This document shows, piece by piece, positions 1-64,000 of a stretch of DNA of 64,000 bases (within the stretch, counting starts at the first letter, position 1; every line of letters begins with the position of its first letter). The translations under genes were made by a program, and so were the position numbers. Below the pieces are notes generated by a model. The model made no database searches and was not told where the DNA came from. It worked only from the letters and a program-made list of their open reading frames with translations. The DNA comes from an uncultured Acidimicrobiales bacterium (GTDB taxonomy: Bacteria; Actinomycetota; Acidimicrobiia; Acidimicrobiales; Hopanoidiivorantaceae): positions 2,174,022 to 2,238,021 of the forward strand of contig OY282367.1 in the NCBI GenBank assembly GCA_958295755.1, read 5' to 3'.

Positions 1-808
1 GTATGGTTAAGCGCAGATTCTTGAAATATGCCAGCTTCAACACAGGATGGCGTGTCCATCGCTCCCAATACACAAAACAGGCCGCAGCGCACCCTGAGAT
101 CACGAACATGCCCAGCACCACTGCGCTACTCCAGCCGTTATTGGGGGCTTCAATAACGCCATACACGAATGCCCCTACCGATACCATTCCAAGAAGTGTC
201 CCCATTGGATCGAACGGCCTGGTTGATGTGGTCTTCTTTGTCGGTGGAACTACGAACACAGCCCCTATCAGCCCTGCCAGCACAAACGGCAATGGCAATA
301 GAAAAATTGCTCCCCAAGAAAAAAACTTCACTGCCATACCAGCTCCCACCAGCCCGATGATTCCGCCTGCTGGAGCAGCTGCCGCCCAAACCCCCACAGC
401 TCGCCGGAATTCGCCTCTCTCGGGGAAAGTCTCAGAGACGATGGCCAAAGTTGTGGGCACCAGAGCAGCCGATGCTACCCCCATGATGGATCGCATCACA
501 ACAATTTGATACACCTCCACCGATGCCGCTGCCACACCCGAAGCAAATCCGAAAATCAGCAATCCGGCAATGAACACCCTGCGATGTCCGAAATAGTCTC
601 CGATAGCCCCCATAGGCAGAAGCAGACCCGCGAGAAACAGCATGTGCGAATTGAGGATCCAAGAAAGATCCGAGCCGGAAGCATCCAACGCCGCTTGAAT
701 CGAGGGAAGCCCTGTTTCGGTGGCAGCTAGGTGCATGACGATCACAAACTGCGCCACGCTCAAGATGAGAAGCAACAAGATTCTGCGCGGTGGGGCAGAG
801 GATCTCAT
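1..808 (-). CDS. MFS drug-type exporter, DHA2-like (C-terminus cut by window edge)
   Basis: A continuous minus-strand reading frame runs from an ATG at 808 off the left edge, giving about 269 residues of a major facilitator transporter in the inner membrane. Hydrophobic helices follow one another from residue ~10. The loop between helices 2 and 3 reads GDYFGHRRVF, matching MFS motif A (GDxxGRR). A later stretch with a central VPTTLAIVSETFPERGE segment is typical of 14-helix EmrB/QacA-like proton antiporters. The substrate cannot be told. The start has a CAGG-like ribosome site about 8 nt upstream. The gene runs away from the DUF3566 gene, so the two share a 137-nt divergent region. Confidence 0.85.
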   Translation of the reverse strand, partial: MRSSAPPRRILLLLILSVAQFVIVMHLAATETGLPSIQAALDASGSDLSWILNSHMLFLAGLLLPMGAIGDYFGHRRVFIAGLLIFGFASGVAAASVEVYQIVVMRSIMGVASAALVPTTLAIVSETFPERGEFRRAVGVWAAAAPAGGIIGLVGAGMAVKFFSWGAIFLLPLPFVLAGLIGAVFVVPPTKKTTSTRPFDPMGTLLGMVSVGAFVYGVIEAPNNGWSSAVVLGMFVISGCAAACFVYWERWTRHPVLKLAYFKNLRLTI

Positions 809-884
809 AAAAATAACCTGTCGGGAAAACTCACACTAGTTCGTAAGACAGGCACTGGCATAATTTAGCAGGATTTAGCCGAAA

Positions 885-910
885 ATATAGGGCTAGATAT
901 ATAGGGCTAG
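885..910. repeat. Two copies of atatagggctag, 14-nt period
   Basis: The 12-mer atatagggctag occurs at 885-896 and 899-910 in the divergent region between the MFS gene and the DUF3566 gene. It could be a double operator or a slippage duplication like others in this window. Confidence 0.6.
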
Positions 911-933
911 GGAATCAAGCTAGTTCGTCATCA

Positions 934-939
934 TAGAAT
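934..939 (+). promoter_or_regulatory. -10 box TAGAAT for a leaderless DUF3566 transcript
   Basis: TAGAAT lies exactly 6 nt before the ATG at 946, so transcription would begin at or next to the start codon. No Shine-Dalgarno sequence is present. No clear -35 box is visible. Confidence 0.5.
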
Positions 940-945
940 GAGAGT

Positions 946-1536
946 ATGGAGGACTTAGCTAGAACAGCAATCATCCAACCAGAAGACTCTGCTTGGGAAA
1001 GCTGGTGGCAACGTCGCAGAACGGCGAAGCGAGAAGCTCGGCGGGTGCGAAGGGTTGTCTATGGTTTTGAGCTTTGGTCGGTGCTGAAAGTGTCGCTACT
1101 GTTTTATCTTTGTGCTTGGGCGGTGTTTCTGCTGGCTGGTGTAGTGCTTTGGAGTGTCGTCAATTCGCAGGGCTATTTGGAGCGATTTGAAAATTTTATC
1201 TTGGAGATTTTCAACTATGAGACTTTCACGATAAATGGTGAAGAGCTGTTTCGGTGGTATCTGTGGATAGGGCTTTTTAGCGTGTTGATACTGACTGTCC
1301 TTACTGTGGTGATGTGTCTGCTCTACAATCTCATCAGTGTTGTGGTGGGCGGCATCAGAGTGACTGTGGTGGAAGAAGAGACCGTAAGACTTCGTCGACC
1401 TCAAAGGATTGACCTAGCCCCTCGGATTGATCCAGCCCAGGAGCAAGCAGCTATGGCGCAAGCAGCTATGGCGCAAGCAGCTATGGCGCAAGCAGTTATG
1501 CCTGTTAATCCATCTCTCCCACCCACGCAGAGTTAG
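946..1536 (+). CDS. DUF3566 membrane protein with C-terminal AAMAQ repeats
   Basis: This 196-residue protein has two membrane helices (about residues 47-70 and 100-130) separated by an aromatic, acidic loop. It ends the second helix with a conserved GGIRVTVVEEE-like stretch, the layout of the actinobacterial DUF3566 family. In relatives this gene usually follows gyrA and precedes tRNA-Ile, and a tRNA-Ile lies 800 bases downstream here, though no gyrase gene is in view. The C-terminal tail carries a 5-residue QAAMA repeat encoded by a 15-bp tandem repeat. The start is leaderless (TAGAAT 6 nt before ATG). Its function is unknown; a role in division or envelope is only suggested by context. Confidence 0.8.
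   Translation: MEDLARTAIIQPEDSAWESWWQRRRTAKREARRVRRVVYGFELWSVLKVSLLFYLCAWAVFLLAGVVLWSVVNSQGYLERFENFILEIFNYETFTINGEELFRWYLWIGLFSVLILTVLTVVMCLLYNLISVVVGGIRVTVVEEETVRLRRPQRIDLAPRIDPAQEQAAMAQAAMAQAAMAQAVMPVNPSLPPTQS
1444..1503 (+). repeat. 15-bp tandem repeat, four copies, in the DUF3566 tail
   Basis: The unit caagcagctatggcg repeats at 1444, 1459 and 1474, with a fourth diverged copy at 1489. It adds 5 residues per copy just before the stop codon. Confidence 0.9.
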
Positions 1537-1560
1537 AACGCAGAGGTCGGCTAACCCGAA

Positions 1561-2106
1561 CTAATTCGAATCTCCGCCAGCCTGTGCCGTAGTACTGGTG
1601 GTCGTGCTACCAGCTTGGCTAACAGCATTATTCACATTTTCGCTGACATTGTTAACGGTCTCGTCAACTCGGTCGGCTATGTTAGAAACGCTAGTTTGGG
1701 CCTGATCAAGGCTTTCTGACACCTGATCGGCTATATCTACAACCCAATCGCTCACCCGATCTTGCACAGTATTCCACAAAACCCCACCAAGGATGATTAC
1801 CGCGAGCACAGTTGCCGCAAGAAACAGCAACATCGAGGTAAAGAAGCCGAGCATAACGGCGAAGAACATCTTCCAAAAACCTAATGGCTTGAAGCGCAAT
1901 ACGGTTTGGGAGCCGTCGCCAGCACCTTCAATAGGCACTTCATAGCGACGAATTCTGCGGCTGGTTCTGTGCCTCTTTGAAGTTCCGCCGGAAGCCTCAG
2001 CAGAGACTTCGGTATCTTCTTCGGAGGTAGTTTCCTCATTTGCGACTTCCTCGCTGGTTTCGGATTCTTCAAGGTCTTGTGACTTTGAGTTGGTTTCTTC
2101 GTTCAT
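1561..2106 (-). CDS. Hypothetical single-pass membrane protein, acidic N-terminus
   Basis: The protein has 181 residues. The first ~45 are Glu/Ser/Thr-rich, followed by a basic patch (residues ~44-55), a long hydrophobic region (~75-110) and an amphipathic Val/Ser/Asp/Gln-rich tail with heptad-like spacing. The tail ends in a Ser/Thr-rich segment. The phrase FKPLGFWKMFF before the helix and GGVLW after it resembles the first helix of the convergent DUF3566 protein, so it may be a diverged half-relative. The start is supported by AAGGAG about 6 nt before the ATG. It converges with the DUF3566 gene with 24 nt between stops. No function can be named. Confidence 0.75.
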   Translation of the reverse strand: MNEETNSKSQDLEESETSEEVANEETTSEEDTEVSAEASGGTSKRHRTSRRIRRYEVPIEGAGDGSQTVLRFKPLGFWKMFFAVMLGFFTSMLLFLAATVLAVIILGGVLWNTVQDRVSDWVVDIADQVSESLDQAQTSVSNIADRVDETVNNVSENVNNAVSQAGSTTTSTTAQAGGDSN

Positions 2107-2320
2107 GTTTGGTCTCCTTGTTGTTATAGATGGGCTGTTGTTATCGAGAGGCTATAGCTATGTGGTTTCGGTCGGCCCAATAACTGCTTAGGCCAGTAGC
2201 TGATAAGGCCAATTGGTAATAAGAATAGTGCTAGTTACTGTGCTGCTATGGTTATTAGCCAATGTCTCAATCCCGATTATCAGCACAGACCAGAAATTGC
2301 CCGCTAGCCTAAATTTTTGC

Positions 2321-2395
<75 letters not shown>

Positions 2396-2399
2396 CTGG

Positions 2400-2540
2400 A
2401 TGGCACGATTATTACGTTCGCTCATCAAATGGATCGTGGCAGTGGTGGTAGCTGCTGCCGTGACTGCTGTTTTGCGGGCATCTGGGGCCGTAGAAGCCCG
2501 GCTCGACAACGGAGGCTGGCAAGAACTTGATCTGGACTAA
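2400..2540 (+). CDS. Possible 46-residue membrane peptide after tRNA-Ile
   Basis: A short frame begins with ATG four bases after the tRNA-Ile discriminator base and ends at TAA 2538-2540. It encodes a basic N-terminus (MARLLRSLIKW), one hydrophobic segment of about 16 residues (VAVVVAAAVTAVL) and an acidic end (WQELDLD). Small one-helix proteins are common beside this tRNA in actinobacteria (DLW-39 family), but the DLW signature is absent. There is no ribosome site because the upstream bases are the tRNA itself, so translation would depend on the processed end or on a later start. Treat it as possible, not certain. Confidence 0.4.
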   Translation: MARLLRSLIKWIVAVVVAAAVTAVLRASGAVEARLDNGGWQELDLD

Positions 2541-2544
2541 TCCG

Positions 2545-2594
2545 CTTGCCCAATCCGACTGCCTAATACAACTGCCCAACCCAACTGCCCAACC
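2545..2594. repeat. Degenerate 13-nt repeats (ccaactgcccaac)
   Basis: The motif ccaactgcccaac occurs nearly intact twice around 2569-2594, with weaker copies just before. It lies immediately after the stop of the small membrane ORF. Confidence 0.6.
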
Positions 2595-2660
2595 AGTGCC
2601 TAGCCCAGCTACCACCTAATATCAAACTAACCCTAATACCAAAGGCGTCAGGAACAACAA

Positions 2661-3644
2661 ATGCACATAGGTGTGGTTGGCATGGGGGCGGTGGGTGCCA
2701 GAGTTTTTCGCTATCTCCGTTCCCGCGAAGGTGTGGTTACTTCTGAGATGCCAGGGGGGCACCGCCGACATATGCTTCCGCAGCTACGCAAGAAAACCCC
2801 GGCCGATGTGGTGGTATTGGCGAAGCCTCAGCAAGTCTCATCTGCTGCGTTTTACCTCTCTAGGGGTATATCTGTAGTGTCGGTAGCAGGCGGACTGAGC
2901 GAAGTTGAAAATCTGCTGGCTCTCAACAGCCTTGCCCGCCAAAACGGTGCCACTTTGGTGGTAGGAGCAGCTTTTTCGCCAGGCATATCATGTCTGCTGG
3001 CAGCTAAAGCTGTGGCTGAGTTTCAGCTTGTGGAGGAAATTCATGTGGCACGGGCAGGCACGGGCGGCAGAGCCTGTGCTCGTAGCTATCATCGCGCACT
3101 AGGACAACGTGGCAAAGAGTGGCTGGAAGGTGAGTGGTTTATGAGAGCAGGAGGCTCAGGCCGCGAGCTCTGCTGGTTCCCCGATCCAGTCGGCCCTCAG
3201 GATTGCTACAGGGCCGGCTTGTCCGAGCCGTTGCTACTACAAGCCACTTATCCGAAAGCGCGTAGAATAGGTGCCCGCCGTGCTGCTCGCCGTCAAGATA
3301 GATTCACAGCCCATCTCCCGATGCTTACGCCCCCGCCTGCCGAAGGCGGAGTTGGGGCTGTGCGCGTAGAGGTGAGAGGACGCAAAGACGGACAGCCCAC
3401 CCAGATCGTCCTAGGGGCAGCCTCTCGACCAGCAATAGCAGCCGCAGCCCTAGCAACAGAAGTTGCGATACTGGTGGGCGAACAAATTGCGGGTTTGAAA
3501 AATGAGGGAAGTGGAGATAGCAAGAGCAGTGATACAGCCTTAGGTGCTACTGGCTTAGCAGGTCTAGTCGATCCCTCACCTCTGTTGCGAGCCGTACGTA
3601 GCTATGGCGTTACTTTTTGGAAATACGAAGGGGCAGATTTCTAG
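2661..3644 (+). CDS. NAD(P)-binding oxidoreductase, saccharopine-dehydrogenase-like
   Basis: The 327-residue protein opens with a Rossmann beta-alpha-beta unit: GVVGMGAVG at residues 4-12 is a GxGxxG dinucleotide loop. A segment of alternating beta strands follows (VVVLAKP, ISVVSVAGG, TLVVGAAFSPG), as in saccharopine dehydrogenase-like proteins. The Ala-rich helix near residue 265 (AIAAAALATEVAILVGEQI) is also typical of that family. The substrate is unknown. AGGA lies about 8 nt before the ATG. It stands alone between tRNA-Ile and the convergent trxB gene. The C-terminal ~40 residues are variable. Confidence 0.65.
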   Translation: MHIGVVGMGAVGARVFRYLRSREGVVTSEMPGGHRRHMLPQLRKKTPADVVVLAKPQQVSSAAFYLSRGISVVSVAGGLSEVENLLALNSLARQNGATLVVGAAFSPGISCLLAAKAVAEFQLVEEIHVARAGTGGRACARSYHRALGQRGKEWLEGEWFMRAGGSGRELCWFPDPVGPQDCYRAGLSEPLLLQATYPKARRIGARRAARRQDRFTAHLPMLTPPPAEGGVGAVRVEVRGRKDGQPTQIVLGAASRPAIAAAALATEVAILVGEQIAGLKNEGSGDSKSSDTALGATGLAGLVDPSPLLRAVRSYGVTFWKYEGADF

Positions 3645-3661
3645 ATTTCTGGATTCTAGGC
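3637..3661. repeat. Three short direct repeats over a stop codon
   Basis: gatttctag, atttctgg and attctagg follow one another across and beyond the TAG at 3642-3644. Confidence 0.5.
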
Positions 3662-3676
3662 GTCATTCCTAAAGCG

Positions 3677-4630
3677 TTACTGTGCTTCCAGCCAGCGTTC
3701 GGCTTCTATGGCGGCCATACATCCTGAACCAGCGGCTGTGACGGCTTGGCGGTAATAGTCGTCCTTAACATCTCCACAGGCGAAGACTCCTTCCACATTG
3801 GTGCGGGTAGAGTCGGGTGCTGTGATCAAATAGCCACTTTCTTTCATATCCAGTTGCCCTGCGAACAGAGCGGTGTTAGGAGTATGGCCAATGGCGATGA
3901 ACAAGCCCGTCACATCTAAGTTTGACTCTTCATCGGTTTGTGTGTTTTGAACTCGTACGCCTTCTAGCTTCTCTTCGCCATGAAGATCTGTCACCACATG
4001 ATTCCAGAGGAATTCAATCTTCTCGTTGGCTAAAGCTCTTTCTTGCATGATCCGAGACGCTCTGAGCTGATCGCGCCGATGGATGATAGTTACTTTTGAT
4101 GCAAATTTAGTTAGAAAAGTCGCCTCCTCCATGGCTGAATCACCCCCGCCTACTACGGCTATTTCATGGTCGCGGAAGAAGAAGCCATCACAGGTGGCGC
4201 AAGTTGAAAGACCGCGCCCCACCATGCGTTCCTCCACTTCCAACCCCAACATGATTGACTGCGCCCCTGTAGAGACAATGACCGCCTCAGAGCGATAGTC
4301 TGGTTCGCCGTCGGTGTTGCCTGTCCAGATGCCAAACGGACGAGCCGAGAAATCTACTTTTGTAACCTTGTCGGTAACCATCTGCGCGCCGAAGCGTTCG
4401 GCTTGAGAGCGGAAGTCTCGCATTAAATCGGGGCCGAGCACGCCATTGGGGAAACCGGGGTAGTTCTCCACATCGGTGGTGATCATCAGCTGTCCGCCTG
4501 GCTGGTCGCCTGTGGAAGACGGCTCGCCTTCTATCACTACCGGGTTGAGGTTGGCTCTGGCTGAGTAGATAGCGGCGGTGAGGCCAGCTGGCCCCGAGCC
4601 GATTATGACAACTTCGTGCGCTTCGCTCAT
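3677..4630 (-). CDS. trxB: Thioredoxin reductase
   Basis: This 317-residue flavoprotein reduces thioredoxin with NADPH in the cytoplasm. An FAD-binding GSGPAGLTAAIYSARA motif starts near residue 11, the redox-active CATC pair lies near residue 142, a second NADPH loop GGGDSAMEEA follows, and the FAD-binding GVFACGDV is near the C-terminus. Length matches the low-molecular-weight class. AAAGGA precedes the ATG. It is last in a minus-strand run degV - sigma - anti-sigma - membrane protein - trxB, matching the actinobacterial sigM/rsmA/trxB neighbourhood. The thioredoxin gene that often follows trxB is missing here; the next gene downstream is convergent. Confidence 0.95.
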   Translation of the reverse strand: MSEAHEVVIIGSGPAGLTAAIYSARANLNPVVIEGEPSSTGDQPGGQLMITTDVENYPGFPNGVLGPDLMRDFRSQAERFGAQMVTDKVTKVDFSARPFGIWTGNTDGEPDYRSEAVIVSTGAQSIMLGLEVEERMVGRGLSTCATCDGFFFRDHEIAVVGGGDSAMEEATFLTKFASKVTIIHRRDQLRASRIMQERALANEKIEFLWNHVVTDLHGEEKLEGVRVQNTQTDEESNLDVTGLFIAIGHTPNTALFAGQLDMKESGYLITAPDSTRTNVEGVFACGDVKDDYYRQAVTAAGSGCMAAIEAERWLEAQ

Positions 4631-4661
4631 TTATGTTCCTTTGATTTTTAGGGTTGCAGGA

Positions 4662-5000
4662 TCAAGACGCAGCACCCTTTGGGCGACGAGACCAGATAAA
4701 TAGTCCGGCTATCGTAAAAACCCCGCCGAGGATGGCATAGACAAGCCAGACCTCTTGTGGCAGATAAGCATCTAGTAGCCGAACTAAGCCGATGATTGCA
4801 AGCAGAAGAATCAGCAAAGCAAGAATCGCAGCGATTAACCCATAGACAATCTTGCGGGCAATGCGTGAAACAGGTCGCATCACCAGCTTGCGCAAGGCGA
4901 TGACTGAATCGACTATTGTGTCAGCTACTGATTCAGGCCATGGTGACTCGTCTGTTGAATCTTGCTGGTTGGAATCTGTATCAATCGGCTCTTCGTTCAC
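4662..5000 (-). CDS. Small two-helix membrane protein in the sigma/trxB operon
   Basis: This 112-residue protein has a polar acidic N-terminus (~1-25), an amphipathic basic stretch (~35-50), two hydrophobic helices (~52-75 and ~84-103) and a short basic end. No family is recognised. The start is GTG. TAGAAT (5009-5014, minus strand) lies 8 nt upstream, so it may have its own near-leaderless promoter as well as read-through from the anti-sigma gene, 19 nt away. Its place between the anti-sigma gene and trxB suggests an envelope or redox-stress role, by inference only. Confidence 0.7.
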   Translation of the reverse strand: MNEEPIDTDSNQQDSTDESPWPESVADTIVDSVIALRKLVMRPVSRIARKIVYGLIAAILALLILLLAIIGLVRLLDAYLPQEVWLVYAILGGVFTIAGLFIWSRRPKGAAS

Positions 5001-5019
5001 TGTGTTTCATTCTAGAGGC

Positions 5020-6084
5020 TCAAGGGCATTCAAGCTGAAACCCGTCATCGAGTGGCTGCCAGGTCGGTTCAGGTGTTTGTGTCACAGATGTTTGAGTTTC
5101 AGGTATAGAGGTGGAGGAAGAGGTGCTAGGAGGCGGTTGGAATTCTGAATCGGCACGCACAGTAGTCGTAGTCACAGCAGTAGAAGTAGTAGGCACAGTA
5201 GTCGAGGGACTGCCAGGCGAAGATTGCCTATTATCAGAAGAGGCAGCATTTTCAGAAGAGGCAGCATTGTCAGATTCGGCGAGTTCAGCAGAGTCTTGGC
5301 TAGACAGGTTATCTTCCTCAGCTGTTGGACATTCAAAAGATCCGTCATCCATATCGGCAGCAGTGATGTCACTTCTTTCGGTAAGTTCCAAATCGGGGCC
5401 GCCAATTGGTCCTTCAGGGTTTGGTGGGGCTAGGGCAGGCGCGGTCTCTGACGCGGAATCTGGCGCGGCCGGGCTATCGCTACTTGATAAATCTGTGGCG
5501 TCAAAACTTGTGTCATCTGCTGCAGGGGCTTGAGTGATTATTGCTGGTGCCTCATTAGCTCCCTGGGATGTAGCAAGCACGGTAGTTGGAAAATCGGCAG
5601 CCTCAGATAGAGGTGCTAAAGCTTGAGTTGTGGCTGGCGGTAATTCTGCTATTGATTGGGCTGCATCGGAGTCTTCTAAGCTGTCGTCATTTGATAGCAG
5701 AAGAAAGATAGAAGTTGCCAAAAACGCTACTACTAGCACGGCCGCAACACTGTAGATCGGCACAAGCCGGCGGTGCCCTTGAGGTGGAATTCTGAGCTTC
5801 CTAAATAATCCCTTTGGCACCAATCCTTTTAGTTTTCTCTGGGTAAGCCATAGCCAGGACGGCTTAGCACTTGAGGGTAATATCTCCAAAGCCCGTGCAA
5901 TGACCTTTTCTCTGCCTACCTCAACAACAGGGTTGGCTACTTCAGTGGCAGCATGGCGTAACTGCTCCACTCGGGCAAGCAAGGCAGGGTCGGCTTCTAT
6001 TATTGCTTGTTCTTCGGCAGTGGCTTCGCCGTCGAGATATGCCGAGGCAAGCTCGTCGCGGTCTTGTGGTGTCAAGTCATTCAT
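5020..6084 (-). CDS. Membrane anti-sigma factor (RsmA-like position)
   Basis: The 354-residue protein begins with a short helical segment of anti-sigma type (ELASAYLDGEATAEEQ, about residues 11-26) but lacks the HxxxCxxC zinc motif. One membrane helix follows at about 109-131, then a ~220-residue Ser/Thr/Asp/Glu-rich extracytoplasmic region. This region holds only two cysteines, both in a DDG...ECP context: one near residue 250 and one two residues from the C-terminus. The start overlaps the sigma-factor stop by 4 nt (ATGA), so the two are translationally coupled. The role of anti-sigma factor is inferred from the N-terminus, topology and coupling. The cysteine pair could form a disulfide; trxB is two genes downstream. 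Confidence 0.75.
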   Translation of the reverse strand: MNDLTPQDRDELASAYLDGEATAEEQAIIEADPALLARVEQLRHAATEVANPVVEVGREKVIARALEILPSSAKPSWLWLTQRKLKGLVPKGLFRKLRIPPQGHRRLVPIYSVAAVLVVAFLATSIFLLLSNDDSLEDSDAAQSIAELPPATTQALAPLSEAADFPTTVLATSQGANEAPAIITQAPAADDTSFDATDLSSSDSPAAPDSASETAPALAPPNPEGPIGGPDLELTERSDITAADMDDGSFECPTAEEDNLSSQDSAELAESDNAASSENAASSDNRQSSPGSPSTTVPTTSTAVTTTTVRADSEFQPPPSTSSSTSIPETQTSVTQTPEPTWQPLDDGFQLECP

Positions 6085-6737
6085 GGCTGGTGTTTGGGGG
6101 GCTGGGTGGTCGCGGTAGAAGCTTTGTCGTTTAGACTTTCTGAGACGCCATTTGGTTCCTTAGGTTCCCCTGCCAGTTTCTCAGCCAGCTCAGCGCGTCC
6201 GCGTGAAATGCGAGATCGCACAGTGCCCACAGGCACATTTAGTAGCTCAGCGATTTCGCCATAGCTGAGTTCGCCTTGGTCTCGCAAAATCACAGCCACG
6301 CGAAATTCGTCTGGCAGAGTTGCCAGCGCAGTTTGTACATCCACGCGTGCTGCAGCGATATCGGCAGTATCTGAGGCGGTTGCGGGAATAAGATCGCCTT
6401 CATCGGCTTTCTCCCCACCTTTTCCACCAAGCCGCAAAAGTGGTCTACGTTTGCGTTTGGCACTCTCATCCAAACAGGCATTTACGGTAATCCGATATGC
6501 CCATGTTGAAAAGGCAGCTTGCCGAGAGAATTTAGGCAGATTACGCACTATTGATAAAGCTGCCTCTTGGGCTGCGTCATATGCATCTTCTTCAGAGTTG
6601 AGCATGCGTCTGCATATGCTGAAAATCTTAAAGTAATGCTTTTGTAGAAGCTCTTCCAAAGCTGAGCGGTCGCCCCCCTGTGCCGCCACCACTAGTGCCT
6701 CATCCAATGAAGCCTCATCGCTTATTGGAGTTGGCAA
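6081..6737 (-). CDS. ECF-type RNA polymerase sigma factor (SigM-like)
   Basis: The 218-residue protein has region 2 at about residues 30-100 (LLQKHYFKIFSICRRML, then DAAQEAALSIVRNLPKF and FSTWAYRITVNACLDESAKRKRR). Region 4 follows at ~130-185 (LATLPDEFRVAVILRD, ELSYGEIAELLNVPVGTVRSRISRGR, a helix-turn-helix). This is the layout of group 4 sigma factors. The start appears to be TTG, 11 nt after the degV stop, so expression probably relies on the operon. The stop overlaps the anti-sigma start by 4 nt. Synteny with anti-sigma and trxB suggests an orthologue of actinobacterial SigM, often linked to redox and envelope stress; orthology is not proven. Confidence 0.9.
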   Translation of the reverse strand: MPTPISDEASLDEALVVAAQGGDRSALEELLQKHYFKIFSICRRMLNSEEDAYDAAQEAALSIVRNLPKFSRQAAFSTWAYRITVNACLDESAKRKRRPLLRLGGKGGEKADEGDLIPATASDTADIAAARVDVQTALATLPDEFRVAVILRDQGELSYGEIAELLNVPVGTVRSRISRGRAELAEKLAGEPKEPNGVSESLNDKASTATTQPPKHQP

Positions 6738-6748
6738 AATGCTTGACT

Positions 6749-7624
6749 TCAGCCTCTGGGCACTGCGAATTCGCTTGGCGGCCCTGCCACATACGATAAT
6801 CCGATAATACCCGGCCCAGCATGAGTGCCGATGATCGGCCCCACCATGTGCTTTTCTGAGATGTCAAATTCTTCGCTTAGCACAGCGCAAAAATCTTCAA
6901 AATCTTCTGCGACGCCGTGCCCTACCACAAAATGAGAAATACCACCGGCGTGTTCTCGATCTCTCAGCATCTGATCGCGTATCCAAAGAAATGCTCTGCG
7001 ACGTGTGCGAGGTTTGGCAGCCTCTATTACTTCTCCGTCTATTACCTCCACTATTGGTTTGATAGACAGGGCCGATCCCAGCATTGCTCTGGCACGCCCG
7101 ATACGCCCGCCTTTGGCTAAGTTTTCCAAGGTATTGAGCACGCCAAACAGTTTGGTGCGGGCGATGAGATCCTCAGTGAGCGACCTGACTTCCTCCAACG
7201 TGCGACCTGCACTGGCGGCTCTGGCGGTTTCCACGGCGATAATGCCCAGCCCAGCCGATACCATGTTGGTGTCAAAAGTGTGCACATTCACGATATCTGA
7301 CACCGCACTAGCAGCCCCTACTGCTGCTTGCCCCGTGGCTGAAAGTTTGTATGACATATTCACGCAGATGATATCGGTTGCACCTTCTGAAGCAAGGCTT
7401 CGGAAGGTCTCCTCAAAAGTCCCCTGTGAAGGGGCTGCGGTTGCTGGTAGTTCCGCACTAGTTTTCATGATCTCGTAGAACTGCTCAACAGTAATATCTT
7501 TGTGATCGGTATATTCCTTTGTTCCGAATCTGACTTTTAGAGGAACGACCGTGATTTGATTCTCGGCGGCAACATCAGGTGAGATGTCGCTACCACTGTC
7601 GGTTACGATGCGGATTTGGTTCAT
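6749..7624 (-). CDS. DegV family fatty-acid-binding protein
   Basis: The 291-residue protein starts with the DegV signature IVTDSGSDISPDVA and continues with VVPLKVRFG. An SQGTFEETF segment follows near residue 85 and a second lipid-pocket-type region near 155-200 (LENLAKGGRIGRARAMLG). DegV proteins (FakB-like) bind one fatty acid and, in Firmicutes, present it to a fatty acid kinase. No fakA-like kinase gene is in this window. Length is normal for the family. A GAGA-type ribosome site precedes the ATG. It is first in the run that continues with the sigma factor 11 nt downstream, where murJ is found in some relatives. Confidence 0.9.
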   Translation of the reverse strand: MNQIRIVTDSGSDISPDVAAENQITVVPLKVRFGTKEYTDHKDITVEQFYEIMKTSAELPATAAPSQGTFEETFRSLASEGATDIICVNMSYKLSATGQAAVGAASAVSDIVNVHTFDTNMVSAGLGIIAVETARAASAGRTLEEVRSLTEDLIARTKLFGVLNTLENLAKGGRIGRARAMLGSALSIKPIVEVIDGEVIEAAKPRTRRRAFLWIRDQMLRDREHAGGISHFVVGHGVAEDFEDFCAVLSEEFDISEKHMVGPIIGTHAGPGIIGLSYVAGPPSEFAVPRG

Positions 7625-7710
7625 GGCAGTCTCTCTGTTGGGTGAATCTTCTGTGGTTGGAAGGCTGTTGGAGCAGTCCGAAGGTATTACTTTTAAAGAA
7701 TAAGCGATTT

Positions 7711-9000
7711 ATGACCTATCCGATGCTTCAACCTAAAGACTTGCCCCCAGTCTTAACCGAGACATCCCAACTCGCCGAGCTTTTTGCGGCTCGGGGGAAG
7801 AGGCTGTTCTTGGTGGGTGGAGCGGTTCGTGATTTGGTACTAGGGGGAGATCTAGAGTCGGTCGACCTAGATTTCACCACCGATGCTCTGCCTGATGAGA
7901 TAAAGCAGATTGTGGGGACGACAGCCAGCAACCTCTGGACGCAAGGTGAAAAATTCGGAACTATCGGCTGTGTGATTGGTGGGCGCGAATGTGAAATCAC
8001 GACTCATCGCAAAGAAGCCTACGACCATGATTCTCGCAAACCCGCCGTAGAGTTCGGCAAAGACATCACCGAAGATTTAGCTCGCCGTGACTTTACCATC
8101 AACGCCATTGCTGTGGAACTACCAGAAGGCACGTTTATTGATCCCTTTGGTGGCATGTCTGCTCTGAGTGAACGGGTGCTCGCCACGCCCCTTTCGGCTG
8201 AAGAGTCTTTCAGTGATGATCCGCTACGAATGTTGAGAGCTGCTCGGTTTGTGGCGCAGTTCAACCTTACACCCACCGAAGAAGTTGTTGTGGCCATGAG
8301 CGAAATGGGCGATCGGTTAGAGATAGTTTCAACTGAACGCATAACAGATGAGCTAGAGAAGACTCTGCTGTTGAAGGATCCGACAGCAGCTTTCGGACTC
8401 TTAGCCAACACAGGTCTTGACGACCGCATTTTTGGCGAGAGTTTTGCTGGCAGAGACACAGCAGTGGGCAAGCGAATAGGGCAGCTATCGCCCAGCCTAG
8501 AGCTGCGTTTGGCTGGGTTGTTTATGGGAAGTAGTGCTGGGGAAAGCAATGCTGAGGAGGCGCAAAAAAAACTTCGCTTCCCTAAAAGCATTTCGCGCAA
8601 GGCTACTAGCATCGCCGATTTGGCTGAGTCATGGCTGCGAATACTCAACGAAAGTGATTCAGAAGCGGCGAATTTTATGATCGCATTGCGTCGCTGGCAA
8701 GTTGGTACTGGCGCGTCCAGCGAACTTTCGCTTGCCGCTAGAGAGCTTGCCGCAGTGGTGGGTGGTGAGCGAGGCTTGTCGTCTCAGCATGTTGGCTTGG
8801 AAAAGCTGTATCTGGAAAACGATATAGAAAATCTCAAAATGCCTGTCTCTGGAAACGAGATAATGGAGCACCTACAGCTTCCGCCTGGCCCGCTGGTCGG
8901 CGAGGCGATTGCCCACCTCAACGACATTCTCATTCAAAAAGGCCAGATCACCAAAAGCGAAGCCCTAGAAGAAGTTGTTGCGTGGTGGGCAGATCACTAA
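7711..9000 (+). CDS. cca: CCA tRNA nucleotidyltransferase / poly(A) polymerase family, HD motif lost
   Basis: The head domain is intact. LVGGAVRDLVLGG and VDLDFTTDA give the nucleotidyltransferase GG...DxD site, LARRDFTINAIA and DDPLRMLRAARF are the conserved template-binding motifs. The enzyme adds CCA to tRNA 3' ends, and five of the six tRNA genes here do not encode CCA. Actinobacterial relatives carry a C-terminal HD phosphohydrolase domain with LLHDIGK and HH motifs. At the matching place this protein reads LRLAGLFMGSS, with no His-Asp pair. The ATG at 7711 (MTYPMLQ) is chosen because the frame continues upstream only through sequence antisense to degV. Length is 429 residues. Confidence 0.9.
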   Translation: MTYPMLQPKDLPPVLTETSQLAELFAARGKRLFLVGGAVRDLVLGGDLESVDLDFTTDALPDEIKQIVGTTASNLWTQGEKFGTIGCVIGGRECEITTHRKEAYDHDSRKPAVEFGKDITEDLARRDFTINAIAVELPEGTFIDPFGGMSALSERVLATPLSAEESFSDDPLRMLRAARFVAQFNLTPTEEVVVAMSEMGDRLEIVSTERITDELEKTLLLKDPTAAFGLLANTGLDDRIFGESFAGRDTAVGKRIGQLSPSLELRLAGLFMGSSAGESNAEEAQKKLRFPKSISRKATSIADLAESWLRILNESDSEAANFMIALRRWQVGTGASSELSLAARELAAVVGGERGLSSQHVGLEKLYLENDIENLKMPVSGNEIMEHLQLPPGPLVGEAIAHLNDILIQKGQITKSEALEEVVAWWADH

Positions 9001-9103
9001 CTAGTAATAACTCTGTGCACAAAAACAGCAGTAGTAATAACGCCGTGTGTAATAACAGCAGTATGCAATAACTCTGTGTGTAATACAGCTATGTGTAATA
9101 ATT
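8999..9103. repeat. Degenerate taataac/gtgtgtaata repeats after cca
   Basis: The whole cca-DUF5318 gap is made of variants of agtaataac, ctgtgtgtaata and acagcagta with uneven spacing. It begins at the cca stop codon. No hairpin or gene was seen in it. Confidence 0.65.
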
Positions 9104-9112
9104 GAAAAAGAT

Positions 9113-9523
9113 ATGACATCGCCGAGATCGCGCCCATCGCAAGCCCCGAAGACTTCTGGGTTGGCCGAGGTGAGCTATCGCCTCATGCGCGAGGCTGCTG
9201 TCAGAGAAGCAAGGGGCAACCCCCTCATGCGTGAAGATTTTCGTGAAGCCCACCCGATGTTGCTACGGGCAGCCCGTTCTATCGGCACACCAACTAACGG
9301 TATGTGTCCGCTTTGTGACGAAGAGAGACTGGTTTGGGTGAAGTATGCCTTCGGCCCTAGACTGCCCGCCGAAGGCCGCTGTTTAGAGAACGCAGCCGAT
9401 GAGGAACGTCTCACCCGTAGAGTCGGCGTTTTTACCTGCCGAGTGGTGGAGGTGTGTTGTGCATGCACCTGGAACTATTTGATCCACAGCTACACAGTGC
9501 AAGGTTTGGGTGCCAAAACCTGA
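9113..9523 (+). CDS. DUF5318 family zinc-ribbon-like protein
   Basis: This 136-residue protein has a basic N-terminus and a central CPLC pair near residue 65, followed by VKYAFGPRLPAEGRCL. A second cluster VVEVCCACTWNYL lies near residue 117. Two CxxC-type pairs around a beta-rich core, ending in W-N-x-L, match the DUF5318 family of actinobacteria, which is often encoded near the origin beside penicillin-binding protein genes. It probably binds zinc through the two cysteine pairs (inference). No function is known. The start is ATG without a strong ribosome site. Confidence 0.75.
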   Translation: MTSPRSRPSQAPKTSGLAEVSYRLMREAAVREARGNPLMREDFREAHPMLLRAARSIGTPTNGMCPLCDEERLVWVKYAFGPRLPAEGRCLENAADEERLTRRVGVFTCRVVEVCCACTWNYLIHSYTVQGLGAKT

Positions 9524-9579
9524 TAAAATAACCTCACCGCCGGCAGTCATAACGACGCTGGACGACAAAAGGAACTGAT

Positions 9580-10392
9580 ATGAAATCAGACCGCTTAACG
9601 GTGCCTTGTGTGCGCCGTAGAAAAGTTGCTGATGGGGCCGAGCCACTGGTTATGGTCACCGCCTACGATTTCCCTACCGCCAAGATCGCTGACGAATCAG
9701 GTGCGGATATTTTGCTAGTGGGAGATTCACTAGCAATGGTTGTGCTTGGCCACGAAGATACCCTCTCGGTAACAGTTGACGATATCGCCTATCACACACG
9801 AGCGGTTGCCAGAGCCCAGCCATCAGCACTTGTAGTAGCAGATATGCCCTGGCTTAGCTATCATGTCTCACCTGAAGAGACCGTGATCAATGCTGCGAAG
9901 CTCATTCGTGCAGGCGCAACCGCTGTGAAGTTGGAAGGCGGGTTACGCCGGCTCAGAATGTTAGAGGCTCTGGCTGATGCCGACATTCCCGTTATGGGAC
10001 ACATCGGACTCACTCCGCAATCAATAAATATGCTCGGCGGCTTCAAAGTGCAATGCAAGACAGAAGAGGCAGCCGAAGCCCTCTTAGCTACAGCGCAGAC
10101 TTTGGAGAAAGCAGGTTGTTTCTCGCTGGTGCTAGAAGGCGTTCCAGCAAGTGTGGCAGCTAGAGTTACCGAAGCCACCAATACTCCGACCATCGGTATC
10201 GGTGCTGGCCCTGGTTGTGACGGACAAGTGTTAGTGTTCCACGATGTGCTGGGTATGCAAGACAATCTCTCGCCCAAGTTCGTACGCCGCTACGCTTCGC
10301 TCAAGGACGAAGCTGTCTCAGCTTTGCGTCAGTTCGGTGAAGATGTGCGTTCTGGTGAGTTCCCTGCTCCGGGAGAGAGCTATATGTGCTAG
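9580..10392 (+). CDS. panB: 3-methyl-2-oxobutanoate hydroxymethyltransferase
   Basis: The 270-residue enzyme transfers a hydroxymethyl group from methylene-tetrahydrofolate to 2-oxoisovalerate, giving ketopantoate for pantothenate and CoA. Family motifs are in order: MVTAYDFPTAKIADE near residue 25, ILLVGDSLAMVVLGHEDTL with the metal-binding Asp near 48, VVADMPWLSY near 88, AVKLEGG near 113, PVMGHIGLTPQS near 138 and TIGIGAGPGCDGQVLV near 205. Length is typical. AAAGGA lies about 6 nt before the ATG. No other pantothenate gene is adjacent. Confidence 0.96.
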   Translation: MKSDRLTVPCVRRRKVADGAEPLVMVTAYDFPTAKIADESGADILLVGDSLAMVVLGHEDTLSVTVDDIAYHTRAVARAQPSALVVADMPWLSYHVSPEETVINAAKLIRAGATAVKLEGGLRRLRMLEALADADIPVMGHIGLTPQSINMLGGFKVQCKTEEAAEALLATAQTLEKAGCFSLVLEGVPASVAARVTEATNTPTIGIGAGPGCDGQVLVFHDVLGMQDNLSPKFVRRYASLKDEAVSALRQFGEDVRSGEFPAPGESYMC

Positions 10393-10413
10393 AGCGGCAC
10401 TGCTCAAAATAAA

Positions 10414-10445
10414 TTGGCATTTTCAGAGTGGGATTGTGCTATCAT
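10414..10445 (+). promoter_or_regulatory. Promoter of the LysM lipoprotein, probably leaderless
   Basis: TTGGCA (10414-10419) resembles a -35 box. TATCAT (10440-10445) ends 7 nt before the ATG at 10453, and an alternative TGCTAT (10437-10442) gives a 17-nt spacer. No Shine-Dalgarno sequence is present. Confidence 0.5.
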
Positions 10446-10452
10446 TTGAAAA

Positions 10453-11088
10453 ATGAAGCGTTTGGCATTTAATCGTCTGTGGATATTTGCTGGCATAGCA
10501 GCAGTATTTGCTCTAGTACTAACAGGTTGTTTCGGCGGTGGCGGAGACGACGAATCGTCTGAAACGACTACGACCACGACTACTGCTGCCCCAGCTGTAT
10601 CTGTCGTTACACCTCCACCAGTGCAGCCTCCTACGCCCACTGCTGCCCCTCCGCCAGTTCCCACGACAGTTGCTCCTGTGCCGCCTTCCACTACGGCCGC
10701 TCCCACCAGTAGTAGCTTGACATATACCATTCAGTCAGGTGACACTTTGGTAGCTATAGCCGACAGATTCAATGTGTCAGTAGACGATATTGTTACTGCT
10801 AACTCTCTTGACAACCCAGATATAATCAGCGTTGGCCAGCAACTCACTATCCCCACAGGAGGCGCATCTAATACAGGAGGCGCATCCGACGGGAACTCCG
10901 ACACTTCCTCTACTGCTGGCGCAACTGGCTCCACTAGCGGCACCACCTATACGGTGGCGAGCGGCGACACTCTAGCTGCGATAGCCAATAGGTTCAATGT
11001 TGATTTGGACAACCTCATAGAGGTGAACAATATTGAAAATCAAGATGTGATCAGTGTCGGCCAGCAGCTCACAATTCCGTCAAGCTGA
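10453..11088 (+). CDS. Lipoprotein with two LysM peptidoglycan-binding domains
   Basis: The 211-residue precursor has a basic N-terminus, a hydrophobic core and a lipobox LTGC (Cys about residue 26), so it should be lipid-anchored outside the membrane. A Gly/acidic segment and a Thr/Pro/Ala-rich linker (about 35-90) lead to LysM 1 (~95-138; YTIQSGDTL to QLTIP). A Ser/Gly/Thr linker and LysM 2 (~165-209; YTVASGDTL to QLTIP) follow. There is no catalytic domain, so it likely binds peptidoglycan or serves as a scaffold. The start is leaderless. Confidence 0.88.
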   Translation: MKRLAFNRLWIFAGIAAVFALVLTGCFGGGGDDESSETTTTTTTAAPAVSVVTPPPVQPPTPTAAPPPVPTTVAPVPPSTTAAPTSSSLTYTIQSGDTLVAIADRFNVSVDDIVTANSLDNPDIISVGQQLTIPTGGASNTGGASDGNSDTSSTAGATGSTSGTTYTVASGDTLAAIANRFNVDLDNLIEVNNIENQDVISVGQQLTIPSS

Positions 11089-11112
11089 TATAGCTGCAGC
11101 CTTATAGCTGCA
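11089..11112. repeat. tatagctgca duplicated after the LysM gene stop
   Basis: Copies at 11089-11098 and 11103-11112 (period 14) directly follow the TGA. Confidence 0.6.
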
Positions 11113-11140
11113 CAGCAAGGTTGCGACATTCAAAGCTGGG

Positions 11141-11443
11141 TCAAAACAGATTGCCCTCTGTAGCACCCGTATATTTCTTCACATCTCCGCCCGTCAAACC
11201 GAAGTCGCCGATCTTGGCACCGAACTCCGTAAAGTGCGACAGACCCATATGCTCCGCCAGGGCTTCTTCAGATTCCCACTTCTCAAAGATGTGGATTAGG
11301 CCGTCGTCGAGAGGGTCGCGCGAAAACGCGTACGCAATGTTGCCCGGCTCTTGATGTGTGGCGCGCATGAGCTCACAAGCTGCCTCCATAAAGTCGTCAG
11401 CTTTGGCAGGGTCTACATTCATTGTGCCAGCGATGAGTATCAT
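11141..11443 (-). CDS. Antibiotic-biosynthesis-monooxygenase (ABM) domain protein, YgiN-like
   Basis: The 100-residue protein is a single ferredoxin-like ABM domain: MILIAGTMNVDPAKADDF, then CELMRATHQEPGNIAYAFSRD, IHIFEKWESEEALAEHM and a final HFTEF segment. Such dimeric proteins include quinol monooxygenases and heme-degrading enzymes; the substrate cannot be read from sequence. An AGGAG ribosome site lies about 7 nt before the ATG. It is a single-gene unit convergent with the LysM gene and divergent from dut. Confidence 0.85.
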   Translation of the reverse strand: MILIAGTMNVDPAKADDFMEAACELMRATHQEPGNIAYAFSRDPLDDGLIHIFEKWESEEALAEHMGLSHFTEFGAKIGDFGLTGGDVKKYTGATEGNLF

Positions 11444-11516
11444 AGGTTTCTCCTTATTGTCAATCGGAAGGTTGTTATTCGCTTTTCCATTAGCAGTTCT
11501 ATCTTAGCGCAGAGGT

Positions 11517-11990
11517 ATGATAGGCATTCGAGTAAAGTTGATTGAAGTGTCTGAACTTGAGATTCTTGCCACCAGATTAGACAAAGACCTGTCTTTGCCC
11601 CAGCGGGCACAGCCGGGTGATGCAGGGCTTGACTTGTACGCCTCCATAGATGTCACCTTAGAAGCTGGGGGAGGCAGAGCGTTAGTGCCCACAGGCTTAG
11701 CGGTGGCGATCCCCTATGGATATGCTGGATTTGTACAGCCCAGAAGCGGTCTAGCACTAAAGCATGGAGTGACCTGTCTCAACACTCCCGGCCTTATAGA
11801 CAGCGGCTATCGGGGCGAACTGAAGGTGATCCTCATCAATACCGATCCCGATACCCCCTTTGAAGTGCACCGAGGTGAGCGCATAGCTCAACTTGTAGTT
11901 CAAAAAGTGGCACAGACCACTTTGTTGGAAGTAGAAGAATTGCCCTCATCCGAACGTGGTGAGGGTGGTTTTGGCTCTACTGGTCGCTAG
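11517..11990 (+). CDS. dut: Deoxyuridine 5'-triphosphate nucleotidohydrolase
   Basis: The 157-residue trimeric dUTPase makes dUMP and keeps uracil out of DNA. The five motifs are present: AGLDLYA (motif 1), PRSGLA (2), [22 protein letters not shown] (3), RIAQLVVQ (4) and the arginine/phenylalanine lid [11 protein letters not shown] at the C-terminus (5). Motif 3 contains the catalytic Asp. The N-terminus may be ~15 residues longer than usual, so a later start (near MEILATRL-like sequence) cannot be excluded, though no good internal start codon is visible. It converges with the GH3 gene. Confidence 0.95.
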
Positions 11991-12011
11991 TGTGCGAGAT
12001 TTGCTGGTATT

Positions 12012-14543
12012 TCAAGTTACTTGTGTCTCAAGTATAAAGGCGACATCACGAGAGGAGCGTGCTAGGTGGATTTGGTAGGTACCTGGAGCTATTGACCAGT
12101 CGTGATTATTAGTGTTCCAGTAAGCGAAAGAACGGAAGTTTAGGGGGATTTCGGCTGTGGTGGTCTCACCCGGAGACAGCTGCAATTTGGTGAAACCTGC
12201 TAGCCACTGAGGTGGATGTAAGGGGGAGTCTCCTGAGTTAGGGCTTTCAGCTATCTGCGAAAGGTCACTGTGTGACAGATAGCTGTGTGACAGATAGCAC
12301 TGCACAACCTCGCTACCAGAGCGGGTGCCGGTATTTCGCACATTTACCCTGACTATCAATTCTGGGAACTCTCCAGCCAACTCTGGCTCGTCCCATTCAA
12401 AGCTGGTATAGGAACCGCCGTGGCCGAATGGCACAGCTGGATCAATTTTGTTGGCATCCAGCCAGCGATGACCAATGAGCACGCCTTCGCTGTAGAAGAC
12501 TTTGCCGTCAATGCCGGGATGGGTGCTGGGAGTGTTGGCTCCTGCAGGGGTGTCTTCAAAGCAATATGGCCAAGTAACAGGCATTCTGCCAGCAGGCTCA
12601 GCGGCTCCCACGAGCACATCAGCTAGGGCTGCCGCGCCTTCTTGTCCGGGATACCAGTTGACTAGCACTGCTGCAGCTTCGTCAAGCCACGGCAGCAGCA
12701 TCGGCGCACCGCTGTTTACGACAACGACAGTATTAGGGTTGGCTGCGATCACGCGGCGCACGAGTTCGTCTTGGTGAAGCGGTAGTTCCAAGGTGCTACG
12801 GTCAAAGTTTTCTGTCTCCCAGTGGGCGGTGCTACCTACGACCACCACTGCTACATCAGCGTCAGCAGCAGCTTTCACGCCTGCTTGCATGTCGGCCTCA
12901 GATTCTGCTGAGTCGAGCACAGGATCTGCTCGGATGTCGCTCACAATAAACCGCAAGTGCTGGCGTTCACTGGTGTGTTCCAACACAAGTTCGCAGGGTT
13001 GTCCGGCAGTGAGATTCACGATGCCCTCAGCGGCATATAGCCCCGGCCCCAGTGAAAAGGCATCTGAGCGATTATCAGACACGAGTTGCCCGTCAGCAAA
13101 GAGGCGCACATCGCTCATACCCGCACCGCAGAGTCGCCAAGGCCCGCTCACATCGGGCGTGATCGATAGCCGCTGGCGCATGGAGAGGTAGTAGCTGTCT
13201 TCCACAGGCCAGTTGCCGCCGAAAAGCATCACAGGTACACCGGCGTTAGTTTGGATCAAGGCAGGTTCTCCGCTGATGCTACGCCCTGCGTAGAACTCCA
13301 AAGTTGCACCCTCGGGGCTGAGCCACTGTTGGGGGAGCTCAGGCGCGCTGCGGTCGAGTGAGAGACAGGGGAGTTGATTGATCGTTACGCCCTTACCTAG
13401 ATGTTCTCGCAATGCGGTGGGAAGGTCGGGAGAGTCTCGCAAACCCAGTTCGGCTGAACCACCCCCGCCTGGGCATGGTCGCTGCGAGCCTGGGCCAAGC
13501 AGGGCAATGGATTGGGTGCCCTTTAGCCCTTTTTCGGGTAGCAGAGGCAATAACCCTTTGCGGTTATGCACCAGCACAGTCCCAGCAGTTGCAGCTTTGC
13601 GAGCAAGATCTGTGTGGTGGGGACGCTCCACCAATGTTTCTTCATGGTTGGTCTCGCCTTGCAGTCGTCCGGCCCAGTCTAAAAATCTCAAGATGTTACC
13701 CAGCCGCTCGTCTATCACAGCTTCGGTTATCACAGCTTCGTCTAGTGCTGTTTCGTCTAGCGCAGCTGCAGTCGTATCTCCATTTTTCACAAGCTCGGCC
13801 AACTTGCCGTCGGCCCAATAGCCGCCGGTGGGCATCTCTAGGTCAATCCCTGCCAGCATTGGTTCAACAGCTGAATGTAGCGCGCTCCAGTCGGTCACCA
13901 CAAAGCCAGAAAAGCCCCATTCATCTCGCAGCACATCGGTCAAGAGCCAGTGGTTAGCGCAGGCTTGCGTGCCGCAAACGAGGTTGTAGCTTCCCATCAC
14001 AGCCTTCACATCGGCCTCTTTTACGGCAGCTTCAAACGGCACAAAATAAAGTTCTCGCAGGGTGCGCTCAGCCACTTCGCTACTTATGATAAAGCGATCG
14101 GTCTCTTGCTCGTTGGCCACGAAATGCTTGATGCAAGCCCCCACGCCCTGAGCTTGCACAGCTTGAATAAAGGCAACCGCCATGCGAGCTGAAAGGTGCG
14201 GATCTTCGCTGTAGCACTCAAAAGTCCGCCCAGAAGTTGGCACTCGATGCAGATTCACCGTAGGTGCCAGCAACACTTGCACCTTGCGATCACGCGCTTC
14301 CTGCCCGATAGCCTCACCTGAAGTCGCCAACAAAGCGACATCCCAAGAAGCTGCCATCGCTATCGGCGCAGGCATCATCAAGCCTTTAGCCATCTTCCGC
14401 CCGCGCACCCCTACCGGCCCGTCGCTCAGTGTCCATTCGGGTATCGCCAGCCGCTCGCACCCCGCCACTTCCCAAATGCCCCGCCCATGCAACATGGCAC
14501 ATTTTTCTTCCAGCGTCAGCTGCTGTAGCAAATTTTCAATCAC
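12012..14543 (-). CDS. Glycoside hydrolase family 3 beta-glucosidase-like enzyme with PA14-like insert
   Basis: This 843-residue protein has the (alpha/beta)8 GH3 domain first, with GRTFECYSEDPHLSARMAVAFIQAVQ and IKHFVANEQETDR motifs. The nucleophile is Asp218 in the GFVVTDW motif. The second domain (AVVVVGSTAHWETENFDRSTLELP) supplies the likely acid/base region. Between them, about residues 400-530, lies a beta-rich PA14-like segment. A fibronectin-III-like domain with SEVVQCYLS ends the protein. No signal peptide is seen, so it probably acts in the cytoplasm on imported oligosaccharides or glycosides. The start is GTG. A short direct repeat in the C-terminal region encodes the doubled SYLSHS. 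Confidence 0.92.
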   Translation of the reverse strand: MIENLLQQLTLEEKCAMLHGRGIWEVAGCERLAIPEWTLSDGPVGVRGRKMAKGLMMPAPIAMAASWDVALLATSGEAIGQEARDRKVQVLLAPTVNLHRVPTSGRTFECYSEDPHLSARMAVAFIQAVQAQGVGACIKHFVANEQETDRFIISSEVAERTLRELYFVPFEAAVKEADVKAVMGSYNLVCGTQACANHWLLTDVLRDEWGFSGFVVTDWSALHSAVEPMLAGIDLEMPTGGYWADGKLAELVKNGDTTAAALDETALDEAVITEAVIDERLGNILRFLDWAGRLQGETNHEETLVERPHHTDLARKAATAGTVLVHNRKGLLPLLPEKGLKGTQSIALLGPGSQRPCPGGGGSAELGLRDSPDLPTALREHLGKGVTINQLPCLSLDRSAPELPQQWLSPEGATLEFYAGRSISGEPALIQTNAGVPVMLFGGNWPVEDSYYLSMRQRLSITPDVSGPWRLCGAGMSDVRLFADGQLVSDNRSDAFSLGPGLYAAEGIVNLTAGQPCELVLEHTSERQHLRFIVSDIRADPVLDSAESEADMQAGVKAAADADVAVVVVGSTAHWETENFDRSTLELPLHQDELVRRVIAANPNTVVVVNSGAPMLLPWLDEAAAVLVNWYPGQEGAAALADVLVGAAEPAGRMPVTWPYCFEDTPAGANTPSTHPGIDGKVFYSEGVLIGHRWLDANKIDPAVPFGHGGSYTSFEWDEPELAGEFPELIVRVNVRNTGTRSGSEVVQCYLSHSYLSHSDLSQIAESPNSGDSPLHPPQWLAGFTKLQLSPGETTTAEIPLNFRSFAYWNTNNHDWSIAPGTYQIHLARSSRDVAFILETQVT

Positions 14544-14598
14544 GAGTTAGTAGAGGCAGCTTGGATTTGAGCCAGTTATTTGATTACCAGTTTTGAAA

Positions 14599-15822
14599 CT
14601 ACTCAGTAATGCCCCAACGTTGTAGGCCATAGAGGTCTATGGCGTTGCCTCGCATGAGCTTGTAGATTTCTTCTTCGGTTAGTCCTGCTTTGGTTACTAT
14701 GTCGGTGGCGATTTGCTTGGTGTGGGGGAAAGTGCTGTCGGCATGGGGGTAGTCGACTTCAAAAGTGATCTGGTCAATGCCGATGATATCGCGGTTGCGC
14801 AAGCCGATTTCATCGTCAAACATGCAGCCATACACATGGTTGCGCACATAGTAGCTCGGGGCTTCGGGCAGGTCTACGCCGAACATGCCACCGTCGTCGT
14901 TAGTGCGTTCTTCCCATAGCTTGTCCATGCGCTCCAACACATAAGGCATCCAGCCCACTTGCCCTTCGCTATAGGCCACTTTCAGGCCAGGGAAGCGCAA
15001 GAACACACCCGAAAGCACGAAATCGCACATAGAACCCATCGCATTTGAGAAGGTGATCGTGGAACTCACAGCGAAAGGCGCGTCAGGCGAAGTGGCGGGC
15101 ATCTTAGAAGACGAACCGATATGCATATTGATGACCGAACCAGTCTCTTCGCACGCCGCGAAAAACGGATCCCAGAAGCGGTCAGCATCGTGCACAGAAG
15201 GTAGCCCCAGATGATACGGGTTTTCTGAGAAAGTGATCGCGTAGCTACCCTTGTTAGCACAACGACGGACTTCCTCAGCAGCTAGCTCCGCATCCCAGAG
15301 CGGCACCATCGTGAGTGGAATGAGCCTGCCATTTCCATCGCCCTGGCACCATTCGTCAATCATCCAGTCGTTGTAGGCTTTCACACAGAGCAGTGCCAGG
15401 TCTTTGTCTTCACGCTCTAGGAACGACTGCCCGCAAAAACGCGGTAGCACATTCGGAAAGCAAATAGAGGCCTCCACATGGTTGGCATCCATATCTTCCA
15501 AGCGTTCCTTTTGCTTCCAGCAGCCGGGGCGGATTTCGTCAAAGGTCACAGGAGTAAGTGTGAGCGGCTCAAATCCGATGGCAGCTGAGAGCTTAGGGAA
15601 CGGATAGACGAGATCGTCATAGAGCCACCAGTCGCCCCACTGCCCATCAGGGTCGCCTTTCTCATAGCTGAAGACGCCTCCTTCAAAGTTGAATGTCGCC
15701 TTGTCGCGTTCCACGCGGGGGCAACGATCGTGATATTTGCTCGGGATGCGATCCAGCCACAAATTAGGAGGCTCTACGACATGGTCGTCTACTGAGATGA
15801 TTTTTGGGATGGTAGTTTCCAT
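14599..15822 (-). CDS. Amidohydrolase family metal-dependent hydrolase (COG2159-like)
   Basis: About 407 residues from the ATG at 15822 (METTIPKIISVDDHVVEPPNLW). The SVDDHVVEPP segment is the N-terminal metal-site strand of the decarboxylase-like amidohydrolase branch. Later motifs are INMHIGSS with the barrel His, KVAYSEGQVGWMPYVLERMD and FEVDYPHADSTFP. Relatives act on aromatic or hydroxylated carboxylates, but the substrate here is unknown. An in-frame ATG at 15870 would add 16 residues; the inner start is preferred because family members begin within a few residues of the SVDDH motif. The gene stands alone, divergent from the response regulator. Confidence 0.85.
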   Translation of the reverse strand: METTIPKIISVDDHVVEPPNLWLDRIPSKYHDRCPRVERDKATFNFEGGVFSYEKGDPDGQWGDWWLYDDLVYPFPKLSAAIGFEPLTLTPVTFDEIRPGCWKQKERLEDMDANHVEASICFPNVLPRFCGQSFLEREDKDLALLCVKAYNDWMIDEWCQGDGNGRLIPLTMVPLWDAELAAEEVRRCANKGSYAITFSENPYHLGLPSVHDADRFWDPFFAACEETGSVINMHIGSSSKMPATSPDAPFAVSSTITFSNAMGSMCDFVLSGVFLRFPGLKVAYSEGQVGWMPYVLERMDKLWEERTNDDGGMFGVDLPEAPSYYVRNHVYGCMFDDEIGLRNRDIIGIDQITFEVDYPHADSTFPHTKQIATDIVTKAGLTEEEIYKLMRGNAIDLYGLQRWGITE

Positions 15823-15931
15823 ATCTCTAGTTTGGCGTGTAAAGCTCAGTTTTGCAATCAACAAGTCCAAATTTCAACCAGAACTATTGAACATACTGTC
15901 AGAATTAGTCAAAATACTGGTAAAATATGGT

Positions 15932-15969
15932 AGTAAAAATACGCTAGTAAAAATGTGGTAGTAAAAGTA
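15932..15969. repeat. Degenerate tagtaaaaa repeats
   Basis: Three diverged copies (tagtaaaaatacgc, tagtaaaaatgtgg, tagtaaaagtaag) lie between the amidohydrolase and response-regulator genes. Confidence 0.55.
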
Positions 15970-16020
15970 AGAATTCAGTCAAGAGAGCGATTTCGCGGCA
16001 ATATCCGCAACAGCCCCGTC

Positions 16021-16026
16021 TAGTCT
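16021..16026 (+). promoter_or_regulatory. -10 box TAGTCT, leaderless response-regulator transcript
   Basis: TAGTCT ends 7 nt before the ATG at 16034 and no Shine-Dalgarno is present. The same hexamer precedes crgA with a 6-nt gap. Confidence 0.45.
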
Positions 16027-16033
16027 CAAATTT

Positions 16034-16753
16034 ATGGCATCAGTATTAGTAGCAGAAGACGATCCTAGTGTGCGGACTTCGCTAGAGCGAGCTTTGCGCC
16101 ACGAGGAGCATTCAATCATCTCGGTTGCAAACGGCGTTGATGCGTTGAAGCAGGTTGCCGAGAACGATTTAGACCTGATCGTGTTAGATGTGATGATGCC
16201 CCGCCTAGACGGGCTGTCAGTATGCCAGCAGCTCCGCGATAAAGACAATAACACGCCGATTTTGATTATCACTGCCAAACACGAAGTGAGCGACAGAGTT
16301 GCAGGCTTAGACGCAGGTGCGGATGACTATCTGGTCAAGCCATTTGCACTGGATGAACTTTTTGCTCGAATTCGTGCTCTGTTGCGGCGTACCAGCATCG
16401 TGTTTGACGAGTTGAAGGCCAAAGGCAACGGCGAGCCTCTGGAAGTAGCCGACCTCACGATTGATTCTGCTAAGCGTATCGCCAAGCGGGCAGGCAAAGA
16501 ACTCGACCTCACCAAGATGGAATTCGACTTGTTGGAGCTACTGGTCTACAACACAGGAGTTGTGTTGACACGGGAAGTCATCTACGAGAAAATATGGGGA
16601 TACAACTTCGCCACCAACTCTAAGTCGTTGGATGTGTATGTGGGATATCTGCGCCGCAAAACTGAAGAAGACGGGCTTCCTCGCTTGCTACATACTGCTT
16701 GGGGAGTAGGCTATGTTGTCCGCGAGACTGAGGAAGAACCTAGCAAGGCATGA
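16034..16753 (+). CDS. OmpR-family response regulator
   Basis: The 239-residue protein has a receiver domain (1-120) with the acidic pair EDD at 8-10, phospho-acceptor Asp52 in LIVLDVMMPRLDG, and the switch residues ITAKHE and KPFALDEL with Lys near 102. A winged-helix DNA-binding domain (about 140-230) follows, with the recognition wing around KSLDVYVGYLRRKTE. It pairs with the histidine kinase, overlapping it by 4 nt (ATGA). The layout resembles mycobacterial MprA/TcrA-type regulators, but the signal is unknown. Confidence 0.94.
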   Translation: MASVLVAEDDPSVRTSLERALRHEEHSIISVANGVDALKQVAENDLDLIVLDVMMPRLDGLSVCQQLRDKDNNTPILIITAKHEVSDRVAGLDAGADDYLVKPFALDELFARIRALLRRTSIVFDELKAKGNGEPLEVADLTIDSAKRIAKRAGKELDLTKMEFDLLELLVYNTGVVLTREVIYEKIWGYNFATNSKSLDVYVGYLRRKTEEDGLPRLLHTAWGVGYVVRETEEEPSKA

Positions 16754-18459
16754 GACCCCAAGACAGATCTAAAGAGAAGCAGCCTAAAGAGAAATCATTT
16801 AGATTGTCTCTGCCTCTCGGGCGACAGCTCATCTTGCTACTGGCTGGAGCTGTTATCGTGGCAGTGCTTGTTTCGGTGTATCTGGGCTATGTATTTGCTC
16901 GTGGCGAACTTCATCAGGAAGTTGACGATTTTCTTGAAGATCGTGCCACAGAGTTCCTCGGACTGCAAGCTGGAGAAAATCAGTCCACTGCTTTTCAAAG
17001 TGCCGATCCCGACAACACACCTCAAGCTTTTCTGACTCTTTGGGAAGAAGCACGAGAGCTGTTTGACTATCGAGCTTCTTCCTTGTTGAGAAACGATTCA
17101 TGGATGCAGCTGCTCATCTACGACACTGAATCAAACGAAATGAGGCGCCTACCACTAGGGGGTTATGGATTTTGGCCTCTCCCAGCCGAGGATCTTGACT
17201 GGGAAATTGCCATGGGAACCCAAGAAGCTACACACAGAACAATAGAAGTAGATGTTTTGGAACCAAACGGTGATAGCGGAGACGAAACAAGCGTAGGCAT
17301 CATCAACCAAGTAAATGATAATGGCTTTGTGCCAAACACTGGGATTAGCGGCAACAGAGACGGCTGGTCAAATACCCTGGGTGTCGGAGATTTTAGCTCA
17401 ACTGCCAACACCGACTCTGTTAGTGCGCCTCTTGTGGCTGGCCCGAGCTCTGACGCCGCTGTTATTGACACTTTGAATTTACGCGTCTACACCATGCAGA
17501 TCGGTAGCGGTGTGGCCTTACAGATAGGACGCGATCTCGGCGAAATAGATGGTGCCCTCGGAGATCTGCGAGATCGTGTCATCAAAGTTGGGATAGCCAT
17601 AATGCTTCTAGCGGCTCTGTTTGGATGGATTTTAGGACGCAGGCTTGCGAAACCCGTTAAGCATTTGGCCAGAAAAACCGAGACTATCTCAGAGACCCTA
17701 GATCTCACCACGCCTGTGGAGGTGAAGGGCAGTACCGAGGTGGCACAGCTTGCTACTAGCTTCAACAAGATGCTCGCCACGCTGAATCAATCCCGTGAGC
17801 AGCAAAGACAGCTCATCGCCGATGCCAGCCATGAGCTACGAACACCGCTCACCAGCCTGCGCACCAATATAGAAATGCTTGCCAGAGATATCGTCACCGA
17901 CTCGCAAGAGCGAGAAGACATTTTGGCCGACGCTGAGGCTGAGATAGTGGAGTTTTCAAAAATTGTTGATGAGCTTATGGAGCTCAACTATGAAGTTCAC
18001 AACAGCGAAGAAAACATGTTGCTGGCACTTGACGATTTGGCAGAAGAGGTCGCGATGCGAACCCGCAGGCAGTCGCATCGTGAGATAAATGTGATAGCGA
18101 AAGACCCGCAAGAAGTGCTCTGCTACGAGGTCGGCCTTAAGCGAGCGGTGAGTAATCTGCTGTCAAACGCAGTGAAGTTCAGCCCCTCCGATTCGCCGAT
18201 AGAGGTGAATGTAACAGGCACACAGCTGGAAGTGCGCGATCACGGAAACGGGATCAACAACGATCACTGTCAAAAGGTTTTTGACCGCTTCTATAGAGAG
18301 ATAGAAGCCAGAGGCACAGCTGGCTCAGGGCTTGGCTTAGCCATAGTGCATCAGATCGTGGACAACCACGGAGGGGAAGTCTGGGCGAAGAATCACCCAG
18401 AAGGCGGAGCGATCGTGGGCTTCAAGTTGCCGTCTGTTGAAGAAAACGGGAAACTATAG
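16750..18459 (+). CDS. Membrane sensor histidine kinase
   Basis: The 569-residue kinase has one helix at ~27-50, a ~230-residue extracytoplasmic sensor region and a second helix near 280-300. A HAMP linker (AKPVKHLARKTETISETLD) follows. The dimerisation/phosphoacceptor motif is DASHELRTPLTSLRTN with His361. The ATPase domain has NLLSNAVKFSP (N box), DHGNGIN (G1) and GSGLGLAIVHQI (G2). The sensor region is rich in Asn/Ser/Gly and resembles no domain I know. It is translationally coupled to its response regulator and would phosphorylate it. Confidence 0.94.
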   Translation: MRPQDRSKEKQPKEKSFRLSLPLGRQLILLLAGAVIVAVLVSVYLGYVFARGELHQEVDDFLEDRATEFLGLQAGENQSTAFQSADPDNTPQAFLTLWEEARELFDYRASSLLRNDSWMQLLIYDTESNEMRRLPLGGYGFWPLPAEDLDWEIAMGTQEATHRTIEVDVLEPNGDSGDETSVGIINQVNDNGFVPNTGISGNRDGWSNTLGVGDFSSTANTDSVSAPLVAGPSSDAAVIDTLNLRVYTMQIGSGVALQIGRDLGEIDGALGDLRDRVIKVGIAIMLLAALFGWILGRRLAKPVKHLARKTETISETLDLTTPVEVKGSTEVAQLATSFNKMLATLNQSREQQRQLIADASHELRTPLTSLRTNIEMLARDIVTDSQEREDILADAEAEIVEFSKIVDELMELNYEVHNSEENMLLALDDLAEEVAMRTRRQSHREINVIAKDPQEVLCYEVGLKRAVSNLLSNAVKFSPSDSPIEVNVTGTQLEVRDHGNGINNDHCQKVFDRFYREIEARGTAGSGLGLAIVHQIVDNHGGEVWAKNHPEGGAIVGFKLPSVEENGKL

Positions 18460-18498
18460 GTGTTGTTTCAATCATAGGGATTGGCTAGCCTGCATACT

Positions 18499-19059
18499 GT
18501 GCTCTGCTGGATTGATATGGAGATGACTGGCTTGAACGAAGCCTCCGACGTCATCATGGAAATCGCCACCGTTGTCACCGACTACGCCCTACAACCGCTG
18601 GACGAAGGGTTGGAATTCGTTATCAAGCAACCGCGCCAAGTGCTAGAAGCGATGAAAGAGCCGGTGTTGAGTATGCACACCAAAAGCGGGCTAACCAATG
18701 CCTGTCTCACTTCCAGCACTACCCTCGCCGAAGCCGAAGATAAGACTTTCAGCTACATCGCCAAGCATATCCCTCAAGCCAAAACAGCCCCACTTTGTGG
18801 TAACTCGGTGCATACCGACAGGCGATTTCTGCGAAAATTCATGCCTGGGATTGACGAGCATTTACACTATCGCATAGTAGATGTTTCAAGCGTGAGACTT
18901 CTGACTGACATTTGGTTTCCTGAGGCGGGGCTGAAACGCCCGCCCAAGGCGGAAAACCACCGAGCTTTGGGAGACATCCTAGAGAGCATTCAGGAGTTGA
19001 AGTTTTACAGAGACCATGTATTTGCCGGGGAAAAGTCGGCTACGGCCGTGCAGTTATGA
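18499..19059 (+). CDS. orn: Oligoribonuclease
   Basis: This DEDDh exonuclease degrades 2-5-nt RNA and pGpG. WIDMEMTGL gives the first Asp-Glu pair, GNSVHTDRRFL the second Asp, and HRALGDI the catalytic His and last Asp, with YRIVDVSSVR between. The start is uncertain. A TTG at 18481 would give six more residues, but TAGGGA touches it with no spacer. The GTG at 18499 has TAGCCT ending 7 nt upstream, the leaderless spacing seen elsewhere in this window, and gives the usual short N-terminus before WID. About 186 residues. Confidence 0.92.
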   Translation: MLCWIDMEMTGLNEASDVIMEIATVVTDYALQPLDEGLEFVIKQPRQVLEAMKEPVLSMHTKSGLTNACLTSSTTLAEAEDKTFSYIAKHIPQAKTAPLCGNSVHTDRRFLRKFMPGIDEHLHYRIVDVSSVRLLTDIWFPEAGLKRPPKAENHRALGDILESIQELKFYRDHVFAGEKSATAVQL

Positions 19060-19077
19060 GATGAGGCAGTTATGAGA
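19050..19077. repeat. gcagttatgaga duplicated across the orn/MBL junction
   Basis: Copies at 19050-19061 and 19066-19077. The first contains the orn stop codon TGA and the second contains the ATG of the next gene. Confidence 0.7.
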
Positions 19078-20148
19078 ATTCGACAAGAGGCAGAGAAAGC
19101 CACCGAAGCCATAGACGAGTTGGCACCGGGCGTGTTGCGTTCGCAACTGCCTGTGGAGTTGCCGGGATTAGGGCATGTGAACTGCTACATTTTGGAAGAC
19201 GAACGGGGCATAGCTGTGATAGATCCCGGCTTGCCGGGGTCAAGGTCTTTTGCCAAACTGGAAGGTCGCCTCAAACTAGCTGGCTACAAAGTGGGCGATA
19301 TACACACGGCTGTCATCACACACTCTCACTTCGACCATTTCGGCGGTGCCGAGCGCATCCGCACCGAAACAGGTGCTGATATTCTCACGCACGAGAGCTT
19401 CCGCCCTGCATGGGAAGCCAAGGAAGCGAGAGAAAACCCTGATTCTGTGACTGCCGTAAGTGCTGAAGATGATTTGGATCAGGCGGTGTCCGAAGGCAAA
19501 TCTCCTTGGGAAAGAGGGGGCAAAACTCCGTGGGGCACCGAACGCAAGCCTCCCCTTCAAGCTGATATTGAAGCTTGGGAAAAGATAGGCATGGACGAGC
19601 GTAAATGGTTTCGCACACCCACCCCGAGCGTTACAGTGGTGGATTCTGAAGTCATAAAACTGGCAAGAAGAGAGTGGATAGCAGTTCATACGCCAGGGCA
19701 TACCGGCGATCACTTATGCCTCTGGGATCCAGAACACAAAATCATGGTGTCAGGCGATCATGTGCTCCCCACCATTACACCCCATATTGCTGGCTCTACC
19801 GAAGCCCACGATCCGCTGGCCCTGTTTTTTCAGTCGCTACGGCGAATGAGCGAATTTAGCGATGCCCAGCTTGTGCTACCTGCTCACGGTCATCCCTTCC
19901 ACGGGTTGGTCGAGCGCTCAGACGACATCATTGAACATCACGAAGAACGCTTAGACACTATTCGCACAGCTTCGGAGAAGCTAGCTGAAGCCTCTGTGGA
20001 AGATTACATGAAAGAGTTGTTTTCACCCAGAGTGTGGGGCGACATGGCCGGTAGCGAAACCTATGCCCATCTGCTTCATCTTGAAGTGTTAGGAGAGATG
20101 CGAAGCTCATATAGGCAAGACGGCGTGAAGCTATTCGCCCCTAGCTAA
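19072..20148 (+). CDS. Metallo-beta-lactamase-fold hydrolase
   Basis: The 358-residue protein has the MBL metal motif THSHFDHFGG near residue 84 and HTPGHTGDHLCL near 213. An SGDHVLP Asp and a final PAHGHPF His complete the binuclear metal site. A ~50-residue charged insert (about residues 120-170, with Trp-rich repeats such as PWERGGKTPWG) sits between the first and second metal motifs. The C-terminal helical segment resembles the LACTB2-like branch. The substrate is unknown. GAGG lies 5 nt before the ATG. It follows orn by 12 nt and is probably co-transcribed with it. Confidence 0.9.
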   Translation: MRIRQEAEKATEAIDELAPGVLRSQLPVELPGLGHVNCYILEDERGIAVIDPGLPGSRSFAKLEGRLKLAGYKVGDIHTAVITHSHFDHFGGAERIRTETGADILTHESFRPAWEAKEARENPDSVTAVSAEDDLDQAVSEGKSPWERGGKTPWGTERKPPLQADIEAWEKIGMDERKWFRTPTPSVTVVDSEVIKLARREWIAVHTPGHTGDHLCLWDPEHKIMVSGDHVLPTITPHIAGSTEAHDPLALFFQSLRRMSEFSDAQLVLPAHGHPFHGLVERSDDIIEHHEERLDTIRTASEKLAEASVEDYMKELFSPRVWGDMAGSETYAHLLHLEVLGEMRSSYRQDGVKLFAPS

Positions 20149-20289
20149 CTCTTTCTGTCTGGCGTACTTGGGAAGTTTGCGGCACATTTGAAAAATTTTA
20201 AGGGGGTAAATACCAGTTATTCTGAATATCCCTTTCTAAAATTTGTGGCAATTGTCAACTTATTTCAGAAGGGATGCGTCTTTAGTGTT

Positions 20290-20655
20290 ATGACCTTCAA
20301 CTTGAAGGTTCCTGAGTGGTTGGAGCACGCGCAATGCAACTCCTCCGACGAAGACCTTTCCTACCTATTCTTCTCTAACGATGTGAATGACATCGTGAAG
20401 GCGAAGCGCATTTGTGCCCAGTGCCCTGTGATCGGGCCTTGTCTACAGAGCGCGCTTGAACGCCAAGAGCCGTGGGGCGTGTGGGGCGGACAGCTGTTTT
20501 TTGACGGCAACATTCTCACGATCAAACGTCGCAGAGGTCGCCCTTCTAAGAAAGCTCCCCTTGGCGATGTGGCTTTCCCAGATGTGCCAGTGCCTGAATA
20601 TCTGCGCGAAAAAGTAGAACAAGTCACCATTCCTGCTGAGCGCAAAGCAGCTTGA
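20290..20655 (+). CDS. WhiB-family Fe-S transcription factor
   Basis: From the ATG at 20290 the protein has 121 residues with the four WhiB cysteines at 16, 42, 45 and 51 (C-x25-CxxC-x5-C), which bind a [4Fe-4S] cluster. The turn GVWGG at 63-67 follows, then a basic RRRGRP AT-hook-like stretch for DNA binding. An upstream extension of the frame exists but lacks a good start and adds sequence foreign to the family. The stop overlaps the TTG start of the lipoprotein thioredoxin gene by 4 nt (TTGA), an unusual coupling. Subfamily not assigned. Confidence 0.92.
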   Translation: MTFNLKVPEWLEHAQCNSSDEDLSYLFFSNDVNDIVKAKRICAQCPVIGPCLQSALERQEPWGVWGGQLFFDGNILTIKRRRGRPSKKAPLGDVAFPDVPVPEYLREKVEQVTIPAERKAA

Positions 20656-21272
20656 TCAGTAAAACTGCTTTTGCCGGGATTTTACTGGCAGCACTTTTGA
20701 GTGCTGCGGCTTGTGGCTCAGGCACATCCAACACAGCTGAGCCAACCAGCACAGTATCTCCCAGCACAGGATCAAGCACTCAACCCTCGCCGGCTTCTAG
20801 CAATTTAACTGCTCCAACAGCAACCACGACTTCGGTCGCTCCTCAAGATTATGGATTGTCCGACATCACCTATTCGTATTTCAGTGCCAGTAGCACCGCC
20901 GACATACCTGGTAGTCTCGCCGACTTCGCCGGGCAGCCACTTGTGGTCAACTTTTGGGCATCGTGGTGTCCACCTTGCGTGAGGGAAATGCCCGAAATTG
21001 AAACCGTCTATCAATCTCTTCAAGATCAAGTTGCTTTTCTGGGCATCAATGTCACAGACGAGCGTGAAGACGCCTTGGAGCTTATGGAACAAACAGGGGT
21101 GAGCTATCTCCAAGCGGCCGACCCTGATGCCGTGATACAGCTCCGCCTCGGTGCCATCGTCATGCCCACCACATTGTTTGTCTCAGCAGATGGGGAAGTG
21201 CTGGATCGCTGGCAAGGTATTTTAGATGAGAATTCTCTTCGCGATAAAATAGAAGAGAATTTTGGGGTATAG
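20652..21272 (+). CDS. TlpA/ResA-like thioredoxin lipoprotein
   Basis: The 206-residue precursor has a signal sequence with lipobox AAAC (Cys about residue 21) and a Ser/Thr/Pro-rich linker to about 60. A thioredoxin fold follows, with NFWASWCPPCVREMPEI (redox-active CPPC near residue 110). The cis-Pro loop is IVMPTTLFV. It should reduce extracytoplasmic disulfides, for example on apocytochrome c or envelope proteins, using electrons from the CcdA protein encoded next. The start is TTG, sharing TTGA with the whiB stop. Confidence 0.92.
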   Translation: MISKTAFAGILLAALLSAAACGSGTSNTAEPTSTVSPSTGSSTQPSPASSNLTAPTATTTSVAPQDYGLSDITYSYFSASSTADIPGSLADFAGQPLVVNFWASWCPPCVREMPEIETVYQSLQDQVAFLGINVTDEREDALELMEQTGVSYLQAADPDAVIQLRLGAIVMPTTLFVSADGEVLDRWQGILDENSLRDKIEENFGV

Positions 21273-21299
21273 CCCTCTTAGTCGGCTAGGGTTTTTTCA

Positions 21300-22457
21300 A
21301 TGGATGAATTAGCTCTAGGCACTATTTTGAGTTTTGCCTTTGCCACAGGGTTGGTGGCAGCTTTCAATCCTTGTGGATTTGCCATGCTCCCGGCGTATCT
21401 GTCATATTTCGTGAGTTTGGAATCAGACGAAGAGGCACATATCAGCAAGAATATCCTCAGAGGTCTCATTGTGGGACTCACATTGACAGTGGGCTTCGTG
21501 TTATTTTTCGGAGTTGTCGGGATTCTGGCATCCACAATCATCAGTCAAGGTGCTATCCAGAGCAGATTGAGCTGGGCTACTTTCATCATTGGAATACTCA
21601 TGGTGCCTCTAGGCATTGCTATGCTGTTCGGCTACGAACCTAAGTTGCTGGTTCCACGCCTCAACAAAGGGGGCACAAGCCGCCAGCTGCCGTCTATCTT
21701 TCTGTTCGGAGTTTCCTTTGCGGTGGTTTCGCTCGGATGCACAGCACCGCTGTTTTTTGCCACAGTTGTGAGTTCTTTTGAAAGTCGCAATGTGTGGGAG
21801 GGCACTCTCGTGTTTCTCACCTACGGCGGAGGTATGAGCCTTATTGTGATGATTTTGACTCTAGCTACAGCCATGGCCCGCAACGAAGTTGCCACATCTA
21901 TGAGACGAGTACTACCCTATGTGAGCAAAATCTCAGGGGGATTTTTGGTGCTGGCAGGCGGATTTCTTATTCTCTACGGGTGGTGGGAGATTCAAGTTTT
22001 ACGAGGCAATTTTGGTAGCAACTGGTTTGTGGATACATCCCAGATGTTCCAAACTAACCTCACCAACTGGCTTGGCGATGTAGGCGAAACACGCGTGGCT
22101 ATAGCCATCGCGCTCATCTTGTGGGCGGTCATGCTGCGAGCTATGTGGCCACTGATCGAGAAACGGGTGGCATATCTCTGGCTAGGGCTTTGGGGTGTGG
22201 CATGGGTGTTGGCTGAGATTTGGAACTACGAGTTTGAACTGTTTGTGCTCCCCATCTGGCGGACGATTATTGATTTGCCTTTCAGAGTTGCCGACTGGTT
22301 CCGAGATCCCCTCCGCTGGGCTGTGCTGTTTGAAGTGTTACTGGCTGTGATTATCGCGCTGATTGTGTGGGGACGAGTACGCAAGAGAAAAGCGAAGAAA
22401 GAGGCTGCTGAGAAAGAAGCAACAGCTAGAAGTGAAGCTGCGCCAGTTTCTGTATAA
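21300..22457 (+). CDS. CcdA/DsbD-family transmembrane thiol-electron transporter
   Basis: The 385-residue membrane protein starts with a CcdA core: FNPCGFAMLPAYLSYF near residue 25 holds the first active-site Cys, and VSLGCTAPLFF near 150 the second. Six helices extend to about residue 230. An extra C-terminal block of four helices (~250-365) and a basic Lys/Glu/Ala-rich tail follow, longer than a standard CcdA of ~230 residues. It moves electrons from cytoplasmic thioredoxin to the lipoprotein thioredoxin encoded 27 nt upstream. An AGGG ribosome site precedes the ATG. Confidence 0.92.
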   Translation: MDELALGTILSFAFATGLVAAFNPCGFAMLPAYLSYFVSLESDEEAHISKNILRGLIVGLTLTVGFVLFFGVVGILASTIISQGAIQSRLSWATFIIGILMVPLGIAMLFGYEPKLLVPRLNKGGTSRQLPSIFLFGVSFAVVSLGCTAPLFFATVVSSFESRNVWEGTLVFLTYGGGMSLIVMILTLATAMARNEVATSMRRVLPYVSKISGGFLVLAGGFLILYGWWEIQVLRGNFGSNWFVDTSQMFQTNLTNWLGDVGETRVAIAIALILWAVMLRAMWPLIEKRVAYLWLGLWGVAWVLAEIWNYEFELFVLPIWRTIIDLPFRVADWFRDPLRWAVLFEVLLAVIIALIVWGRVRKRKAKKEAAEKEATARSEAAPVSV

Positions 22458-22471
22458 GAACTTATCGCAGA

Positions 22472-22849
22472 GTGGATTTCAAAAATTTCAGTGCCTATGT
22501 TGCTGTTGCCCTAGGCGGTTTGGCTGGTGCGTTACTTCGATGGGGGGTTGAAGAAACACTTCCACAGGGGGTGCTAATCGTCAACACAACTGGCAGCGCG
22601 CTGCTTGGGATTGTTGTAGCGGCGTGGCTAAGCCAAGCTAACTCAGCCCGCCACGAGAAACTGCTAAATGCGCTGGTGGGTTTCTGCGGTAGTTTTACGA
22701 CCTTTTCAGCCATTGCTTTCGCGGCGGCCCAGCACATAGACGAAGGTAACTTCGCATGGGGTGTCGGCTCGCTGTTGCTGCAATTCGCTTTCGGTCTGCC
22801 AGCCGCATGGTTCGGATTTTGGGTTATGAGACGCTGGAAGGCAGCTTAG
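22472..22849 (+). CDS. crcB: Fluoride channel Fluc/CrcB, copy 1
   Basis: The 125-residue four-helix protein has the Fluc signature GGLAGALLRWGVE near residue 14, NTTGSALLG near 42 and the pore motif FCGSFTTFSAIAF near 70. It exports fluoride as an antiparallel dimer. The start is GTG 14 nt after the ccdA stop, with a weak ribosome site, so it is probably read with the upstream gene. A second, shorter Fluc gene lies 64 nt downstream, suggesting a heterodimer. Confidence 0.92.
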   Translation: MDFKNFSAYVAVALGGLAGALLRWGVEETLPQGVLIVNTTGSALLGIVVAAWLSQANSARHEKLLNALVGFCGSFTTFSAIAFAAAQHIDEGNFAWGVGSLLLQFAFGLPAAWFGFWVMRRWKAA

Positions 22850-22882
22850 GATGCTTGGATCAGGATGCTTGGATCAGGATGC
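22848..22882. repeat. 14-bp repeat aggatgcttggatc, 2.5 copies, from the crcB1 stop
   Basis: Units at 22848-22861 and 22862-22875 plus a half copy. The first begins inside the TAG stop codon. Confidence 0.9.
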
Positions 22883-22913
22883 TGACAAATTTTGTCAGTG
22901 GGTATGACGCAGA

Positions 22914-23240
22914 ATGTTTGTGGCGATAGGGTTCGTGCTGTGTGCGATGTCTGCCACTATGGTGCGCGTCTTGGCAGCCAAGCATTTGGACAAAACCGTA
23001 TTTCCCTTCGGAACATTTGCTGTGAATATCCTCGGCTCTTTTGCTTTGGGGTTGCTTGGCGGGGCTAGTGATACTGTGGTGACGGTGATCGGGGTAGGTG
23101 CGCTAGGTTCGCTTACTACTTTCTCTAGTATTAATGTGGAAATTGTTCGAAGGCGGTGCTTGTCAGCCTTTGTTTATCTGGCGTTATCTATTGTGTGCGG
23201 CGTGTTGGCTGCGTGGCTGGGCCTGCAAATATCTAGCTAA
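22914..23240 (+). CDS. crcB: Fluoride channel Fluc/CrcB, copy 2
   Basis: The 108-residue partner keeps the NILGSFALG Asn motif near residue 38 and the pore motif GSLTTFSSINVE near 68. It lacks the extended N-terminal Arg motif of copy 1 (here MVRVLAAKHL). Paired Fluc genes with diverged sequences are known in Gram-positive bacteria and give heterodimers with each subunit in one orientation. A short direct repeat covers its stop codon. Confidence 0.9.
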   Translation: MFVAIGFVLCAMSATMVRVLAAKHLDKTVFPFGTFAVNILGSFALGLLGGASDTVVTVIGVGALGSLTTFSSINVEIVRRRCLSAFVYLALSIVCGVLAAWLGLQISS

Positions 23241-23250
23241 ATATCTAGCT
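23227..23250. repeat. aaatatctagct duplicated at the crcB2 stop
   Basis: Exact 12-bp copies at 23227-23238 and 23239-23250, spanning the TAA stop codon. Confidence 0.85.
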
Positions 23251-23267
23251 GAGGACACCAGGGGTTC

Positions 23268-24611
23268 TTATTGGTTTTGTGGGTTTGCCGTCAGACGGTC
23301 TCGCCCGCCGAGATAAGGTTTCAGCACTTCGGGCACAGCAATCTCGCCGTTGGGCAGATGGTAAGTTTCCACAATCGCTGCCCAAAGACGTGGCACCGCC
23401 ACAGCCGAGCCGTTCAGGGTGTGCACAAAGCGGCTGCCACGTTCTCCTTGAGGGCGATAGCGTATGTTGGCGCGGCGAGCTTGATAGTCGCTGAACCACG
23501 AGACCGAAGAGCATTCCAACCACCGATCAGCCCCCGGTGCGTACACTTCCACATCAAAAGTGCGAGCAGCCGATGCGCCGAGGTCGCCAGTGCAGATATC
23601 TACAATTCGATAAGTCAGCCCTAGATCGCTCACAGCCCCAACAGCTCGATCTAGCAGTTCTTGATGAAGCAAATGAGCTTGATCTTCGGTAGCATAAGCC
23701 AGAATTTCCACCTTCTGAAACTCGTGCACACGCAGCAGACCACGAGTGTCGCGCCCAGCTGAGCCAGCCTCTCGCCGATAGCAAGGCGTAGCAGCCATGA
23801 AGCGCATCGGCAGTTGGCTTTCGTCCAAGATTTCGTCTTCGCCCAGCGAAGTGAGCGGCACTTCACCTGTTGGGATCGGCCAGAGATCGTCTCGTGCTAT
23901 CTCATAGGCGTCATCTATGAACTTCGGCAGATGTCCCGTGCGAACCATCGTGTCACGGCGCACAAGAGTGGGGGGCAAAATCTCTTCGTAGAGGTCGCTG
24001 TTGCGGTCCAGACCGTATGTGAGCAAAGCACGAGCCAAGGCTGCTCCGTCGCCTCGAAACATCGCGAACATTGCCCCAGAGATTTTTGCTGCCCTCTCCA
24101 AATCTAAAATCCCCATCTCCACAGCAAACTCCCAGTGGGGGATGGGCTTAGTTGCAACCGCTGAGTGGCTAGCGGAGTCAGTGTGTTGAGCGGAGTCAGT
24201 GTGGCTTTTCGCTCGTCCCTCCTGTTCGGTCAGCACGGTATTATCCTCTTCGTTTTTTCCATCTGGGCAGCCTTCTGCGGGGATGTTGGGAATAGCCAAT
24301 AACAGCGTGCGTATCTCCTCGTCTAAAATTCCAACTCGCTCGCCGTGAAGATTTTCTTCGTGTCCTAACTGACGGCTCTTGGCTTGCAGTTGCTTTGCGT
24401 CCTTGTTAGCCTGTCGCAGATCTCGTACCTGTCCCGAAAGTTCGTTGATTTCATGGCGAATAGTGTCACGGTCGTGAATGCGCTGAAGCCGTTCGCCATC
24501 AAGCTCTATGACTTTGCCGAAGTCAGCCAAGGCAGCTGAGTTTTCTCCCCGCCGCGCAATCCCAGCACGCACGCGCATAGGGTCTCTACGTATCAAATGA
24601 ATGTCAAGCAT
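23268..24611 (-). CDS. serS: Seryl-tRNA synthetase
   Basis: The 447-residue class II synthetase has the N-terminal coiled-coil tRNA-binding arm (about residues 25-105). The catalytic core includes PTGEVPLTSL, motif 2 CYRREAGSAGRDTRGLLRVHEF and motif 3 LNGSAVAVPRLWAAIVE near the C-terminus. It charges tRNA-Ser; two tRNA-Ser genes are elsewhere in the window. A Ser/His/Thr-rich insert of about 30 residues (near 120-155) lies between arm and core, partly encoded by a short direct repeat (gcggagtcagtgtg). Relatives have a shorter link here. No clear ribosome site precedes the ATG. Confidence 0.97.
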   Translation of the reverse strand: MLDIHLIRRDPMRVRAGIARRGENSAALADFGKVIELDGERLQRIHDRDTIRHEINELSGQVRDLRQANKDAKQLQAKSRQLGHEENLHGERVGILDEEIRTLLLAIPNIPAEGCPDGKNEEDNTVLTEQEGRAKSHTDSAQHTDSASHSAVATKPIPHWEFAVEMGILDLERAAKISGAMFAMFRGDGAALARALLTYGLDRNSDLYEEILPPTLVRRDTMVRTGHLPKFIDDAYEIARDDLWPIPTGEVPLTSLGEDEILDESQLPMRFMAATPCYRREAGSAGRDTRGLLRVHEFQKVEILAYATEDQAHLLHQELLDRAVGAVSDLGLTYRIVDICTGDLGASAARTFDVEVYAPGADRWLECSSVSWFSDYQARRANIRYRPQGERGSRFVHTLNGSAVAVPRLWAAIVETYHLPNGEIAVPEVLKPYLGGRDRLTANPQNQ

Positions 24612-24696
24612 AAGCTCTATTCAGCTTGCCTGTTTCTCAGCCAAAAACAGCACATTTGCCATTAGTGTCAAAGCACCTATTAGCATTAAAGCACAC

Positions 24697-24770
24697 GGGG
24701 CTGTAGCTCAGCTGGCTAGAGCACCTGCTTTGCAAGCAGGGGGTCGTGGGTTCGAGTCCCATCAGCTCCA
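24697..24770 (+). tRNA. tRNA-Ala (TGC anticodon)
   Basis: Acceptor GGGGCTG pairs with CAGCTCC (one G-T pair). The anticodon loop TTTGCAA gives TGC at 24731-24733, and the T-loop is TTCGAGT. CCA is not encoded. It lies between divergent serS and the 3' end of the OLD-like ATPase gene. Confidence 0.97.
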
Positions 24771-24796
24771 CTCCAAAAAGCGGAGCTTAGACCTCT

Positions 24797-26524
24797 TTAG
24801 TTTACTCTGCTCGCGACTTGGACGATGGCATCTAGTTTTTCGGAAATCTCCGAATCTATGTCTGACTGGTCTAGAAATTCGGCTAGGCGGTGGTAGTTGG
24901 TCTTGAACATTCTATTGGGTAGCCCGATTTGTTGATAAAAATTCGCAAAGAGAGGGTCCAGAAATTGGTCACTGGCTTTGACTTCTGGATCCCAGGGGGA
25001 AGGGTCGCGTGAAACCTCTCGTGCTTTTTCTAATTCGACAATGCACTTTTCCATTTGGTCGCGCCACGGATCGGCAAACAAGTTGTCGTCGCCGTACATT
25101 CTTGCTGATTCCTCTGCAGCAAAGTTCAGTAACACTTCACGCTTACAGAGATAGTTTTCTATCTCTCGCTTAGCCCAAGCCGTCTGAATCAGATTCGGGT
25201 CGTCTTGTAAGTTTATTTTGTCGAAGATAGCTATGCCAGCGAGATCGGGTTTTGCTTCGCGCAAGCCGTAGAAATGCTCACGTGCTTTGCTTGGCTGGTT
25301 ACCTACATAGTGCACAAATGGAGCTTCCAACAGTTCTGAAGCGCGATGTCCTAACTTTCTTGCCAAGGTAAGAAGAATAGCAAGGTCGGTGGAACCTTCC
25401 AAATACAAAACCCAGCCCTTCTGTTCGGCCTGAAGGTAGTGCTCAAAACCGATACTTATTAGTGATTTAGCCACTTGGCTGTCGCGCCCATTGATTTTGT
25501 GAGGCTTGCCTACGAAAGCAATCAGCACATCTCTATCTGCTGCTTCATTGAGCAAAACCTCAGAATGACTGGCGGCAATTATTTGACTACCTGTCTCTTC
25601 GGCCACATCGCTGAGTAGCTGATATATCTGTCGTTGACGGATGATTTCCAGATGTGCATCAGGCTCGTCAAGCAATAGAACAGAGCCAGGATTGGCGGTC
25701 ATATGTGCTAACAAGAGCATTGTTTGCTGTTGCCCGCGCCCGCTAGCTGATATGTCGAGTTTGGTATTATCTTGCGTGCGACCAGCTCTGTCGGCAGTGC
25801 GATAAGTCATGGTTATTTCGCCTCTGTCGACAAGATATTCGGGTCGATCCAGCCGACTGCCAAAAAGCTTTTCAATGTGTGCACACAACTTCTCCCAATC
25901 CTCTTCGCCATTGGGCGATTCAGTAATTTGATAACACAGGTTGCGAAGAACTTCGGCTGTGCGCCCTTCACCTATGCGAACATTTACAGCCCCGGGATCC
26001 AAGCGCAACTCGTTGGCAGCAAGCCCTGACATCGGCGGAAGGTAGGCTACACGCACTTTTCGGGCAGCCTCGGGCACACTCATGCGCGTATTGTCGTCTT
26101 GTTTTATAGGTCTGCAGTAAAAGAATTCTTCGTTGGCGTAGTCGAATTCCAAACCGCAAGTCCAAAGATTTTGATTTTCGGTTCCCTCTGCGACAATATC
26201 AATCAACACATGGCCGTTTGGTTTATCGTTTTCCGATTGACGCGTGTTGCGCAGTTGCTGGTCGCGCCAAAGTAGTTTGGCAGTCGGCACAGGTAGCGAA
26301 AGCAAATCGCGGCGGTTGATAGTGATTCCACGAGTTTTGTCAGGCACTTCACCGTGGCCGCGTGTCCCAATCCATTTCGCTCTTCCTACATCCCATAGTG
26401 CCAAAGCCTGCAAAGCGGTAGTTTTACCTGCGTTATTGGGGCCGATGAATACGACCTGCTGGCCTAGTTCCAAGTCAATTTCTTCAAAAAGCTTGAAGTT
26501 TCGAACAATCAGGCGTGTCAGCAT
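24797..26524 (-). CDS. OLD-like AAA ATPase with TOPRIM/DUF4435-like C-terminus
   Basis: About 575 residues from the ATG at 26524 (MLTRLIVRNFKLFEEIDLEL), preferred to a GTG 33 nt upstream because AGGA lies 6 nt before it. The N-terminal ABC-type ATPase half has Walker A GPNNAGKT, a signature-like SASGRGQQQTMLL and Walker B VLLLDEPDAHLE with an ASHS switch. The C-terminal half has LYLEGSTDLAIL (TOPRIM Glu) and GIAIFDKINL, where a DxD would be expected, then KREIENYLCKREVL as in DUF4435 proteins. OLD-type proteins are nucleases, often in phage defence. The incomplete TOPRIM acid cluster leaves nuclease activity doubtful. It stands alone beside tRNA-Ala. Confidence 0.8.
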   Translation of the reverse strand: MLTRLIVRNFKLFEEIDLELGQQVVFIGPNNAGKTTALQALALWDVGRAKWIGTRGHGEVPDKTRGITINRRDLLSLPVPTAKLLWRDQQLRNTRQSENDKPNGHVLIDIVAEGTENQNLWTCGLEFDYANEEFFYCRPIKQDDNTRMSVPEAARKVRVAYLPPMSGLAANELRLDPGAVNVRIGEGRTAEVLRNLCYQITESPNGEEDWEKLCAHIEKLFGSRLDRPEYLVDRGEITMTYRTADRAGRTQDNTKLDISASGRGQQQTMLLLAHMTANPGSVLLLDEPDAHLEIIRQRQIYQLLSDVAEETGSQIIAASHSEVLLNEAADRDVLIAFVGKPHKINGRDSQVAKSLISIGFEHYLQAEQKGWVLYLEGSTDLAILLTLARKLGHRASELLEAPFVHYVGNQPSKAREHFYGLREAKPDLAGIAIFDKINLQDDPNLIQTAWAKREIENYLCKREVLLNFAAEESARMYGDDNLFADPWRDQMEKCIVELEKAREVSRDPSPWDPEVKASDQFLDPLFANFYQQIGLPNRMFKTNYHRLAEFLDQSDIDSEISEKLDAIVQVASRVN

Positions 26525-26647
26525 CGGTGTCCTACTCTCTTCACTTTGGAAGCCCACCTTTCCATATAGCCCTGCTACTCCTAGACTTGCTGCTCCTCAG
26601 AGACCTATTACAAATCCTAGTGTTGGTCATCTGATTCAAGGAGTGTT

Positions 26648-26702
26648 TTGACAGAAGGGGGCATTTTCAGTGTTCTGAAAGAGGAGGGCACATTACTACA
26701 CT
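26648..26702 (+). promoter_or_regulatory. Divergent control region: TTGACA, inverted repeat, TACACT
   Basis: A consensus TTGACA lies at 26648-26653. A perfect 6-bp inverted repeat TTTCAG/CTGAAA with a 4-nt spacer covers 26665-26680. TACACT (26697-26702) ends 7 nt before the GTG start of the ABC ATPase gene, so that transcript may be leaderless. The palindrome could be an operator. Confidence 0.4.
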
Positions 26703-26709
26703 GGGATAG

Positions 26710-27690
26710 GTGCCTGATTCAGCAATAGTGGCGGAGAGTTTGTCTCGTAGTTTTGGAGATCTAAAAGCGGTTGATGAGCTTTCTTTGGAAGTGGCAGAGG
26801 GGGAAATATATGGGTTTTTAGGGCCGAACGGGGCGGGGAAGACTACGGCGGTGCGGATGCTTTGCACTCTTTTGGCCCCAACTTCAGGGCGGGCTTGCGT
26901 AGCGGGTTTTGATGTGGCTAAGTCTCCCCACCAAGTGCGCAAAAGGGTGGGGGCTGCTTTGCAGAGCACAGCACTGGACGCAAAAATGACAGGACGCGAG
27001 CTACTTCGCATCCAAGGTCGCTATTACGGCCTGAATTCGGCCGAGATCGCCAATCGCTGCGAGGAGCTCGCGCCGATCTTAGAGATGGATGCCATAGACC
27101 GCCGAGTGTCTACATACTCAGGGGGTATGAAGCGGCGTTTAGATGTAGCTATCGCTCTTATCCACAGCCCTTCGGTGCTGTTTTTGGACGAGCCGACCAC
27201 AGGGCTAGACCCTAGCAGTCGGGTAAAAGTATGGGAAGAGATACGTCATCTCAACAACCATATGGGCGTTACTATCTTCCTCACCACTCAATACCTTGAA
27301 GAAGCCGATGAACTAGCCGACCGGGTTGCTATTTTCAACAGCGGACATCTCGTGGCCGAGGACGACCCAGAAGAGCTCAAGCGACAAGTAGGCAAGGATG
27401 TGATAGTGGTCAACTTGGGCTGCAGCGCGACTGACGCCGAAGCAGTGCTCAAAGATGTGTCGGGCGTGGAACATGTGGAGACTAGCGGAACAGAACTGGC
27501 GATTTCATCTTCGCAAGGCGCAGCTACTATCAGCCCGGTGGCACTCGCTCTGTCGGCGGCTGATCTGCCAGTGGTGGAACTCTCGCTTCGCACCCCCACT
27601 TTGGACGATGTGTTCTTCAATTTAACGGGCGAGAGGATGGATGAAGAAAGCCACTTGAGTTCTGAGATAGCAGAGGAAGAAGCAGCATGA
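26710..27690 (+). CDS. ABC exporter ATP-binding protein (DrrA-like)
   Basis: The 326-residue ATPase has Walker A GPNGAGKTT near residue 38, a Q-loop ALQSTALD, signature YSGGMKRRLDVAIAL near 137, Walker B LFLDEPTTGLDP and an H-loop region that reads TTQYLEEAD. Gln in place of the switch His is usual in this drug-exporter branch. The C-terminal ~90 residues form the DrrA-type extension ending in TPTLDDVFFNLTG. It works with the permease encoded next, overlapping by 4 nt (ATGA). The start is GTG with a TACACT box 7 nt upstream. The exported substrate is unknown. Confidence 0.94.
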   Translation: MPDSAIVAESLSRSFGDLKAVDELSLEVAEGEIYGFLGPNGAGKTTAVRMLCTLLAPTSGRACVAGFDVAKSPHQVRKRVGAALQSTALDAKMTGRELLRIQGRYYGLNSAEIANRCEELAPILEMDAIDRRVSTYSGGMKRRLDVAIALIHSPSVLFLDEPTTGLDPSSRVKVWEEIRHLNNHMGVTIFLTTQYLEEADELADRVAIFNSGHLVAEDDPEELKRQVGKDVIVVNLGCSATDAEAVLKDVSGVEHVETSGTELAISSSQGAATISPVALALSAADLPVVELSLRTPTLDDVFFNLTGERMDEESHLSSEIAEEEAA

Positions 27691-28517
27691 GTTCTGAAGC
27701 TCCTGCCAGAGGAGTTGCTGCCAGAGGAGTTGCTGCCAGAGGAGTTGCTGATCGCGATAGAGGCTTCTGGGGCGACTTAGCAGCTGTAGCCAACAGGTCG
27801 CTACTGCAGCTGCCTCGTGATCTTGCCTCAATTATTCCGGCTCTCTTTGTGCCGGTTTTCTTCTATGTCGTAACCATCGGTGCTCTCAGCGGCATAGCCA
27901 ACTTCTCAGCTCTAGAGATCGACTACAAAGCCTTCCAGCTTCCCGTGGCGATCATCACCACCGTTACCGGTCTCTCACGGGCCGCAGCATTGGTGACCGA
28001 CATAAAAGACGGCTATTTCGACCGTCTCTTGCTCACGCCCGTGAACCGAGTCTCTCTGTTGCTGGGGCTGATGGTGGCAGATCTCACAGTGTTTTTGGCT
28101 CTATGCATTCCTGTGGTAGGGATGGGTCTTATCGTGGGTGTGAGCTTCCCTACTGGCGTTTTGGGTGTGCTGATCTTCATAGCTATGGGCACTCTTTGGG
28201 GGCTAATGTACACAGGCTTCCCCTACGCCATCGCATTGCGCACAGGCAATCCCACAGCAGTCAACAATTCGTTTTTGCTATTTTTTCCGTTCGTGTTCTT
28301 GACTACAGCTTGGCTTCCACAAGAAAACCTCTCAGGCTGGCTTTCTACCGTAGCAACTTGGAACCCAGTGAGCTACATACTTGAAGGCATGCGTTCGCTT
28401 TTCGTAGATTGGGATGGTGTAGCCATCGGTAAAGGTCTAGCCGCCATCTTAGGTGTGGGATTAGTAGCTCAGATTTTCGCTTTCATGGCTTTGCGAAGAC
28501 GAGTGCAAAACCCTTAA
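27687..28517 (+). CDS. ABC-2 type exporter permease (DrrB-like)
   Basis: The 276-residue protein has six hydrophobic segments from about residue 45. The ABC-2 permease signatures are AAALVTDIKDGYFDRLLLTPVNR near residue 95 and NPVSYILEGMRSLF near 235. With the preceding ATPase it forms a drug or lipid exporter in the cytoplasmic membrane. The N-terminus before the first helix carries a 5-residue repeat ARGVA, three times, from a 15-bp DNA repeat. It reads as a recent slippage expansion. Confidence 0.92.
   Translation: MSSEAPARGVAARGVAARGVADRDRGFWGDLAAVANRSLLQLPRDLASIIPALFVPVFFYVVTIGALSGIANFSALEIDYKAFQLPVAIITTVTGLSRAAALVTDIKDGYFDRLLLTPVNRVSLLLGLMVADLTVFLALCIPVVGMGLIVGVSFPTGVLGVLIFIAMGTLWGLMYTGFPYAIALRTGNPTAVNNSFLLFFPFVFLTTAWLPQENLSGWLSTVATWNPVSYILEGMRSLFVDWDGVAIGKGLAAILGVGLVAQIFAFMALRRRVQNP
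27705..27749 (+). repeat. 15-bp tandem repeat gccagaggagttgct, three copies
   Basis: Identical units at 27705, 27720 and 27735 near the 5' end of the permease gene, in frame. Confidence 0.95.
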
Positions 28518-28523
28518 AGATGT

Positions 28524-31500
28524 TTATTTGATTGCTTGATAGCAGTCTTTGATGCAGTTGTCCCAGCCGAAGATGTTTATTAGCAGGGTGCCTATGTGGG
28601 CTCTGTTCGCACCTTTATAGCAGTAAATTTCGCCGTTTTGTTGGCAGAATGCTACTTGGATGTCGCTTTGGGTGATTTGGTCCGCGGTGCTGTTGCGGAC
28701 GGGTTCCATACCGGCCATTGAACATATCATGTCTTGGCGGTCTAGGGCTGGTGCGGTATTTCTGGGTAGCTCTGTGATAGTTATGGACACTTGGGCGTTT
28801 AGAGTGTGGCCGCCGGCGGAGCGATAAGGCACGGTGAAGGTAGCTGTGCCTGTGTCTGCGCCGACGGTGATTTGATAGCTGCAGCCTGTGTTGGTAGCGC
28901 GGGTGATTTTGGTGTCTCGGTTAGTAGCTTGGCCGCAGGTGATGGTGTAGCTACCGTCTGTGACGTAGCTGGCAGCGTTTATGGTTATGGTGCTGCTAGC
29001 TGTCATAGATAGCCCTGTGGGTGGGGTATAGACAATAGTGGACGCAGCACCGATTTCTATATTGATAACGCCATCTAAGGTGGCACCGCCTATGGAGCGG
29101 TATGGCACTGTGAAAGTGGCTGTGCCATGGGTGCCTGTGGGAACAATATTGAAACCGCAAGAATCACTGTTGGGGCGTGTAATGGTGATTTTGGTATCCA
29201 CACTTGTAGCGTTGCTGCATTCAATGGGATAGTCGCCGTCTGTGGCATAGCTAGCTGCATTTATGGTAAGTGTGCGGTTAGTCCCCAGCTTCAAACCAGT
29301 GGGGCTAGTAAAAGAAATAGTAGAAGCCGGGCCGATCTCAACAGTGAAAACGCCGTTCAGTGTGGTGCCGCCGCTGGAGCTATAAGGCACAGTAAAGCTA
29401 GCTTCACCTTGTGTGCCTGTAGGTGTGATAGTGAATTTGCAAGGCTCACTGCTGGGATTAGCCCGCATAACAGTGATCTTAGAATCCACACCAGTAGCGT
29501 CGCCACAAGAAATGCTATAGTTCCCGTCAGACGCATAACCTAAAGCATCAATCACAAGAGTCCGATTAGTACCCAACTCAAAATCAGAAAAAGGCTCGCG
29601 AAAATAAAGAACAGAAGGCGGAGAATAGATATTAACCGAGATAGTAATATCTAGGGCCTGACCGCCGGTGGAAATGTAAGGCACAGTAAAGCTAGCAGTG
29701 CCAGTAAATGAGCCAGCAGTAACCATAAAAGAACAACCAGACCTGCGAACCGTAATCTTAGCATCTACATCGGTAGCATCCCCACACGAGACAATATTAC
29801 TACCAGCAGGAGTAAAAGCAGTAGTATCTAGAATGATGCTTCTGCCCGTCAACACAGACGGATTCAGACTACGTGTTCCGTGACGGAATGGGATAAAATT
29901 AGGACCGACTGTGATAGATACAACACCATCATATGTGTCGCCGCCTGTGGAGGTGTAGGGGATGGTGAAGGAAGATGTTCCTTCTGTGCCTGTGGGTGAG
30001 ATGGTGTAGTTACACCCTGAGCGTTGGATAGTGATTTTGCTTCCGACATTTTTGGCATCTGAACAAGAAATGGTGTAGGCACTGTTTTCAGTTACATAGT
30101 CCAATGCGTTGATGGTTAGACTCCGGTTTTTGCTCACTTGGAGGCCAGAGGGGGTAGCGAATGAGATATTGGAGGCTGGGCCTATGGTGATAGTGACGGT
30201 GCCATCTTCTGTGTCGCCGCCTGTGGAGGTGTAGGGGATGGTGAAGGAAGATGTTCCTTCTGTGCCTGTGGGTGAGATGGTGTAGTTACACCCTGAGCGT
30301 TGGATAGTGATTTTACTTCCGACATTTTTGGCATCTGAACAAGAAATGGTGTAGGCACTGTTTTCAGTTGCATAGTCCAATGCGTTGATGGTTCGGTTAC
30401 GGTTTTTGCCCACTTGTAGGCCAGTGGGGGCTGTGAATGAGATATTGGAGTCTGGGCCTATCGTGATAGTGACGGTGCCATTTTCTGTGTCGCCGCCTGT
30501 GGAGGTATAGGGCACAGTGAAGGTAGCTGTGCCAGTCTGTGAACCAGGTGTGATTGTGTAAGTGCAACCATCGCGAGTGATAGTAGAGATTAAGGCGTGT
30601 GTGTTTGTGGCATCAAGACAAGAAACCGTGTAGCCCTGGCTTTCGGTGATGTAGGAGTGAGCATCAATGTCAATGCTTCTGTTGGTTGCCACCAAAAGCC
30701 GTTTAGGTGCTGTGAATGTGATCTCTGATATTGCACCGAGATCTACAAAAATAATTCCTAGGTGTGTATCGCCTCCTGTCGACATATAAGGTACCGCAAT
30801 GGCAGTTGTTCCCTGAATCCGATGTAGAAGTGTATAAGAGCACCCATTTTGAGATATTTGCAACAAGTGGCGGTAAACATTAAACACGCGGACAACTTCA
30901 CCACATGAGATTGAGTAGCTACCATCTGCGACATAGGAGGAAGCATCAATTATGATGTTTCTGTTTATCGCAATTGAGAGAACCTCTGGAGGTGTGAAAA
31001 CGATATTTGAAGCCACCCCTATTGAGATAGCAATGATGCCGTTGTGTGTATTCCCGCCTGATGAGGTGTAGGGCACGGTGAATGTGGCTGTGCCAGTGGT
31101 GGTGCCTGCTGTGACTGTAAACAAGCAGCTATGAGGTGATCTGGAAATGGAAGATATTCTGGTGTGTTGATTTGTGGCATCCCCACAAGTAATGGTATAG
31201 CTACCATCGGAGGCATAAGTAGAAGCATTGATGACGGTGGATTGTCCAGCGGCAACAGTTGGGTTTGGGCTGGGAGCTGTAAATCTGATATTTGATACCC
31301 CAGAGGTTGAAGTAATAGCAACAGAAACCTCACCGTTGTGGGTGTCGCCACCTGCGGAGGTGTAGGGCACGGTAAATGTGGCGGCAGCGGCGACCGTGCT
31401 ACCTGCGGTGATTGTGTAGGAGCAGCCACTGCGGGTGATAGAAGAGATGCTTGCATGCTTGCCAGTAGCATTGCGACATGAGATTGCGTAGATGCCGTCT

Positions 31501-32972
31501 TTCACATAGCGACTAGCGTCAATGGTGATGCTTTTGCCTGAATTTATGACCAGGCCAGTGGGATTCGTATAGACGATATTGGAAGTTGCTTGACAACCAA
31601 TGGGATCATATTGCCTTGTGCCTAGACGTATGCCAGTGCGTAAATCTGTTGGCACACCGCCACTAATGGAATTATCACAGATGAGAAAAGCACTTAGTAC
31701 CCCACTTCCAGAAGAAGCGAGCCTGTTGAGTTGAGTGGGAATATTACCGGAAAGTTGATTATTGTTGAGCCGTAGGTTTCTAAGTTGTATGAGCTGATCG
31801 AATTCTGTGGGTATGTTGCCTGTGAGTAAGTTATAGGAAAGGTCAATGGTAGCGATTTTTGTGAGATTTCCCAGTTCAGATGGAATATTACCAGAAAGAA
31901 TGTTATGAGAAAGATTCAAGCCTTTAGTTGAGCTTCCAGCCAAGTTGGTGAGGCTACCAAGTTCTGTGGGTATGTTGCCTGCCAAACCATTATAAGAGAG
32001 GTCGAGTGTGGTGAGGTTGGTGAGTTGTCCGATTTGTGTGGGTATGTTGCCCGTGAGTCGATTTCTGGTGAGGTCGAGTGTGGTGAGGTTGGTGAGTTGT
32101 CCGATTTGTGTGGGTATGTTGCCGCCAAGTCTGTTGTTACTGAGGAAGAGGTTTGTTAGGTTTGTGAGGTTACCGATTTGGGTGGGTATGTTGCCACTAA
32201 GGTTATTGCCGGCGAGGGTGAGTGTGGTGAGGTTTGTGAGGTTACCGATTTGGGTGGGTATGTTGCCACTAAGGTTATTGCCGGCGAGGGTGAGTGTGGT
32301 GAGGTTTGTGAGGTTACCGATTTGGGTGGGTATGTCGCCAGTGAGTCCCCTTGCGAAATTGAATAAATCACTGTCCAATTCAAGTATTGTCAAGTTAGAT
32401 AAATTCCATATCTCTTTGGGTATGTTGCCTGATAAATTATGGCTATTGAATCGAAGTGAAGTAAGTGCTGTGAGGTTGCCTAACTCTGCTGGAATACTGC
32501 CTTCGACTCTGCTGTAGGAAAGATATATTGAATCAACACGGTTGTTTTTAAGAGAGACGTTTTGCCATGTATTTATTTTTTTATTCGTGCCTGTTCCCCA
32601 AGTTTTGAGAAATTTATCAGAGGCCAAACTACCGTTACTTTGCACTGCTGCCCAGTGATTTTGGACAGCTACTAGAGCTTGGCAATCTTCTACTAGATCG
32701 TTATTGGTGCCTACTACTCTTGGGTTGGCTGTGAGGTCTACGAAACTACCGTCAGTACAACCTGTGGAAGACAAAGCAACAACTGGGGTTGTTAAACTTT
32801 GAGAGGAAGCTAGGGAAGCAGAGACTGGGGAAGCTCGAGTAGGTGTGAGGGAGGTGCCTGCAACTGCTAGAGCTAAGGAGGTAACGAAGATTAATTTATA
32901 CAAAATTCTAAACGGGGGGGGGGGTGGCTGTTTTAGACATTTCATCGCGGGCTGAGGCATCACTTTGTGCAT
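28524..32972 (-). CDS. Giant secreted LRR protein 1, with poly-C tract in the signal region
   Basis: About 1482 residues from the ATG at 32972, which has AGGCG about 8 nt upstream. An upstream extension of 17 residues has no counterpart in the second LRR protein. Order of parts: a basic start, five prolines (16-20) encoded by an 11-nt C tract, a hydrophobic signal core (~23-39), and an N-cap with CTDGSFVDLTANPRV and DCQALVAVQNHW. About ten plant-type 24-residue LRRs follow (consensus NLTNLTTLxLxxNxLSGNIPTQIG) and a C-cap ending GCQ. Then come ten ~92-residue beta repeats, each with two Cys (ISC...GC) and a closing FTVPYTSxGG, and an ~80-residue C-terminal domain with six Cys. No LPXTG or C-terminal helix is seen. 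Likely exported; adhesion or recognition is inferred. Confidence 0.88.
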   Translation of the reverse strand: MHKVMPQPAMKCLKQPPPPPFRILYKLIFVTSLALAVAGTSLTPTRASPVSASLASSQSLTTPVVALSSTGCTDGSFVDLTANPRVVGTNNDLVEDCQALVAVQNHWAAVQSNGSLASDKFLKTWGTGTNKKINTWQNVSLKNNRVDSIYLSYSRVEGSIPAELGNLTALTSLRFNSHNLSGNIPKEIWNLSNLTILELDSDLFNFARGLTGDIPTQIGNLTNLTTLTLAGNNLSGNIPTQIGNLTNLTTLTLAGNNLSGNIPTQIGNLTNLTNLFLSNNRLGGNIPTQIGQLTNLTTLDLTRNRLTGNIPTQIGQLTNLTTLDLSYNGLAGNIPTELGSLTNLAGSSTKGLNLSHNILSGNIPSELGNLTKIATIDLSYNLLTGNIPTEFDQLIQLRNLRLNNNQLSGNIPTQLNRLASSGSGVLSAFLICDNSISGGVPTDLRTGIRLGTRQYDPIGCQATSNIVYTNPTGLVINSGKSITIDASRYVKDGIYAISCRNATGKHASISSITRSGCSYTITAGSTVAAAATFTVPYTSAGGDTHNGEVSVAITSTSGVSNIRFTAPSPNPTVAAGQSTVINASTYASDGSYTITCGDATNQHTRISSISRSPHSCLFTVTAGTTTGTATFTVPYTSSGGNTHNGIIAISIGVASNIVFTPPEVLSIAINRNIIIDASSYVADGSYSISCGEVVRVFNVYRHLLQISQNGCSYTLLHRIQGTTAIAVPYMSTGGDTHLGIIFVDLGAISEITFTAPKRLLVATNRSIDIDAHSYITESQGYTVSCLDATNTHALISTITRDGCTYTITPGSQTGTATFTVPYTSTGGDTENGTVTITIGPDSNISFTAPTGLQVGKNRNRTINALDYATENSAYTISCSDAKNVGSKITIQRSGCNYTISPTGTEGTSSFTIPYTSTGGDTEDGTVTITIGPASNISFATPSGLQVSKNRSLTINALDYVTENSAYTISCSDAKNVGSKITIQRSGCNYTISPTGTEGTSSFTIPYTSTGGDTYDGVVSITVGPNFIPFRHGTRSLNPSVLTGRSIILDTTAFTPAGSNIVSCGDATDVDAKITVRRSGCSFMVTAGSFTGTASFTVPYISTGGQALDITISVNIYSPPSVLYFREPFSDFELGTNRTLVIDALGYASDGNYSISCGDATGVDSKITVMRANPSSEPCKFTITPTGTQGEASFTVPYSSSGGTTLNGVFTVEIGPASTISFTSPTGLKLGTNRTLTINAASYATDGDYPIECSNATSVDTKITITRPNSDSCGFNIVPTGTHGTATFTVPYRSIGGATLDGVINIEIGAASTIVYTPPTGLSMTASSTITINAASYVTDGSYTITCGQATNRDTKITRATNTGCSYQITVGADTGTATFTVPYRSAGGHTLNAQVSITITELPRNTAPALDRQDMICSMAGMEPVRNSTADQITQSDIQVAFCQQNGEIYCYKGANRAHIGTLLINIFGWDNCIKDCYQAIK
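29945..30496 (-). repeat. 276-bp tandem repeat (92 codons) in LRR protein 1
   Basis: Two adjacent beta-repeat modules are nearly identical in DNA as well as protein. For example, ctgtggaggtgtaggggatg recurs at 29945 and 30221, exactly 276 bp apart. A third copy begins near 30497 but is diverged. This indicates recent module duplication or gene conversion. Confidence 0.85.
32161..32335 (-). repeat. 72-bp identical LRR-coding repeats
   Basis: Copies at 32161-32232 and 32233-32304 appear identical, with a partial third from 32305. Each encodes one 24-residue LRR. Confidence 0.9.
32914..32924 (-). repeat. Homopolymer tract: 11 C on the coding strand of LRR protein 1
   Basis: Eleven consecutive G on the plus strand, coding for Pro between the start codon and the signal core. 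Loss of one base gives TAA at the eighth codon after the tract, and gain of one gives TAG at the second. Confidence 0.95.
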
Positions 32973-33009
32973 GTATGATCGCCTCGCAAAACTGGAGTGG
33001 TGAAAGTGG

Positions 33010-33030
33010 GACTGCCTTCTCAAAGCAGTC
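33010..33030 (-). other. Hairpin in the LRR protein 1 leader
   Basis: GACTGC (33010-33015) and GCAGTC (33025-33030) form a 6-bp stem with a 9-nt loop in the ~88-nt leader. On the transcript the loop contains a GAGAAGG-like purine run. It may affect translation or be chance. Confidence 0.35.
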
Positions 33031-33065
33031 TTCTTAGTATGGCTTATCTAACTGGTAACCCATAA

Positions 33066-33094
33066 AGTATATCAAGCTTGCGCGACTTTAGCAA
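33066..33094 (-). promoter_or_regulatory. Promoter of LRR protein 1 (TTGCTA-17-TATACT)
   Basis: On the minus strand, TTGCTA (33094-33089) and TATACT (33071-33066) are spaced by 17 nt. Transcription should start near 33059, giving a leader of about 88 nt. The second LRR gene also has a TATACT -10 box. Confidence 0.55.
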
Positions 33095-33199
33095 CCCCTT
33101 TAAGTAGCGAAACCTTTTTGTATTGGTTTTCCGCGACAAAGCAGATCATTTATCAGCTTTGGCGGTGTTTTCTTTAGGCTGTGTTTATCAATCTGCGTT

Positions 33200-33235
33200 T
33201 TCTTTAGTCTGCTGCTGGTTCTTTAGTCTGCCGCT
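33200..33235. repeat. 19-nt-period repeat across the DoxX gene stop
   Basis: ttctttagtctgctgct and ttctttagtctgccgct lie 19 nt apart. The second copy contains the stop codon of the DoxX gene and the first lies just beyond it. Confidence 0.75.
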
Positions 33236-33765
33236 AGCGTTTCACCGTTTGTGGCTGTTTCTTTGGGCGGGTGGTAGAAAATGCTTAGCAACAGAGCGGC
33301 AGCCGAGATGCCGCCTCCGCCAGCTACTATCAGGCCAATCCAGCCGTCGATGCTCTCATTGATACCAATGGCGTAGTCAAGCGATATATCGCCGGGGCCG
33401 ATCATGGCGATGATCACGGCGAAGACTGCAATGATGAAGGTGTATTCCCAGCCTTCCTTGATGATAAAGAAGCCGTTGTGCCGATGCACCACCCAAGCTG
33501 CCACAGCCATAAGCCCCACAATTCCCAAGGCTGCGATGCTCGTAGCCAAGCCAAATGCCAAGAACAGACCTGATCCCATCTCGCCTGCTGCTGCGAAAAT
33601 GGCGTGCATTTTCCCGGGGCGCATACCGATGCTGGAAAACCAGCCAGCTGTGCCTTCTATCTTGCCACCCTTAAAAAACTTGTTGTAGCCGTGGGCAAAG
33701 ATAGTGAGACCTAGGGCTACTCTGGCGATGAGAAGGGCAATGTCTATTTCAGTGCTGAAATCCAT
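33223..33765 (-). CDS. DoxX family membrane protein
   Basis: The 180-residue protein has four hydrophobic helices. The first region LLIARVALGLTIFAHGYNKFFKGGKIEGTAGWF and the following IGMRPGKMHAIFAAAGEMGSGLFLAFGL are the DoxX core. The AHGYNK and GxxE motifs are characteristic. In mycobacteria DoxX joins a membrane oxidoreductase complex with SodA and SseA; elsewhere the role is unclear. AAAGG lies about 9 nt before the ATG. It sits between the two giant LRR genes on the same strand, with no evident functional link. Confidence 0.88.
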   Translation of the reverse strand: MDFSTEIDIALLIARVALGLTIFAHGYNKFFKGGKIEGTAGWFSSIGMRPGKMHAIFAAAGEMGSGLFLAFGLATSIAALGIVGLMAVAAWVVHRHNGFFIIKEGWEYTFIIAVFAVIIAMIGPGDISLDYAIGINESIDGWIGLIVAGGGGISAAALLLSIFYHPPKETATNGETLAAD

Positions 33766-33889
33766 GTTGTGTACCTTTCTAGGGGGGCTGTTGTCTGAGA
33801 GGGGCTGTGTGAACTAGGGCTGGTCGGCAGGGCTGTCTTACAGTCAGATGCTAGTCGGATTAAAGTTTAGTTAGCATAAAGAGAGGCAA

Positions 33890-34144
33890 ATGGGCACATT
33901 TTTGAACATTCTGCTGGCTGTGATAGCTGGGTTGCTGATTGTGGTAGGAGGCATCTGGGTTTTGAGGTTATTATCGCAAACTCCACCCGAACCGCCGCCA
34001 GCAGGCGAGCTGAGGAAAGTGAAGCTCATGTATCGTTGCGACATCTGCGGGACTGAGATGCGGATGACAGTCTCACCCACCGAAGACCCCCCGCCGCCGC
34101 TTCACTGCCAAGACGAAATGTCGCTAATGGCACCTATCGAATAG
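33890..34144 (+). CDS. Small membrane protein with zinc-ribbon-like end
   Basis: This 84-residue protein has one N-terminal helix (about 6-28), a Pro-rich linker, and a C-terminal MYRCDICGTEMRMTV...PPPPLHCQDEM. The CxxC pair near residue 50 and a HC pair near 74 could bind zinc. Short conserved proteins with this CDICG/PPPP-H-C pattern occur in actinobacteria without assigned function. The ribosome site GAGAGG lies 3 nt before the ATG. It is the only plus-strand gene inside the LRR region. Confidence 0.8.
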   Translation: MGTFLNILLAVIAGLLIVVGGIWVLRLLSQTPPEPPPAGELRKVKLMYRCDICGTEMRMTVSPTEDPPPPLHCQDEMSLMAPIE

Positions 34145-34159
34145 CAAAACTCAGAGGAA

Positions 34160-34211
34160 CTAGAAGTTCTTGCTAGATGTTCTGGCTAGAAGTCCTGGCT
34201 AGAAGTTCTAC
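34160..34211. repeat. 13-bp repeat ctagaagttctgg-type, four copies
   Basis: Diverged units start at 34160, 34173, 34186 and 34199, just after the stop of the zinc-ribbon gene and before the 3' end of LRR gene 2. Confidence 0.85.
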
Positions 34212-34231
34212 GGACGCACGCTATTTTTTAT

Positions 34232-37200
34232 CTAGCTGATTGCTTGGTAGCAGTCTTTGATGCTGTTGTCCCAGCCTCGGATGTTTATTAGCAGGGTGTC
34301 TATGAAGGCTCTGTTGGCACCTCTAAAACAGTGAAGTTCGCCGTTTTGCTGGCAGAACGCTGCTTGGTTGTCGCCTTGGGTGATTTCATCGGCGGTGCTA
34401 CTACGGACGGGTTCCATACCTACCATTGAACAGATCGTGTCTTGGCGGTCTAGGATTGGTGCGGTATTTCTAGGCAGCTCGGTGATGGTGATAGATATTT
34501 GACCATCTAGGGTATGGCCTCCTGCGGAGGTGTAGGGCACAGTGAAGGTAGCGGTGCCTGTATCTGCGCCGACGCTGATTTGATAGCTGCAGCCTGTATT
34601 GGTAGCGCGGGTGATTTTGGTGTCCCGATTGGTGGCTTGGCCGCAGGTGATGGTGTAACTACCGTCTGTGACAGCTGCGGCTGCGTCTATGGTTAAGGTG
34701 CTGCTAGCGGTCATAGTCAGCTCTGTGGGTGCTGTATAGACAATAGTTGACGCAGCACCGATTGCTATGTTGATGGTGCCGTCTTGGGTGGCACCGCCGC
34801 TGGAAGTATAAGGCACAGTAAAGCTAGCAGCACCTTGTGCTCCAGTAGCTGTGATAGTAAATTCGCAAGACGCAATGCTCGGATTCGCCTGAGTAACAGA
34901 AATCTTAGAATCCACCCCTGTAGCGGTGCCGCAGGTTATGACATAGCCGCCATCTGTGACATAGCTAGCAGCATCTATGATGCGTGTGCGGTTAGTTCCC
35001 AGCATCAAGCCACTGGGCGCGCTATAGGCAATAGTAGAAGCCGGGCCGACCTCAATAGTGAAAACACCGTTGCGGCTGGTACCGCCGCTGGAGGTATAAG
35101 GCACAGTGAAGCTAGCTTCACCTTGGGTGCCTGAAGGAGTAACAGTAAATTCGCAAGGCTCACCACTCGGATTAGCCCTTTGGATAGTGATAATAGAAGT
35201 AGACACACCGGTAGCATCGCCGCAAGAAACGCTATAGCCCCCATCAGACGCATAATCCAAAGCGTCAATCACAAGAGTCTGATTAGTACCCAACTCCAAA
35301 TCAAAAGACCCACGGAAGAAAATATGAGAAGGCGGACGATAGACAATAACTGAGAAAGTAGCGTCAAGAGTGTCGCCGCCGCTGGAGCGATAAGGCACAA
35401 TGAAGGTTGCAGCACCCGAAGTGCTGCTCGCAGTCACCGTGTATCTGCAAGTGTTGCCGATGCGAACAACCGAAGCTATCTGATCACTTTCTTCTCTGGC
35501 AACGCCACATGAAATCGTGTAGCTACCATCGCTTGCATATTGGGAAGCATCGAATGTGATGGATCTGTTTATATCCACAGCCAAGGTGCCGGGGTCGGTG
35601 AATGTGATGTCGGAATTGGGGCGTAGTCCTATAGAGATCGCCCCGTTGTGGGTGTCGCCGCCAGATGAGGTATAAGGCACGACGAATGAGGCAATGCCTG
35701 GGTTATCACCTGGTGTGATAGTGAAGACGCAACCGTCTCGTGTTACCGAGGATAACCTGCTGTGAATTCTGGTGGCGTCAGCACACATGATTATGTGGTT
35801 GCCATCAGATGCGTAGGTTGAAGCGTCTATTCTCAAATTTTGGCTACCGGTGATTGTGAGACCAGAGGGTGCCGAGAACACGATCTCAGATGTGTCGGAC
35901 GGCGGACCGACGGTAACTCGAATTGTTCCGTTCGCTGTGGTGCCACCTGCTGAAGAGAACAGCACAGCGAAAGTTGCTGAGCCTTGAATCGTTCCAGCTT
36001 TGATATTGAATTGGCATCCGTTTCGTGTTACGGAAATCCCGTTGCTCACTGAAGTGGGATTACTACAGGTAACTGTGTAGCCGCCATCTGATGCGTAGTT
36101 CAGAGCATTGACGATAATTTGACGCCCCGCAGGCACTGAAAGGTCAGATGGAGCATTGAATCTCAGGCTGGAAGCTATCTGGCAGCCGATTGGGTCATAT
36201 GTGGTTGTTTCCCAAGAGGGTATCGCTGTGTGCAGGGCTGTTGGCACGGCTCCTGTGAAGTAGTTGCGGCAGATAGTTAATTGAGTAAGGCTACCTGTGG
36301 GAGTGGCTAGAGTGGCGAGTTCGGTGGGTATAGTGCCTGTGAGCCGGTTGTCACTGAGGCCGAGCTGTGTGAGTTTGGTGAGTTGGCTGAGTTGGGTGGG
36401 TATGTTTCCTGTGAGGCGGTTGTAGCTGAGGTCGAGTTCTGTGAGGTTTGTGAGGTTGCCTATTTGTGTGGGTATGTTGCCTGTGAGCCGGTTGAGGCCG
36501 AGGTCTAGGTTTGTGAGGTTTGTGAGGTTGCCTATTTGTGTGGGTATGTTGCCTGTGAGCCGGTTGAAGCCGAGGTCTAGGTTTGTGAGGTTTGTGAGGT
36601 TGCCTATTTCGGTGGGTATGTTGCCTGTGAGGCGGTTGCTACTGAGGTTGAGGGTTGTGAGCCCTGTGAGGTTGCCTATTTCGGTGGGTATGTTGCCTGT
36701 GAGGCGGTTGTTACTGAGGTTGAGGGTTGTGAGCCCTGTGAGGTTGCCTATTTCGGTGGGTATAGTGCCTGTGAGTTGGTTGTCGTGGAGGTAGAGGTTG
36801 GTGAGGTTGATGAGGTTGCCTATTTCGGTGGGTATGGCACCTGTGAGCCGGTTGTCACTGAGGCCGAGCTGTGTGAGGTTTGTGAGGTTGCCTATTTCGG
36901 TGGGTATGGCACCTGTGAGGAGGTTGGTACCGAGGTTGAGGTTTGTGAGCTCTGTGAGGTTGCCTAGTTGTGTGGGGATAGTGCCTGCAATTCCTGGGCT
37001 AATGCCACCAAATGGCCTAGAAAGATTGAGTGAAGTAACACGTTTGTTGGTGATGGTTATATTTGACCAGGTGTTTATTTTTTGGGTTGTGCCTGTTCCC
37101 CATGTGCGCAGGGGGTGAGTGGCTGAAAGGATGTTGTTTTCGGTTACTGCGGCCCAGTGGTTTTGGATGGCTACTAGAGCTTGGCAGTCTTCTGCTAGAT

Positions 37201-40200
37201 CATTATTTGACCCCTCAACTCTGGGGTTGGTTACGAGATCGACGAAAGTGCCATCGGTGCAACCAGATGCTGGAAGAGTAGTAATGGCTGTGCCAGACGG
37301 TGATTCTTCCCACTGACAGCCGACTGGGTCATAAGTGGTTGTTTGCCAAGAGGGTATCGCTGTGCGTAGGGCTGTTGGCACGGCTCCTGTGAAGTAGTTG
37401 CGGCAGATAAATAACCAAGTAAGGCTACCTGTGGGAGTGGCTAGAGCGGCGAGTTCGGTGGGTATGTTGCCTGTGAGGCGGTTATTGTCGAGGTTGAGGG
37501 TTGTGAGTTTTGTGAGGTTGCCTAGTTGTGAGGGTATGTTGCCTGTGAGGCGGTTGCCCGAGAGATTCAGTCCCGAAATGAAGGTGTTACCTGTGAGTTT
37601 GGTGAGGTTACCTATTTGTGTGGGTATGTTGCCTGTGAGGCGGTTGTAGCCGAGGCTTAGGTTTGTGAGAGCTGTCAAACTGCCTAGTTGTGTGGGTATG
37701 TTGCCTGTGAGGCGGTTGCCACTGAGGTTGAGGGTTGTGAGCCCTGTGAGGTTGCCTATTTCGGTGGGTATAGCACCTGTGAGCCGGTTGAGCCTGAGGT
37801 CTAGGTCGGTGAGGTTTGTGAGGTTGCCTATTTCGGTGGGTATAGCACCTGTGAGGCTGTTGCTATCGAGCCGGAGCTGTGTGAGTTTAGTGAGTTGGCT
37901 GAGTTGTGTGGGTATGTTGCCTGTGAGTCGGTTACTCCTGAGGTTGAGGTTTATAAGCCCTGTGAGGTTGCCTATTTCGGTGGGGATAGTGCCTGCAATT
38001 CCTGGGCTAGTGGCACTAAATGGCCTAGAAAGGTTGAGTGAAGTAACACGTTTGTTGGTGATGGTTATATTTGCCCAGGTGTTTATTTTTTGGGTTGTGC
38101 CTGTGCCCCATGTGCGGAGGGGATGAGTGGCCGAAAGGTTGTTGTTGTCGGTTACTGCGGCCCAGTGGTTTTGGATGGCTACTAGGGCTTGGCAGTCTTC
38201 TGCTAGATCGTTATTTGCGCCAGTTACTCTGGGATTTGCGGTGAGATCTACAAAGGTGCCGTCGGTGCAGCCGGTTGCTGAGAGTGCCGAGATTGGATCT
38301 GGGGCAGGTGTTGTCGGTGCATTGACTGTAATGGATATAACGCCGTTATGGGTGTCGCCTCCAGAGGAGGTGTAGGGCACGGTGAATGTGGCAGTGCCGC
38401 TTGTATTGCCTGAAGTAATGTTGTAGAGGCATCCGCTAGATCGGGTAACTGTGATTTTGGAATCTACTAAAGTTGCATCGGCGCATGAAATTGTGTAGTC
38501 ATCATCTGTTACATAAGCCAAAGCATCTATAGCCAAACCACCTTGCGAAAGGCTACTAACACCAGTGTTTATCGCAAGGCCAGTTGGTGCGGTGAATGTG
38601 ATGTTTGAAATATTTATGACAATTATTCCGTTTTCAGAGTCGCCGCCGGTGCTTCTGTAGGGCACTGTAAAGCTCGCGATGCCTTTTGCGTTTGATTGAG
38701 CAGCAATAACATAAGAGCAACCTGTGCGAGAAGTGATGCTGATTTTAGATGAGACACTTGTGGCATCAGCACAAGAAATGGTGCTAGTGCCATCTGTAGC
38801 ATAAGACGAAGCATCTATCGTTTTGCTTGCTCCTGCTACCATCGAAAAAGCAACGGGGCTTGAAAATACTATGTTAGAAGTTGCTGAGGATGGGGTGATA
38901 GTTAGGGTAACAATGACGCTTTGCGTTGCACCACCTGCACTGGTATATGGCACGGTGAAGTTGGCAAAACCAGCGGTGGAGCCTGCCGTTACGGTGTATC
39001 TGCAACCTTCGCGCGAAATGGAAGAGATTTGCGAGGAAACGTTAGTGGCATCAGCACAACTAATGGAATAACCACCGTCTGTCACAAAAAGTCTTGTGTT
39101 AATGGTAACTCGGCGACTGGCTGGCACAGATACACCGCTAGATACTACGGGTAAAGATCGCGATGGATGAAGGGAAGTGGGAGGAATCAGGTTAATCGAT
39201 GAGTTTCTTTGGCAGCCAATTGAAGTGCTAGGTTGGCTGGTTGGATATCCAACGAGTATTTGAGTTAGGAAATTGGCTTGGGGTAGCGATCCTGAAAGAT
39301 AGTTTCCGCAGATCAACAAACTTCTGAGGTTGCCCCGTCCGCTGGTAGATATGGGAGTTGTCGCTGGAGCAAGATTAGCTAGTTGAGCAGGAATTTCCCC
39401 CGAGAGTTGGTTGTGTGAGAGGTCTAGCCACATCAGGCTAGTGAGTTTGCCCAAAGTTGTGGGTATCTCACCAGATATTGAATTGCCACCGGTGGATTCG
39501 CTGTCGTTGCCTAGATCGAGGCGAAGGAGTTTGGTGAGGTTCCCTAATTCAGCGGGTATGTTGCCTGTGAGCTGGTTGTTTGAGAGGTCTAACCATGTGA
39601 GGTTGGTGAGGCTACCTAGTTGCGTAGGGATAGCACCTGTGAATTGGTTGCGAGAAAAATTAAGGGATGTGAGGCTTGTCAAACTGCCGAGCTCAGAGGG
39701 GATACTGCCAGAAAGACTATTTCTGCCGAGGCTTAAGTTTGTGAGAGCTGTCAAACTGCCAAGCTCAGAGGGGATACTTCCCGATAGCCGGTTGTTATAG
39801 AGGCTTAGGTTTGTGAGAGCTGTCAAACTGCCTAGTTGTGTGGGTATGTTGCCTGTTAGCCGGTTTCCTGACAAGTTAAGCGAGGTGAGACTGGTGAGAT
39901 TGCCTAGCTGGACGGGTATAGACCCTGATATTCCGGGATTAGATCCTGCGGGGTTGAATAAACTGAAAATAGAGATTCGGTTATTGTTGATTGTGATATT
40001 GGCCCAATTTTCAATACCGGGATTTGTTGTGTCTGTGCCCCAAGTGCGAAGAGGATGTTCGGTTGGCAAGCTGTTGTTGGCGGTCACTGCTGCCCAGTGA
40101 TTTTGAATAGCTACTAGAGCCTGGCAGTCTTCTACAAGATCGTTGTTTGCTCCCGCAACTCTGGGGTTGGCTGTGAGGTCTACGAAAGTGCCGTCGGTGC

Positions 40201-42790
40201 AGCCTGTAGCAGACAGGGCAGTGATAGCCGTGCTTGCGGCCGGGTTAGCATATTGGCATTGGACTGAGCTATATCCCGCATTTGTTGGATAACTCAGCAG
40301 GAGAACTCCAGATTGCAATCCAACTGGCACTGCTCCAGTCAGGTAGTTGTTGCAAATTGCCAGCCTGCTGAGGCGGGTGAGGCTTCCGAGTTGGGTGGGT
40401 ATGTTGCCTGTGAGCTGGTTATTGTTGAGCCAGAGGTTGGAGAGGTTGGTGAGGTTGCCGAGTTGGGTGGGTATGTTGCCTGTGAGTTGGTTGTTGGAGA
40501 GGTTGAGGTTGGAGAGGTTTGTGAGGTTGCCTAGTTGTATTGGAATAGATCCGCTGATGTCCTGATCCGTAAGCCCTATAGAGCCTACGCGATCAAAGCT
40601 GGAGGTGCCAGAACTGAAGATGCCAGACCAATTGAATATCTTCTGCGAAGCTCCCACTCCCCAAGTTCTAAGGGGATGGTTGGCTGGAAGATTATTATTT
40701 GCGGCAACTCCAGCCCAATGGTTTTGAATAGCGACTAGAGCTTGGCAGTCTTCTGCTAGATCGTTATTGGCACCTGTGACTCTGGGGTTGGCTGTGAGAT
40801 CCACAAAGGTACCGTCGGTGCAGCCTGTGGCAGAAAGGGCGGTGATAGCACCTAGTGGTGTGGTGGTTGAGCTGATGGTGATTGTGATTGTGCCGTTGTG
40901 GGTGTCGCCTCCTGCGGAGGTGTAGGGCACAATCAAAGTAGTGGTTCCTGTGGTTGAACCAGCAGTGAGGGTATATGTGCATCCGTCGCGTCTGATGGAT
41001 GTGATCTTCGAATCTCCTAATCTGGGATTTCCGCATGTGATGGTATATGAACCGTCAGTGGCATATGTTGAAGCGTCAATGGTGAGGTTGCGCTCTGCCT
41101 CCATAGTGAGATTTGTGGGGGCTGTGAAGACGATGTTGGAGGCTACGCCGATGGTGATGGTGATTGTGCCGTTGTGGGTGTCGCCGCCTGCGGAGGTATA
41201 GGGCACAGTGAAGGAAGCGGTGCCTGTTTGGGTGCCTGCGGTGACGGTGTAGAGGCAACCGATGCGAGCAATGGAGGAGATTTTGGCGTGTTTGTTGGTG
41301 GCGTCTTCACACGAGATGGTATAAAAGTCGTTGTCGGATGCATATTGAGAAGCATCAACAATAATGCTTCTGCTGACAGACACTGTGGGATTAGTAGGCG
41401 GGGCAGTGAAGACGATATTGGAAATCGGGTTCTGGCAGGCGATGGGGTCATAGCCGTCTGCGCTGGGATAGTCCCGTAAGTTAACACCCGTACGAAGGCT
41501 TGAGGGCAGTGCTCCGGTAAGTTGGTTACGGCAGATGCCAAGGTGGGCAAGAGTTGTGATTGCCCCTAGCTGGGTCGGAACAGAACCTGTAAGACGGTTA
41601 TCGTTGAGCCAGAGGTTGATGAGGCGGGTGAGGTTGCCAATCTCTGTGGGTATGTTGCCTGTGAGCTGGTTATTCGAGAGATCCAGTCCCGGACTGTAGG
41701 TGTCACCTGCGAGGTTGGTGAGGTTGCCTATTTCAGTGGGTATGTTGCCTGTGAGCTGGTTGCTAGCGAGGTAGAGGTATGTGAGGTTGGTGAGGTTGCC
41801 TATCTGTGTGGGTATAGCACCTGTGAGGCGGTTATCGTGGAGGAAGAGCTGTGTGAGGTTGGTGAGGTTGCCTATCTGTGTGGGTATAGCACCTGTGAGC
41901 TGGTTGACACCGAGGTGGAGGTTTGTGAGGTCTGTGAGGTTGCCTATTTCGGTGGGTATGTTGCCTGTGAGTCGGTTGCTACTTAGCCAGAGGGTTGTGA
42001 GGTCTGTGAGGTTGCCTATTTCGGTGGGTATGTTGCCTGTGAGCTGGTTGTTACCGAGGTAGAGCTGTGTGAGGTTGGTGAGGTTGCCTATCTCGGTGGG
42101 GATAGTGCCTGTGAGGCGGTTGCTACTGAGCCAGAGGTTTGTGAGGTTTGTGAGGTTGCCGACTTGTGTGGGTATGTTGCCTGTGAGGCGGTTGCCATAG
42201 AGGATGAGGCTGGTGAGGTTGGTGAGTTGTCTGATTTGGGTGGGGATGTTGCCTGTGAGTCGGTTATCGTGGAGGTAGAGCTGTGTGAGGTTTGTGAGGT
42301 TGCCAATCTCGGTGGGGATAGTGCCTGCAATTCCTGGGTTAAAGCCAATAGATGGCCTAAAAAGTCTAAGTGAAGTAACACGTTTACTGGTGATAGTTAT
42401 ATTTGCCCAGGTGTTTATTTTTTGGGTTGTGCCTGTTCCCCATGTGCGCAGGGGGTGAGTGGCTGAAAGGATGTTGTTGTCGGTTACTGCGGCCCAGTGG
42501 TTTTGGATGGCTACTAGGGCTTGGCAGTCTTCTACGAGGTCGTTGTTGGCACCTGTGACTCTGGGGTTGGCTGTGAGGTCTACAAAGGTTCCGTCGGTGC
42601 AGCCTGTTGCGGAGAGTGCAGTGACGGGGGTTGTTTGGAATTGAGAGGAGGCTGGGGAGGCAAAAGTGGTTGTGAGAGTGGTGACTGCGACTGTAAGAGC
42701 GAGAAAGGCAAAAAAGATTTTTTTAGCTAGTGCATAAGACGGGAGGGGGGGGGTTGGCTGACTTAGATTTTTGTATCGCGGTTTGTGCAT
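34232..42790 (-). CDS. Giant secreted LRR protein 2, five LRR cassettes, poly-C tract
   Basis: About 2852 residues from the ATG at 42790. AAGGTG lies 6 nt upstream, so the GTG nine bases earlier is not chosen. A basic start, a Pro/Thr stretch (12-17) on a 9-nt C tract, and a hydrophobic core (~23-39) come first. The N-cap CTDGTFVDLTANPRV...DCQALVAIQNHW...LRTWG occurs five times, each starting an LRR cassette of roughly 3 to 12 plant-type repeats (LTGNIPTEIGNLTNL), about 40 LRRs in all. Eleven ~92-residue two-Cys beta repeats are placed after cassettes 1, 3 and 5. The last four and the final ~80-residue domain closely match LRR protein 1. No sorting signal or C-terminal helix is seen. Likely exported; the role in surface recognition is inferred. 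Confidence 0.9.
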   Translation of the reverse strand: MHKPRYKNLSQPTPPLPSYALAKKIFFAFLALTVAVTTLTTTFASPASSQFQTTPVTALSATGCTDGTFVDLTANPRVTGANNDLVEDCQALVAIQNHWAAVTDNNILSATHPLRTWGTGTTQKINTWANITITSKRVTSLRLFRPSIGFNPGIAGTIPTEIGNLTNLTQLYLHDNRLTGNIPTQIRQLTNLTSLILYGNRLTGNIPTQVGNLTNLTNLWLSSNRLTGTIPTEIGNLTNLTQLYLGNNQLTGNIPTEIGNLTDLTTLWLSSNRLTGNIPTEIGNLTDLTNLHLGVNQLTGAIPTQIGNLTNLTQLFLHDNRLTGAIPTQIGNLTNLTYLYLASNQLTGNIPTEIGNLTNLAGDTYSPGLDLSNNQLTGNIPTEIGNLTRLINLWLNDNRLTGSVPTQLGAITTLAHLGICRNQLTGALPSSLRTGVNLRDYPSADGYDPIACQNPISNIVFTAPPTNPTVSVSRSIIVDASQYASDNDFYTISCEDATNKHAKISSIARIGCLYTVTAGTQTGTASFTVPYTSAGGDTHNGTITITIGVASNIVFTAPTNLTMEAERNLTIDASTYATDGSYTITCGNPRLGDSKITSIRRDGCTYTLTAGSTTGTTTLIVPYTSAGGDTHNGTITITISSTTTPLGAITALSATGCTDGTFVDLTANPRVTGANNDLAEDCQALVAIQNHWAGVAANNNLPANHPLRTWGVGASQKIFNWSGIFSSGTSSFDRVGSIGLTDQDISGSIPIQLGNLTNLSNLNLSNNQLTGNIPTQLGNLTNLSNLWLNNNQLTGNIPTQLGSLTRLSRLAICNNYLTGAVPVGLQSGVLLLSYPTNAGYSSVQCQYANPAASTAITALSATGCTDGTFVDLTANPRVAGANNDLVEDCQALVAIQNHWAAVTANNSLPTEHPLRTWGTDTTNPGIENWANITINNNRISIFSLFNPAGSNPGISGSIPVQLGNLTSLTSLNLSGNRLTGNIPTQLGSLTALTNLSLYNNRLSGSIPSELGSLTALTNLSLGRNSLSGSIPSELGSLTSLTSLNFSRNQFTGAIPTQLGSLTNLTWLDLSNNQLTGNIPAELGNLTKLLRLDLGNDSESTGGNSISGEIPTTLGKLTSLMWLDLSHNQLSGEIPAQLANLAPATTPISTSGRGNLRSLLICGNYLSGSLPQANFLTQILVGYPTSQPSTSIGCQRNSSINLIPPTSLHPSRSLPVVSSGVSVPASRRVTINTRLFVTDGGYSISCADATNVSSQISSISREGCRYTVTAGSTAGFANFTVPYTSAGGATQSVIVTLTITPSSATSNIVFSSPVAFSMVAGASKTIDASSYATDGTSTISCADATSVSSKISITSRTGCSYVIAAQSNAKGIASFTVPYRSTGGDSENGIIVINISNITFTAPTGLAINTGVSSLSQGGLAIDALAYVTDDDYTISCADATLVDSKITVTRSSGCLYNITSGNTSGTATFTVPYTSSGGDTHNGVISITVNAPTTPAPDPISALSATGCTDGTFVDLTANPRVTGANNDLAEDCQALVAIQNHWAAVTDNNNLSATHPLRTWGTGTTQKINTWANITITNKRVTSLNLSRPFSATSPGIAGTIPTEIGNLTGLINLNLRSNRLTGNIPTQLSQLTKLTQLRLDSNSLTGAIPTEIGNLTNLTDLDLRLNRLTGAIPTEIGNLTGLTTLNLSGNRLTGNIPTQLGSLTALTNLSLGYNRLTGNIPTQIGNLTKLTGNTFISGLNLSGNRLTGNIPSQLGNLTKLTTLNLDNNRLTGNIPTELAALATPTGSLTWLFICRNYFTGAVPTALRTAIPSWQTTTYDPVGCQWEESPSGTAITTLPASGCTDGTFVDLVTNPRVEGSNNDLAEDCQALVAIQNHWAAVTENNILSATHPLRTWGTGTTQKINTWSNITITNKRVTSLNLSRPFGGISPGIAGTIPTQLGNLTELTNLNLGTNLLTGAIPTEIGNLTNLTQLGLSDNRLTGAIPTEIGNLINLTNLYLHDNQLTGTIPTEIGNLTGLTTLNLSNNRLTGNIPTEIGNLTGLTTLNLSSNRLTGNIPTEIGNLTNLTNLDLGFNRLTGNIPTQIGNLTNLTNLDLGLNRLTGNIPTQIGNLTNLTELDLSYNRLTGNIPTQLSQLTKLTQLGLSDNRLTGTIPTELATLATPTGSLTQLTICRNYFTGAVPTALHTAIPSWETTTYDPIGCQIASSLRFNAPSDLSVPAGRQIIVNALNYASDGGYTVTCSNPTSVSNGISVTRNGCQFNIKAGTIQGSATFAVLFSSAGGTTANGTIRVTVGPPSDTSEIVFSAPSGLTITGSQNLRIDASTYASDGNHIIMCADATRIHSRLSSVTRDGCVFTITPGDNPGIASFVVPYTSSGGDTHNGAISIGLRPNSDITFTDPGTLAVDINRSITFDASQYASDGSYTISCGVAREESDQIASVVRIGNTCRYTVTASSTSGAATFIVPYRSSGGDTLDATFSVIVYRPPSHIFFRGSFDLELGTNQTLVIDALDYASDGGYSVSCGDATGVSTSIITIQRANPSGEPCEFTVTPSGTQGEASFTVPYTSSGGTSRNGVFTIEVGPASTIAYSAPSGLMLGTNRTRIIDAASYVTDGGYVITCGTATGVDSKISVTQANPSIASCEFTITATGAQGAASFTVPYTSSGGATQDGTINIAIGAASTIVYTAPTELTMTASSTLTIDAAAAVTDGSYTITCGQATNRDTKITRATNTGCSYQISVGADTGTATFTVPYTSAGGHTLDGQISITITELPRNTAPILDRQDTICSMVGMEPVRSSTADEITQGDNQAAFCQQNGELHCFRGANRAFIDTLLINIRGWDNSIKDCYQAIS
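42745..42753 (-). repeat. Homopolymer tract: 9 C on the coding strand of LRR protein 2
   Basis: Nine consecutive G on the plus strand (with GGGA before them), at the same relative site as the tract in LRR gene 1. Loss of one base gives TAG, and gain of one gives TAA, within about eight codons. Confidence 0.95.
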
Positions 42791-42819
42791 TGGCGTCACC
42801 TTACAGTAGTTTCATAGTT

Positions 42820-42849
42820 AGTATAGTTAGCCGGGTTGTGCTGTTTCAA
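42820..42849 (-). promoter_or_regulatory. Promoter of LRR protein 2 (TTGAAA-18-TATACT)
   Basis: On the minus strand, TTGAAA (42849-42844) and TATACT (42825-42820) are spaced by 18 nt. The -10 box ends 29 nt before the start codon. Confidence 0.55.
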
Positions 42850-42884
42850 GAGTAGCATTTGTGAGCCGCAGTTTTCTTAAGTGC

Positions 42885-42978
42885 GGGTGAGAGATGAAGG
42901 AAGTTGAATGAAGAAGAGATACCGAGAATGTAAAGGGGGTGAAAGGCATGAAGGGATGCCGAAGGGGGGAGGGGGGAG
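42885..42978. other. Purine-rich stretch upstream of LRR gene 2
   Basis: The plus strand is almost all A/G for about 95 bases, ending in two G6 runs separated by A (42964-42976). No gene is seen. It lies between the crgA stop and the LRR2 promoter. Confidence 0.6.
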
Positions 42979-42979
42979 A

Positions 42980-43258
42980 TCAGTGCAGCTGTGTGGCTGT
43001 GATGATACCTGCCAGGATGAACCCAAGACCGCCTAGCAGATACCAGTTGTTGGCTTCTCCGCCTGGCACGAAGCCTAAATAGTTGATGATGATCACAACT
43101 GCTCCCACGCCGAGGAAGCTGAAGAGCAAAATCGGCACCCAGATAGGGCTTTGTTTCTGGCTCTCAGGGATGGGCGCGGTATAGCGGCTACTTTCGGGTT
43201 GCGTGCCTTTGGCAGTTACCCGGCCCCCTTTGGGCTTTCGCTTTGGAGGTGTACTCAT
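42980..43258 (-). CDS. crgA: Cell division protein CrgA
   Basis: The 92-residue protein has a basic N-terminus, SRYTAPIPESQKQSPIWVPILLF and two helices (about 41-60 and 72-90) around INYLGFVPGGEANNWYLLGGLGFI. These are the CrgA hallmarks (SRYTxP, SPxWVP, NYxGxxPG, WYLxxGL). CrgA localises to the actinobacterial septum and interacts with FtsZ and penicillin-binding proteins. In mycobacteria crgA lies near trpG/pabA and pknB, as here. The ATG is leaderless, with TAGTCT ending 6 nt upstream. Confidence 0.9.
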   Translation of the reverse strand: MSTPPKRKPKGGRVTAKGTQPESSRYTAPIPESQKQSPIWVPILLFSFLGVGAVVIIINYLGFVPGGEANNWYLLGGLGFILAGIITATQLH

Positions 43259-43264
43259 ATTTTT

Positions 43265-43270
43265 AGACTA
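43265..43270 (-). promoter_or_regulatory. -10 box TAGTCT for crgA (leaderless)
   Basis: Minus-strand TAGTCT ends 6 nt before the crgA ATG at 43258, and no ribosome site is present. Confidence 0.5.
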
Positions 43271-43315
43271 GCGACTTTTAAGCATTTGGCTAGCGATTTT
43301 CTATCTGTTGTGCGA

Positions 43316-43321
43316 TACGCT
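43316..43321 (+). promoter_or_regulatory. -10 box TACGCT for pabA (leaderless)
   Basis: TACGCT ends 7 nt before the GTG at 43329, which supports that codon as the start. Confidence 0.4.
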
Positions 43322-43328
43322 GAAAGGC

Positions 43329-43901
43329 GTGAGACGCAGGGTGCTGGTGATTGACAACTTTGATTCGTTTGTGTATGTGCTGGTGCACTATCTAGGCACC
43401 TTGGGCGCGGAGCCTGTGGTGTATCGCAACAATAAGATCAGCCCAACCGACTATGAAAAAGCTCAACCAGATGCGGTGCTCATCAGCCCTGGCCCCGGCC
43501 GCCCCGAAGATGCTGGAGCTGCAAATGAAGTGGTGAAATATTTTGCGCCGCGCTGCCCTGTGCTTGGGATATGCCTCGGGCACCAGAGCATCGCTCAGGT
43601 ATTCGGTGGTGACATCGTGCGGGCAGGCAAAGTGTGTCACGGCAAGACTTCAAGCATCAGCCACGACGGAGCAGGGATTTTTGCCGGGCTAGACACACCG
43701 CTAGAAGCTACTCGCTATCACTCACTGATGGTGGATCCGGCTACATTGCCTGAAGAGTTAACCGTAACGGCAACTACTGAAGAAGGGGTGATCATGGGGA
43801 TCCGCCACAGAGAGTATCCCACTGAAGGTTTGCAGTTTCATCCAGAGTCGGTTTTAACTGAATCAGGTTATGGCCTGCTGGAGAATTTTCTAACTGCTTG
43901 A
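43329..43901 (+). CDS. pabA: Anthranilate/aminodeoxychorismate synthase glutamine amidotransferase
   Basis: About 190 residues from the GTG at 43329 (then RRRVLVIDNFDSFVY). It is a class I glutamine amidotransferase. The catalytic Cys is in LGICLGHQSI, the His-Glu pair is in LQFHPESVLT, and the oxyanion segment is LISPGPGRPEDAG. It supplies ammonia to a chorismate-using partner for folate (PabA) or tryptophan (TrpG); the two cannot be told apart here because no component I is nearby. A TTG at 43308 is possible but adds residues foreign to the family. Confidence 0.88.
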   Translation: MRRRVLVIDNFDSFVYVLVHYLGTLGAEPVVYRNNKISPTDYEKAQPDAVLISPGPGRPEDAGAANEVVKYFAPRCPVLGICLGHQSIAQVFGGDIVRAGKVCHGKTSSISHDGAGIFAGLDTPLEATRYHSLMVDPATLPEELTVTATTEEGVIMGIRHREYPTEGLQFHPESVLTESGYGLLENFLTA

Positions 43902-43925
43902 CGCGTGCTCGCCGTTACCCGAAAT

Positions 43926-45995
43926 CTAAGACTCCAAAGTTGGTCTTTGAGAGGTGGGTGGGTCTAGGGTGTCTTGAGCAGAGCCAACAGTTATGGTAAC
44001 AGTGGCAAAGACATCCAAACTCAGGCTGGTGTTGGGTGCTGGGTCTTGCGCTATGACCCTGCCGACATTTTCTGGCAGTAGCGCAGGTGTGTAGTTCACA
44101 GTTACTAGGAAGCCTTGATTTTCTAAATCTTCTCTGGCTTCAGCTTCGGTCAGGTCGATTACATATGGCACACTGCGGGTTGGGTCGTTGCCGGTGGAGA
44201 TGAATACTAAGACGCTACCTTCCCCTGATATGAGTTCAGTGCCTGCAGAAGGGTTGGTTTCAATGACTTGACTGGCTGGCACAACTTCGTGAGGTATTCG
44301 TCTTTCCTCATATCTGAGCCCCAACTCCGCGATCATAGCTTGTGCTTCTGAGCGCGTCAGCCCTACTAGATCGGGTAGTTGCACTCGCTGGCGACCAGTA
44401 GAAATTCTCAACAAAATCTGTGTGCCGGGCGGCCTTTGTTCTTCTGGAAGAGGTGACTGTGAGACAACTTGTCCTGCGGGCAGACTGCTATCGACCTGCT
44501 CAAGTAAGACATTAAATCCGTATTGCTCACTTTCTAAGAGCCTGCGAGCATCTTCCACATCCCACTCCACTACATTAGGCACTTGTAAAGCTTCAGCCCC
44601 CAAGCTGATGGTGAGGGTTATCTCGGTATTTTCAAACAATTTTGCGCCGGCTCGCGGATCTTGGCGTATAACTTGTCCAACAGGGACTTGAGCATTCTCT
44701 TCGTATTCAAGTTTCCATGTGAAGCCAAGCTCGTCAATGCGCTGCACCGCCACCTCTTCTACATCTCTCACCACCGAAATCAGCTCTATTCGAGGTGCTT
44801 CAGAGTTGTCGTCTGAATTGTTATCGGTTGAGAGGGTAATGAAAGTGATGATGCCTGCTAGCAACGCCAAGATGAGAGTAAATGATGCCCAAAAAAGCGC
44901 AGTGCGTCTTCGGTGGCGGGCCTCTATGATTTCGGTCTCGGTTATGCGGCGGCGCGGCGAATCTGAGGATCTAGCAGGTGCTCTTGGCGGTCGTGGCGGT
45001 GGACCGCCTCCCTGTTGATCTGCTCTGCGAGTAGGTCGATCTGCCTTGCGGGTGGGTCGATCTGCCTTGCGGGTTGGCTTCGCTTCTTGCCGTGCAGCTT
45101 CTTCTGCGCCAGACATCCCTGCCGCCGCTCTTTCGGTGGCTCCTCCAGATACTACCACAGGTTGTCCAGTGCGGATGCTTACTAAGTCGCGCCGCAGTGC
45201 CTCAGCTTCCTGATAGCGGTTTTCTGGTTGCTTCGCCAACAGCCTTGCCACGATATTTGAAAGAACTTGCGGAACAGCCCCATCTGTGACCTCATACAGA
45301 GACGGAGATGGCTCGTTCACATGTTGGTAGGCCACAGCTATCGGAGAGTCGCCGTAGTAAGGGGGTTTGCCTGCCAGCATTTCAAACAGCACCACGCCGA
45401 GGGAATAGATATCGGTGCGATAATCGGCAAAATCACCTTTGGCTTGCTCTGGCGAGAAGTAGGTAGCGGTGCCCATGACCGTGCCTGTTTGAGTGAGGTC
45501 GCTTATGCTACCTGTGACAGCTCTAGCGATGCCAAAATCTGTTACTTTCAGCCCTGAAGAAGGCGTAAACATGATGTTGCCCGGCTTCACATCACGATGG
45601 ATCACATTTTGCTTGTGGGCATCGGCTAGGGCTTCTGCCACATCTTCGCCAATTCGCAAGGCTGTGGGTATCGTCAGCGCGCCCTCTTGTTTGAGCACAT
45701 TTGAGAGTGTCTGGCCTTCTATGTATTCCATGACGATGAAATATGTGCCGCTGTCTTGTCCTGAGTCATACACCCTCACGATGCGGGGATGGTTGAGTCT
45801 TGCCGCAGACAAAGCTTCTCGTCTGAAACGTTCTACAAAAGACGGATTATCGGCGAGACCAGCAAAAAGCACCTTTACGGCTACGGGACGATCAAGGCGA
45901 ATGTCTCGTGCCAAATAGACCGTAGACATACCGCCTCTGGCGATGAACCGAACGAACTCGTAGCGTCCAGCGAGAAGTTGCGGATCTTCAGCCAT
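43926..45995 (-). CDS. pknB: PknB-type Ser/Thr protein kinase with four PASTA domains
   Basis: The 689-residue membrane kinase has its domain at about 10-275, with RGGMSTVYLARD (P-loop), AVKVLF (Lys), VIHRDVKPGNIMF (catalytic loop) and DFGIAR. A juxtamembrane linker rich in Lys/Arg/Pro holds a 7-residue PTRKADR repeat. One helix lies near 365-390. Four extracytoplasmic PASTA repeats fill the C-terminal ~290 residues and likely sense peptidoglycan fragments. It overlaps the phosphatase gene upstream by 8 nt. The rodA, pbpA and FHA genes that accompany pknB in mycobacteria are absent here. Confidence 0.95.
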   Translation of the reverse strand: MAEDPQLLAGRYEFVRFIARGGMSTVYLARDIRLDRPVAVKVLFAGLADNPSFVERFRREALSAARLNHPRIVRVYDSGQDSGTYFIVMEYIEGQTLSNVLKQEGALTIPTALRIGEDVAEALADAHKQNVIHRDVKPGNIMFTPSSGLKVTDFGIARAVTGSISDLTQTGTVMGTATYFSPEQAKGDFADYRTDIYSLGVVLFEMLAGKPPYYGDSPIAVAYQHVNEPSPSLYEVTDGAVPQVLSNIVARLLAKQPENRYQEAEALRRDLVSIRTGQPVVVSGGATERAAAGMSGAEEAARQEAKPTRKADRPTRKADRPTRRADQQGGGPPPRPPRAPARSSDSPRRRITETEIIEARHRRRTALFWASFTLILALLAGIITFITLSTDNNSDDNSEAPRIELISVVRDVEEVAVQRIDELGFTWKLEYEENAQVPVGQVIRQDPRAGAKLFENTEITLTISLGAEALQVPNVVEWDVEDARRLLESEQYGFNVLLEQVDSSLPAGQVVSQSPLPEEQRPPGTQILLRISTGRQRVQLPDLVGLTRSEAQAMIAELGLRYEERRIPHEVVPASQVIETNPSAGTELISGEGSVLVFISTGNDPTRSVPYVIDLTEAEAREDLENQGFLVTVNYTPALLPENVGRVIAQDPAPNTSLSLDVFATVTITVGSAQDTLDPPTSQRPTLES
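45018..45079 (-). repeat. 21-bp repeat in pknB linker (PTRKADR)
   Basis: Three diverged 21-bp copies encode PTRKADR, PTRKADR and PTRRADQ in the juxtamembrane linker. Confidence 0.8.
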
Positions 45996-46839
45996 ACTGT
46001 TTCTTAGAACTCTTCGGGCTGCGGGCTGTCATAACATCTACCACTACGGTTGTGGTGTCGTCTCGTCCGTCCTTTTTGCATGACTCTTTCACTAAGGCGT
46101 CGGCGGTGGCTTGGGCATTTTTGTGCTTCGCTAGGAGGCGGACGATGCCTCGGCTATCTATGCCTTCCACGAGACCGTCGCTACAGAGCATAAATCTGTC
46201 GCCTGCCTGGATGGGCATCTCCCACATATCTACCCCTCGCTCGCTTAGGAAACCTCCCAAAGCTTGAGTGAGCTTGTGGCGAGATTCGTGCTGCATTGCT
46301 TGCTGCTCAGTCATTCTGCCTTCGTGAATGAGCTCTTGTGCCACGGTGTGGTCTTCGGTGATCTGGCGCAGCTTGTTGCCTGAGAAGCGATACAGGCGAG
46401 AGTCGCCCACATTGGCGATGGAGAAGTATGGGGCACCGTGGTTTCTGTCCCCGTCTTCGCTTTGGTGTATTTGCATGGCGCAAAGAGTGGTAGCCATACC
46501 CGTGAGGTGCAGGTCGTGAGTGGCTCGCTCTAAGATGGCGTGGTCTATCTCACGGAAGGTTTGGTAAAGCGAGCGTGTGCCGGGTTTGAGTGAGCGGATG
46601 TGATCTGGGAGTAGCAAATCGTCCAACCAGCCCGACATAGGCAGCGTATTTTGCCGAGCCGCTCGGTGGAGAATGCGAACAGCCAGCTGAGAAGCTATCT
46701 CGCCACCGTTGTAGCCACCCAGCCCGTCAGCCACTGCAAACAAGGTTTCACCCACCACAAAGGAGTCTTCATTGCCATCTGACCGCCACCCTGAGGTAGT
46801 AGCAGCCCCCCACCGAAGCGCAACAGGTAGAGCAGTCAT
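45988..46839 (-). CDS. PP2C-family Ser/Thr protein phosphatase
   Basis: The 283-residue protein is a single PP2C domain with GWRSDGNEDSF (metal Asp), VADGLGGYNGGEIAS, IANVGDSRLYRF, ITEDHTVAQEL, LCSDGLVEGID and the last metal motif GRDDTTTVVV. Unlike mycobacterial PstP it lacks a membrane helix and should be cytoplasmic. It heads the two-gene unit with pknB (8-nt overlap) and most likely reverses its phosphorylations. Confidence 0.93.
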   Translation of the reverse strand: MTALPVALRWGAATTSGWRSDGNEDSFVVGETLFAVADGLGGYNGGEIASQLAVRILHRAARQNTLPMSGWLDDLLLPDHIRSLKPGTRSLYQTFREIDHAILERATHDLHLTGMATTLCAMQIHQSEDGDRNHGAPYFSIANVGDSRLYRFSGNKLRQITEDHTVAQELIHEGRMTEQQAMQHESRHKLTQALGGFLSERGVDMWEMPIQAGDRFMLCSDGLVEGIDSRGIVRLLAKHKNAQATADALVKESCKKDGRDDTTTVVVDVMTARSPKSSKKQYG

Positions 46840-46867
46840 GTTAAGGCTGTCATATTAGGGCTTTCAT

Positions 46868-46902
46868 ATTAAGCTGGAATAAGATTAATTAAGCTGGAAT
46901 AA
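46868..46902. repeat. attaagctggaataa duplicated before tRNA-Leu
   Basis: Exact 15-bp copies at 46868-46882 and 46888-46902 (period 20), just upstream of the tRNA and downstream of the divergent phosphatase start. Confidence 0.8.
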
Positions 46903-46908
46903 AGCCAG

Positions 46909-46996
<88 letters not shown>

Positions 46997-47003
46997 TTTC
47001 AGC

Positions 47004-47717
47004 TTACCCGCCGAACATTGAGAGCCATTGTTGTGGAGTTCGGGGAGCAAAGACGAAATTGTGCTGACGGGTGTGGCCTAGAGAAGCCGAAGGTGAGGCA
47101 GAGTAGAAATGGCCGGGGAAGAGTATGGCGTGGTCGGGCACATGGGCTAGACGGGTAGTGAGGCTTTCATACATTGCTTCAGGATCGCTACCAGGGAGGT
47201 CGGTGCGCCCGCAGCCTTCCAGGAACAAAGTATCGCCTGCTAAGAGACAATCGTCAACTAGGAAGCATTGGCTACCGGGTGTGTGGCCTGGTGTGTGGAT
47301 CAACTCTATGTCTATGCTGCCTATTGAGATGGTGTCGCCGCTGGAGCATTCTTTCATGTGCGAGCGGGAGACATCAGTGGTCTGAGCCACCAAATCGGCT
47401 TCGTCTCTTTGCACGATGATCGGCACTTGCGCGAGGTCGAGTAGCTCTTTGATGCCTACGATCGACCAGCCCATCATGTTGCCGCCTACATGATCTGGGT
47501 GATAGTGGGTGGCTAGGACGCCGGTGAGTTTCATCGCGTCTTCTTCCAAAATGTTGAGAATACCTTGCGGATCATATGCTGGGTCGATAACCATGGCTTC
47601 GCCGGTCTCGCGGTCGCCCACCAAATAGACGAAGTTGACCATTTGACGAGCCATCTGGTCGTCCTGGGCGAAGTCCCTGCCTGAGAGCAGCTGGCGAAAA
47701 TAGAGACGGTCATTCAT
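47004..47717 (-). CDS. MBL-fold hydrolase, glyoxalase II / persulfide dioxygenase-like
   Basis: The 237-residue protein has ATHYHPDHVGG near residue 90, a HTPGHTPGSQCFLV His near 165, LLAGDTLFLEGCGRTDLPGSD near 178 and LFPGHFYSASP near 218. The GCGRTDLPGSD segment is typical of the persulfide dioxygenase/glyoxalase II group, suggesting a glutathione-like or persulfide thioester substrate; the exact reaction is uncertain. Two ATG codons overlap at the start; the one at 47717 is in frame. It is followed convergently by tRNA-Leu. Confidence 0.88.
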   Translation of the reverse strand: MNDRLYFRQLLSGRDFAQDDQMARQMVNFVYLVGDRETGEAMVIDPAYDPQGILNILEEDAMKLTGVLATHYHPDHVGGNMMGWSIVGIKELLDLAQVPIIVQRDEADLVAQTTDVSRSHMKECSSGDTISIGSIDIELIHTPGHTPGSQCFLVDDCLLAGDTLFLEGCGRTDLPGSDPEAMYESLTTRLAHVPDHAILFPGHFYSASPSASLGHTRQHNFVFAPRTPQQWLSMFGG

Positions 47718-47721
47718 GGAA

Positions 47722-47763
47722 TCAGTCTTAGGGAGTCAGCTTTAGGGAATCAGCTTTAGGCGG
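47722..47763. repeat. 14-bp repeat tcagctttagggaa-type, three copies
   Basis: Units start at 47722, 47736 and 47750, between the MBL gene start and the larC 3' end. The last copy contains the larC stop codon. Confidence 0.85.
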
Positions 47764-49003
47764 TATGATCTGGCTGCCATGTGGGTGGGTCGCCGGACCC
47801 AGGCAAGTTTCCATCAGGTGAATCGCCACCGAACGATCTTTTTCTCCACGCGGCTTCTGCTAAAGAAATCACCTCACGCACAGGTCGGCCTGTGGTGCGG
47901 GCCACATTTGCGGCGTCTTCCAACTCTACTTTTGTGCGCCCTGCCGATACTTTTACTCGCACAGGCTGTCCGTCAATCTCCACGAATTCTTCCACTCGAG
48001 CTTGCGGCCAACGTTCTAGCTGTTGAGATCTCACGCCCAAAGTGCCTGTCTCATCAATCATGGTATGCATCACTTGCTTGGCCAGGGCGATGTCTGCCAA
48101 AGCACTCACTTTGTGGGCCGGGCGACCTTTCTTCATGTGGATGGGGGTGAGCCAAGCATCATGTGCTCCAGATTCCAAGAGGGCATCGATGGCGTGTGCG
48201 AGCGTTTCGCCGGTGGCATCATCTATGTTGGTCTCTAGTAGCATTACGGGTTGGCCCGGATCTGGTGGGGAAGTGGTCTGTCCGAGCACAACTTGGGTGA
48301 GATTTGGACGGTCTTCCAGCTCGCGAGTGCCTGCTCCGAAACCGCTGGCTTGGATTTTCATAGCAGGTAGCGGGCCGAAGTCGGTGGCGAGGGTGGCGAT
48401 GAGGGCTGCGCCGGTGGGTGTGGTCATCTCAGCTGCGATATCCAAGCCGAAAGTAGGCACTCCTTGGAGTATCTCGGTAACGGCAGGTGGCGGATTGGGG
48501 ATAAGCCCATGTGCGCTGCGTATCATTCCCATACCTTGCGCCACTGGGCTAGAGAGCACCTCGCCCACGCCGAGCACCTCCAGCGCACTGTTGGTGCCGA
48601 CAATATCAACGATGGCATCAAGACTGCCGACTTCGTGAAGATGCACCTGCGAAGGAGGTTTATTATGTAGCCTGCCTTCGACTTGGGCTATCAGATTGAA
48701 TGCCGCTAGAGATCGTTGCCGCACTCTTTCGGGGAGGCGGGCTTCTTCTAGCAGTCCTGTGATGTGACGGACAGTGCGGACGACCGTCGTCTCTTCTGCC
48801 AAAACCGAGGCTTTAGTTGCTGCTATGCCACATCTCATTGTCGTGTGAGCTTCCAAGCTCCAGCCGTCAATGGGGATGCGTTCACACATAGCGCGGACTT
48901 CATCTATGTCGGCTCCTGCGTCTATGAGCGCGCCGAGGGCCATGTCGCCGGCGATGCCCGAAAAGCAGTGGAACCAGACAACTTGAGAAGCTTTGGAGGT
49001 CAT
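47756..49003 (-). CDS. larC: Nickel insertion protein LarC, pincer cofactor synthesis
   Basis: The 415-residue protein starts with VVWFHCFSGIAGDMALGALIDAGAD, the LarC (DUF111) signature, and continues with VHLHEVGSLDAIVDIVG, RSAHGLIPNPPPAVTEIL and LLETNIDDATGE. LarC inserts nickel into the pyridinium dithiocarboxylate cofactor of lactate racemase-type enzymes in a CTP-dependent step. In Lactobacillus it is made through a frameshift between two frames; here it is one continuous frame. It overlaps larB by 4 nt. The C-terminal ~25 residues are disordered, rich in Gly/Pro/Asp. Confidence 0.95.
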   Translation of the reverse strand: MTSKASQVVWFHCFSGIAGDMALGALIDAGADIDEVRAMCERIPIDGWSLEAHTTMRCGIAATKASVLAEETTVVRTVRHITGLLEEARLPERVRQRSLAAFNLIAQVEGRLHNKPPSQVHLHEVGSLDAIVDIVGTNSALEVLGVGEVLSSPVAQGMGMIRSAHGLIPNPPPAVTEILQGVPTFGLDIAAEMTTPTGAALIATLATDFGPLPAMKIQASGFGAGTRELEDRPNLTQVVLGQTTSPPDPGQPVMLLETNIDDATGETLAHAIDALLESGAHDAWLTPIHMKKGRPAHKVSALADIALAKQVMHTMIDETGTLGVRSQQLERWPQARVEEFVEIDGQPVRVKVSAGRTKVELEDAANVARTTGRPVREVISLAEAAWRKRSFGGDSPDGNLPGSGDPPTWQPDHTA

Positions 49004-49920
49004 GTGGCTGAGATGGAGAGAGATGGGGGACGCATAGAGTTACTCCTGGGCGGGCTATCAGCGGGCGGGCTATTAGCGGGCGAGAGCTTTGTCTGTATTA
49101 AGCGAAGCACAGCACAGGCGGCACCGAAGCCGTTATCTATGCCAACTACAACTATGCCGGGAGCACATGAAGAGAGCATAGCCAGCAGAGCTGTCACACC
49201 TTCCAACGAAGACCCATACCCCACGCTAGAGGGCACAGCTATGACTGGAGCAGGAGTTAGCCCGCCGATCACGCTGGCCAAAGCACCCTCCATGCCTGCC
49301 ACCACAACAACGGCTGAGGCGTTGTAAAACTTGTCGGCCACGCCCAGGGTGCGGTGGATGCCTGCTACGCCAATATCACAGATAATGTCGGCACCGATGC
49401 CATAAGCTTCTAGGACTGCTTGGCATTCCCTGGCAGGCGGCAAATCGCCCGTGCCGGCTGTAGCGATGATGATTTTTTGGGCGTGGCTGGGATTTTCGGG
49501 TTGGCTGTTTTGGCCGGAGCTAGTGGTGGTGCCTGCAGTGGTGGCGTCGATATTCTGCAAGACGATTTGTTCAGAGACCGGCACATCGGACAGTGCCGGC
49601 AGAGGGTTCCAAAAAATGAGCCGTTCGCGGACCTCACCGCCAGGGCACGCTTCCAGTGCTGCTGCGGTTTGGAATTCGTCAGGACGGCTCAGCAGTACAG
49701 GGCCGGGTGATCCGTCTGTTACCAGAGTTGACACGATCTCGGCGCACTGCTGTGGCGTCTTACCTGGGGCATAAACAGCTTCAGCGATACCTATGCGCTC
49801 TTTGCGGTGCCTATCAAGTTGGGCAAACTCGCTAAGTTGGGCAAACTCAGCAAGTTGGGTGAACTCACTAAGTTGGGTGAACTCGCCGAGCCCGTTGGTA
49901 GCTTGTGAATCTTTTTTCAC
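49000..49920 (-). CDS. larB: Pyridinium biscarboxylic acid synthase LarB with repeat N-terminus
   Basis: The 306-residue protein has the LarB entry motif LDRHRKERIGIAEAVYAPGKTPQQ. Its C-terminal PurE-like core has IIIATAGTGDLPPARE, GVAGIHRTL, VVVAGMEGALASVIGGL, PSSVGYGSS and GIDNGFGAA. LarB carboxylates and hydrolyses nicotinate adenine dinucleotide in the first step of the nickel-pincer cofactor. Before the motif lies a 24-residue EFTQLS-type repeat encoded by four 18-bp copies. A Thr/Ser/Gln-rich stretch interrupts the middle (~130-150). The start is GTG with no clear ribosome site. larC follows with a 4-nt overlap. Confidence 0.95.
   Translation of the reverse strand: MKKDSQATNGLGEFTQLSEFTQLAEFAQLSEFAQLDRHRKERIGIAEAVYAPGKTPQQCAEIVSTLVTDGSPGPVLLSRPDEFQTAAALEACPGGEVRERLIFWNPLPALSDVPVSEQIVLQNIDATTAGTTTSSGQNSQPENPSHAQKIIIATAGTGDLPPARECQAVLEAYGIGADIICDIGVAGIHRTLGVADKFYNASAVVVVAGMEGALASVIGGLTPAPVIAVPSSVGYGSSLEGVTALLAMLSSCAPGIVVVGIDNGFGAACAVLRLIQTKLSPANSPPADSPPRSNSMRPPSLSISAT
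49816..49887 (-). repeat. 18-bp tandem repeat, four copies, in larB
   Basis: Units at 49816, 49834, 49852 and 49870 (aagttgggcaaactcgct type) encode EFTQLS/EFAQLD near the LarB N-terminus. Confidence 0.95.
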
Positions 49921-49958
49921 TCTTTAATAATGCCTGCTTAGTGCAGCATTGCGAAAGA

Positions 49959-49964
49959 TAGACT
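49959..49964 (+). promoter_or_regulatory. -10 box TAGACT for pheA (leaderless)
   Basis: TAGACT ends 7 nt before the ATG at 49972 and no ribosome site is seen. Confidence 0.45.
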
Positions 49965-49971
49965 TCGCAAC

Positions 49972-50853
49972 ATGGCTGAAACAGGAGTAAATCGGACAAC
50001 AGATGTGGATACGGCAGAGATCACCGAAGTGTCATACCTTGGCCCGTCTGGTACATTCACCGAGCAAGCCCTGCTGACACAGAGTGATTTAGCTTCAGCT
50101 AGGCATCGCAAAATGTTTTCCATCACCGATGCTTTGATGTGCGCGGAGAGAGGGGAGACGCCGATGTCCTTTGCGGCGATTGAAAACTCCATAGAAGGCT
50201 CGGTGAACGCCACTTTGGATGTGCTGGCGTTTGAGTCGGATTTGCTTATCCAGCGTGAGGTAGTTATTCCCATAGAGCTTCACTTATTGGGGCTGGCGGG
50301 TGCTGAAGTAGATGGCATCAAGGAAGTGTTGTCGTATCCTAATGCGTTTGGACAATGCCGAGAGTTTCTGCATGAGCATTTCCCGCAGGTGAAACAAACC
50401 ACAGCCAACTCAACTGCCGAAGCTGCCGAATCGGTTGCCTCCCTAGGCGATGCCACTCGTGCTGCCATCGGCACAAGGCTCGCAGGCGACATTCATGGTC
50501 TGTCGGTGTTGTGGGAGCAAGTGGAAGACCATCACGGCAACCAGACTCGCTTTGTCGCCGTTGCGAAAGGTCGCGTGCCTGCTCCGTCTGGCAACGACAA
50601 GACCTCTGTGGTGATCTTTCAACGTGAGAACAAGCCCGGTTCGTTGCTGGGTATCCTCCAAGAGTTCGCCGATCAGTCTATCGATCTCACGAAGTTGCAA
50701 TCTCGCCCCACCAAAAAGGCTCTAGGCCAATACTGCTTCATAATTGATTTTCTAGGCCATGTCGATGAACCACATGTAGCTCAATGTCTGGAAGCCATCA
50801 GTACTCAGCACGCCGACATTAAATTCCTAGGGTCGTATCCTGTGGCTGGGTAG
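49972..50853 (+). CDS. pheA: Prephenate dehydratase
   Basis: The 293-residue enzyme makes phenylpyruvate from prephenate for phenylalanine. The catalytic domain has VSYLGPSGTFTEQALL near residue 22, FAAIENSIEGSVNATLD near 67 and the substrate-binding Thr-Arg-Phe in NQTRFVAV near 190. A C-terminal ACT domain (about 210-290, with the ESRP-like element here LQSRPTKKALGQYCFIIDF) binds Phe for feedback control. It is a free-standing dehydratase without a chorismate mutase. The start has a leaderless-type -10 box. Confidence 0.95.
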   Translation: MAETGVNRTTDVDTAEITEVSYLGPSGTFTEQALLTQSDLASARHRKMFSITDALMCAERGETPMSFAAIENSIEGSVNATLDVLAFESDLLIQREVVIPIELHLLGLAGAEVDGIKEVLSYPNAFGQCREFLHEHFPQVKQTTANSTAEAAESVASLGDATRAAIGTRLAGDIHGLSVLWEQVEDHHGNQTRFVAVAKGRVPAPSGNDKTSVVIFQRENKPGSLLGILQEFADQSIDLTKLQSRPTKKALGQYCFIIDFLGHVDEPHVAQCLEAISTQHADIKFLGSYPVAG

Positions 50854-50872
50854 TTCAGCAGCGGTCTTGGTA

Positions 50873-50905
50873 GCCTGAAATCCTGCAGGTGCCTGAATCC
50901 TGCAG
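50873..50905. repeat. gcctgaa-atcctgcag duplicated after pheA
   Basis: gcctgaaatcctgcag (50873-50888) and gcctgaatcctgcag (50891-50905), period 18, between pheA and tRNA-Ser. A 9-bp duplication gactgttag follows the tRNA at 51012-51029. Confidence 0.75.
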
Positions 50906-50911
50906 TCGCAA

Positions 50912-51000
50912 GGAGGGATGGCAGAGCGGACGAATGCGACGGTCTTGAAAACCGTTAGGCCCTTTACGGGGTCTCGTGGGTTCAAATCCCACTCCCTCCG
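50912..51000 (+). tRNA. tRNA-Ser (TGA anticodon)
   Basis: Acceptor GGAGGGA pairs with TCCCTCC, with a long variable arm. The loop CTTGAAA has TGA at 50946-50948 and the T-loop is TTCAAAT. The discriminator base is G, and CCA is not encoded. Confidence 0.97.
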
Positions 51001-51043
51001 CAGACCATTAAGACTGTTAGGACTGTTAGGCGACTTGAGACTA

Positions 51044-52294
51044 TTAAAGGTGGTTGTTGATTACTTCTATGGGGTGGGCGATGGTTATGCCTAGAGTTGC
51101 TAGGGGTTTTTGAAGGTGGAGGATACAGCCGGGGTTAGCTACCACTACTTGGCTTGCGCCGCTGCGTTGGATGGCTGCTATTTTGCGGCTGGCGATGGCT
51201 GTGGCTGTGTCTGGGTGAGTGAAGGAATAAGCACCGCCTGCACCACAGCACATACCTTGGTCGTCTAGCTCCACGATTTCGACATAGGGTTGGAGGGTTT
51301 CACGAACTGACATATGGACGCCCTGGGCGTGGCGCAGATGGCAAGGGTCGAGTATGGCAATACGGGGTCTTGAGCTTGGAGTAGCGTTGGGCTGAGAAGC
51401 TGAGCTAAAGGAGTTGGCTGTTTGTTCGGCTAGCCATTCGTGGATGTCTTTGACACGGCTGCTGAACTGGCGGGCTTCTTCTGTGCCCAAGATGTTGCCG
51501 TAGTCTTTGAGAACGGCACTACAACCTGCAGAATTCACGAGGATGGGTGCGGTGCCAGGCAATGCTGCCATTGTGCGACGCGCTAGCTTGGTGGCGTCAT
51601 CTGCTAAACCAGCGTGACGGTGAAGCGAACCGCAGCAGCTGGCTCGACTGTCGGGAAAACCTACTTTTACTCCAGCGGCTTCAATCACCTTTTGCGAAAC
51701 ACGATGCACATCTCGCATAGCAGCATCCATAACGCAGCCAGTAAAAAGCCAGACGGCTTTGTCATCGCTTTCAGGTTTGCCAGACGGCCACAGCTTGCCC
51801 TGTCGCAACGAGATGCTTGGCAGCCTCTTCGGCATAAGCCGCAATCGCTGGGCAACTGCGCCTAGCATCACCGCAGCCCGCAACAACCTTCGTCTGTGAA
51901 GTAGTTTGTAGCCGAAGCGTAGCCACTGAGATATCGGAGTTGATACAGGAGTTTTGGTCTTAGTTGATTGCTTTGCCAGCGTTGCTCGTGTTTCTTCCAT
52001 GAGATGTCCGAAAGGGACTCCCGCCGGACAAGCTGTTTCGCAGCCTCGGCACAGCACACAAAGTTCCATATGAGTAGCAAAAGATGGCTCGGCAATCCCC
52101 GACTTTTGCACAGCAGACATAAGTGCCAACCTGCCCCTAGGTGAGGCCGCTTCTTCGCCTGTTACCCGGTAGGTAGGGCAGTGTGGCAAGCACATACCAC
52201 ATGCTGTGCAGCTGGCAAGCTGTTCAGGGTCAAGGTTTAGCGCAAGCGGGGCAGAGGTGCCTGTTTCACTGAGCGAAGTGTTGCTGGTGCTCAT
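51044..52294 (-). CDS. glcF: Glycolate/D-lactate oxidase iron-sulfur subunit
   Basis: The 416-residue protein has two 4Fe-4S motifs near the N-terminus, CTACGMCLPHCPTYRVTGEE and CVLCRGCETACPAGVPFG. Two Cys-rich CCG domains follow, with SCCGSLHRHAG near residue 220 and MCCGAGGAYSFTH near 360. It passes electrons from the flavin subunits to the membrane quinone pool. Substrate could be glycolate or D-lactate. It is the last gene of the minus-strand set glcD-glcE-glcF, 32 nt after glcE. Confidence 0.95.
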   Translation of the reverse strand: MSTSNTSLSETGTSAPLALNLDPEQLASCTACGMCLPHCPTYRVTGEEAASPRGRLALMSAVQKSGIAEPSFATHMELCVLCRGCETACPAGVPFGHLMEETRATLAKQSTKTKTPVSTPISQWLRFGYKLLHRRRLLRAAVMLGAVAQRLRLMPKRLPSISLRQGKLWPSGKPESDDKAVWLFTGCVMDAAMRDVHRVSQKVIEAAGVKVGFPDSRASCCGSLHRHAGLADDATKLARRTMAALPGTAPILVNSAGCSAVLKDYGNILGTEEARQFSSRVKDIHEWLAEQTANSFSSASQPNATPSSRPRIAILDPCHLRHAQGVHMSVRETLQPYVEIVELDDQGMCCGAGGAYSFTHPDTATAIASRKIAAIQRSGASQVVVANPGCILHLQKPLATLGITIAHPIEVINNHL

Positions 52295-52326
52295 AGTCTT
52301 ATCGGCAATCAGGAGGGCTAGTCTCT

Positions 52327-53355
52327 CTAAACACTACAGTCTCTCCAAACACTGCGGCCTGGGTTCATTCTGCCTGAGGGGTCAAAGCGAGCTTTAATTT
52401 CACGCTGAAGGGCAACAGAGCGTTGGTCGGGTTGGGGCAACATATCGGCTGGAACTTCCTGGTCTGCAAGAAGATGGGCAATGCCCACACCGATCTCAGC
52501 AATAAACGAACCCGGTGGAAAATATTTAGGCAGTTGTTTCAAAGTGGCGGGTGGCAACGATATGCGCCGGCTATCTTTGCCAAACGAAGTGAGCTCGGTA
52601 GTTACAGGCGGTTCGCACTCTGCTAAACCTGCAGATTGCGATGCAGCTTCTATGTCGCGGCGATGGCCTTCCAGCAGCACCCAGACTTGCTCGCCGTTCC
52701 AAAGAATTGAAGACGGTTGCCACAACTCAGTTAGCAACTTGTTGGGAATGGTCATAGCTTCGCCAGAGAACCATCTACTCGCTTCAGGCACTGGCTGACA
52801 CTGCAAAATCACCTCTGCGATAAATCCCAAAGTCCCAAGTGAACCTACCATCAGCTTGCATAGATCAAAACCGCTCACATTTTTGACAGTCGGCCCGCCA
52901 CTGCGAATGAGCTGTCCGAGGCTGTTAACAAATCTGATTTGAAGCAGAAGATCGCGCAGTGGCCCATAACGCAAACGCCGGTAGCTGTTTTGCCCAACCG
53001 CAAGCAAGCCACCGACGGTAGCTTCTGCTGGAGATGGTGGGTCAAACGGCAGCATCTGCCCAGCACGACCTACTTTTTCGTTCAGCTCAGCTACTGTCGT
53101 GCCGGCTCCGCAGCGCACCACCATATCGGCTGGCGCAAACGACCACACCCCTGTTGGTGCTTTGACCTCTCGGGCATCTGCCTTTGGTAGCCCTCCGACT
53201 TCCCACTGTGTGCCCCCACCCCTCACAGTGACAGACCCTTCACTGCCTATCTCTGTGGCGAAGTTCTCAAGTAGCTCGATGTCGTGTTCCGCATTTAGCC
53301 CAGAATCCACCCCAACATCAAGCCCAGAATCAAGCCCAGTCAGGTTCACACCCAA
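52327..53355 (-). CDS. glcE: Glycolate oxidase FAD-binding subunit GlcE-like
   Basis: The 342-residue protein is a short FAD-linked oxidase with a PCMH-type FAD-binding domain: VVRCGAGTTVAELNEKVGRAGQMLPFDPPSPAEATVGGLLAVGQNS. A GPLRDLLLQIRFV segment and TVKNVSGFDLCKLMVGSLGTLGFIAEV follow. The C-terminal part is reduced compared with GlcD, as in GlcE proteins. It overlaps glcD by 10 nt. The N-terminus has a short repeat (GLDSGLDVGVDSGLN). Confidence 0.9.
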   Translation of the reverse strand: MGVNLTGLDSGLDVGVDSGLNAEHDIELLENFATEIGSEGSVTVRGGGTQWEVGGLPKADAREVKAPTGVWSFAPADMVVRCGAGTTVAELNEKVGRAGQMLPFDPPSPAEATVGGLLAVGQNSYRRLRYGPLRDLLLQIRFVNSLGQLIRSGGPTVKNVSGFDLCKLMVGSLGTLGFIAEVILQCQPVPEASRWFSGEAMTIPNKLLTELWQPSSILWNGEQVWVLLEGHRRDIEAASQSAGLAECEPPVTTELTSFGKDSRRISLPPATLKQLPKYFPPGSFIAEIGVGIAHLLADQEVPADMLPQPDQRSVALQREIKARFDPSGRMNPGRSVWRDCSV

Positions 53356-54800
53356 ACCTCCTTAGGTAATGGCTTTCCGGTAGTTGCCAAATATGCCAGA
53401 GCAAAATCGCCACACCGCGATCCTTCAGGAATGATCTTGTCTGGATTTGCTAGCGATGCCGGGTCGAAACATGCCCGCAAGGTATCTTGTGCTGCCAAGT
53501 CGCCATCTGAGAACATCCGCGACATGAAGTCTCGCTTCTCCACGCCGATGCCGTGCTCTCCAGATAGAACTCCGCCTGCATCCAAAGAGGCTTGCATTAT
53601 CTCTTCGGCTGCTCGTGCCACTCGCTCTAGCACGCCTTCTTCTCGGCTGTCAAACGACAGAAGTGGATGCAAGTTGCCATCGCCTGCGTGCAACACATTG
53701 ATGACTTTTAGCTCATAGCGTTCCACGATTTCATAGACCTTCTCTAGCACTTCCACAAGTTTGGTACGAGGTACAACCGTGTCGTGAAGGTAGTAGTCGG
53801 GAGCAAGTCGTGATGTCGCCCCGAAGGCCGACTTGCGAGCTTTCCAAAACAACTCTCGCTCTTCTGGGGTGGCTGCAACTCTTATCTCACGAGCATTATT
53901 GGCAGTTGCTACCTCACTGATGGTCTCTTCGCTGGCGGCCAATCCAGCAGCCAGACCGTCAATCTCAACTAAGAGCACAGCCGCCGCATCGGTTGGTAAC
54001 CCAGCATGTGTGAATGCTTCCACCACCTGCACCGCAGCCCTGTCCATCATTTCCATAGCCGACGGCACTAGCCCGGCAGCGATGATGCCTGAGACAGTTG
54101 CTGCCCCGTCAATTACCGCATCAAACACCAACAATATGGTCCGCACCGAAGGTGGATTGGGCGTGAGACGCACTGCAATCTCAGTGGCGATGCCGAGCGT
54201 TCCTTCGCTCCCCACGAATACGCCTCGCAGGTCATAACCCTCTGGTTCGGGGCTTTCGTCGCCCAGCAAAGCTATGCTTCCGTCAGGCAGCACGACCTTC
54301 AATGCCACCACATGGGCAGAGGTCACGCCATAGGCCAGGCAGTGTGGCCCGCCTGAGTTATTTGCCACATTGCCCCCGATAGAGCAAACTTGCTGACTAG
54401 ACGGATCAGGTGCATAGTGAAGCCCTAGTGGAGCAACCTGATTAGTGAGATCAAGGTTCAACACCCCCGGTTGAACCCAAGCAATCCGAACCTCTGGATC
54501 TATCGAGATGATTTCATCCATTTTGGAAGTAGCAATGATCACAGGATTTCCTATTGGAGTAGCTCCTCCAGATAACCCAGTTCCTGAGCCTCGCGGAACA
54601 AAAGGCCACTCGTGTTCGGCACACACTCTCACAACTCCAGCTACTTCCTCAGTCGTCTTGGGAAAACAAATAGCAGTTGGGCGTCCACCTCCGTAAATGG
54701 AAGCGTCCTTCAAGTAGAGATCCCTTTCTAGCAAATCCACTCGCACCCGCCCATCCCCTAGCACTTCCTGCAGATCCTCTACAAGCTTGTCAGTGGACAT
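53346..54800 (-). CDS. glcD: Glycolate oxidase / D-lactate dehydrogenase FAD subunit GlcD
   Basis: The 484-residue flavoprotein has the FAD-binding segment WPFVPRGSGTGLSGGATPIGN, then QQVCSIGGNVANNSGGPHCLAYGVT and VFVGSEGTLGIATEIAVRL. The C-terminal catalytic/FAD cap has NVLHAGDGNLHPLLSFD and SGEHGIGVEKRDFM with the conserved His-Gly. With GlcE and GlcF it oxidises glycolate to glyoxylate or a related 2-hydroxyacid. AAGG lies 7 nt before the ATG. It heads the operon. Confidence 0.95.
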   Translation of the reverse strand: MSTDKLVEDLQEVLGDGRVRVDLLERDLYLKDASIYGGGRPTAICFPKTTEEVAGVVRVCAEHEWPFVPRGSGTGLSGGATPIGNPVIIATSKMDEIISIDPEVRIAWVQPGVLNLDLTNQVAPLGLHYAPDPSSQQVCSIGGNVANNSGGPHCLAYGVTSAHVVALKVVLPDGSIALLGDESPEPEGYDLRGVFVGSEGTLGIATEIAVRLTPNPPSVRTILLVFDAVIDGAATVSGIIAAGLVPSAMEMMDRAAVQVVEAFTHAGLPTDAAAVLLVEIDGLAAGLAASEETISEVATANNAREIRVAATPEERELFWKARKSAFGATSRLAPDYYLHDTVVPRTKLVEVLEKVYEIVERYELKVINVLHAGDGNLHPLLSFDSREEGVLERVARAAEEIMQASLDAGGVLSGEHGIGVEKRDFMSRMFSDGDLAAQDTLRACFDPASLANPDKIIPEGSRCGDFALAYLATTGKPLPKEVWV

Positions 54801-54927
54801 GATCTAACCTTGGATATCTCTCAGTATTCAAGATCTCTCCTTGTTCTTACCTTTCATATTTTTAACCCTACGCTTCTTTCAGATAGTATTTTTGAATAAA
54901 GATACTGTCCGTCTGAAGGGAAATATT

Positions 54928-56160
54928 ATGTCGCCATCGCCACTATTGTCATCTGTCCGAGTTATTGAGAGTTCGCTGCTGGGGCCGGGATTGCTTAGCA
55001 CTTTTCTGTCTGATATGGGGGCTGAAGTCATCAAGGTGGAGCCGCCACAGGGCGATTACATCAGGCAGATGACTTGGCCGATTATCGGCGATGAGTCGCT
55101 GCTGCATCTTCATACTCACCGAGGCAAGAAAAGCATTGTGCTAGATCTCAAAAAGCCGGGGGGCACTGATGTGTATCTGGATCTAGTTCGCAATGCTGAT
55201 GCCGTGGTGGAAGCCATGCGGCCGGGTGCGCTGGAGCGCAGAGGGCTAGGTTTTGAGAAGCTCTGCGAAGTGAATCCTCGCATCGTGTTTTGCACTATCT
55301 CAGGCTACGGCATGACAGGCCCCTACAAAGATATGCCCAGTCACGGCATCGCGTATGACACTTGGGCGGGGCTGTTGCCACCTGTTACCGATGAAGAAGG
55401 TTTTTGCCACATCCCTCCTGATGCCCCCAACATTGGCATCAATGTGGGCCCGATGATGGGTGCGCTGGGTGTGTTGGCAGGTATCGTGCGGGCCCGCACC
55501 ACAGGGGAGCCAGCCCGCATGGAAATTGCCCAGTCTGATGCCGCCGCCTATATGGACTGGTATCGCATAGAAACATACCGCGCCTACGAACGCCCCGAAG
55601 ACGAAGTTACAGGCAATCCTTCTGATAACTACGAACGCCGCCCGCCGGGACTAGCTGGGATGTGGGGCGGTGTGCGCTATCAGATATACGAATCATCTGA
55701 TGGTCACATCCTCTTTATGGCATCAGAGCAGGCTTTTTGGCGCAACTTCTGCGAAGGCATTGGACGAATGGACCTATTTGAACGTTGGCCTGGTGCCACC
55801 TACGCGGATCACGCCCGCAATAACACTGAGCTGCAAGAAATACTGCGGGAGGTATTTCGCACGCGCACCTCAACAGAGTGGCTAGATTTTGGAAACGAAA
55901 AAAACACACCCATTGCACCTGTGAATGACCCTCAGACTGTCACTCAAGATCCGCAGTTCCAGTTCCGCATGCCTTGGCACCCTCAAAGCGAGTTAGGAGC
56001 CGACCAGTTGCCGTTGCCGCTGAAGCTCTTGGACGAAGAGTTGCCTTCACCTACGAGGGCACCGACTGTGGGCCGTGACACCAGCGAGGTGCTGAACAGA
56101 GTGTTGAACTACGACGACTCCAAGATGGACGAGCTTCGCTCAGCTGGTGTTTTCGGCTGA
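54928..56160 (+). CDS. Family III CoA-transferase (CaiB/BaiF)
   Basis: About 410 residues from the ATG at 54928, chosen because AAGGGA lies 7 nt upstream; a longer frame adds an unrelated hydrophobic stretch. Family III features are LLGPGLLSTFLSDMGAEVIKVEPPQGD near the N-terminus and KSIVLDLKKPGG. VVEAMRPGALERRGLGFEKL and a catalytic-type Asp in IAQSDAAAYMDWY follow. It swaps CoA between acyl groups, possibly in carnitine, oxalate or aromatic-acid metabolism; the substrate is unknown. hisN-like follows 53 nt downstream. Confidence 0.92.
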   Translation: MSPSPLLSSVRVIESSLLGPGLLSTFLSDMGAEVIKVEPPQGDYIRQMTWPIIGDESLLHLHTHRGKKSIVLDLKKPGGTDVYLDLVRNADAVVEAMRPGALERRGLGFEKLCEVNPRIVFCTISGYGMTGPYKDMPSHGIAYDTWAGLLPPVTDEEGFCHIPPDAPNIGINVGPMMGALGVLAGIVRARTTGEPARMEIAQSDAAAYMDWYRIETYRAYERPEDEVTGNPSDNYERRPPGLAGMWGGVRYQIYESSDGHILFMASEQAFWRNFCEGIGRMDLFERWPGATYADHARNNTELQEILREVFRTRTSTEWLDFGNEKNTPIAPVNDPQTVTQDPQFQFRMPWHPQSELGADQLPLPLKLLDEELPSPTRAPTVGRDTSEVLNRVLNYDDSKMDELRSAGVFG

Positions 56161-56213
56161 GGCACGTATTGACCGAGCACCTGACAGCATCTGAGCCAGA
56201 AAAAAAGTAGCAA

Positions 56214-57035
56214 GTGAGCGAGACATCAGATCTCTTTGCTGAAGTGGTGCTTTTGGCTGAGCGGGCTTCTGAACTCACCTTGAAGTGGTTTCAAAGCTCG
56301 AGTTTGGAAGTGGAAGAAAAGCCCGACGGATCTCCTGTGACAGAAGCAGACAGAGCTGTGGAAGATTTTCTCCGCAGCGAAATATCTTCCCGCTGGCCAG
56401 AAGATGCCATCGTGGGCGAAGAGCGTGACGATCACTCAGGCACTAGTGGGCGCACTTGGTATATTGACCCAATTGACGGCACCAAGTCGTTCGCTCACGG
56501 CGTGCCGCTGTATTCCACGCTTTTGGCGTTGTGCGATGAGCAAGGGCCAGCTATCGGGGTTATCTCTCTTCCGGCGTTAGGCGAGAGGGTTGCAGCGGCT
56601 AGGGGTAAAGGCTGTTTCCACAACGGCGAGAAATGCCAGGTTTTTCGTAGCTCGCAACAGGGTAAATCCAAAGTCTTATGTATGAGCGGCATGGAATATC
56701 TCTCACAAGAAGCCAAACTTCGTTTAGCAAAAAGCCCCTATGTTCTCAGAACTTGGGGGGATGCTTACGGCTACTTTCTGGTAGCCACTGGAAAAATCCC
56801 TGCCATGATAGATGACACCATGTGCCCTTGGGATGTAGCCCCGCTGGCTGTCATAATTCCAGAGGCAGGCGGTCGGATAACTACTTGGGCTGGCAGTGCC
56901 ATTGGAGGCAGCGATATTGGAAGTAGCGATATCGAAAGCACTGCCTCTGTCTTGGCTACCAACGGGGAAGTTCATGATGAGCTTTTGAAACTTCTAGGTG
57001 GTTCTGAAAAGCACGGCATAGCCCCGAGAAGCTGA
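56214..57035 (+). CDS. Inositol monophosphatase family, histidinol-phosphatase-like
   Basis: The 273-residue phosphatase has the metal motifs VGEERDD, WYIDPIDGTKSFAHG and CPWDVAPLAVIIPEAGG in the order and spacing of the Mg/Li-dependent IMPase family. The KSFAHG and short length fit HisN-type histidinol-phosphatases of actinobacteria, but inositol phosphate activity is equally possible. A Gly/Ser/Ile repeat (GGSDIGSSDIES) near residue 230 reflects a small DNA duplication. The start is GTG without a clear ribosome site. Confidence 0.85.
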   Translation: MSETSDLFAEVVLLAERASELTLKWFQSSSLEVEEKPDGSPVTEADRAVEDFLRSEISSRWPEDAIVGEERDDHSGTSGRTWYIDPIDGTKSFAHGVPLYSTLLALCDEQGPAIGVISLPALGERVAAARGKGCFHNGEKCQVFRSSQQGKSKVLCMSGMEYLSQEAKLRLAKSPYVLRTWGDAYGYFLVATGKIPAMIDDTMCPWDVAPLAVIIPEAGGRITTWAGSAIGGSDIGSSDIESTASVLATNGEVHDELLKLLGGSEKHGIAPRS

Positions 57036-57082
57036 TTCCTAAAAACTCAGTGGCTGGTTTCTGCTAAAACTAGGTATTCTTG

Positions 57083-57088
57083 TATAAT
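57083..57088 (+). promoter_or_regulatory. Perfect -10 box TATAAT four bases before tRNA-Ser
   Basis: TATAAT ends only 4 nt before the mature 5' end of tRNA-Ser(GCT) at 57093. No strong -35 is seen. The short distance leaves little or no 5' leader. Confidence 0.4.
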
Positions 57089-57092
57089 CACT

Positions 57093-57184
57093 GGAGAGGT
57101 GGCCGAGTCCGGTTGAAGGCGCTCCCCTGCTAAGGGAGTAAGGGTGTAAAAAGCTCTTCGTGGGTTCAAATCCCACCCTCTCCG
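57093..57184 (+). tRNA. tRNA-Ser (GCT anticodon)
   Basis: Acceptor GGAGAGG pairs with CCTCTCC, with a long variable arm. The loop CTGCTAA has GCT at 57129-57131. The discriminator is G, and CCA is not encoded. It lies 20 nt before tRNA-Arg, likely one transcript. Confidence 0.97.
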
Positions 57185-57204
57185 CAGATAAACTTAAAAT
57201 ACCT

Positions 57205-57278
57205 GCGCCTGTAGCTCAAATGGATAGAGCGTCTGATTACGGATCAGAAGGTTGGGGGTTCGAGTCCCTCCAGGCGTG
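57205..57278 (+). tRNA. tRNA-Arg (ACG anticodon)
   Basis: Acceptor GCGCCTG pairs with CAGGCGT (last pair G-T). The loop TTACGGA has ACG at 57239-57241 and the T-loop is TTCGAGT. CCA is not encoded. Confidence 0.96.
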
Positions 57279-57281
57279 CGG

Positions 57282-58955
57282 CTATCTAGGCAGGGCTTTT
57301 AGTAGCTTCCCAGGGAGACGGTGATTGCTTTGGCTGTCAGAAATCTCAGTCCCGTTCACGAACACATGGCTTATGCCAGTGGGGGCATCTGCAGTCAAGC
57401 GTTCCTCATCGGCTGGGAAATCCCGCACTCGTCGCGTAGGCCCGGGGTTGATCTCGGCTAAATCAAAAACTGCGATGTCGGCATAAGCACCTTCACGCAG
57501 ATAGCCACGATCTTCAAGATTGAAAAGATCAGCTTGAATGCCTGTGAGCTTGCGCACGGCCGTCTCAATCGGCATCAGCTCGTTGTCGCGCACCCATTTG
57601 CTCAGAAAATCAGTGGCTTGCATAGCGTCGCAAAGTTGCCCTATATGTGCGCCCGCGTCGGAGAGACCAATAGTGCAACCTTCTTCGCACAAAAGCTCAG
57701 CCACTCCAGCCGGGTCATCGTTGGCAAACACAGTTCGCACTCTTGTGGCTAAGCCATCGTCAATAGCAGTGTCTAGTAGCACATCTAATGGACGACAACC
57801 CCGCTCGGCAGCTACATCTTGGACAGGTCGACCGATGAGTTCAGGATGAGTGTTGCTTTCATCAATGGTGATAACTTCCCAGCGAGGCCGCATCGCTGTC
57901 TGTGTGGCAAAAGCTGCCTCTGTCTTGTCACGCCACTCGCCATCTCCGTATGCCGCCAGTCGAGCTGGCGTGCTGACGCCTACCAGCGCGCCGAATTCTG
58001 AATTAGGGTTGAGCGCGAATGGCTCAGCCATCGTCATCTGGAATGTACCCGGACGAGGAGATACTTGTGGCCACACTTCAACACCCTCTTTCCACTGCTC
58101 CCGATTTAGTGCCACAAGATCGCGCCACTTGCCGGTGGGGAAGGTTAGCAACGCCGTATAGGTGAATGGAATATTGGCTGTGCGCTGGATGTCGTAGAGG
58201 TCTTTGATGCCCACAGGATCGCCCGGTGCCACAGCCACCACACCAGTGCGGGTCTCTGAGGCCGCTGCCACAAGGGCTTCAAACTCAGCTCGATCCGCGT
58301 GGCGGCTTGGTATGGGTTTGCCGTCTACGCCCCGGTGCGTAACAGCGAAGCTCGTAGCAAAACCGCAGGCACCGGCACGCAGCGACTCAGCCAAAATCTG
58401 CTGCATATCTGAGACTTCTTGGTCTGTGGCAGCTCGTTCGTAGGCATCGTCGCCCATGGAGTAGAGGCGCAGAGCGGTGTGGCCTAGATATGCTCCGAAG
58501 TTGAGGCCAGCACCGTGGTGTTTTACCGATGCCAGATACTCTGGGAAGGTTTCAAAGTCCCAAGGTACGCCAGCCCTAAGTGTGGCCGCGCTCATATCTT
58601 CCACGCCTTCTAGGGTGCGTGTTACCAATTCGTGATGCTCAGGGCGCACAGGGGCGATAGAAAATCCACAGTTGCCAGCTATCACACTTGTGACACCGTG
58701 ATAGCAGGAAGGAGTCAGGGCAGGGTCCCAAAAAACCTGAGCGTCATAATGAGTGTGGATGTCGATGAAGCCGGGCGCAACGAACTGCCCCGAAACATCT
58801 ATCTCTTTGGTGGTAGCACCAATGCCAAGGTCTGTACGGTCTGTGCTGATCGCTGAGACACGCTCTCCAGCAATAGCAATATCGGCTCGGCTAGGTGGTG
58901 AACCTGTGCCGTCAATCACAAGACCGCCGCGGAGCACATAGTCGGCGGCGGACAT
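57282..58955 (-). CDS. N-acyl-D-amino-acid deacylase (D-aminoacylase) family amidohydrolase
   Basis: The 557-residue protein has GLVIDGTGSPPSRADIAIAGERV, then the metal motif PGFIDIHTHYDAQVFWDPALTPSCYHGVTSVIAGNCGFSIAPVRPE. The NCGFSIAP Cys is a D-aminoacylase metal ligand. Later motifs are GLSDAGAHIGQLCD and LTGIQADLFNLEDRGYLREGAYADIAVFD. Family members hydrolyse N-acyl-D-amino acids, but many environmental homologues are uncharacterised. It is convergent with the tRNA-Arg gene, three bases away. Confidence 0.92.
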   Translation of the reverse strand: MSAADYVLRGGLVIDGTGSPPSRADIAIAGERVSAISTDRTDLGIGATTKEIDVSGQFVAPGFIDIHTHYDAQVFWDPALTPSCYHGVTSVIAGNCGFSIAPVRPEHHELVTRTLEGVEDMSAATLRAGVPWDFETFPEYLASVKHHGAGLNFGAYLGHTALRLYSMGDDAYERAATDQEVSDMQQILAESLRAGACGFATSFAVTHRGVDGKPIPSRHADRAEFEALVAAASETRTGVVAVAPGDPVGIKDLYDIQRTANIPFTYTALLTFPTGKWRDLVALNREQWKEGVEVWPQVSPRPGTFQMTMAEPFALNPNSEFGALVGVSTPARLAAYGDGEWRDKTEAAFATQTAMRPRWEVITIDESNTHPELIGRPVQDVAAERGCRPLDVLLDTAIDDGLATRVRTVFANDDPAGVAELLCEEGCTIGLSDAGAHIGQLCDAMQATDFLSKWVRDNELMPIETAVRKLTGIQADLFNLEDRGYLREGAYADIAVFDLAEINPGPTRRVRDFPADEERLTADAPTGISHVFVNGTEISDSQSNHRLPGKLLKALPR

Positions 58956-58991
58956 GTGATATTTTTTTCGCTCTAGCTGAAGTTTGGGTTA

Positions 58992-60344
58992 TCAGCCAAT
59001 GACCGTGCGGGTTCCGAACGCCTGGGGTATGCCTTCTGCGTCAAACTCCCAGAGGTCGTAGGTTCCAACGCCGGGCTCTCCAGCATCCACGAAGTCGAGT
59101 GGCCCAGAGGCACCGTCATAGTCGATGTCGATGCCGTCCAAGATGAGCTGTGCACAATCCGCATACAACGAACATTTTGTGCCGATACGGGTTACATCGT
59201 TGATCATAGGGGCGAAGTCGGCAGCATCGGTGCTGCATGCTGCTAGAGATGCCAGAGCGTAGATGATTGCCGCATCGTATGAATTGGAAGAGAAAAGCTC
59301 ATCCACGCCAGGGGCGAACTCAGCAAAGCGGTCGCTGAAGGTGCTTTCTGCGCCTTCAGTCGGGACTGGTCTCGTGCCTCTTATGCCCTGTACCACAGAC
59401 GGATCGTTGGGGTCTACTAGTTCCCAGGTGGTGTCTGAAGCTAGGCCGTCTGGAGTGTAGATATCAGTGTTGGTAGGAGTTATCCCCGCTTCAATCATTT
59501 GCGCTATAACTCGTCCGCCTTCGTCAAAAGCAATCAAGATCACAGCATCTACACCGGCCGCCGCAACTTCTTGCACCTCAGAGGTAAATGTGGAACCTTC
59601 GGGATCAAGAGCTAGCCTGCCTGCCGATTCCACGCCATTATCAATGAGTTGGCGTTCGGCTGTTTCAGCGAGGGCTACTCCGTAAGCATCGTTGCGGTAT
59701 AACACGATTGCACTGCGGGCACCGTCATCGGTTACGAGATCGCCAATTACCCTGCCTTGCAGCTCGTCGGTGGGAGCGGTTCGGAAATAAAGGTCGTTAT
59801 CGTCGTAGGTGGTGAATGTGGGGGCGGTATTAGAAGGAGAAATCATCGGAATGCCCGCGCCAGTTACTTTGTCGATGATCGACAGGGAAATTCCCGAGCT
59901 AGCTGCTCCGATGATGCCTTGAACACCTTCGGCTAGAAGATTGTCGGCTGTGGTGTTGGCCACATCAGGGCTTGTTCCTGAATCTCCAGAAATCATTTCA
60001 ATGCCTTGAATGCCGGCATCGCCAATTTCTTTCACAGCCAAATCAACAGCTTGAAACATCGGTTCGTTGATGAAAGCCAGAGATCCAGTGGAAGGAAGTA
60101 TGTAGCCGAGCTTTAAAGTGTCGTCCATTGCACATGAAGCTGCTGTGGCTACTGGGGTCGCGGTTGTAGTTGGTGCCATGGTTGTCGCAGGAGCCGCGGT
60201 GGTGGTTGGTGCCATGGTTGTCGCAGGAGCCGCGGTGGTAGTTGTGGTGTCAGAAGAGCTATCGTCGTCGCTACCACAGGCTGCTACTACAAGAGAGACG
60301 GCGGCCAGAATTGCTACAGAAGTAAAAGTCAGTTTGGATTTCAT
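58992..60344 (-). CDS. Branched-chain amino-acid-type ABC substrate-binding lipoprotein, copy A
   Basis: The 450-residue precursor has a signal sequence with lipobox VAAC (Cys about residue 23) and a Thr/Ala/Pro/Met-rich linker carrying a 12-residue APATTMAPTTTA repeat. A type I periplasmic-binding domain follows: LKLGYILPSTGSLAFI, SGDSGTSPDVANTTADNLL, GIIGAASSGISLSI and FRTAPTDELQGRV. The C-terminus has DIDYDGASGPLDFVDAGEPGVGTYDLWEFD, as in LivK/amide-urea receptors. No permease or ATPase gene is next to it. AAGGAG precedes the ATG. Confidence 0.92.
   Translation of the reverse strand: MKSKLTFTSVAILAAVSLVVAACGSDDDSSSDTTTTTAAPATTMAPTTTAAPATTMAPTTTATPVATAASCAMDDTLKLGYILPSTGSLAFINEPMFQAVDLAVKEIGDAGIQGIEMISGDSGTSPDVANTTADNLLAEGVQGIIGAASSGISLSIIDKVTGAGIPMISPSNTAPTFTTYDDNDLYFRTAPTDELQGRVIGDLVTDDGARSAIVLYRNDAYGVALAETAERQLIDNGVESAGRLALDPEGSTFTSEVQEVAAAGVDAVILIAFDEGGRVIAQMIEAGITPTNTDIYTPDGLASDTTWELVDPNDPSVVQGIRGTRPVPTEGAESTFSDRFAEFAPGVDELFSSNSYDAAIIYALASLAACSTDAADFAPMINDVTRIGTKCSLYADCAQLILDGIDIDYDGASGPLDFVDAGEPGVGTYDLWEFDAEGIPQAFGTRTVIG
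60162..60233 (-). repeat. 36-bp repeat in the lipoprotein linker
   Basis: Two nearly identical 36-bp units (core ggtgccatggttgtcgcagg) encode the doubled APATTMAPTTTA. Confidence 0.85.
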
Positions 60345-60412
60345 TGGGGCTCCTTCTTTAAGGGGTAGTAAAAGTTTTTGGGAAAGGAAAACTATGCAGC
60401 TATTTTACTGTG

Positions 60413-60440
60413 TTCTAAGCAGTATTTTGGTTCTAAGCAG
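60413..60440. repeat. ttctaagcagt duplicated, period 18
   Basis: Copies at 60413 and 60431, between the two substrate-binding genes. Confidence 0.6.
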
Positions 60441-60467
60441 TGTTTTGCTGTGTTTCCATTCTACTGG

Positions 60468-61916
60468 TCAGCTCAAGGTGAGTTGGCCTTCAGATTGCAT
60501 TTGACCAAGATCATTGAGCGACCAGAGCTGGTAGGTGCCACGATCGGGTTCTCCGGCGTTTGTGAAGTCTAAGGGGCCTGAGATGCCGTCGTAGTCAATA
60601 TCGGTGCCGTCCCTGATGAGCCGAGCGCATTCTTCATAAGACGAACATTTTGTGCCGCCCCGGGTAACATCGTTGATCTCATATGCAAAAACTGCTGCGT
60701 CGTTGCTACCTGCCTGCAAACTTGCGAGCATTATGATGATTGCAGCATCATAGGCGGCGGGTGTATAGGCGATAGGCTCACGAGTGAATTCACAGATTTC
60801 TTCAGACATGCTCTCTGGGCATGAGAACTGGTCGCTTGAGGTGTATTGTCTGTATCTCTCTTCAAAGGCTGTCCGCGCTTCGCTCTCTTGAGAAGGTGCT
60901 GCTCCCTTGATGCTGTTGATGCCTGGCAGTGCGCTCACCCCATCTGCTGGAAGGGGTTCCCAAGGCGGTTCCGTGAAACCTTCAGTGATATATGCATTTA
61001 GTGATGGGGATTCCCGAGCTTCGGCGGTTTCAAAATACTCCCTTAGAAAAGTAGTGCCCTCTCTATCAAAAGCGATCAGGATGAACGAGTCTGCTTCAGC
61101 TTCCAAAAGCTGGTCCACTTGATCGGAGAAGCTGGTTACGGAAGGGTCGGGATCGAGCCTGATCCAGTCGACCACCTCCACTTCGTTTTCTTGAAGATCG
61201 TCAGAAGCTACCGTAGCGAGACTGCTTCCGAACACATCGTTGCGATAAACGATTGCTGTTTTCTTGCCACCGTCGGCAATCACGCGGTCAGAGAATACTC
61301 TGCCCCAGTAAAGATCGGTTGGCGGAGTGCGGAAGAAAAAGCCGCCGTCATCGGCATCAGTCAATGTAACCGAGGTAGCAGACGGCGAAACGACCACGGT
61401 TTGAGATTCAGCAATTTGCGGCAGGATCATGGTTGTTAGGGCAGATGAGGATGGCCCGATGATTCCGTCGGCACTTTGCACCAAGAGGCCGTCAAACGCG
61501 CTGCTGATGGTTTCGGCAGACGAAGCTGTGTCGGCACCGACCAAGGTCACATCTTGAAAGCCGGCTGCCTGAGCATCTTCCACAGCCATTTGGACAGCGA
61601 CTATGAGCGAGGTTGAAAAGCTGGCCAATTCGCCGGTTGATGCGAGCAGATAGCCGATGGTCAAGGAAGCGTCGGAGTTAGAAGAGGTAGTGCTACTTTG
61701 AGGCTCGGTGGTGCTTGTTGTGGCGATGGGGGCTGTTGTGACTGTGCTACTCGGATTGGAAGTTCCACTGAAACTTGATGGGAGTGGTGTGGCTAGGGTG
61801 GGTTCGGATTCGTCAGAATCAGAAGAGCTGCCGCAGGCTGAGACCAACAAAAGCAGAGCGCATGCAACCCCCGCGATCAGTTTTCCGCTACTTATTCGTT
61901 TGAATAGTTTGTGCAC
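60468..61916 (-). CDS. ABC substrate-binding lipoprotein, copy B
   Basis: A 482-residue paralogue of the downstream gene product. It has lipobox VSAC (Cys about residue 28), a Ser/Thr-rich linker, then LTIGYLLASTGELASF, VGADTASSAETISSAFDGLL, GIIGPSSSALTTMI and FRTPPTDLYWGRV. The ending DIDYDGISGPLDFTNAGEPDRGTYQLW matches copy A almost residue for residue. It contains an extra insert near residue 360 (SSDQFSCPESMSEEICEF) with two Cys. The start is GTG, with TATAAT 8 nt upstream on the minus strand. The ligand is unknown. Confidence 0.92.
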   Translation of the reverse strand: MHKLFKRISSGKLIAGVACALLLLVSACGSSSDSDESEPTLATPLPSSFSGTSNPSSTVTTAPIATTSTTEPQSSTTSSNSDASLTIGYLLASTGELASFSTSLIVAVQMAVEDAQAAGFQDVTLVGADTASSAETISSAFDGLLVQSADGIIGPSSSALTTMILPQIAESQTVVVSPSATSVTLTDADDGGFFFRTPPTDLYWGRVFSDRVIADGGKKTAIVYRNDVFGSSLATVASDDLQENEVEVVDWIRLDPDPSVTSFSDQVDQLLEAEADSFILIAFDREGTTFLREYFETAEARESPSLNAYITEGFTEPPWEPLPADGVSALPGINSIKGAAPSQESEARTAFEERYRQYTSSDQFSCPESMSEEICEFTREPIAYTPAAYDAAIIIMLASLQAGSNDAAVFAYEINDVTRGGTKCSSYEECARLIRDGTDIDYDGISGPLDFTNAGEPDRGTYQLWSLNDLGQMQSEGQLTLS

Positions 61917-61924
61917 GAATTGCT

Positions 61925-61930
61925 ATTATA
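61925..61930 (-). promoter_or_regulatory. -10 box TATAAT for substrate-binding gene B
   Basis: Minus-strand TATAAT ends 8 nt before the GTG at 61916, so the transcript has almost no leader. Confidence 0.5.
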
Positions 61931-62020
61931 TACCCTCTCTCAAGGCTGTGCAGCAAATGAGCAATAACAGAGCAATAACAATTGTGGCAACAACTGTGAA
62001 ACAGATAACATAAAGAGATT

Positions 62021-62806
62021 GTGGAAAAGCTCGGCAATCTCCAAAGCAACCTCAAGCAGCTTGAACGTGTGGTTGTAGCATTCAGCGGTGGAGTGGATTC
62101 TGCTCTTTTGGCGTGGGTTGCGAACGATTCGCTGGGCCACGCGGCACACGCAGTAACCGCCGTATCTGCCTCCTTGCCGGCTGAAGAGCGAGAGTTGTGC
62201 AAGAGCTTGGCGTCAGACTGGGGCTTGCGATGGTCGGAAGTCTTCACCGCCGAACAGCAAAACGAGCTTTATCGTCGCAACGACACTCAACGGTGCGCTT
62301 ATTGCCGCGAGGCACTTATGGACGCCCTTGAGCCTTTGGCCCGCAACGACCACGCGGCTGTGGTGCTTGGCATTACCTTGGATGACTTGGGGGATCACCG
62401 CCCCGGCATAGAGGCCTCACGCAAACGCGGCGCGAGTTTCCCATTACTTGATGCTGGTTTCACGAAAGCCGATGTGCGGTCTCTCTCGCGCTCGCTAGAT
62501 TTGACAACTTGGAACAAGCCGGCGGCTCCCTGCTTGGCATCTCGCATTCCATACGACACTCCAGTGAGCGTGGAGGTACTATCGCGAGTGGAGCGGGCAG
62601 AAGTAGCACTAGGTATGCTGGGATTCGAAGATCGCAGGGTGCGCCACTATGGGGAGGTTGCCAGAGTGGAAGTGCCTCAAGATCGGCTGGACGATCTGCT
62701 GGCCTGCAAAGACAAGGTAATAGCAGCAGTCAAAGCAGCGGGCTATCGCTATGTAACCGTGGATTTGGAAGGGCTAAGGTCGGGGAATTTGAATTCAGGC
62801 AGATAG
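62021..62806 (+). CDS. larE: Sacrificial sulfur transferase LarE, pincer cofactor synthesis
   Basis: The 261-residue PP-loop protein has the ATP-binding VVVAFSGGVDSALLAWVA at about 17-34, then RNDTQRCAYCREALMD and KPAAPCLASRIPYDTPV. Cys171 in that last motif matches the residue (Cys176 in the Lactobacillus enzyme) whose sulfur is donated to the pyridinium cofactor, leaving dehydroalanine. Two more Cys (RCAYC) occur near residue 90. The start is GTG. It lies 12 kb from larB-larC. Degenerate repeats begin at its stop codon. Confidence 0.94.
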   Translation: MEKLGNLQSNLKQLERVVVAFSGGVDSALLAWVANDSLGHAAHAVTAVSASLPAEERELCKSLASDWGLRWSEVFTAEQQNELYRRNDTQRCAYCREALMDALEPLARNDHAAVVLGITLDDLGDHRPGIEASRKRGASFPLLDAGFTKADVRSLSRSLDLTTWNKPAAPCLASRIPYDTPVSVEVLSRVERAEVALGMLGFEDRRVRHYGEVARVEVPQDRLDDLLACKDKVIAAVKAAGYRYVTVDLEGLRSGNLNSGR

Positions 62807-62856
62807 CAATTCATTCAGGCAGAAATTCAGGTAGATAACAATTCAAGCAGACAGCA
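62792..62856. repeat. attcaggcagatagca-type repeats from the larE stop
   Basis: About four diverged copies of ~16 bp (attcaggcagatagca, attcaggcagaa, attcaggtagataaca, attcaagcagacagca). The first holds the TAG stop. Confidence 0.8.
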
Positions 62857-62907
62857 CTACATAGATGCTAAACTTTCGCTAACTCACTCAAGAAAGGATG
62901 AAAAGAT

Positions 62908-64000
62908 ATGGATGGCGCAGCAATCGCTTGGGTTTTAACATCTACAGCATTAGTACTATTTATGACTCCGGGATTAGCACTGTTTTATGGAGGATTAGAC
63001 GAATCTAAAAATGTCTCAAATATGATGAGCATGAACCTCTACTGCTTGGGGATCGTGCCTATTTTATGGGTGATATGTGTATACGCACTTTCATTTGGAA
63101 ACTTTGGTGGGCAAGGCAATGGATTTATCGGCGATCTGGAGTGGGTCGGCCTCAACAATGTCACTTATCCTGAAAAACTGCTCGAGATCACATTCCTAGC
63201 TACATTTGCCATCATCACACCAGCCCTCATCTCTGGTGCGATAGCAGGACGCATGAAGTTCAGCGCATGGGCTTGGTTTGTGCCACTTTGGCTGGTCTTC
63301 GTATATGCTCCGATTACCCATTGGGTATTTGCGACTGACGGTTGGATTCTAAATCTGCCTTCATACGACTTCGCTGGTGGCACCTCCATTCACATCAACG
63401 CTGGTGTAGCAGCCTTGGTGCTTTCCAAGGTACTCGGCCCCCGTCGCGGCTGGCCTTCCGCCCAGAAACCACCCCACAATTTGCCGCTCGTAGCACTCGG
63501 CACAGGCATTTTATGGTTGGGATGGTTCGGTTTTAACGCTGGCTCGGCATTGGCAGCCGATGAGGTTGCTATTGAAGCCTTCACTAACACACTCTTAGCT
63601 GCGTCTGCGGGAATGCTTGGTTGGATTCTCTTGGAGCATCTGAGTGGTGTTCGCGTGAATATTGTGGGTATATGTTCTGGTGTTGTGGCAGCACTTGTGG
63701 CTATCACACCTGGCTGTGCTGTGGTTCGCCCTTGGGCAGCAATACTGATTGGTTTGATTGCCTCAATGCTGTGCTTCTTGGCACTGGGTATGAAGAAGAA
63801 GTTCAACTATGACGACAGTTTGGATGTGGTGGGCATTCATGGTGTGGGTGGTGTAGTCGGCGCACTGATGATAGGTTTCTTAGCTGACAATTCAGTGTCG
63901 AATTTGGTAGCAGCCGGTTATTGGGACGAGGAAGGCAATTGGGTAGAAGCCAGTTTAGAAGGGCTCTTTTTCAGTGGTAATGTAGAGCTTCTGCTAAATC
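62908..64000 (+). CDS. amt: Ammonium transporter Amt (C-terminus cut by window edge)
   Basis: A frame from the ATG at 62908 runs off the right edge with 364 residues in view. It has the Amt/MEP membrane motifs in order: MTPGLALFYGGL near residue 19, YAPITHWVF near 135, DFAGGTSIHINAGVAALVL with the first pore His near 157, GWFGFNAGSAL near 210 and DVVGIHGVGGVVGALM with the second pore-region His near 310. It imports ammonium. AAAGGA precedes the start by about 9 nt. Whether a glnK gene follows is outside the window. Confidence 0.95.
   Translation, partial: MDGAAIAWVLTSTALVLFMTPGLALFYGGLDESKNVSNMMSMNLYCLGIVPILWVICVYALSFGNFGGQGNGFIGDLEWVGLNNVTYPEKLLEITFLATFAIITPALISGAIAGRMKFSAWAWFVPLWLVFVYAPITHWVFATDGWILNLPSYDFAGGTSIHINAGVAALVLSKVLGPRRGWPSAQKPPHNLPLVALGTGILWLGWFGFNAGSALAADEVAIEAFTNTLLAASAGMLGWILLEHLSGVRVNIVGICSGVVAALVAITPGCAVVRPWAAILIGLIASMLCFLALGMKKKFNYDDSLDVVGIHGVGGVVGALMIGFLADNSVSNLVAAGYWDEEGNWVEASLEGLFFSGNVELLLN

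What the first reader, a model, noticed from the sequence alone, without database searches (positions are those of the whole stretch)
28524..42790. Paired modular LRR-beta-repeat proteins built like decks of cassettes
Seen: gene 2 repeats a full N-cap plus LRR block five times and intersperses eleven ~92-aa beta repeats. Gene 1 has one cap-LRR block and ten beta repeats. The last four beta repeats and the end domain match between them. The N-cap (DCQALVAIQNHW...LRTWG...RVTSL) parallels the plant LRRNT pattern, and the LRRs carry the plant-type GxIPxxLGxL consensus. Inference: domain shuffling between paralogues produces diverse binding surfaces.
Basis: partly seen in the sequence, partly recalled or inferred. 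Interest (0 to 1): 0.7.

Follow-up and report, generated by a model that had tools for sequence, protein, structure and literature searches.

The report
Switchable giant modular LRR surface proteins
The two genes encode secreted, probably adhesive proteins built from repeated plant-receptor-like cassettes and Ig-like beta repeats; they belong to a 25-gene family that fills about 11% of the genome, includes a 20,107-residue frame, and carries poly-G/C tracts at its gene starts that look like on/off switches.

Summary
Gene 2 has five N-cap/LRR cassettes and 11 beta repeats. Gene 1 has one cassette and 10 beta repeats. Both end in the same 4-Cys domain. Only the last three beta repeats (plus a sliver of the fourth) match, not four.

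The pair is a small part of something larger. The 2.29-Mb genome holds about 25 family genes (83,357 aa, 10.9% of the genome), with frames up to 20,107 and 14,266 aa and 574 copies of a beta repeat. I found that repeat in no other genome searched.

In the same-genus and same-family genomes both window sites are empty. The same-genus genome has only short single-cassette relatives.

AlphaFold models match plant LRR receptor ectodomains (Z about 40) and tandem Ig-like/cadherin-like stalks.

All 19 G/C runs of 9 nt or more in 464 kb of fetched DNA lie at the 5' ends of family genes, including both window genes (C11 and C9, in frame). Several giants are out of frame. Other tracts in the genome sit in restriction-modification and prepilin-like genes.

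Best reading: phase-variable, modular, secreted adhesin-like proteins. The anatomy is firm. Switching and binding are inferred.

The parts
28524..32972 (-). Gene 1 coding sequence from the likely ATG (longest ORF to 33023): signal peptide, 1 LRR cassette, 10 beta repeats, end domain
32914..32924 (-). C11 homopolymer in codons 34-37 of the ORF, between the ATG and the signal-peptide core; in frame here; the other two frames after it stop within a few codons
32838..32906 (-). Hydrophobic core of a Sec-type signal peptide (gene 1)
   Evidence: hydropathy maximum near aa 40; inspection
32526..32774 (-). Gene 1 N-cap
   Evidence: HMM 119.5 bits
31596..32495 (-). Gene 1 LRR array (11 units) with C-cap
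28773..31586 (-). Gene 1 ten beta (Ig-like) repeats, two Cys each
28524..28763 (-). Gene 1 end domain (about 78 aa, Cys-rich)
33223..33765 (-). doxX-like gene between the two LRR genes; the conserved syntenic marker used for the empty-site test
34232..42790 (-). Gene 2 coding sequence from the likely ATG (longest ORF to 42799): 5 cassettes, 11 beta repeats, end domain
42745..42753 (-). C9 homopolymer between the ATG and the signal-peptide core; in frame here
42650..42727 (-). Hydrophobic core of a Sec-type signal peptide (gene 2)
   Evidence: inspection
41429..42616 (-). Gene 2 cassette 1 (N-cap, 11 LRRs, C-cap)
40871..41425 (-). Gene 2 beta repeats 1-2
40226..40837 (-). Gene 2 cassette 2 (N-cap, 3 LRRs)
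39185..40216 (-). Gene 2 cassette 3 (N-cap, 8 LRRs)
38321..39151 (-). Gene 2 beta repeats 3-5
37286..38284 (-). Gene 2 cassette 4 (N-cap, 8 LRRs)
36185..37276 (-). Gene 2 cassette 5 (N-cap, 10 LRRs)
34481..36175 (-). Gene 2 beta repeats 6-11
   Evidence: modelled
34232..34471 (-). Gene 2 end domain (about 78 aa, Cys-rich)

Best explanation
The two genes are small members of a lineage-specific, genome-wide family of exported modular proteins. Each LRR cassette (helical N-cap plus plant-class 24-aa LRRs) is a recognition module. Tandem disulphide-bonded Ig-like beta repeats act as rigid spacers that hold the cassettes away from the cell. A conserved C-terminal module (the 78-aa end domain here, a different domain in most other members) is the constant end. 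I infer that they work as surface or secreted adhesins or recognition proteins. Diversity arises in two ways. First, cassettes and repeat blocks are duplicated and exchanged within and between loci (shown by sequence). Second, expression is probably switched on and off by slippage of poly-G/C tracts at the 5' ends: the tracts and the in-frame/out-of-frame states are shown, the switching itself is inferred. In this assembly both window genes read as ON.
For: Family size and architecture: about 25 genes, 83,357 aa, 10.9% of the genome, frames up to 20,107 aa. N-terminal hydrophobic segments of signal-peptide type in most members, with no clear C-terminal membrane anchor or LPXTG. Two Cys conserved in 574 of 575 beta repeats. 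Beta-repeat model pLDDT about 90+, matching tandem stalk domains of adhesins and surface proteins: SraP Z 8.6-9.3, Intimin Z 9.8, SbsC Z 8.5, cadherin-23 Z about 8. Cassette model Z 40.7 to the MIK2 ectodomain (2.3 A over 344 residues, 40% identity) and Z 40.2 to FLS2. LRR diversity is highest at exposed strand positions. Cassette exchange. Insertion into an otherwise syntenic locus. Tracts: 19 of 19 G/C runs of 9 nt or more in 464 kb lie within -210 to +340 nt of a family gene start. Runs of 9-11 nt (19) outnumber runs of 7-8 nt (9), the reverse of chance decay, and there are no A/T runs of 9 nt or more. Signal peptide or upstream ATG and body lie in different frames across the tract in the 20,107-, 5,959- and 5,706-aa genes and in g415931. 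The separately assembled same-genus genome has G9/G10 tracts in the signal-peptide region of its single-cassette relatives, one of them splitting the frame. Genome-wide, tracts also fall in Type ISP, Type I HsdS, Type III Mod, Dcm-like and DUF1156 methylase genes and in prepilin-like genes, the usual company of phase-variable loci.
Against: No ligand, localisation, expression or tract-length variation data exist here. The end domain was modelled with low confidence. pN/pS does not exceed 1 at any LRR position. A single consensus sequence cannot show switching, and homopolymer lengths are error-prone in assemblies. About 40 tracts lie outside the family, some in housekeeping genes (ribonucleotide reductase; just upstream of PEPCK), so a tract alone does not prove switching. 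Eight family genes have no tract.
Confidence: 0.7

Rival explanations
1. A structural coat or fibre: the giants form a passive surface layer or extended fibres (as proposed for giant proteins of Omnitrophota) and the LRR cassettes have no diversified ligand role.
For: Beta-repeat dominance in the largest gene (185 beta repeats, 4 cassettes); S-layer proteins among the fold matches; giant proteins proposed as coats in PMC10066038.
Against: Many members are cassette-rich (18 caps in the 14,266-aa gene); LRR variability is concentrated at exposed strand positions; tract-controlled expression is unusual for a constitutive coat.
Confidence: 0.17
2. The poly-G/C tracts are mutational or replication by-products (or assembly noise) and do not switch anything; the genes are simply expressed or decayed.
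For: Every one of at least 60 tracts has G on the strand expected from one switch point near 0.93 Mb and another between 1.72 and 1.97 Mb, a replication-strand pattern (GC skew). Some tracts lie in or near housekeeping genes. A species-wide study of P. acnes found tract lengths that followed clades, suggesting slow change (PMC4746626).
Against: In the family-selected 464 kb, 19 of 19 tracts fall at family 5' ends. Restriction-modification and prepilin-like genes are over-represented elsewhere. The tract in the same position class recurs in another species of the genus.
Confidence: 0.15
3. Non-adaptive repeat expansion: unequal recombination inflated repeats in one lineage; many copies are dispensable or decaying.
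For: Restricted to one species among 99 relatives and 396 phylum genomes; several giants are out of frame at the 5' end.
Against: Frames of 14-20 thousand codons without a stop; both Cys kept in 574 of 575 repeats; pN/pS well below 1 at scaffold positions.
Confidence: 0.08
4. Released effector-like or host-mimicking LRR proteins that act on a eukaryotic partner rather than adhesins held on the cell.
For: Strong likeness to plant receptor ectodomains; no membrane anchor or LPXTG; NCBIfam's best matches are LRR effector models, far below their cut-offs.
Against: Size, Ig-like stalks and repeated cassettes suit tethered or extracellular display; no injection-type signal was seen; the NCBIfam matches reflect the LRR class only.
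Confidence: 0.1

Closest known systems
Plant-class LRR ectodomains (MIK2, FLS2, GSO1, PGIP)
   Same: 24-aa LxxLxLxxNxLxGxIPxxLGxLxx repeats; helical N-cap that superposes; Z about 40
   Different: No LRRNT_2 match, no receptor kinase, cassettes repeated within one bacterial exported chain
Listeria-type internalins
   Same: Exported cap-LRR-Ig-like organisation
   Different: Different LRR class (24 aa plant type against SDS22-like 21-23 aa), no LPXTG, many cassettes per chain, no homologous cap detected
Giant tandem-repeat adhesins (MpAFP, about 120 Ig-like repeats, 1.5 MDa; PMC4083281)
   Same: Long tandem beta-sandwich stalk presenting ligand modules
   Different: Repeats vary in sequence, carry conserved Cys pairs and show no RTX match; exported by an N-terminal signal peptide; LRR cassettes as heads
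Phase-variable G/C-tract surface genes (Neisseria and Helicobacter by general knowledge; Gardnerella PMC11287997; P. acnes PMC4746626)
   Same: G/C tracts near the start of surface-protein genes and, in Gardnerella, methyltransferase genes
   Different: Applied here to a giant multi-cassette LRR family, up to 20,107 aa, about 11% of a genome; switching not yet shown
Omnitrophota giant ORFs (PMC10066038)
   Same: Giant ORFs with suspected adhesion roles
   Different: Here the domains are recognisable and repeated, and the family has about 25 members with switch-like tracts

Membership tests
Plant-specific LRR class | Repeat of 23-25 aa with LxxLxLxxNxL(t/s)GxIPxxLGxLxx (consensus from PMC2946307) | tested here: met
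   298 exact 24-aa units fit; I/V-P, N and G positions almost invariant
Plant-specific LRR class | Solenoid fold of plant receptor ectodomains | tested here: met
   Z 40.7, 2.3 A, 344 residues to MIK2; many plant ectodomains above Z 30
LRRNT_2 (PF08263) plant N-cap | Match to the Pfam model | tested here: not met
   No match at E<=10 in the whole genome; the structural overlap of the cap supports 'works like', not membership
Internalins | SDS22-like LRRs of 21-23 aa | tested here: not met
   24-aa plant-type units
Internalins | LPXTG or equivalent wall anchor | tested here: not met
   No LPxTG in the last 120 aa and no C-terminal hydrophobic anchor in the window genes; the genome does hold one sortase
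RTX giant adhesins | RTX repeats and C-terminal type I secretion region | tested here: not met
   No RTX family among Pfam matches; an N-terminal signal peptide is present instead
RTX giant adhesins | Tandem beta-sandwich extender repeats | tested here: met
   Two tandem repeats modelled at pLDDT about 90 with Ig-like/cadherin-like matches
Phase-variable (contingency) locus | Long homopolymer at the 5' end whose length sets the reading frame | tested here: met
   C11 and C9 in the window genes; the other frames stop within codons
Phase-variable (contingency) locus | Tract length varies within a population and changes expression | not testable with these tools
   No reads or strains available; one genome per species is held
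Bacterial Ig-like (Big_*) Pfam families | Beta repeat scores above a curated cut-off | tested here: not met
   Best E-values 0.006-0.1 for the 13 repeats scanned; no Big_* match reaches significance

The most novel reading that the evidence does not exclude
A two-level surface-diversification system in an uncultured bacterium. About 17 family genes, including a 20,107-residue protein, are switched independently by poly-G/C tracts. Recombination reshuffles plant-receptor-like LRR cassettes among the loci, and the same kind of tract switches restriction-modification and pilin-like genes, so that one clone presents a large, changing set of recognition surfaces together with a changing defence state.
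Probability: 0.4. Interest if true: 0.86.

Novelty: new variant of a known kind. Interest (0 to 1): 0.73.

Why it matters
If true, a small-genome bacterium spends about a tenth of its DNA on a switchable, recombining repertoire of receptor-like proteins. It would bring phase variation, usually studied in pathogens, to giant proteins in an uncultured lineage. It also gives a directly testable system: reads from one sample would show whether tract lengths vary. The beta repeat (574 copies, found in no other genome searched) and the 78-aa end domain are apparently lineage-specific modules.

Tried and rejected
Searched for the end domain in 59 relatives and a scan of about 85,000 species genomes, and the beta repeat in 99 relatives, 396 genomes of the phylum, about 85,000 species genomes (pattern scan), viral contigs, phages and plasmids: none outside this genome. 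The GTDB-wide scans rest on one or two exact peptide patterns and would miss diverged relatives.

Pfam, NCBIfam and PHROGs name nothing beyond the LRRs. NCBIfam's effector matches lie far below their cut-offs and are dismissed as LRR-class similarity.

Positive selection at LRR surface positions was looked for and not found (pN/pS at most 0.9). Simple adjacent-unit tandem duplication was rejected as the main mode: only 15 of 574 beta repeats have their nearest relative next door. A regular super-repeat in the 116-copy array is weak, with slight peaks at lags 8, 10, 16 and 20.

LPXTG anchoring was rejected. A literature search found no description of this family. Within-species comparison was not possible because one genome per species is held.

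Full report
WHAT IS THERE. The window holds two minus-strand genes flanking a doxX-like gene: gene 1 (28524-33023, 1499 aa) and gene 2 (34232-42799, 2855 aa). HMMs built from their own repeats give, from the N terminus: gene 1 = signal peptide, N-cap, 11 LRR units, 10 beta repeats, end domain; gene 2 = signal peptide, N-cap + 11 LRR, 2 beta, N-cap + 3 LRR, N-cap + 8 LRR, 3 beta, N-cap + 8 LRR, N-cap + 10 LRR, 6 beta, end domain. The claim that the last four beta repeats match should be three: pairwise identities are 76, 61 and 87% for the last three and 41% for the fourth.

A GENOME-WIDE FAMILY. The window lies at 2,174,022-2,238,021 of a single 2,292,181-base contig. Searches with the cap and end domain, followed by fetching every hit region, show about 25 family genes totalling 83,357 aa, 10.9% of the genome. 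Longest frames: 20,107 aa (185 beta repeats, 4 cassettes), 14,266 aa (18 caps, 97 LRRs, 93 beta repeats), 8,806, 6,865, 5,959 and 5,706 aa. In all there are 574 beta repeats, about 430 LRRs and about 70 caps. Six genes end in the 78-aa end domain. Most others, including the six largest, end in a second conserved domain, which is also present in the same-genus genome.

DISTRIBUTION. The beta repeat was found in no other genome among 99 relatives, 396 genomes of the phylum, GTDB-wide and viral pattern scans, phages or plasmids; the end domain was found in none of 59 relatives or the GTDB-wide scan. The cap occurs in one other genome, of the same genus, in ORFs of about 650-790 aa with a single cassette. 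In that genome and in the same-family genome, the ABC ATPase, ABC permease and doxX genes are in the same order as in the window with no LRR gene between permease and doxX; in the same-genus genome the next gene (trpG-like) follows doxX after an intergenic gap of about 0.9 kb. The window genes were therefore gained at two sites either side of doxX, or lost twice, which is less simple. On an N-cap tree, caps of the beta-repeat genes group together next to single-cassette genes of both genomes. This fits amplification from a single-cassette ancestor, although long branches make the deep forks unsure. Both relatives are draft assemblies.

STRUCTURE. The cassette model (mean pLDDT 82, LRR part about 95) matches plant LRR receptor ectodomains: MIK2 Z 40.7 (2.3 A, 344 residues, 40% identity), FLS2 Z 40.2. 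The alignment includes the helical cap from model residue ~30. Pfam's LRRNT_2 does not match anywhere in the genome, so the cap is plant-like in shape but not a tested member of that family. Two tandem beta repeats modelled at pLDDT about 90 match single and tandem beta-sandwich domains of phage collars, Intimin, SraP, SbsC, contactins and cadherins. Several of these Z-scores (8-10) are in the range where only a common fold is implied. Both Cys of the repeat are kept in 574 of 575 copies, consistent with an intradomain disulphide in an exported protein. The end domain was not confidently modelled.

EVOLUTION. Among 298 exact 24-residue LRRs, diversity is greatest at positions 10, 13, 15, 17, 18 and 20, the exposed strand positions and their neighbours. 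Scaffold positions have pN/pS well below 0.5, and no position exceeds 1. For beta repeats the nearest relative lies in another gene for 303 copies, elsewhere in the same gene for 256, and adjacent for only 15. Long shared blocks join distant loci (6,962 nt at 89% between genes 1.4 Mb apart), and the best partner switches along genes. On the N-cap tree three giant genes are as mixed as shuffled labels, whereas gene 2's caps cluster. So exchange between loci is well supported for the family, and local amplification for gene 2.

POLY-G/C TRACTS. In the 464 kb fetched for the family and its neighbours there are 19 G/C runs of 9-11 nt. All 19 lie within -210 to +340 nt of the start of one of 17 family genes. 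There are more such runs than runs of 7-8 nt, and no A/T run reaches 9. In the window the only two such runs are C11 (32914-32924) in gene 1 and C9 (42745-42753) in gene 2, both between the ATG and the signal-peptide core. In both genes the two alternative frames after the tract stop within a few codons, so a one-base change would abolish the protein before its signal peptide. In this assembly both are in frame, as are four other family genes by inspection. In the 20,107-, 5,959- and 5,706-aa genes and one short gene, the upstream start or signal peptide and the body lie in different frames across the tract. The same-genus genome has G9 and G10 tracts in the signal-peptide region of its single-cassette genes, and in one the frame is split there. 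Homopolymer lengths are error-prone, so individual ON or OFF states are not safe; the placement of the tracts is.

THE WIDER SET. The genome has at least 60 runs of 9 nt or more (the list is truncated). Those outside the family fall in Type ISP restriction-modification enzymes (two paralogues), a Type I specificity subunit, a Type III methyltransferase (C14), a cytosine methylase (C14), an N6-methylase and a DUF1156 methylase; in a cluster of prepilin-like proteins; in an exported RCC1-repeat protein; and in or near some genes with no obvious reason. Where these tracts sit relative to the 5' ends was not analysed gene by gene; several lie well inside the gene. All listed tracts have G on one strand from 1.97 Mb through zero to about 0.93 Mb and on the other strand from about 0.93 to 1.72 Mb, with a short interleaved zone at 0.928-0.934 Mb. 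GC skew broadly agrees. Replication direction thus seems to set the strand, whatever the gene orientation.

INTERPRETATION. The best-supported reading is a family of exported, modular, adhesin-like recognition proteins: LRR heads, Ig-like stalks, a constant C-terminal module, diversified by recombination and probably phase-variable. Shown: architecture, export signal, family size, exchange of blocks, tract placement and frames, empty sites in relatives. Inferred: surface or secreted location, binding, switching. Precedents for G/C-tract surface genes and methylases exist in Gardnerella and P. acnes (PMC11287997, PMC4746626), and giant ORFs with suspected adhesion roles exist in Omnitrophota (PMC10066038). 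I found no description of this combination. Gene content suggests an actinobacterium, but this was not tested.

Noticed in passing
G000:C1, whole contig: At least 60 G/C runs of 9 nt or more, with G on the strand set by two switch points (about 0.93 Mb and 1.72-1.97 Mb): a replication-strand asymmetry independent of gene orientation.
   Followed up: partly
L134, L136, L141, L142, L145, L150, L151: Poly-G/C tracts in restriction-modification and methylase genes (two Type ISP enzymes, HsdS, Type III Mod with C14, cytosine methylase with C14, N6-methylase with C12, DUF1156 methylase with G11).
   Followed up: partly
L137 (C1:927457-940533), L138, L147: Cluster of prepilin-like proteins (GITLQTLIVTAVLVLVAVGA...) with C/G tracts upstream of or near the hydrophobic segment; no Pfam match for those tested.
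   Followed up: partly
C1:782182-842505 (L048-L051): Open frame of 20,107 aa with 116 beta repeats in one run; its signal peptide lies in another frame across a G10 tract.
   Followed up: partly
C1:408697-413175 (L042): Two neighbouring short LRR genes are 99.7% identical over 2,075 nt, a very recent duplication.
   Followed up: no
L149 C1:1521355-1523589: Exported RCC1-repeat protein (744 aa) with a C9 tract in its signal-peptide region.
   Followed up: no
window 27703-27750: 15-bp repeat, 3.2 perfect copies, in the 5' coding end of the ABC permease gene (ARGVA repeats).
   Followed up: no
window 34160-34209: 13-bp near-palindromic repeat (CTAGAAGTTCTGG-like), 3.8 copies, between the gene 2 stop and doxX.
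   Followed up: no
L126:2269-2282: C14 tract upstream of doxX in the same-family genome, near the start of a different exported-looking ORF, at the side where gene 2 sits in this genome.
   Followed up: no

What the first reader, a model, noticed from the sequence alone, without database searches (positions are those of the whole stretch)
32900..32972. Poly-C(11) contingency tract at the front of giant LRR gene 1
Seen: eleven C on the coding strand lie between the ATG (32972) and the signal-peptide core. I read the shifted frames: losing one C leads to TAA at the eighth codon after the tract, and gaining one leads to TAG at the second. The tract is therefore an on/off switch by position. Known: homopolymer tracts in the 5' coding region cause phase variation of surface proteins in Neisseria, Campylobacter and others. 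Inference: this surface protein is phase variable; I do not recall this described for this kind of actinobacterium.
Basis: partly seen in the sequence, partly recalled or inferred. Interest (0 to 1): 0.85.

Follow-up and report, generated by a model that had tools for sequence, protein, structure and literature searches.

The report
Poly-C phase switch before LRR gene
A run of eleven Cs at the start of a large secreted leucine-rich-repeat gene is one of about 60 similar runs in this bacterium's genome, which together look like a set of random on/off switches for surface proteins and DNA-modification enzymes in an unnamed, probably uncultured actinobacterium.

Summary
C11 lies at 32914-32924 on the coding (-) strand, between ATG 32972 and the signal-peptide core. 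C8, C11 and C14 give the ~1482-aa protein; C9, C10, C12 and C13 stop after 20-27 aa.

It is not isolated. The 2.29-Mb genome holds 62 C/G runs of at least 9 (30 of at least 10; about 3 expected), with a separate length peak at 9-10. They crowd around gene starts (64% within 160 nt, against 25% of control runs). They mark secreted LRR and RCC1 proteins, a prepilin-like family and many restriction-modification genes. A second species of the genus repeats the pattern in the same gene families; most other families of the order do not. Giant LRR gene 2 next door carries C9 in the same position.

Several sister genes are out of frame at the tract while their ORFs stay open (e.g. 5763 and 6001 codons), suggesting reversible rather than dead states. 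The genome encodes NucS and lacks MutS; NucS does not repair small indels. Best reading: slipped-strand translational phase variation.

Within-population length variation was not testable. Unexpected: poly-G lies on the leading strand in 58 of 61 tracts, whatever the gene's direction.

The parts
32914..32924 (-). C11 tract (G11 on the + strand), 48 nt after the A of the start codon; frame switch of LRR gene 1
28524..32972 (-). LRR gene 1, 1482 aa, in frame (ON) with C11
   Evidence: Pfam LRR_1, LRR_8, LRR_14
32982..32985 (-). weak Shine-Dalgarno-like GAGG, 9 nt before ATG 32972
   Evidence: sequence
32832..32972 (-). signal-peptide region (residues 1-47; core LIFVTSLALAVAG, possible cleavage after TRA), split by the tract at residues 16-20
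   Evidence: read by eye; no signal-peptide predictor was run
31683..32525 (-). leucine-rich-repeat region of gene 1 (about residues 150-430)
   Evidence: boundaries approximate
42745..42753 (-). C9 tract at the matching place in giant LRR gene 2; C6, C9 and C12 ON, all other lengths from C7 to C11 OFF
34232..42790 (-). giant LRR gene 2 (2852 aa from ATG 42790; an upstream GTG at 42799 is also in frame)

Best explanation
The C11 tract is a contingency locus. Slipped-strand mispairing during replication adds or removes single Cs, which moves the reading frame between the start codon and the signal peptide, so cells switch the secreted LRR protein reversibly between ON (C8/C11/C14) and OFF (other lengths). 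It is one member of a genome-wide set of roughly 60 poly-C/poly-G tracts acting mainly on surface or secreted repeat proteins, prepilin-like proteins and DNA methyltransferase or restriction genes. Lack of MutS and reliance on NucS, which does not repair 1-2-nt indels, would leave such slippage uncorrected. Shown: the tract, the frames, the enrichment, the gene classes, repetition in a sister species, NucS present and MutS absent. Inferred: length change in living populations, the switching rate, and the benefit (varying surface contacts, or escaping phage or predators).
For: Frames and stops. 62 runs of at least 9, 30 of at least 10 against ~3 expected, separate peak at 9-10, no matching A/T runs. 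64% within 160 nt of a gene start against 25% of C/G 5-6 runs, P 9e-10. Targets are secreted LRR and RCC1 proteins, prepilin-like proteins and RM genes. Same gene families carry tracts in a second species; exactly-C9 runs number 32 and 39 in this genus, mostly 0-6 elsewhere in the order. Out-of-frame genes keep long open ORFs: 5763, 6001, 646, 708, 294 and 223 codons. Paralogues 937353 (C9, OFF) and 939623 (C10, ON) with ~92% identical flanks. NucS present, MutS absent; NucS does not repair indels (PMC11551767).
Against: No reads, isolates or second genome of the species, so no direct length variation. Assembly homopolymer lengths can be off by one, so single ON/OFF calls are provisional. In C. 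acnes similar tracts vary slowly, by clade (PMC4746626). Most close paralogue pairs have equal tract lengths (14 of 18 in G000, 19 of 26 in G001). No clear orthologue of gene 1 exists in G001. Some tracts have no evident switching role (one lies in a CRISPR spacer).
Confidence: 0.84

Rival explanations
1. The tract changes only over evolutionary time. In a genome that cannot repair indels, homopolymers drift slowly, and OFF copies are recent losses or clade markers rather than a cell-level switch.
For: C. acnes precedent of 54 variable tracts consistent with phylogeny (PMC4746626). Equal lengths in most paralogue pairs. Some paralogues have interrupted tracts (e.g. L106, 97.9% identical copies with C10 and C6TC3).
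Against: Crowding at gene starts and in surface and RM genes. Intact ORFs of thousands of codons behind out-of-frame tracts. Depletion of length 8 and a peak at 9-10. Genus-level expansion.
Confidence: 0.1
2. The tract has no effect on expression: translation starts after it (TTG 10 nt downstream), or the assembled length is wrong and the run is only a proline stretch.
For: A TTG in frame lies just after the tract. Homopolymer length is the usual assembly error.
Against: No Shine-Dalgarno before that TTG, while GAGG precedes ATG 32972. The hydrophobic core alone would lack its basic leader. CCN codons could encode proline without a pure C run, and the tract excess recurs in an independent assembly.
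Confidence: 0.04
3. The tracts are mainly recombination seams where gene modules are exchanged, and frame switching is a side effect.
For: Between two Type ISP genes, 88.6% homology over 316 bp begins exactly at the first base of the tract, with no matching alignment directly on the other side (285633 and 1094620). Prepilin-like paralogues 933669 and 931609 share one flank at ~92% and not the other.
Against: Many paralogue pairs align straight through the tract. No such seam is seen at gene 1.
Confidence: 0.02

Closest known systems
Homopolymeric-tract phase variation of Neisseria, Campylobacter, Helicobacter and Bordetella (e.g. 29 tract genes in H. canadensis, PMC2823697)
   Same: G/C tracts of about 9-14 near gene starts, predicted frame switching, some in promoters or leaders, some late in genes where they change the C-terminus; many targets are surface or methyltransferase genes
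   Different: Those show length variation in reads. Here the host is a MutS-lacking, NucS-bearing lineage, targets include giant LRR proteins, and the tract base follows the replication strand rather than the gene
Gardnerella homopolymer tracts (PMC11287997)
   Same: Actinobacteria with tens of G/C tracts, many upstream of or in surface genes, length variation seen in vitro
   Different: Both A/T and G/C tracts there, fewer G/C tracts (median 20); here nearly all are C/G, about 60, with RM genes prominent
Cutibacterium acnes homopolymeric tracts (PMC4746626)
   Same: Actinobacterium, about 54 variable tracts, 96% G/C, between genes or affecting frames
   Different: Variation there follows clades and was read as slow accumulation; here no population data exist
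Mycobacterial homopolymer indels with NucS (PMC11551767, PMC11898584)
   Same: No MutS; NucS does not repair 1-2-nt indels, so tract slippage persists
   Different: In mycobacteria described for scattered native tracts; here a dedicated-looking set with a separate peak at 9-10
Phase-variable methyltransferases (phasevarions)
   Same: Tracts in HsdM, HsdS, N6/N4 methylase and Type ISP genes
   Different: No expression or methylome data; the RM link is to the genome-wide set, not to gene 1

Membership tests
Simple-sequence contingency locus (translational phase variation) | Homopolymer tract longer than chance | tested here: met
   30 runs of at least 10 against ~3 expected; peak at 9-10
Simple-sequence contingency locus (translational phase variation) | Tract placed so that +/-1 unit switches the gene off | tested here: met
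   C11 ON; C9, C10, C12 and C13 stop after 20-27 aa
Simple-sequence contingency locus (translational phase variation) | Set of such loci enriched in surface and DNA-modification genes | tested here: met
   Pfam of tract genes in two species; no formal category enrichment test against the whole proteome was made
Simple-sequence contingency locus (translational phase variation) | Out-of-frame copies keep intact ORFs | tested here: met
   5763, 6001, 646, 708, 294 and 223 codons open beyond out-of-frame tracts
Simple-sequence contingency locus (translational phase variation) | Tract-length polymorphism between orthologues or close paralogues | tested here: inconclusive
   4 of 18 and 7 of 26 paralogue pairs differ in length, e.g. 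937353 C9 and 939623 C10; no orthologous tract could be aligned
Simple-sequence contingency locus (translational phase variation) | Mixed tract lengths within a clonal population | not testable with these tools
   no reads or isolates held
Simple-sequence contingency locus (translational phase variation) | Reversible change in protein expression | not testable with these tools
   needs clones, reporters or proteomics
NucS-type repair background without MutS | NucS present, MutS absent | tested here: met
   with controls; genomes are 83-90% complete by the tool's estimate, so absence is likely rather than certain

The most novel reading that the evidence does not exclude
A replication-polarised contingency system. 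In this genus the tracts are kept or created by a fork-coupled process, so poly-G sits on the leading strand (and hence on the lagging-strand template) in 58 of 61 tracts while the target genes run either way (17 co-directional, 18 head-on). The replication strand, not the gene, decides whether a switch is a Pro-type poly-C or a Gly-type poly-G. This would tie phase-variation potential to fork direction in a NucS-only, MutS-less bacterium.
Probability: 0.45. Interest if true: 0.75.

Novelty: new member of a known kind. Interest (0 to 1): 0.64.

Why it matters
It adds a lineage not described before (as far as the held literature shows) with a large set of predicted phase-variable loci. The targets are giant secreted LRR proteins and many RM systems, which points to shifting interactions with hosts, neighbours or phages in an organism that has probably never been grown. 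The NucS+/MutS- background and the replication polarity of the tracts give a testable route to how such switches arise and persist. It also warns that annotators may call OFF-frame giant genes pseudogenes or give them wrong starts.

Tried and rejected
Looked for the same gene elsewhere: the protein search found only repeat-level matches in G001 and none in G002; the genome-contig scan returned one Aureispira LRR locus; viral contigs gave nothing for the tract flank. A DNA comparison of all G000 tract flanks with the G001 loci found no alignment spanning a tract, so orthologous tract lengths could not be compared. Considered that all tracts are contingency loci and rejected it: 52107 is in a CRISPR spacer, and the 7-base runs of L009 are CRISPR repeats; some tracts sit in genes with no clear switch, for example ribonucleotide reductase at 1254894. 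Considered poly-C as an inserted element because of the common A-C(n)-G flanks (45/62 A and 46/62 G): paralogues show tracts matching interrupted C-rich stretches as well as clean insertions, so this was left open. No structure prediction was run; it would not bear on the switch.

Full report
The tract. On the minus strand the gene starts ATGCACAAAGTGATGCCTCAGCCCGCGATGAAATGTCTAAAACAGCCA, then eleven C, then GTTTAGAATTTTGTATAAATTAATC, the beginning of the hydrophobic signal-peptide core. The run is window 32914-32924. Re-translation with other lengths shows that C8, C11 and C14 give the full ~1482-aa protein, while C9, C10, C12 and C13 stop after 20, 26, 21 and 27 aa. The protein is a leucine-rich-repeat protein (Pfam LRR_1, LRR_8, LRR_14), secreted by the look of its N-terminus. 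The neighbouring giant LRR gene 2 (ATG 42790, 2852 aa) has C9 in the same place, also in frame, also lost by any +/-1 change.

Not chance. In the 64-kb window there is no C/G run of 7 or 8, but there is one of 9 and one of 11. The window lies in a single 2,292,181-bp contig. All C/G runs of at least 8 were located there and nearly all their surroundings fetched. Exact lengths: 8 in 7 cases, 9 in 32, 10 in 18, 11 in 8, then 12, 13, 14 and 14. From the decay of shorter runs about 3 runs of at least 10 are expected and 30 are found (P ~ 8e-20). Long A/T runs are nearly absent (one of 9, none longer). Of 61 scorable tracts, 64% lie within 160 nt of a gene start, against 25% of C/G runs of 5-6 in the same loci (Fisher P 9e-10) and 19% of evenly spaced positions. 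Gene starts came from a simple home-made caller, so single distances are approximate.

What they sit on. Tract genes include many secreted LRR proteins, several of them giant, and two RCC1-repeat lipoprotein-like genes. A family with a prepilin-like GITLQTLIVTAVLVL segment has eight or more tract copies (no Pfam match). RM and methylation genes are frequent: two Type ISP enzymes, HsdS, HsdM, an N6_N4 methylase with C14 and an Eco57I/N6_Mtase-type enzyme. A gene at 1973235-1974173 with C14 looks like a cytosine methyltransferase by eye only; it was not scanned. Surface proteins and DNA modification are the classic phase-variable categories. In the second species of the genus (G001, 90 contigs, so a separate assembly) there are 66 runs of at least 9, with only two of 7 and two of 8 in the fetched parts, on the same families: prepilin-like, LRR, Type ISP, N6_N4 methylase, HsdM and others such as DUF1156. 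Exactly-C9 runs number 32 and 39 in the two species; most of the other 57 relatives searched have 0-6, with a maximum of 14.

Modes. Most informative tracts lie between start codon and signal peptide (frame switch). Others lie between Shine-Dalgarno and start (AAGGAGGA-C10-GTG at 410779 and 413176), in a 5' leader (1891531), or late in Type ISP genes, where they would change the C-terminus. C-terminal switching of this kind was proposed for H. canadensis (PMC2823697).

ON and OFF. Gene 1, gene 2, the C14 methylase, three prepilin-like genes (933669, 935511, 939623), an RCC1 gene and several LRR genes read in frame. The best start of others runs into a wrong frame at the tract: 548083 (C9; open frame 5763 codons), 603864 (C11; 6001 codons), 417872 (C10; 646), 1144953 (C9; 708), 1406993 (C10; 223) and 937353 (C9; 294). 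For 603864 the start is the least certain. The open ORFs argue that these genes are regularly restored. Paralogues 937353 (C9, OFF) and 939623 (C10, ON) share about 92% of their flanks. Caution: a homopolymer length in an assembly can be off by one, so single OFF calls are provisional. A 20,112-codon open frame in the same contig shows that ordinary indel errors are rare.

Repair background. NucS is present in G000 and G001; MutS domain V is absent from G000, G001 and G002, with positive controls. Mycobacterial NucS does not repair 1-2-nt indels (PMC11551767). So slippage would not be corrected, as in mycobacteria.

Replication polarity. dnaA is at 2,036,810, which puts the terminus near 0.89 Mb if the origin is beside it. 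Leaving out the CRISPR locus, 58 of 61 tracts carry poly-G on the leading strand (P ~ 3e-14), against 54% for runs of 3-4, 60% for 5 and 66% for 6. Runs of 7-8 go the other way but are few (4 of 17). Of 35 assigned target genes, 17 run with the fork and 18 against it. In G001, tracts on one contig agree with the contig's majority in 49 of 52 cases (none of 20,000 shuffles did as well). Part of this follows from ordinary GC skew, and tandem paralogues are not independent. The trend from shorter runs would predict, by my rough extrapolation, about 80% rather than 95%. I read it as a sign that a fork-coupled process shapes the tracts.

Limits and prior art. No reads and no second genome of this species were available; orthologous tract lengths could not be compared. 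Homopolymer phase variation in actinobacteria is already reported for Gardnerella (PMC11287997), C. acnes (PMC4746626) and M. tuberculosis (PMC11898584, abstract). Searches for the combination with Acidimicrobiia, sponges or metagenome-assembled genomes found nothing relevant.

Verdict. A real and very likely functional phase-variation tract, one of a large set; a new member of a known kind, in a new lineage, with an unexpected replication polarity.

Noticed in passing
genome C1: ~782.5-842 kb (+), ~166-209 kb (+), ~1631-1657 kb (+), ~209-230 kb (+), ~586-604 kb (-), ~530-548 kb (-): Giant LRR open frames of 20112, 14266, 8809, 6868, 6001 and 5763 codons without stops in a 2.29-Mb genome; most have a C/G tract at or near the start.
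   Followed up: partly
all C/G tracts of at least 9 in G000; contigs of G001: Poly-G lies on the leading strand in 58 of 61 tracts although target genes run both ways; G001 tracts agree within contigs.
   Followed up: partly
all tracts of at least 9 in G000 and G001: The C run is usually preceded by A and followed by G (G000 45/62 and 46/62; G001 39/66 and 44/66), unlike C5-6 runs; unexplained.
   Followed up: partly
L012:8200-9000 (genome 285.2-285.9 kb) and L020:6400-7100 (1094.6-1095.05 kb); G001 L093 and L116: Type ISP restriction-modification genes carry two to four poly-G tracts around the 3' end of the gene; homology between two of them starts exactly at a tract, and similar short peptide motifs recur in different frames, as if alternative C-termini were selectable.
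   Followed up: partly
L014: genome 410779-410788 and 413176-413185: C10 sits between AAGGAGGA and the GTG start of two near-identical LRR genes, so tract length would set the Shine-Dalgarno spacing; a third copy (417872) instead has C10 after its signal peptide and is out of frame.
   Followed up: partly
L018, L130, L131, L024 (genome 928-960 kb and 1406 kb) and many G001 loci: Multicopy family with a prepilin-like GITLQTLIVTAVLVL segment and no Pfam match, repeatedly associated with C/G tracts in both species.
   Followed up: partly
L009, genome about 50.4-53.5 kb: CRISPR-like array of 44 repeats (CAATGAAGGGGGGGCTGACCGCCCCCCGAAAC core, 70-75-bp period); one spacer contains C10 (52107), so that tract is not a contingency locus.
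   Followed up: partly
L026: genome 1891531-1891541: C11 in the leader between a TATACT-like -10 and the start of a solute-binding lipoprotein gene, next to a tandem homologue; possible tuning of transcription or translation.
   Followed up: no
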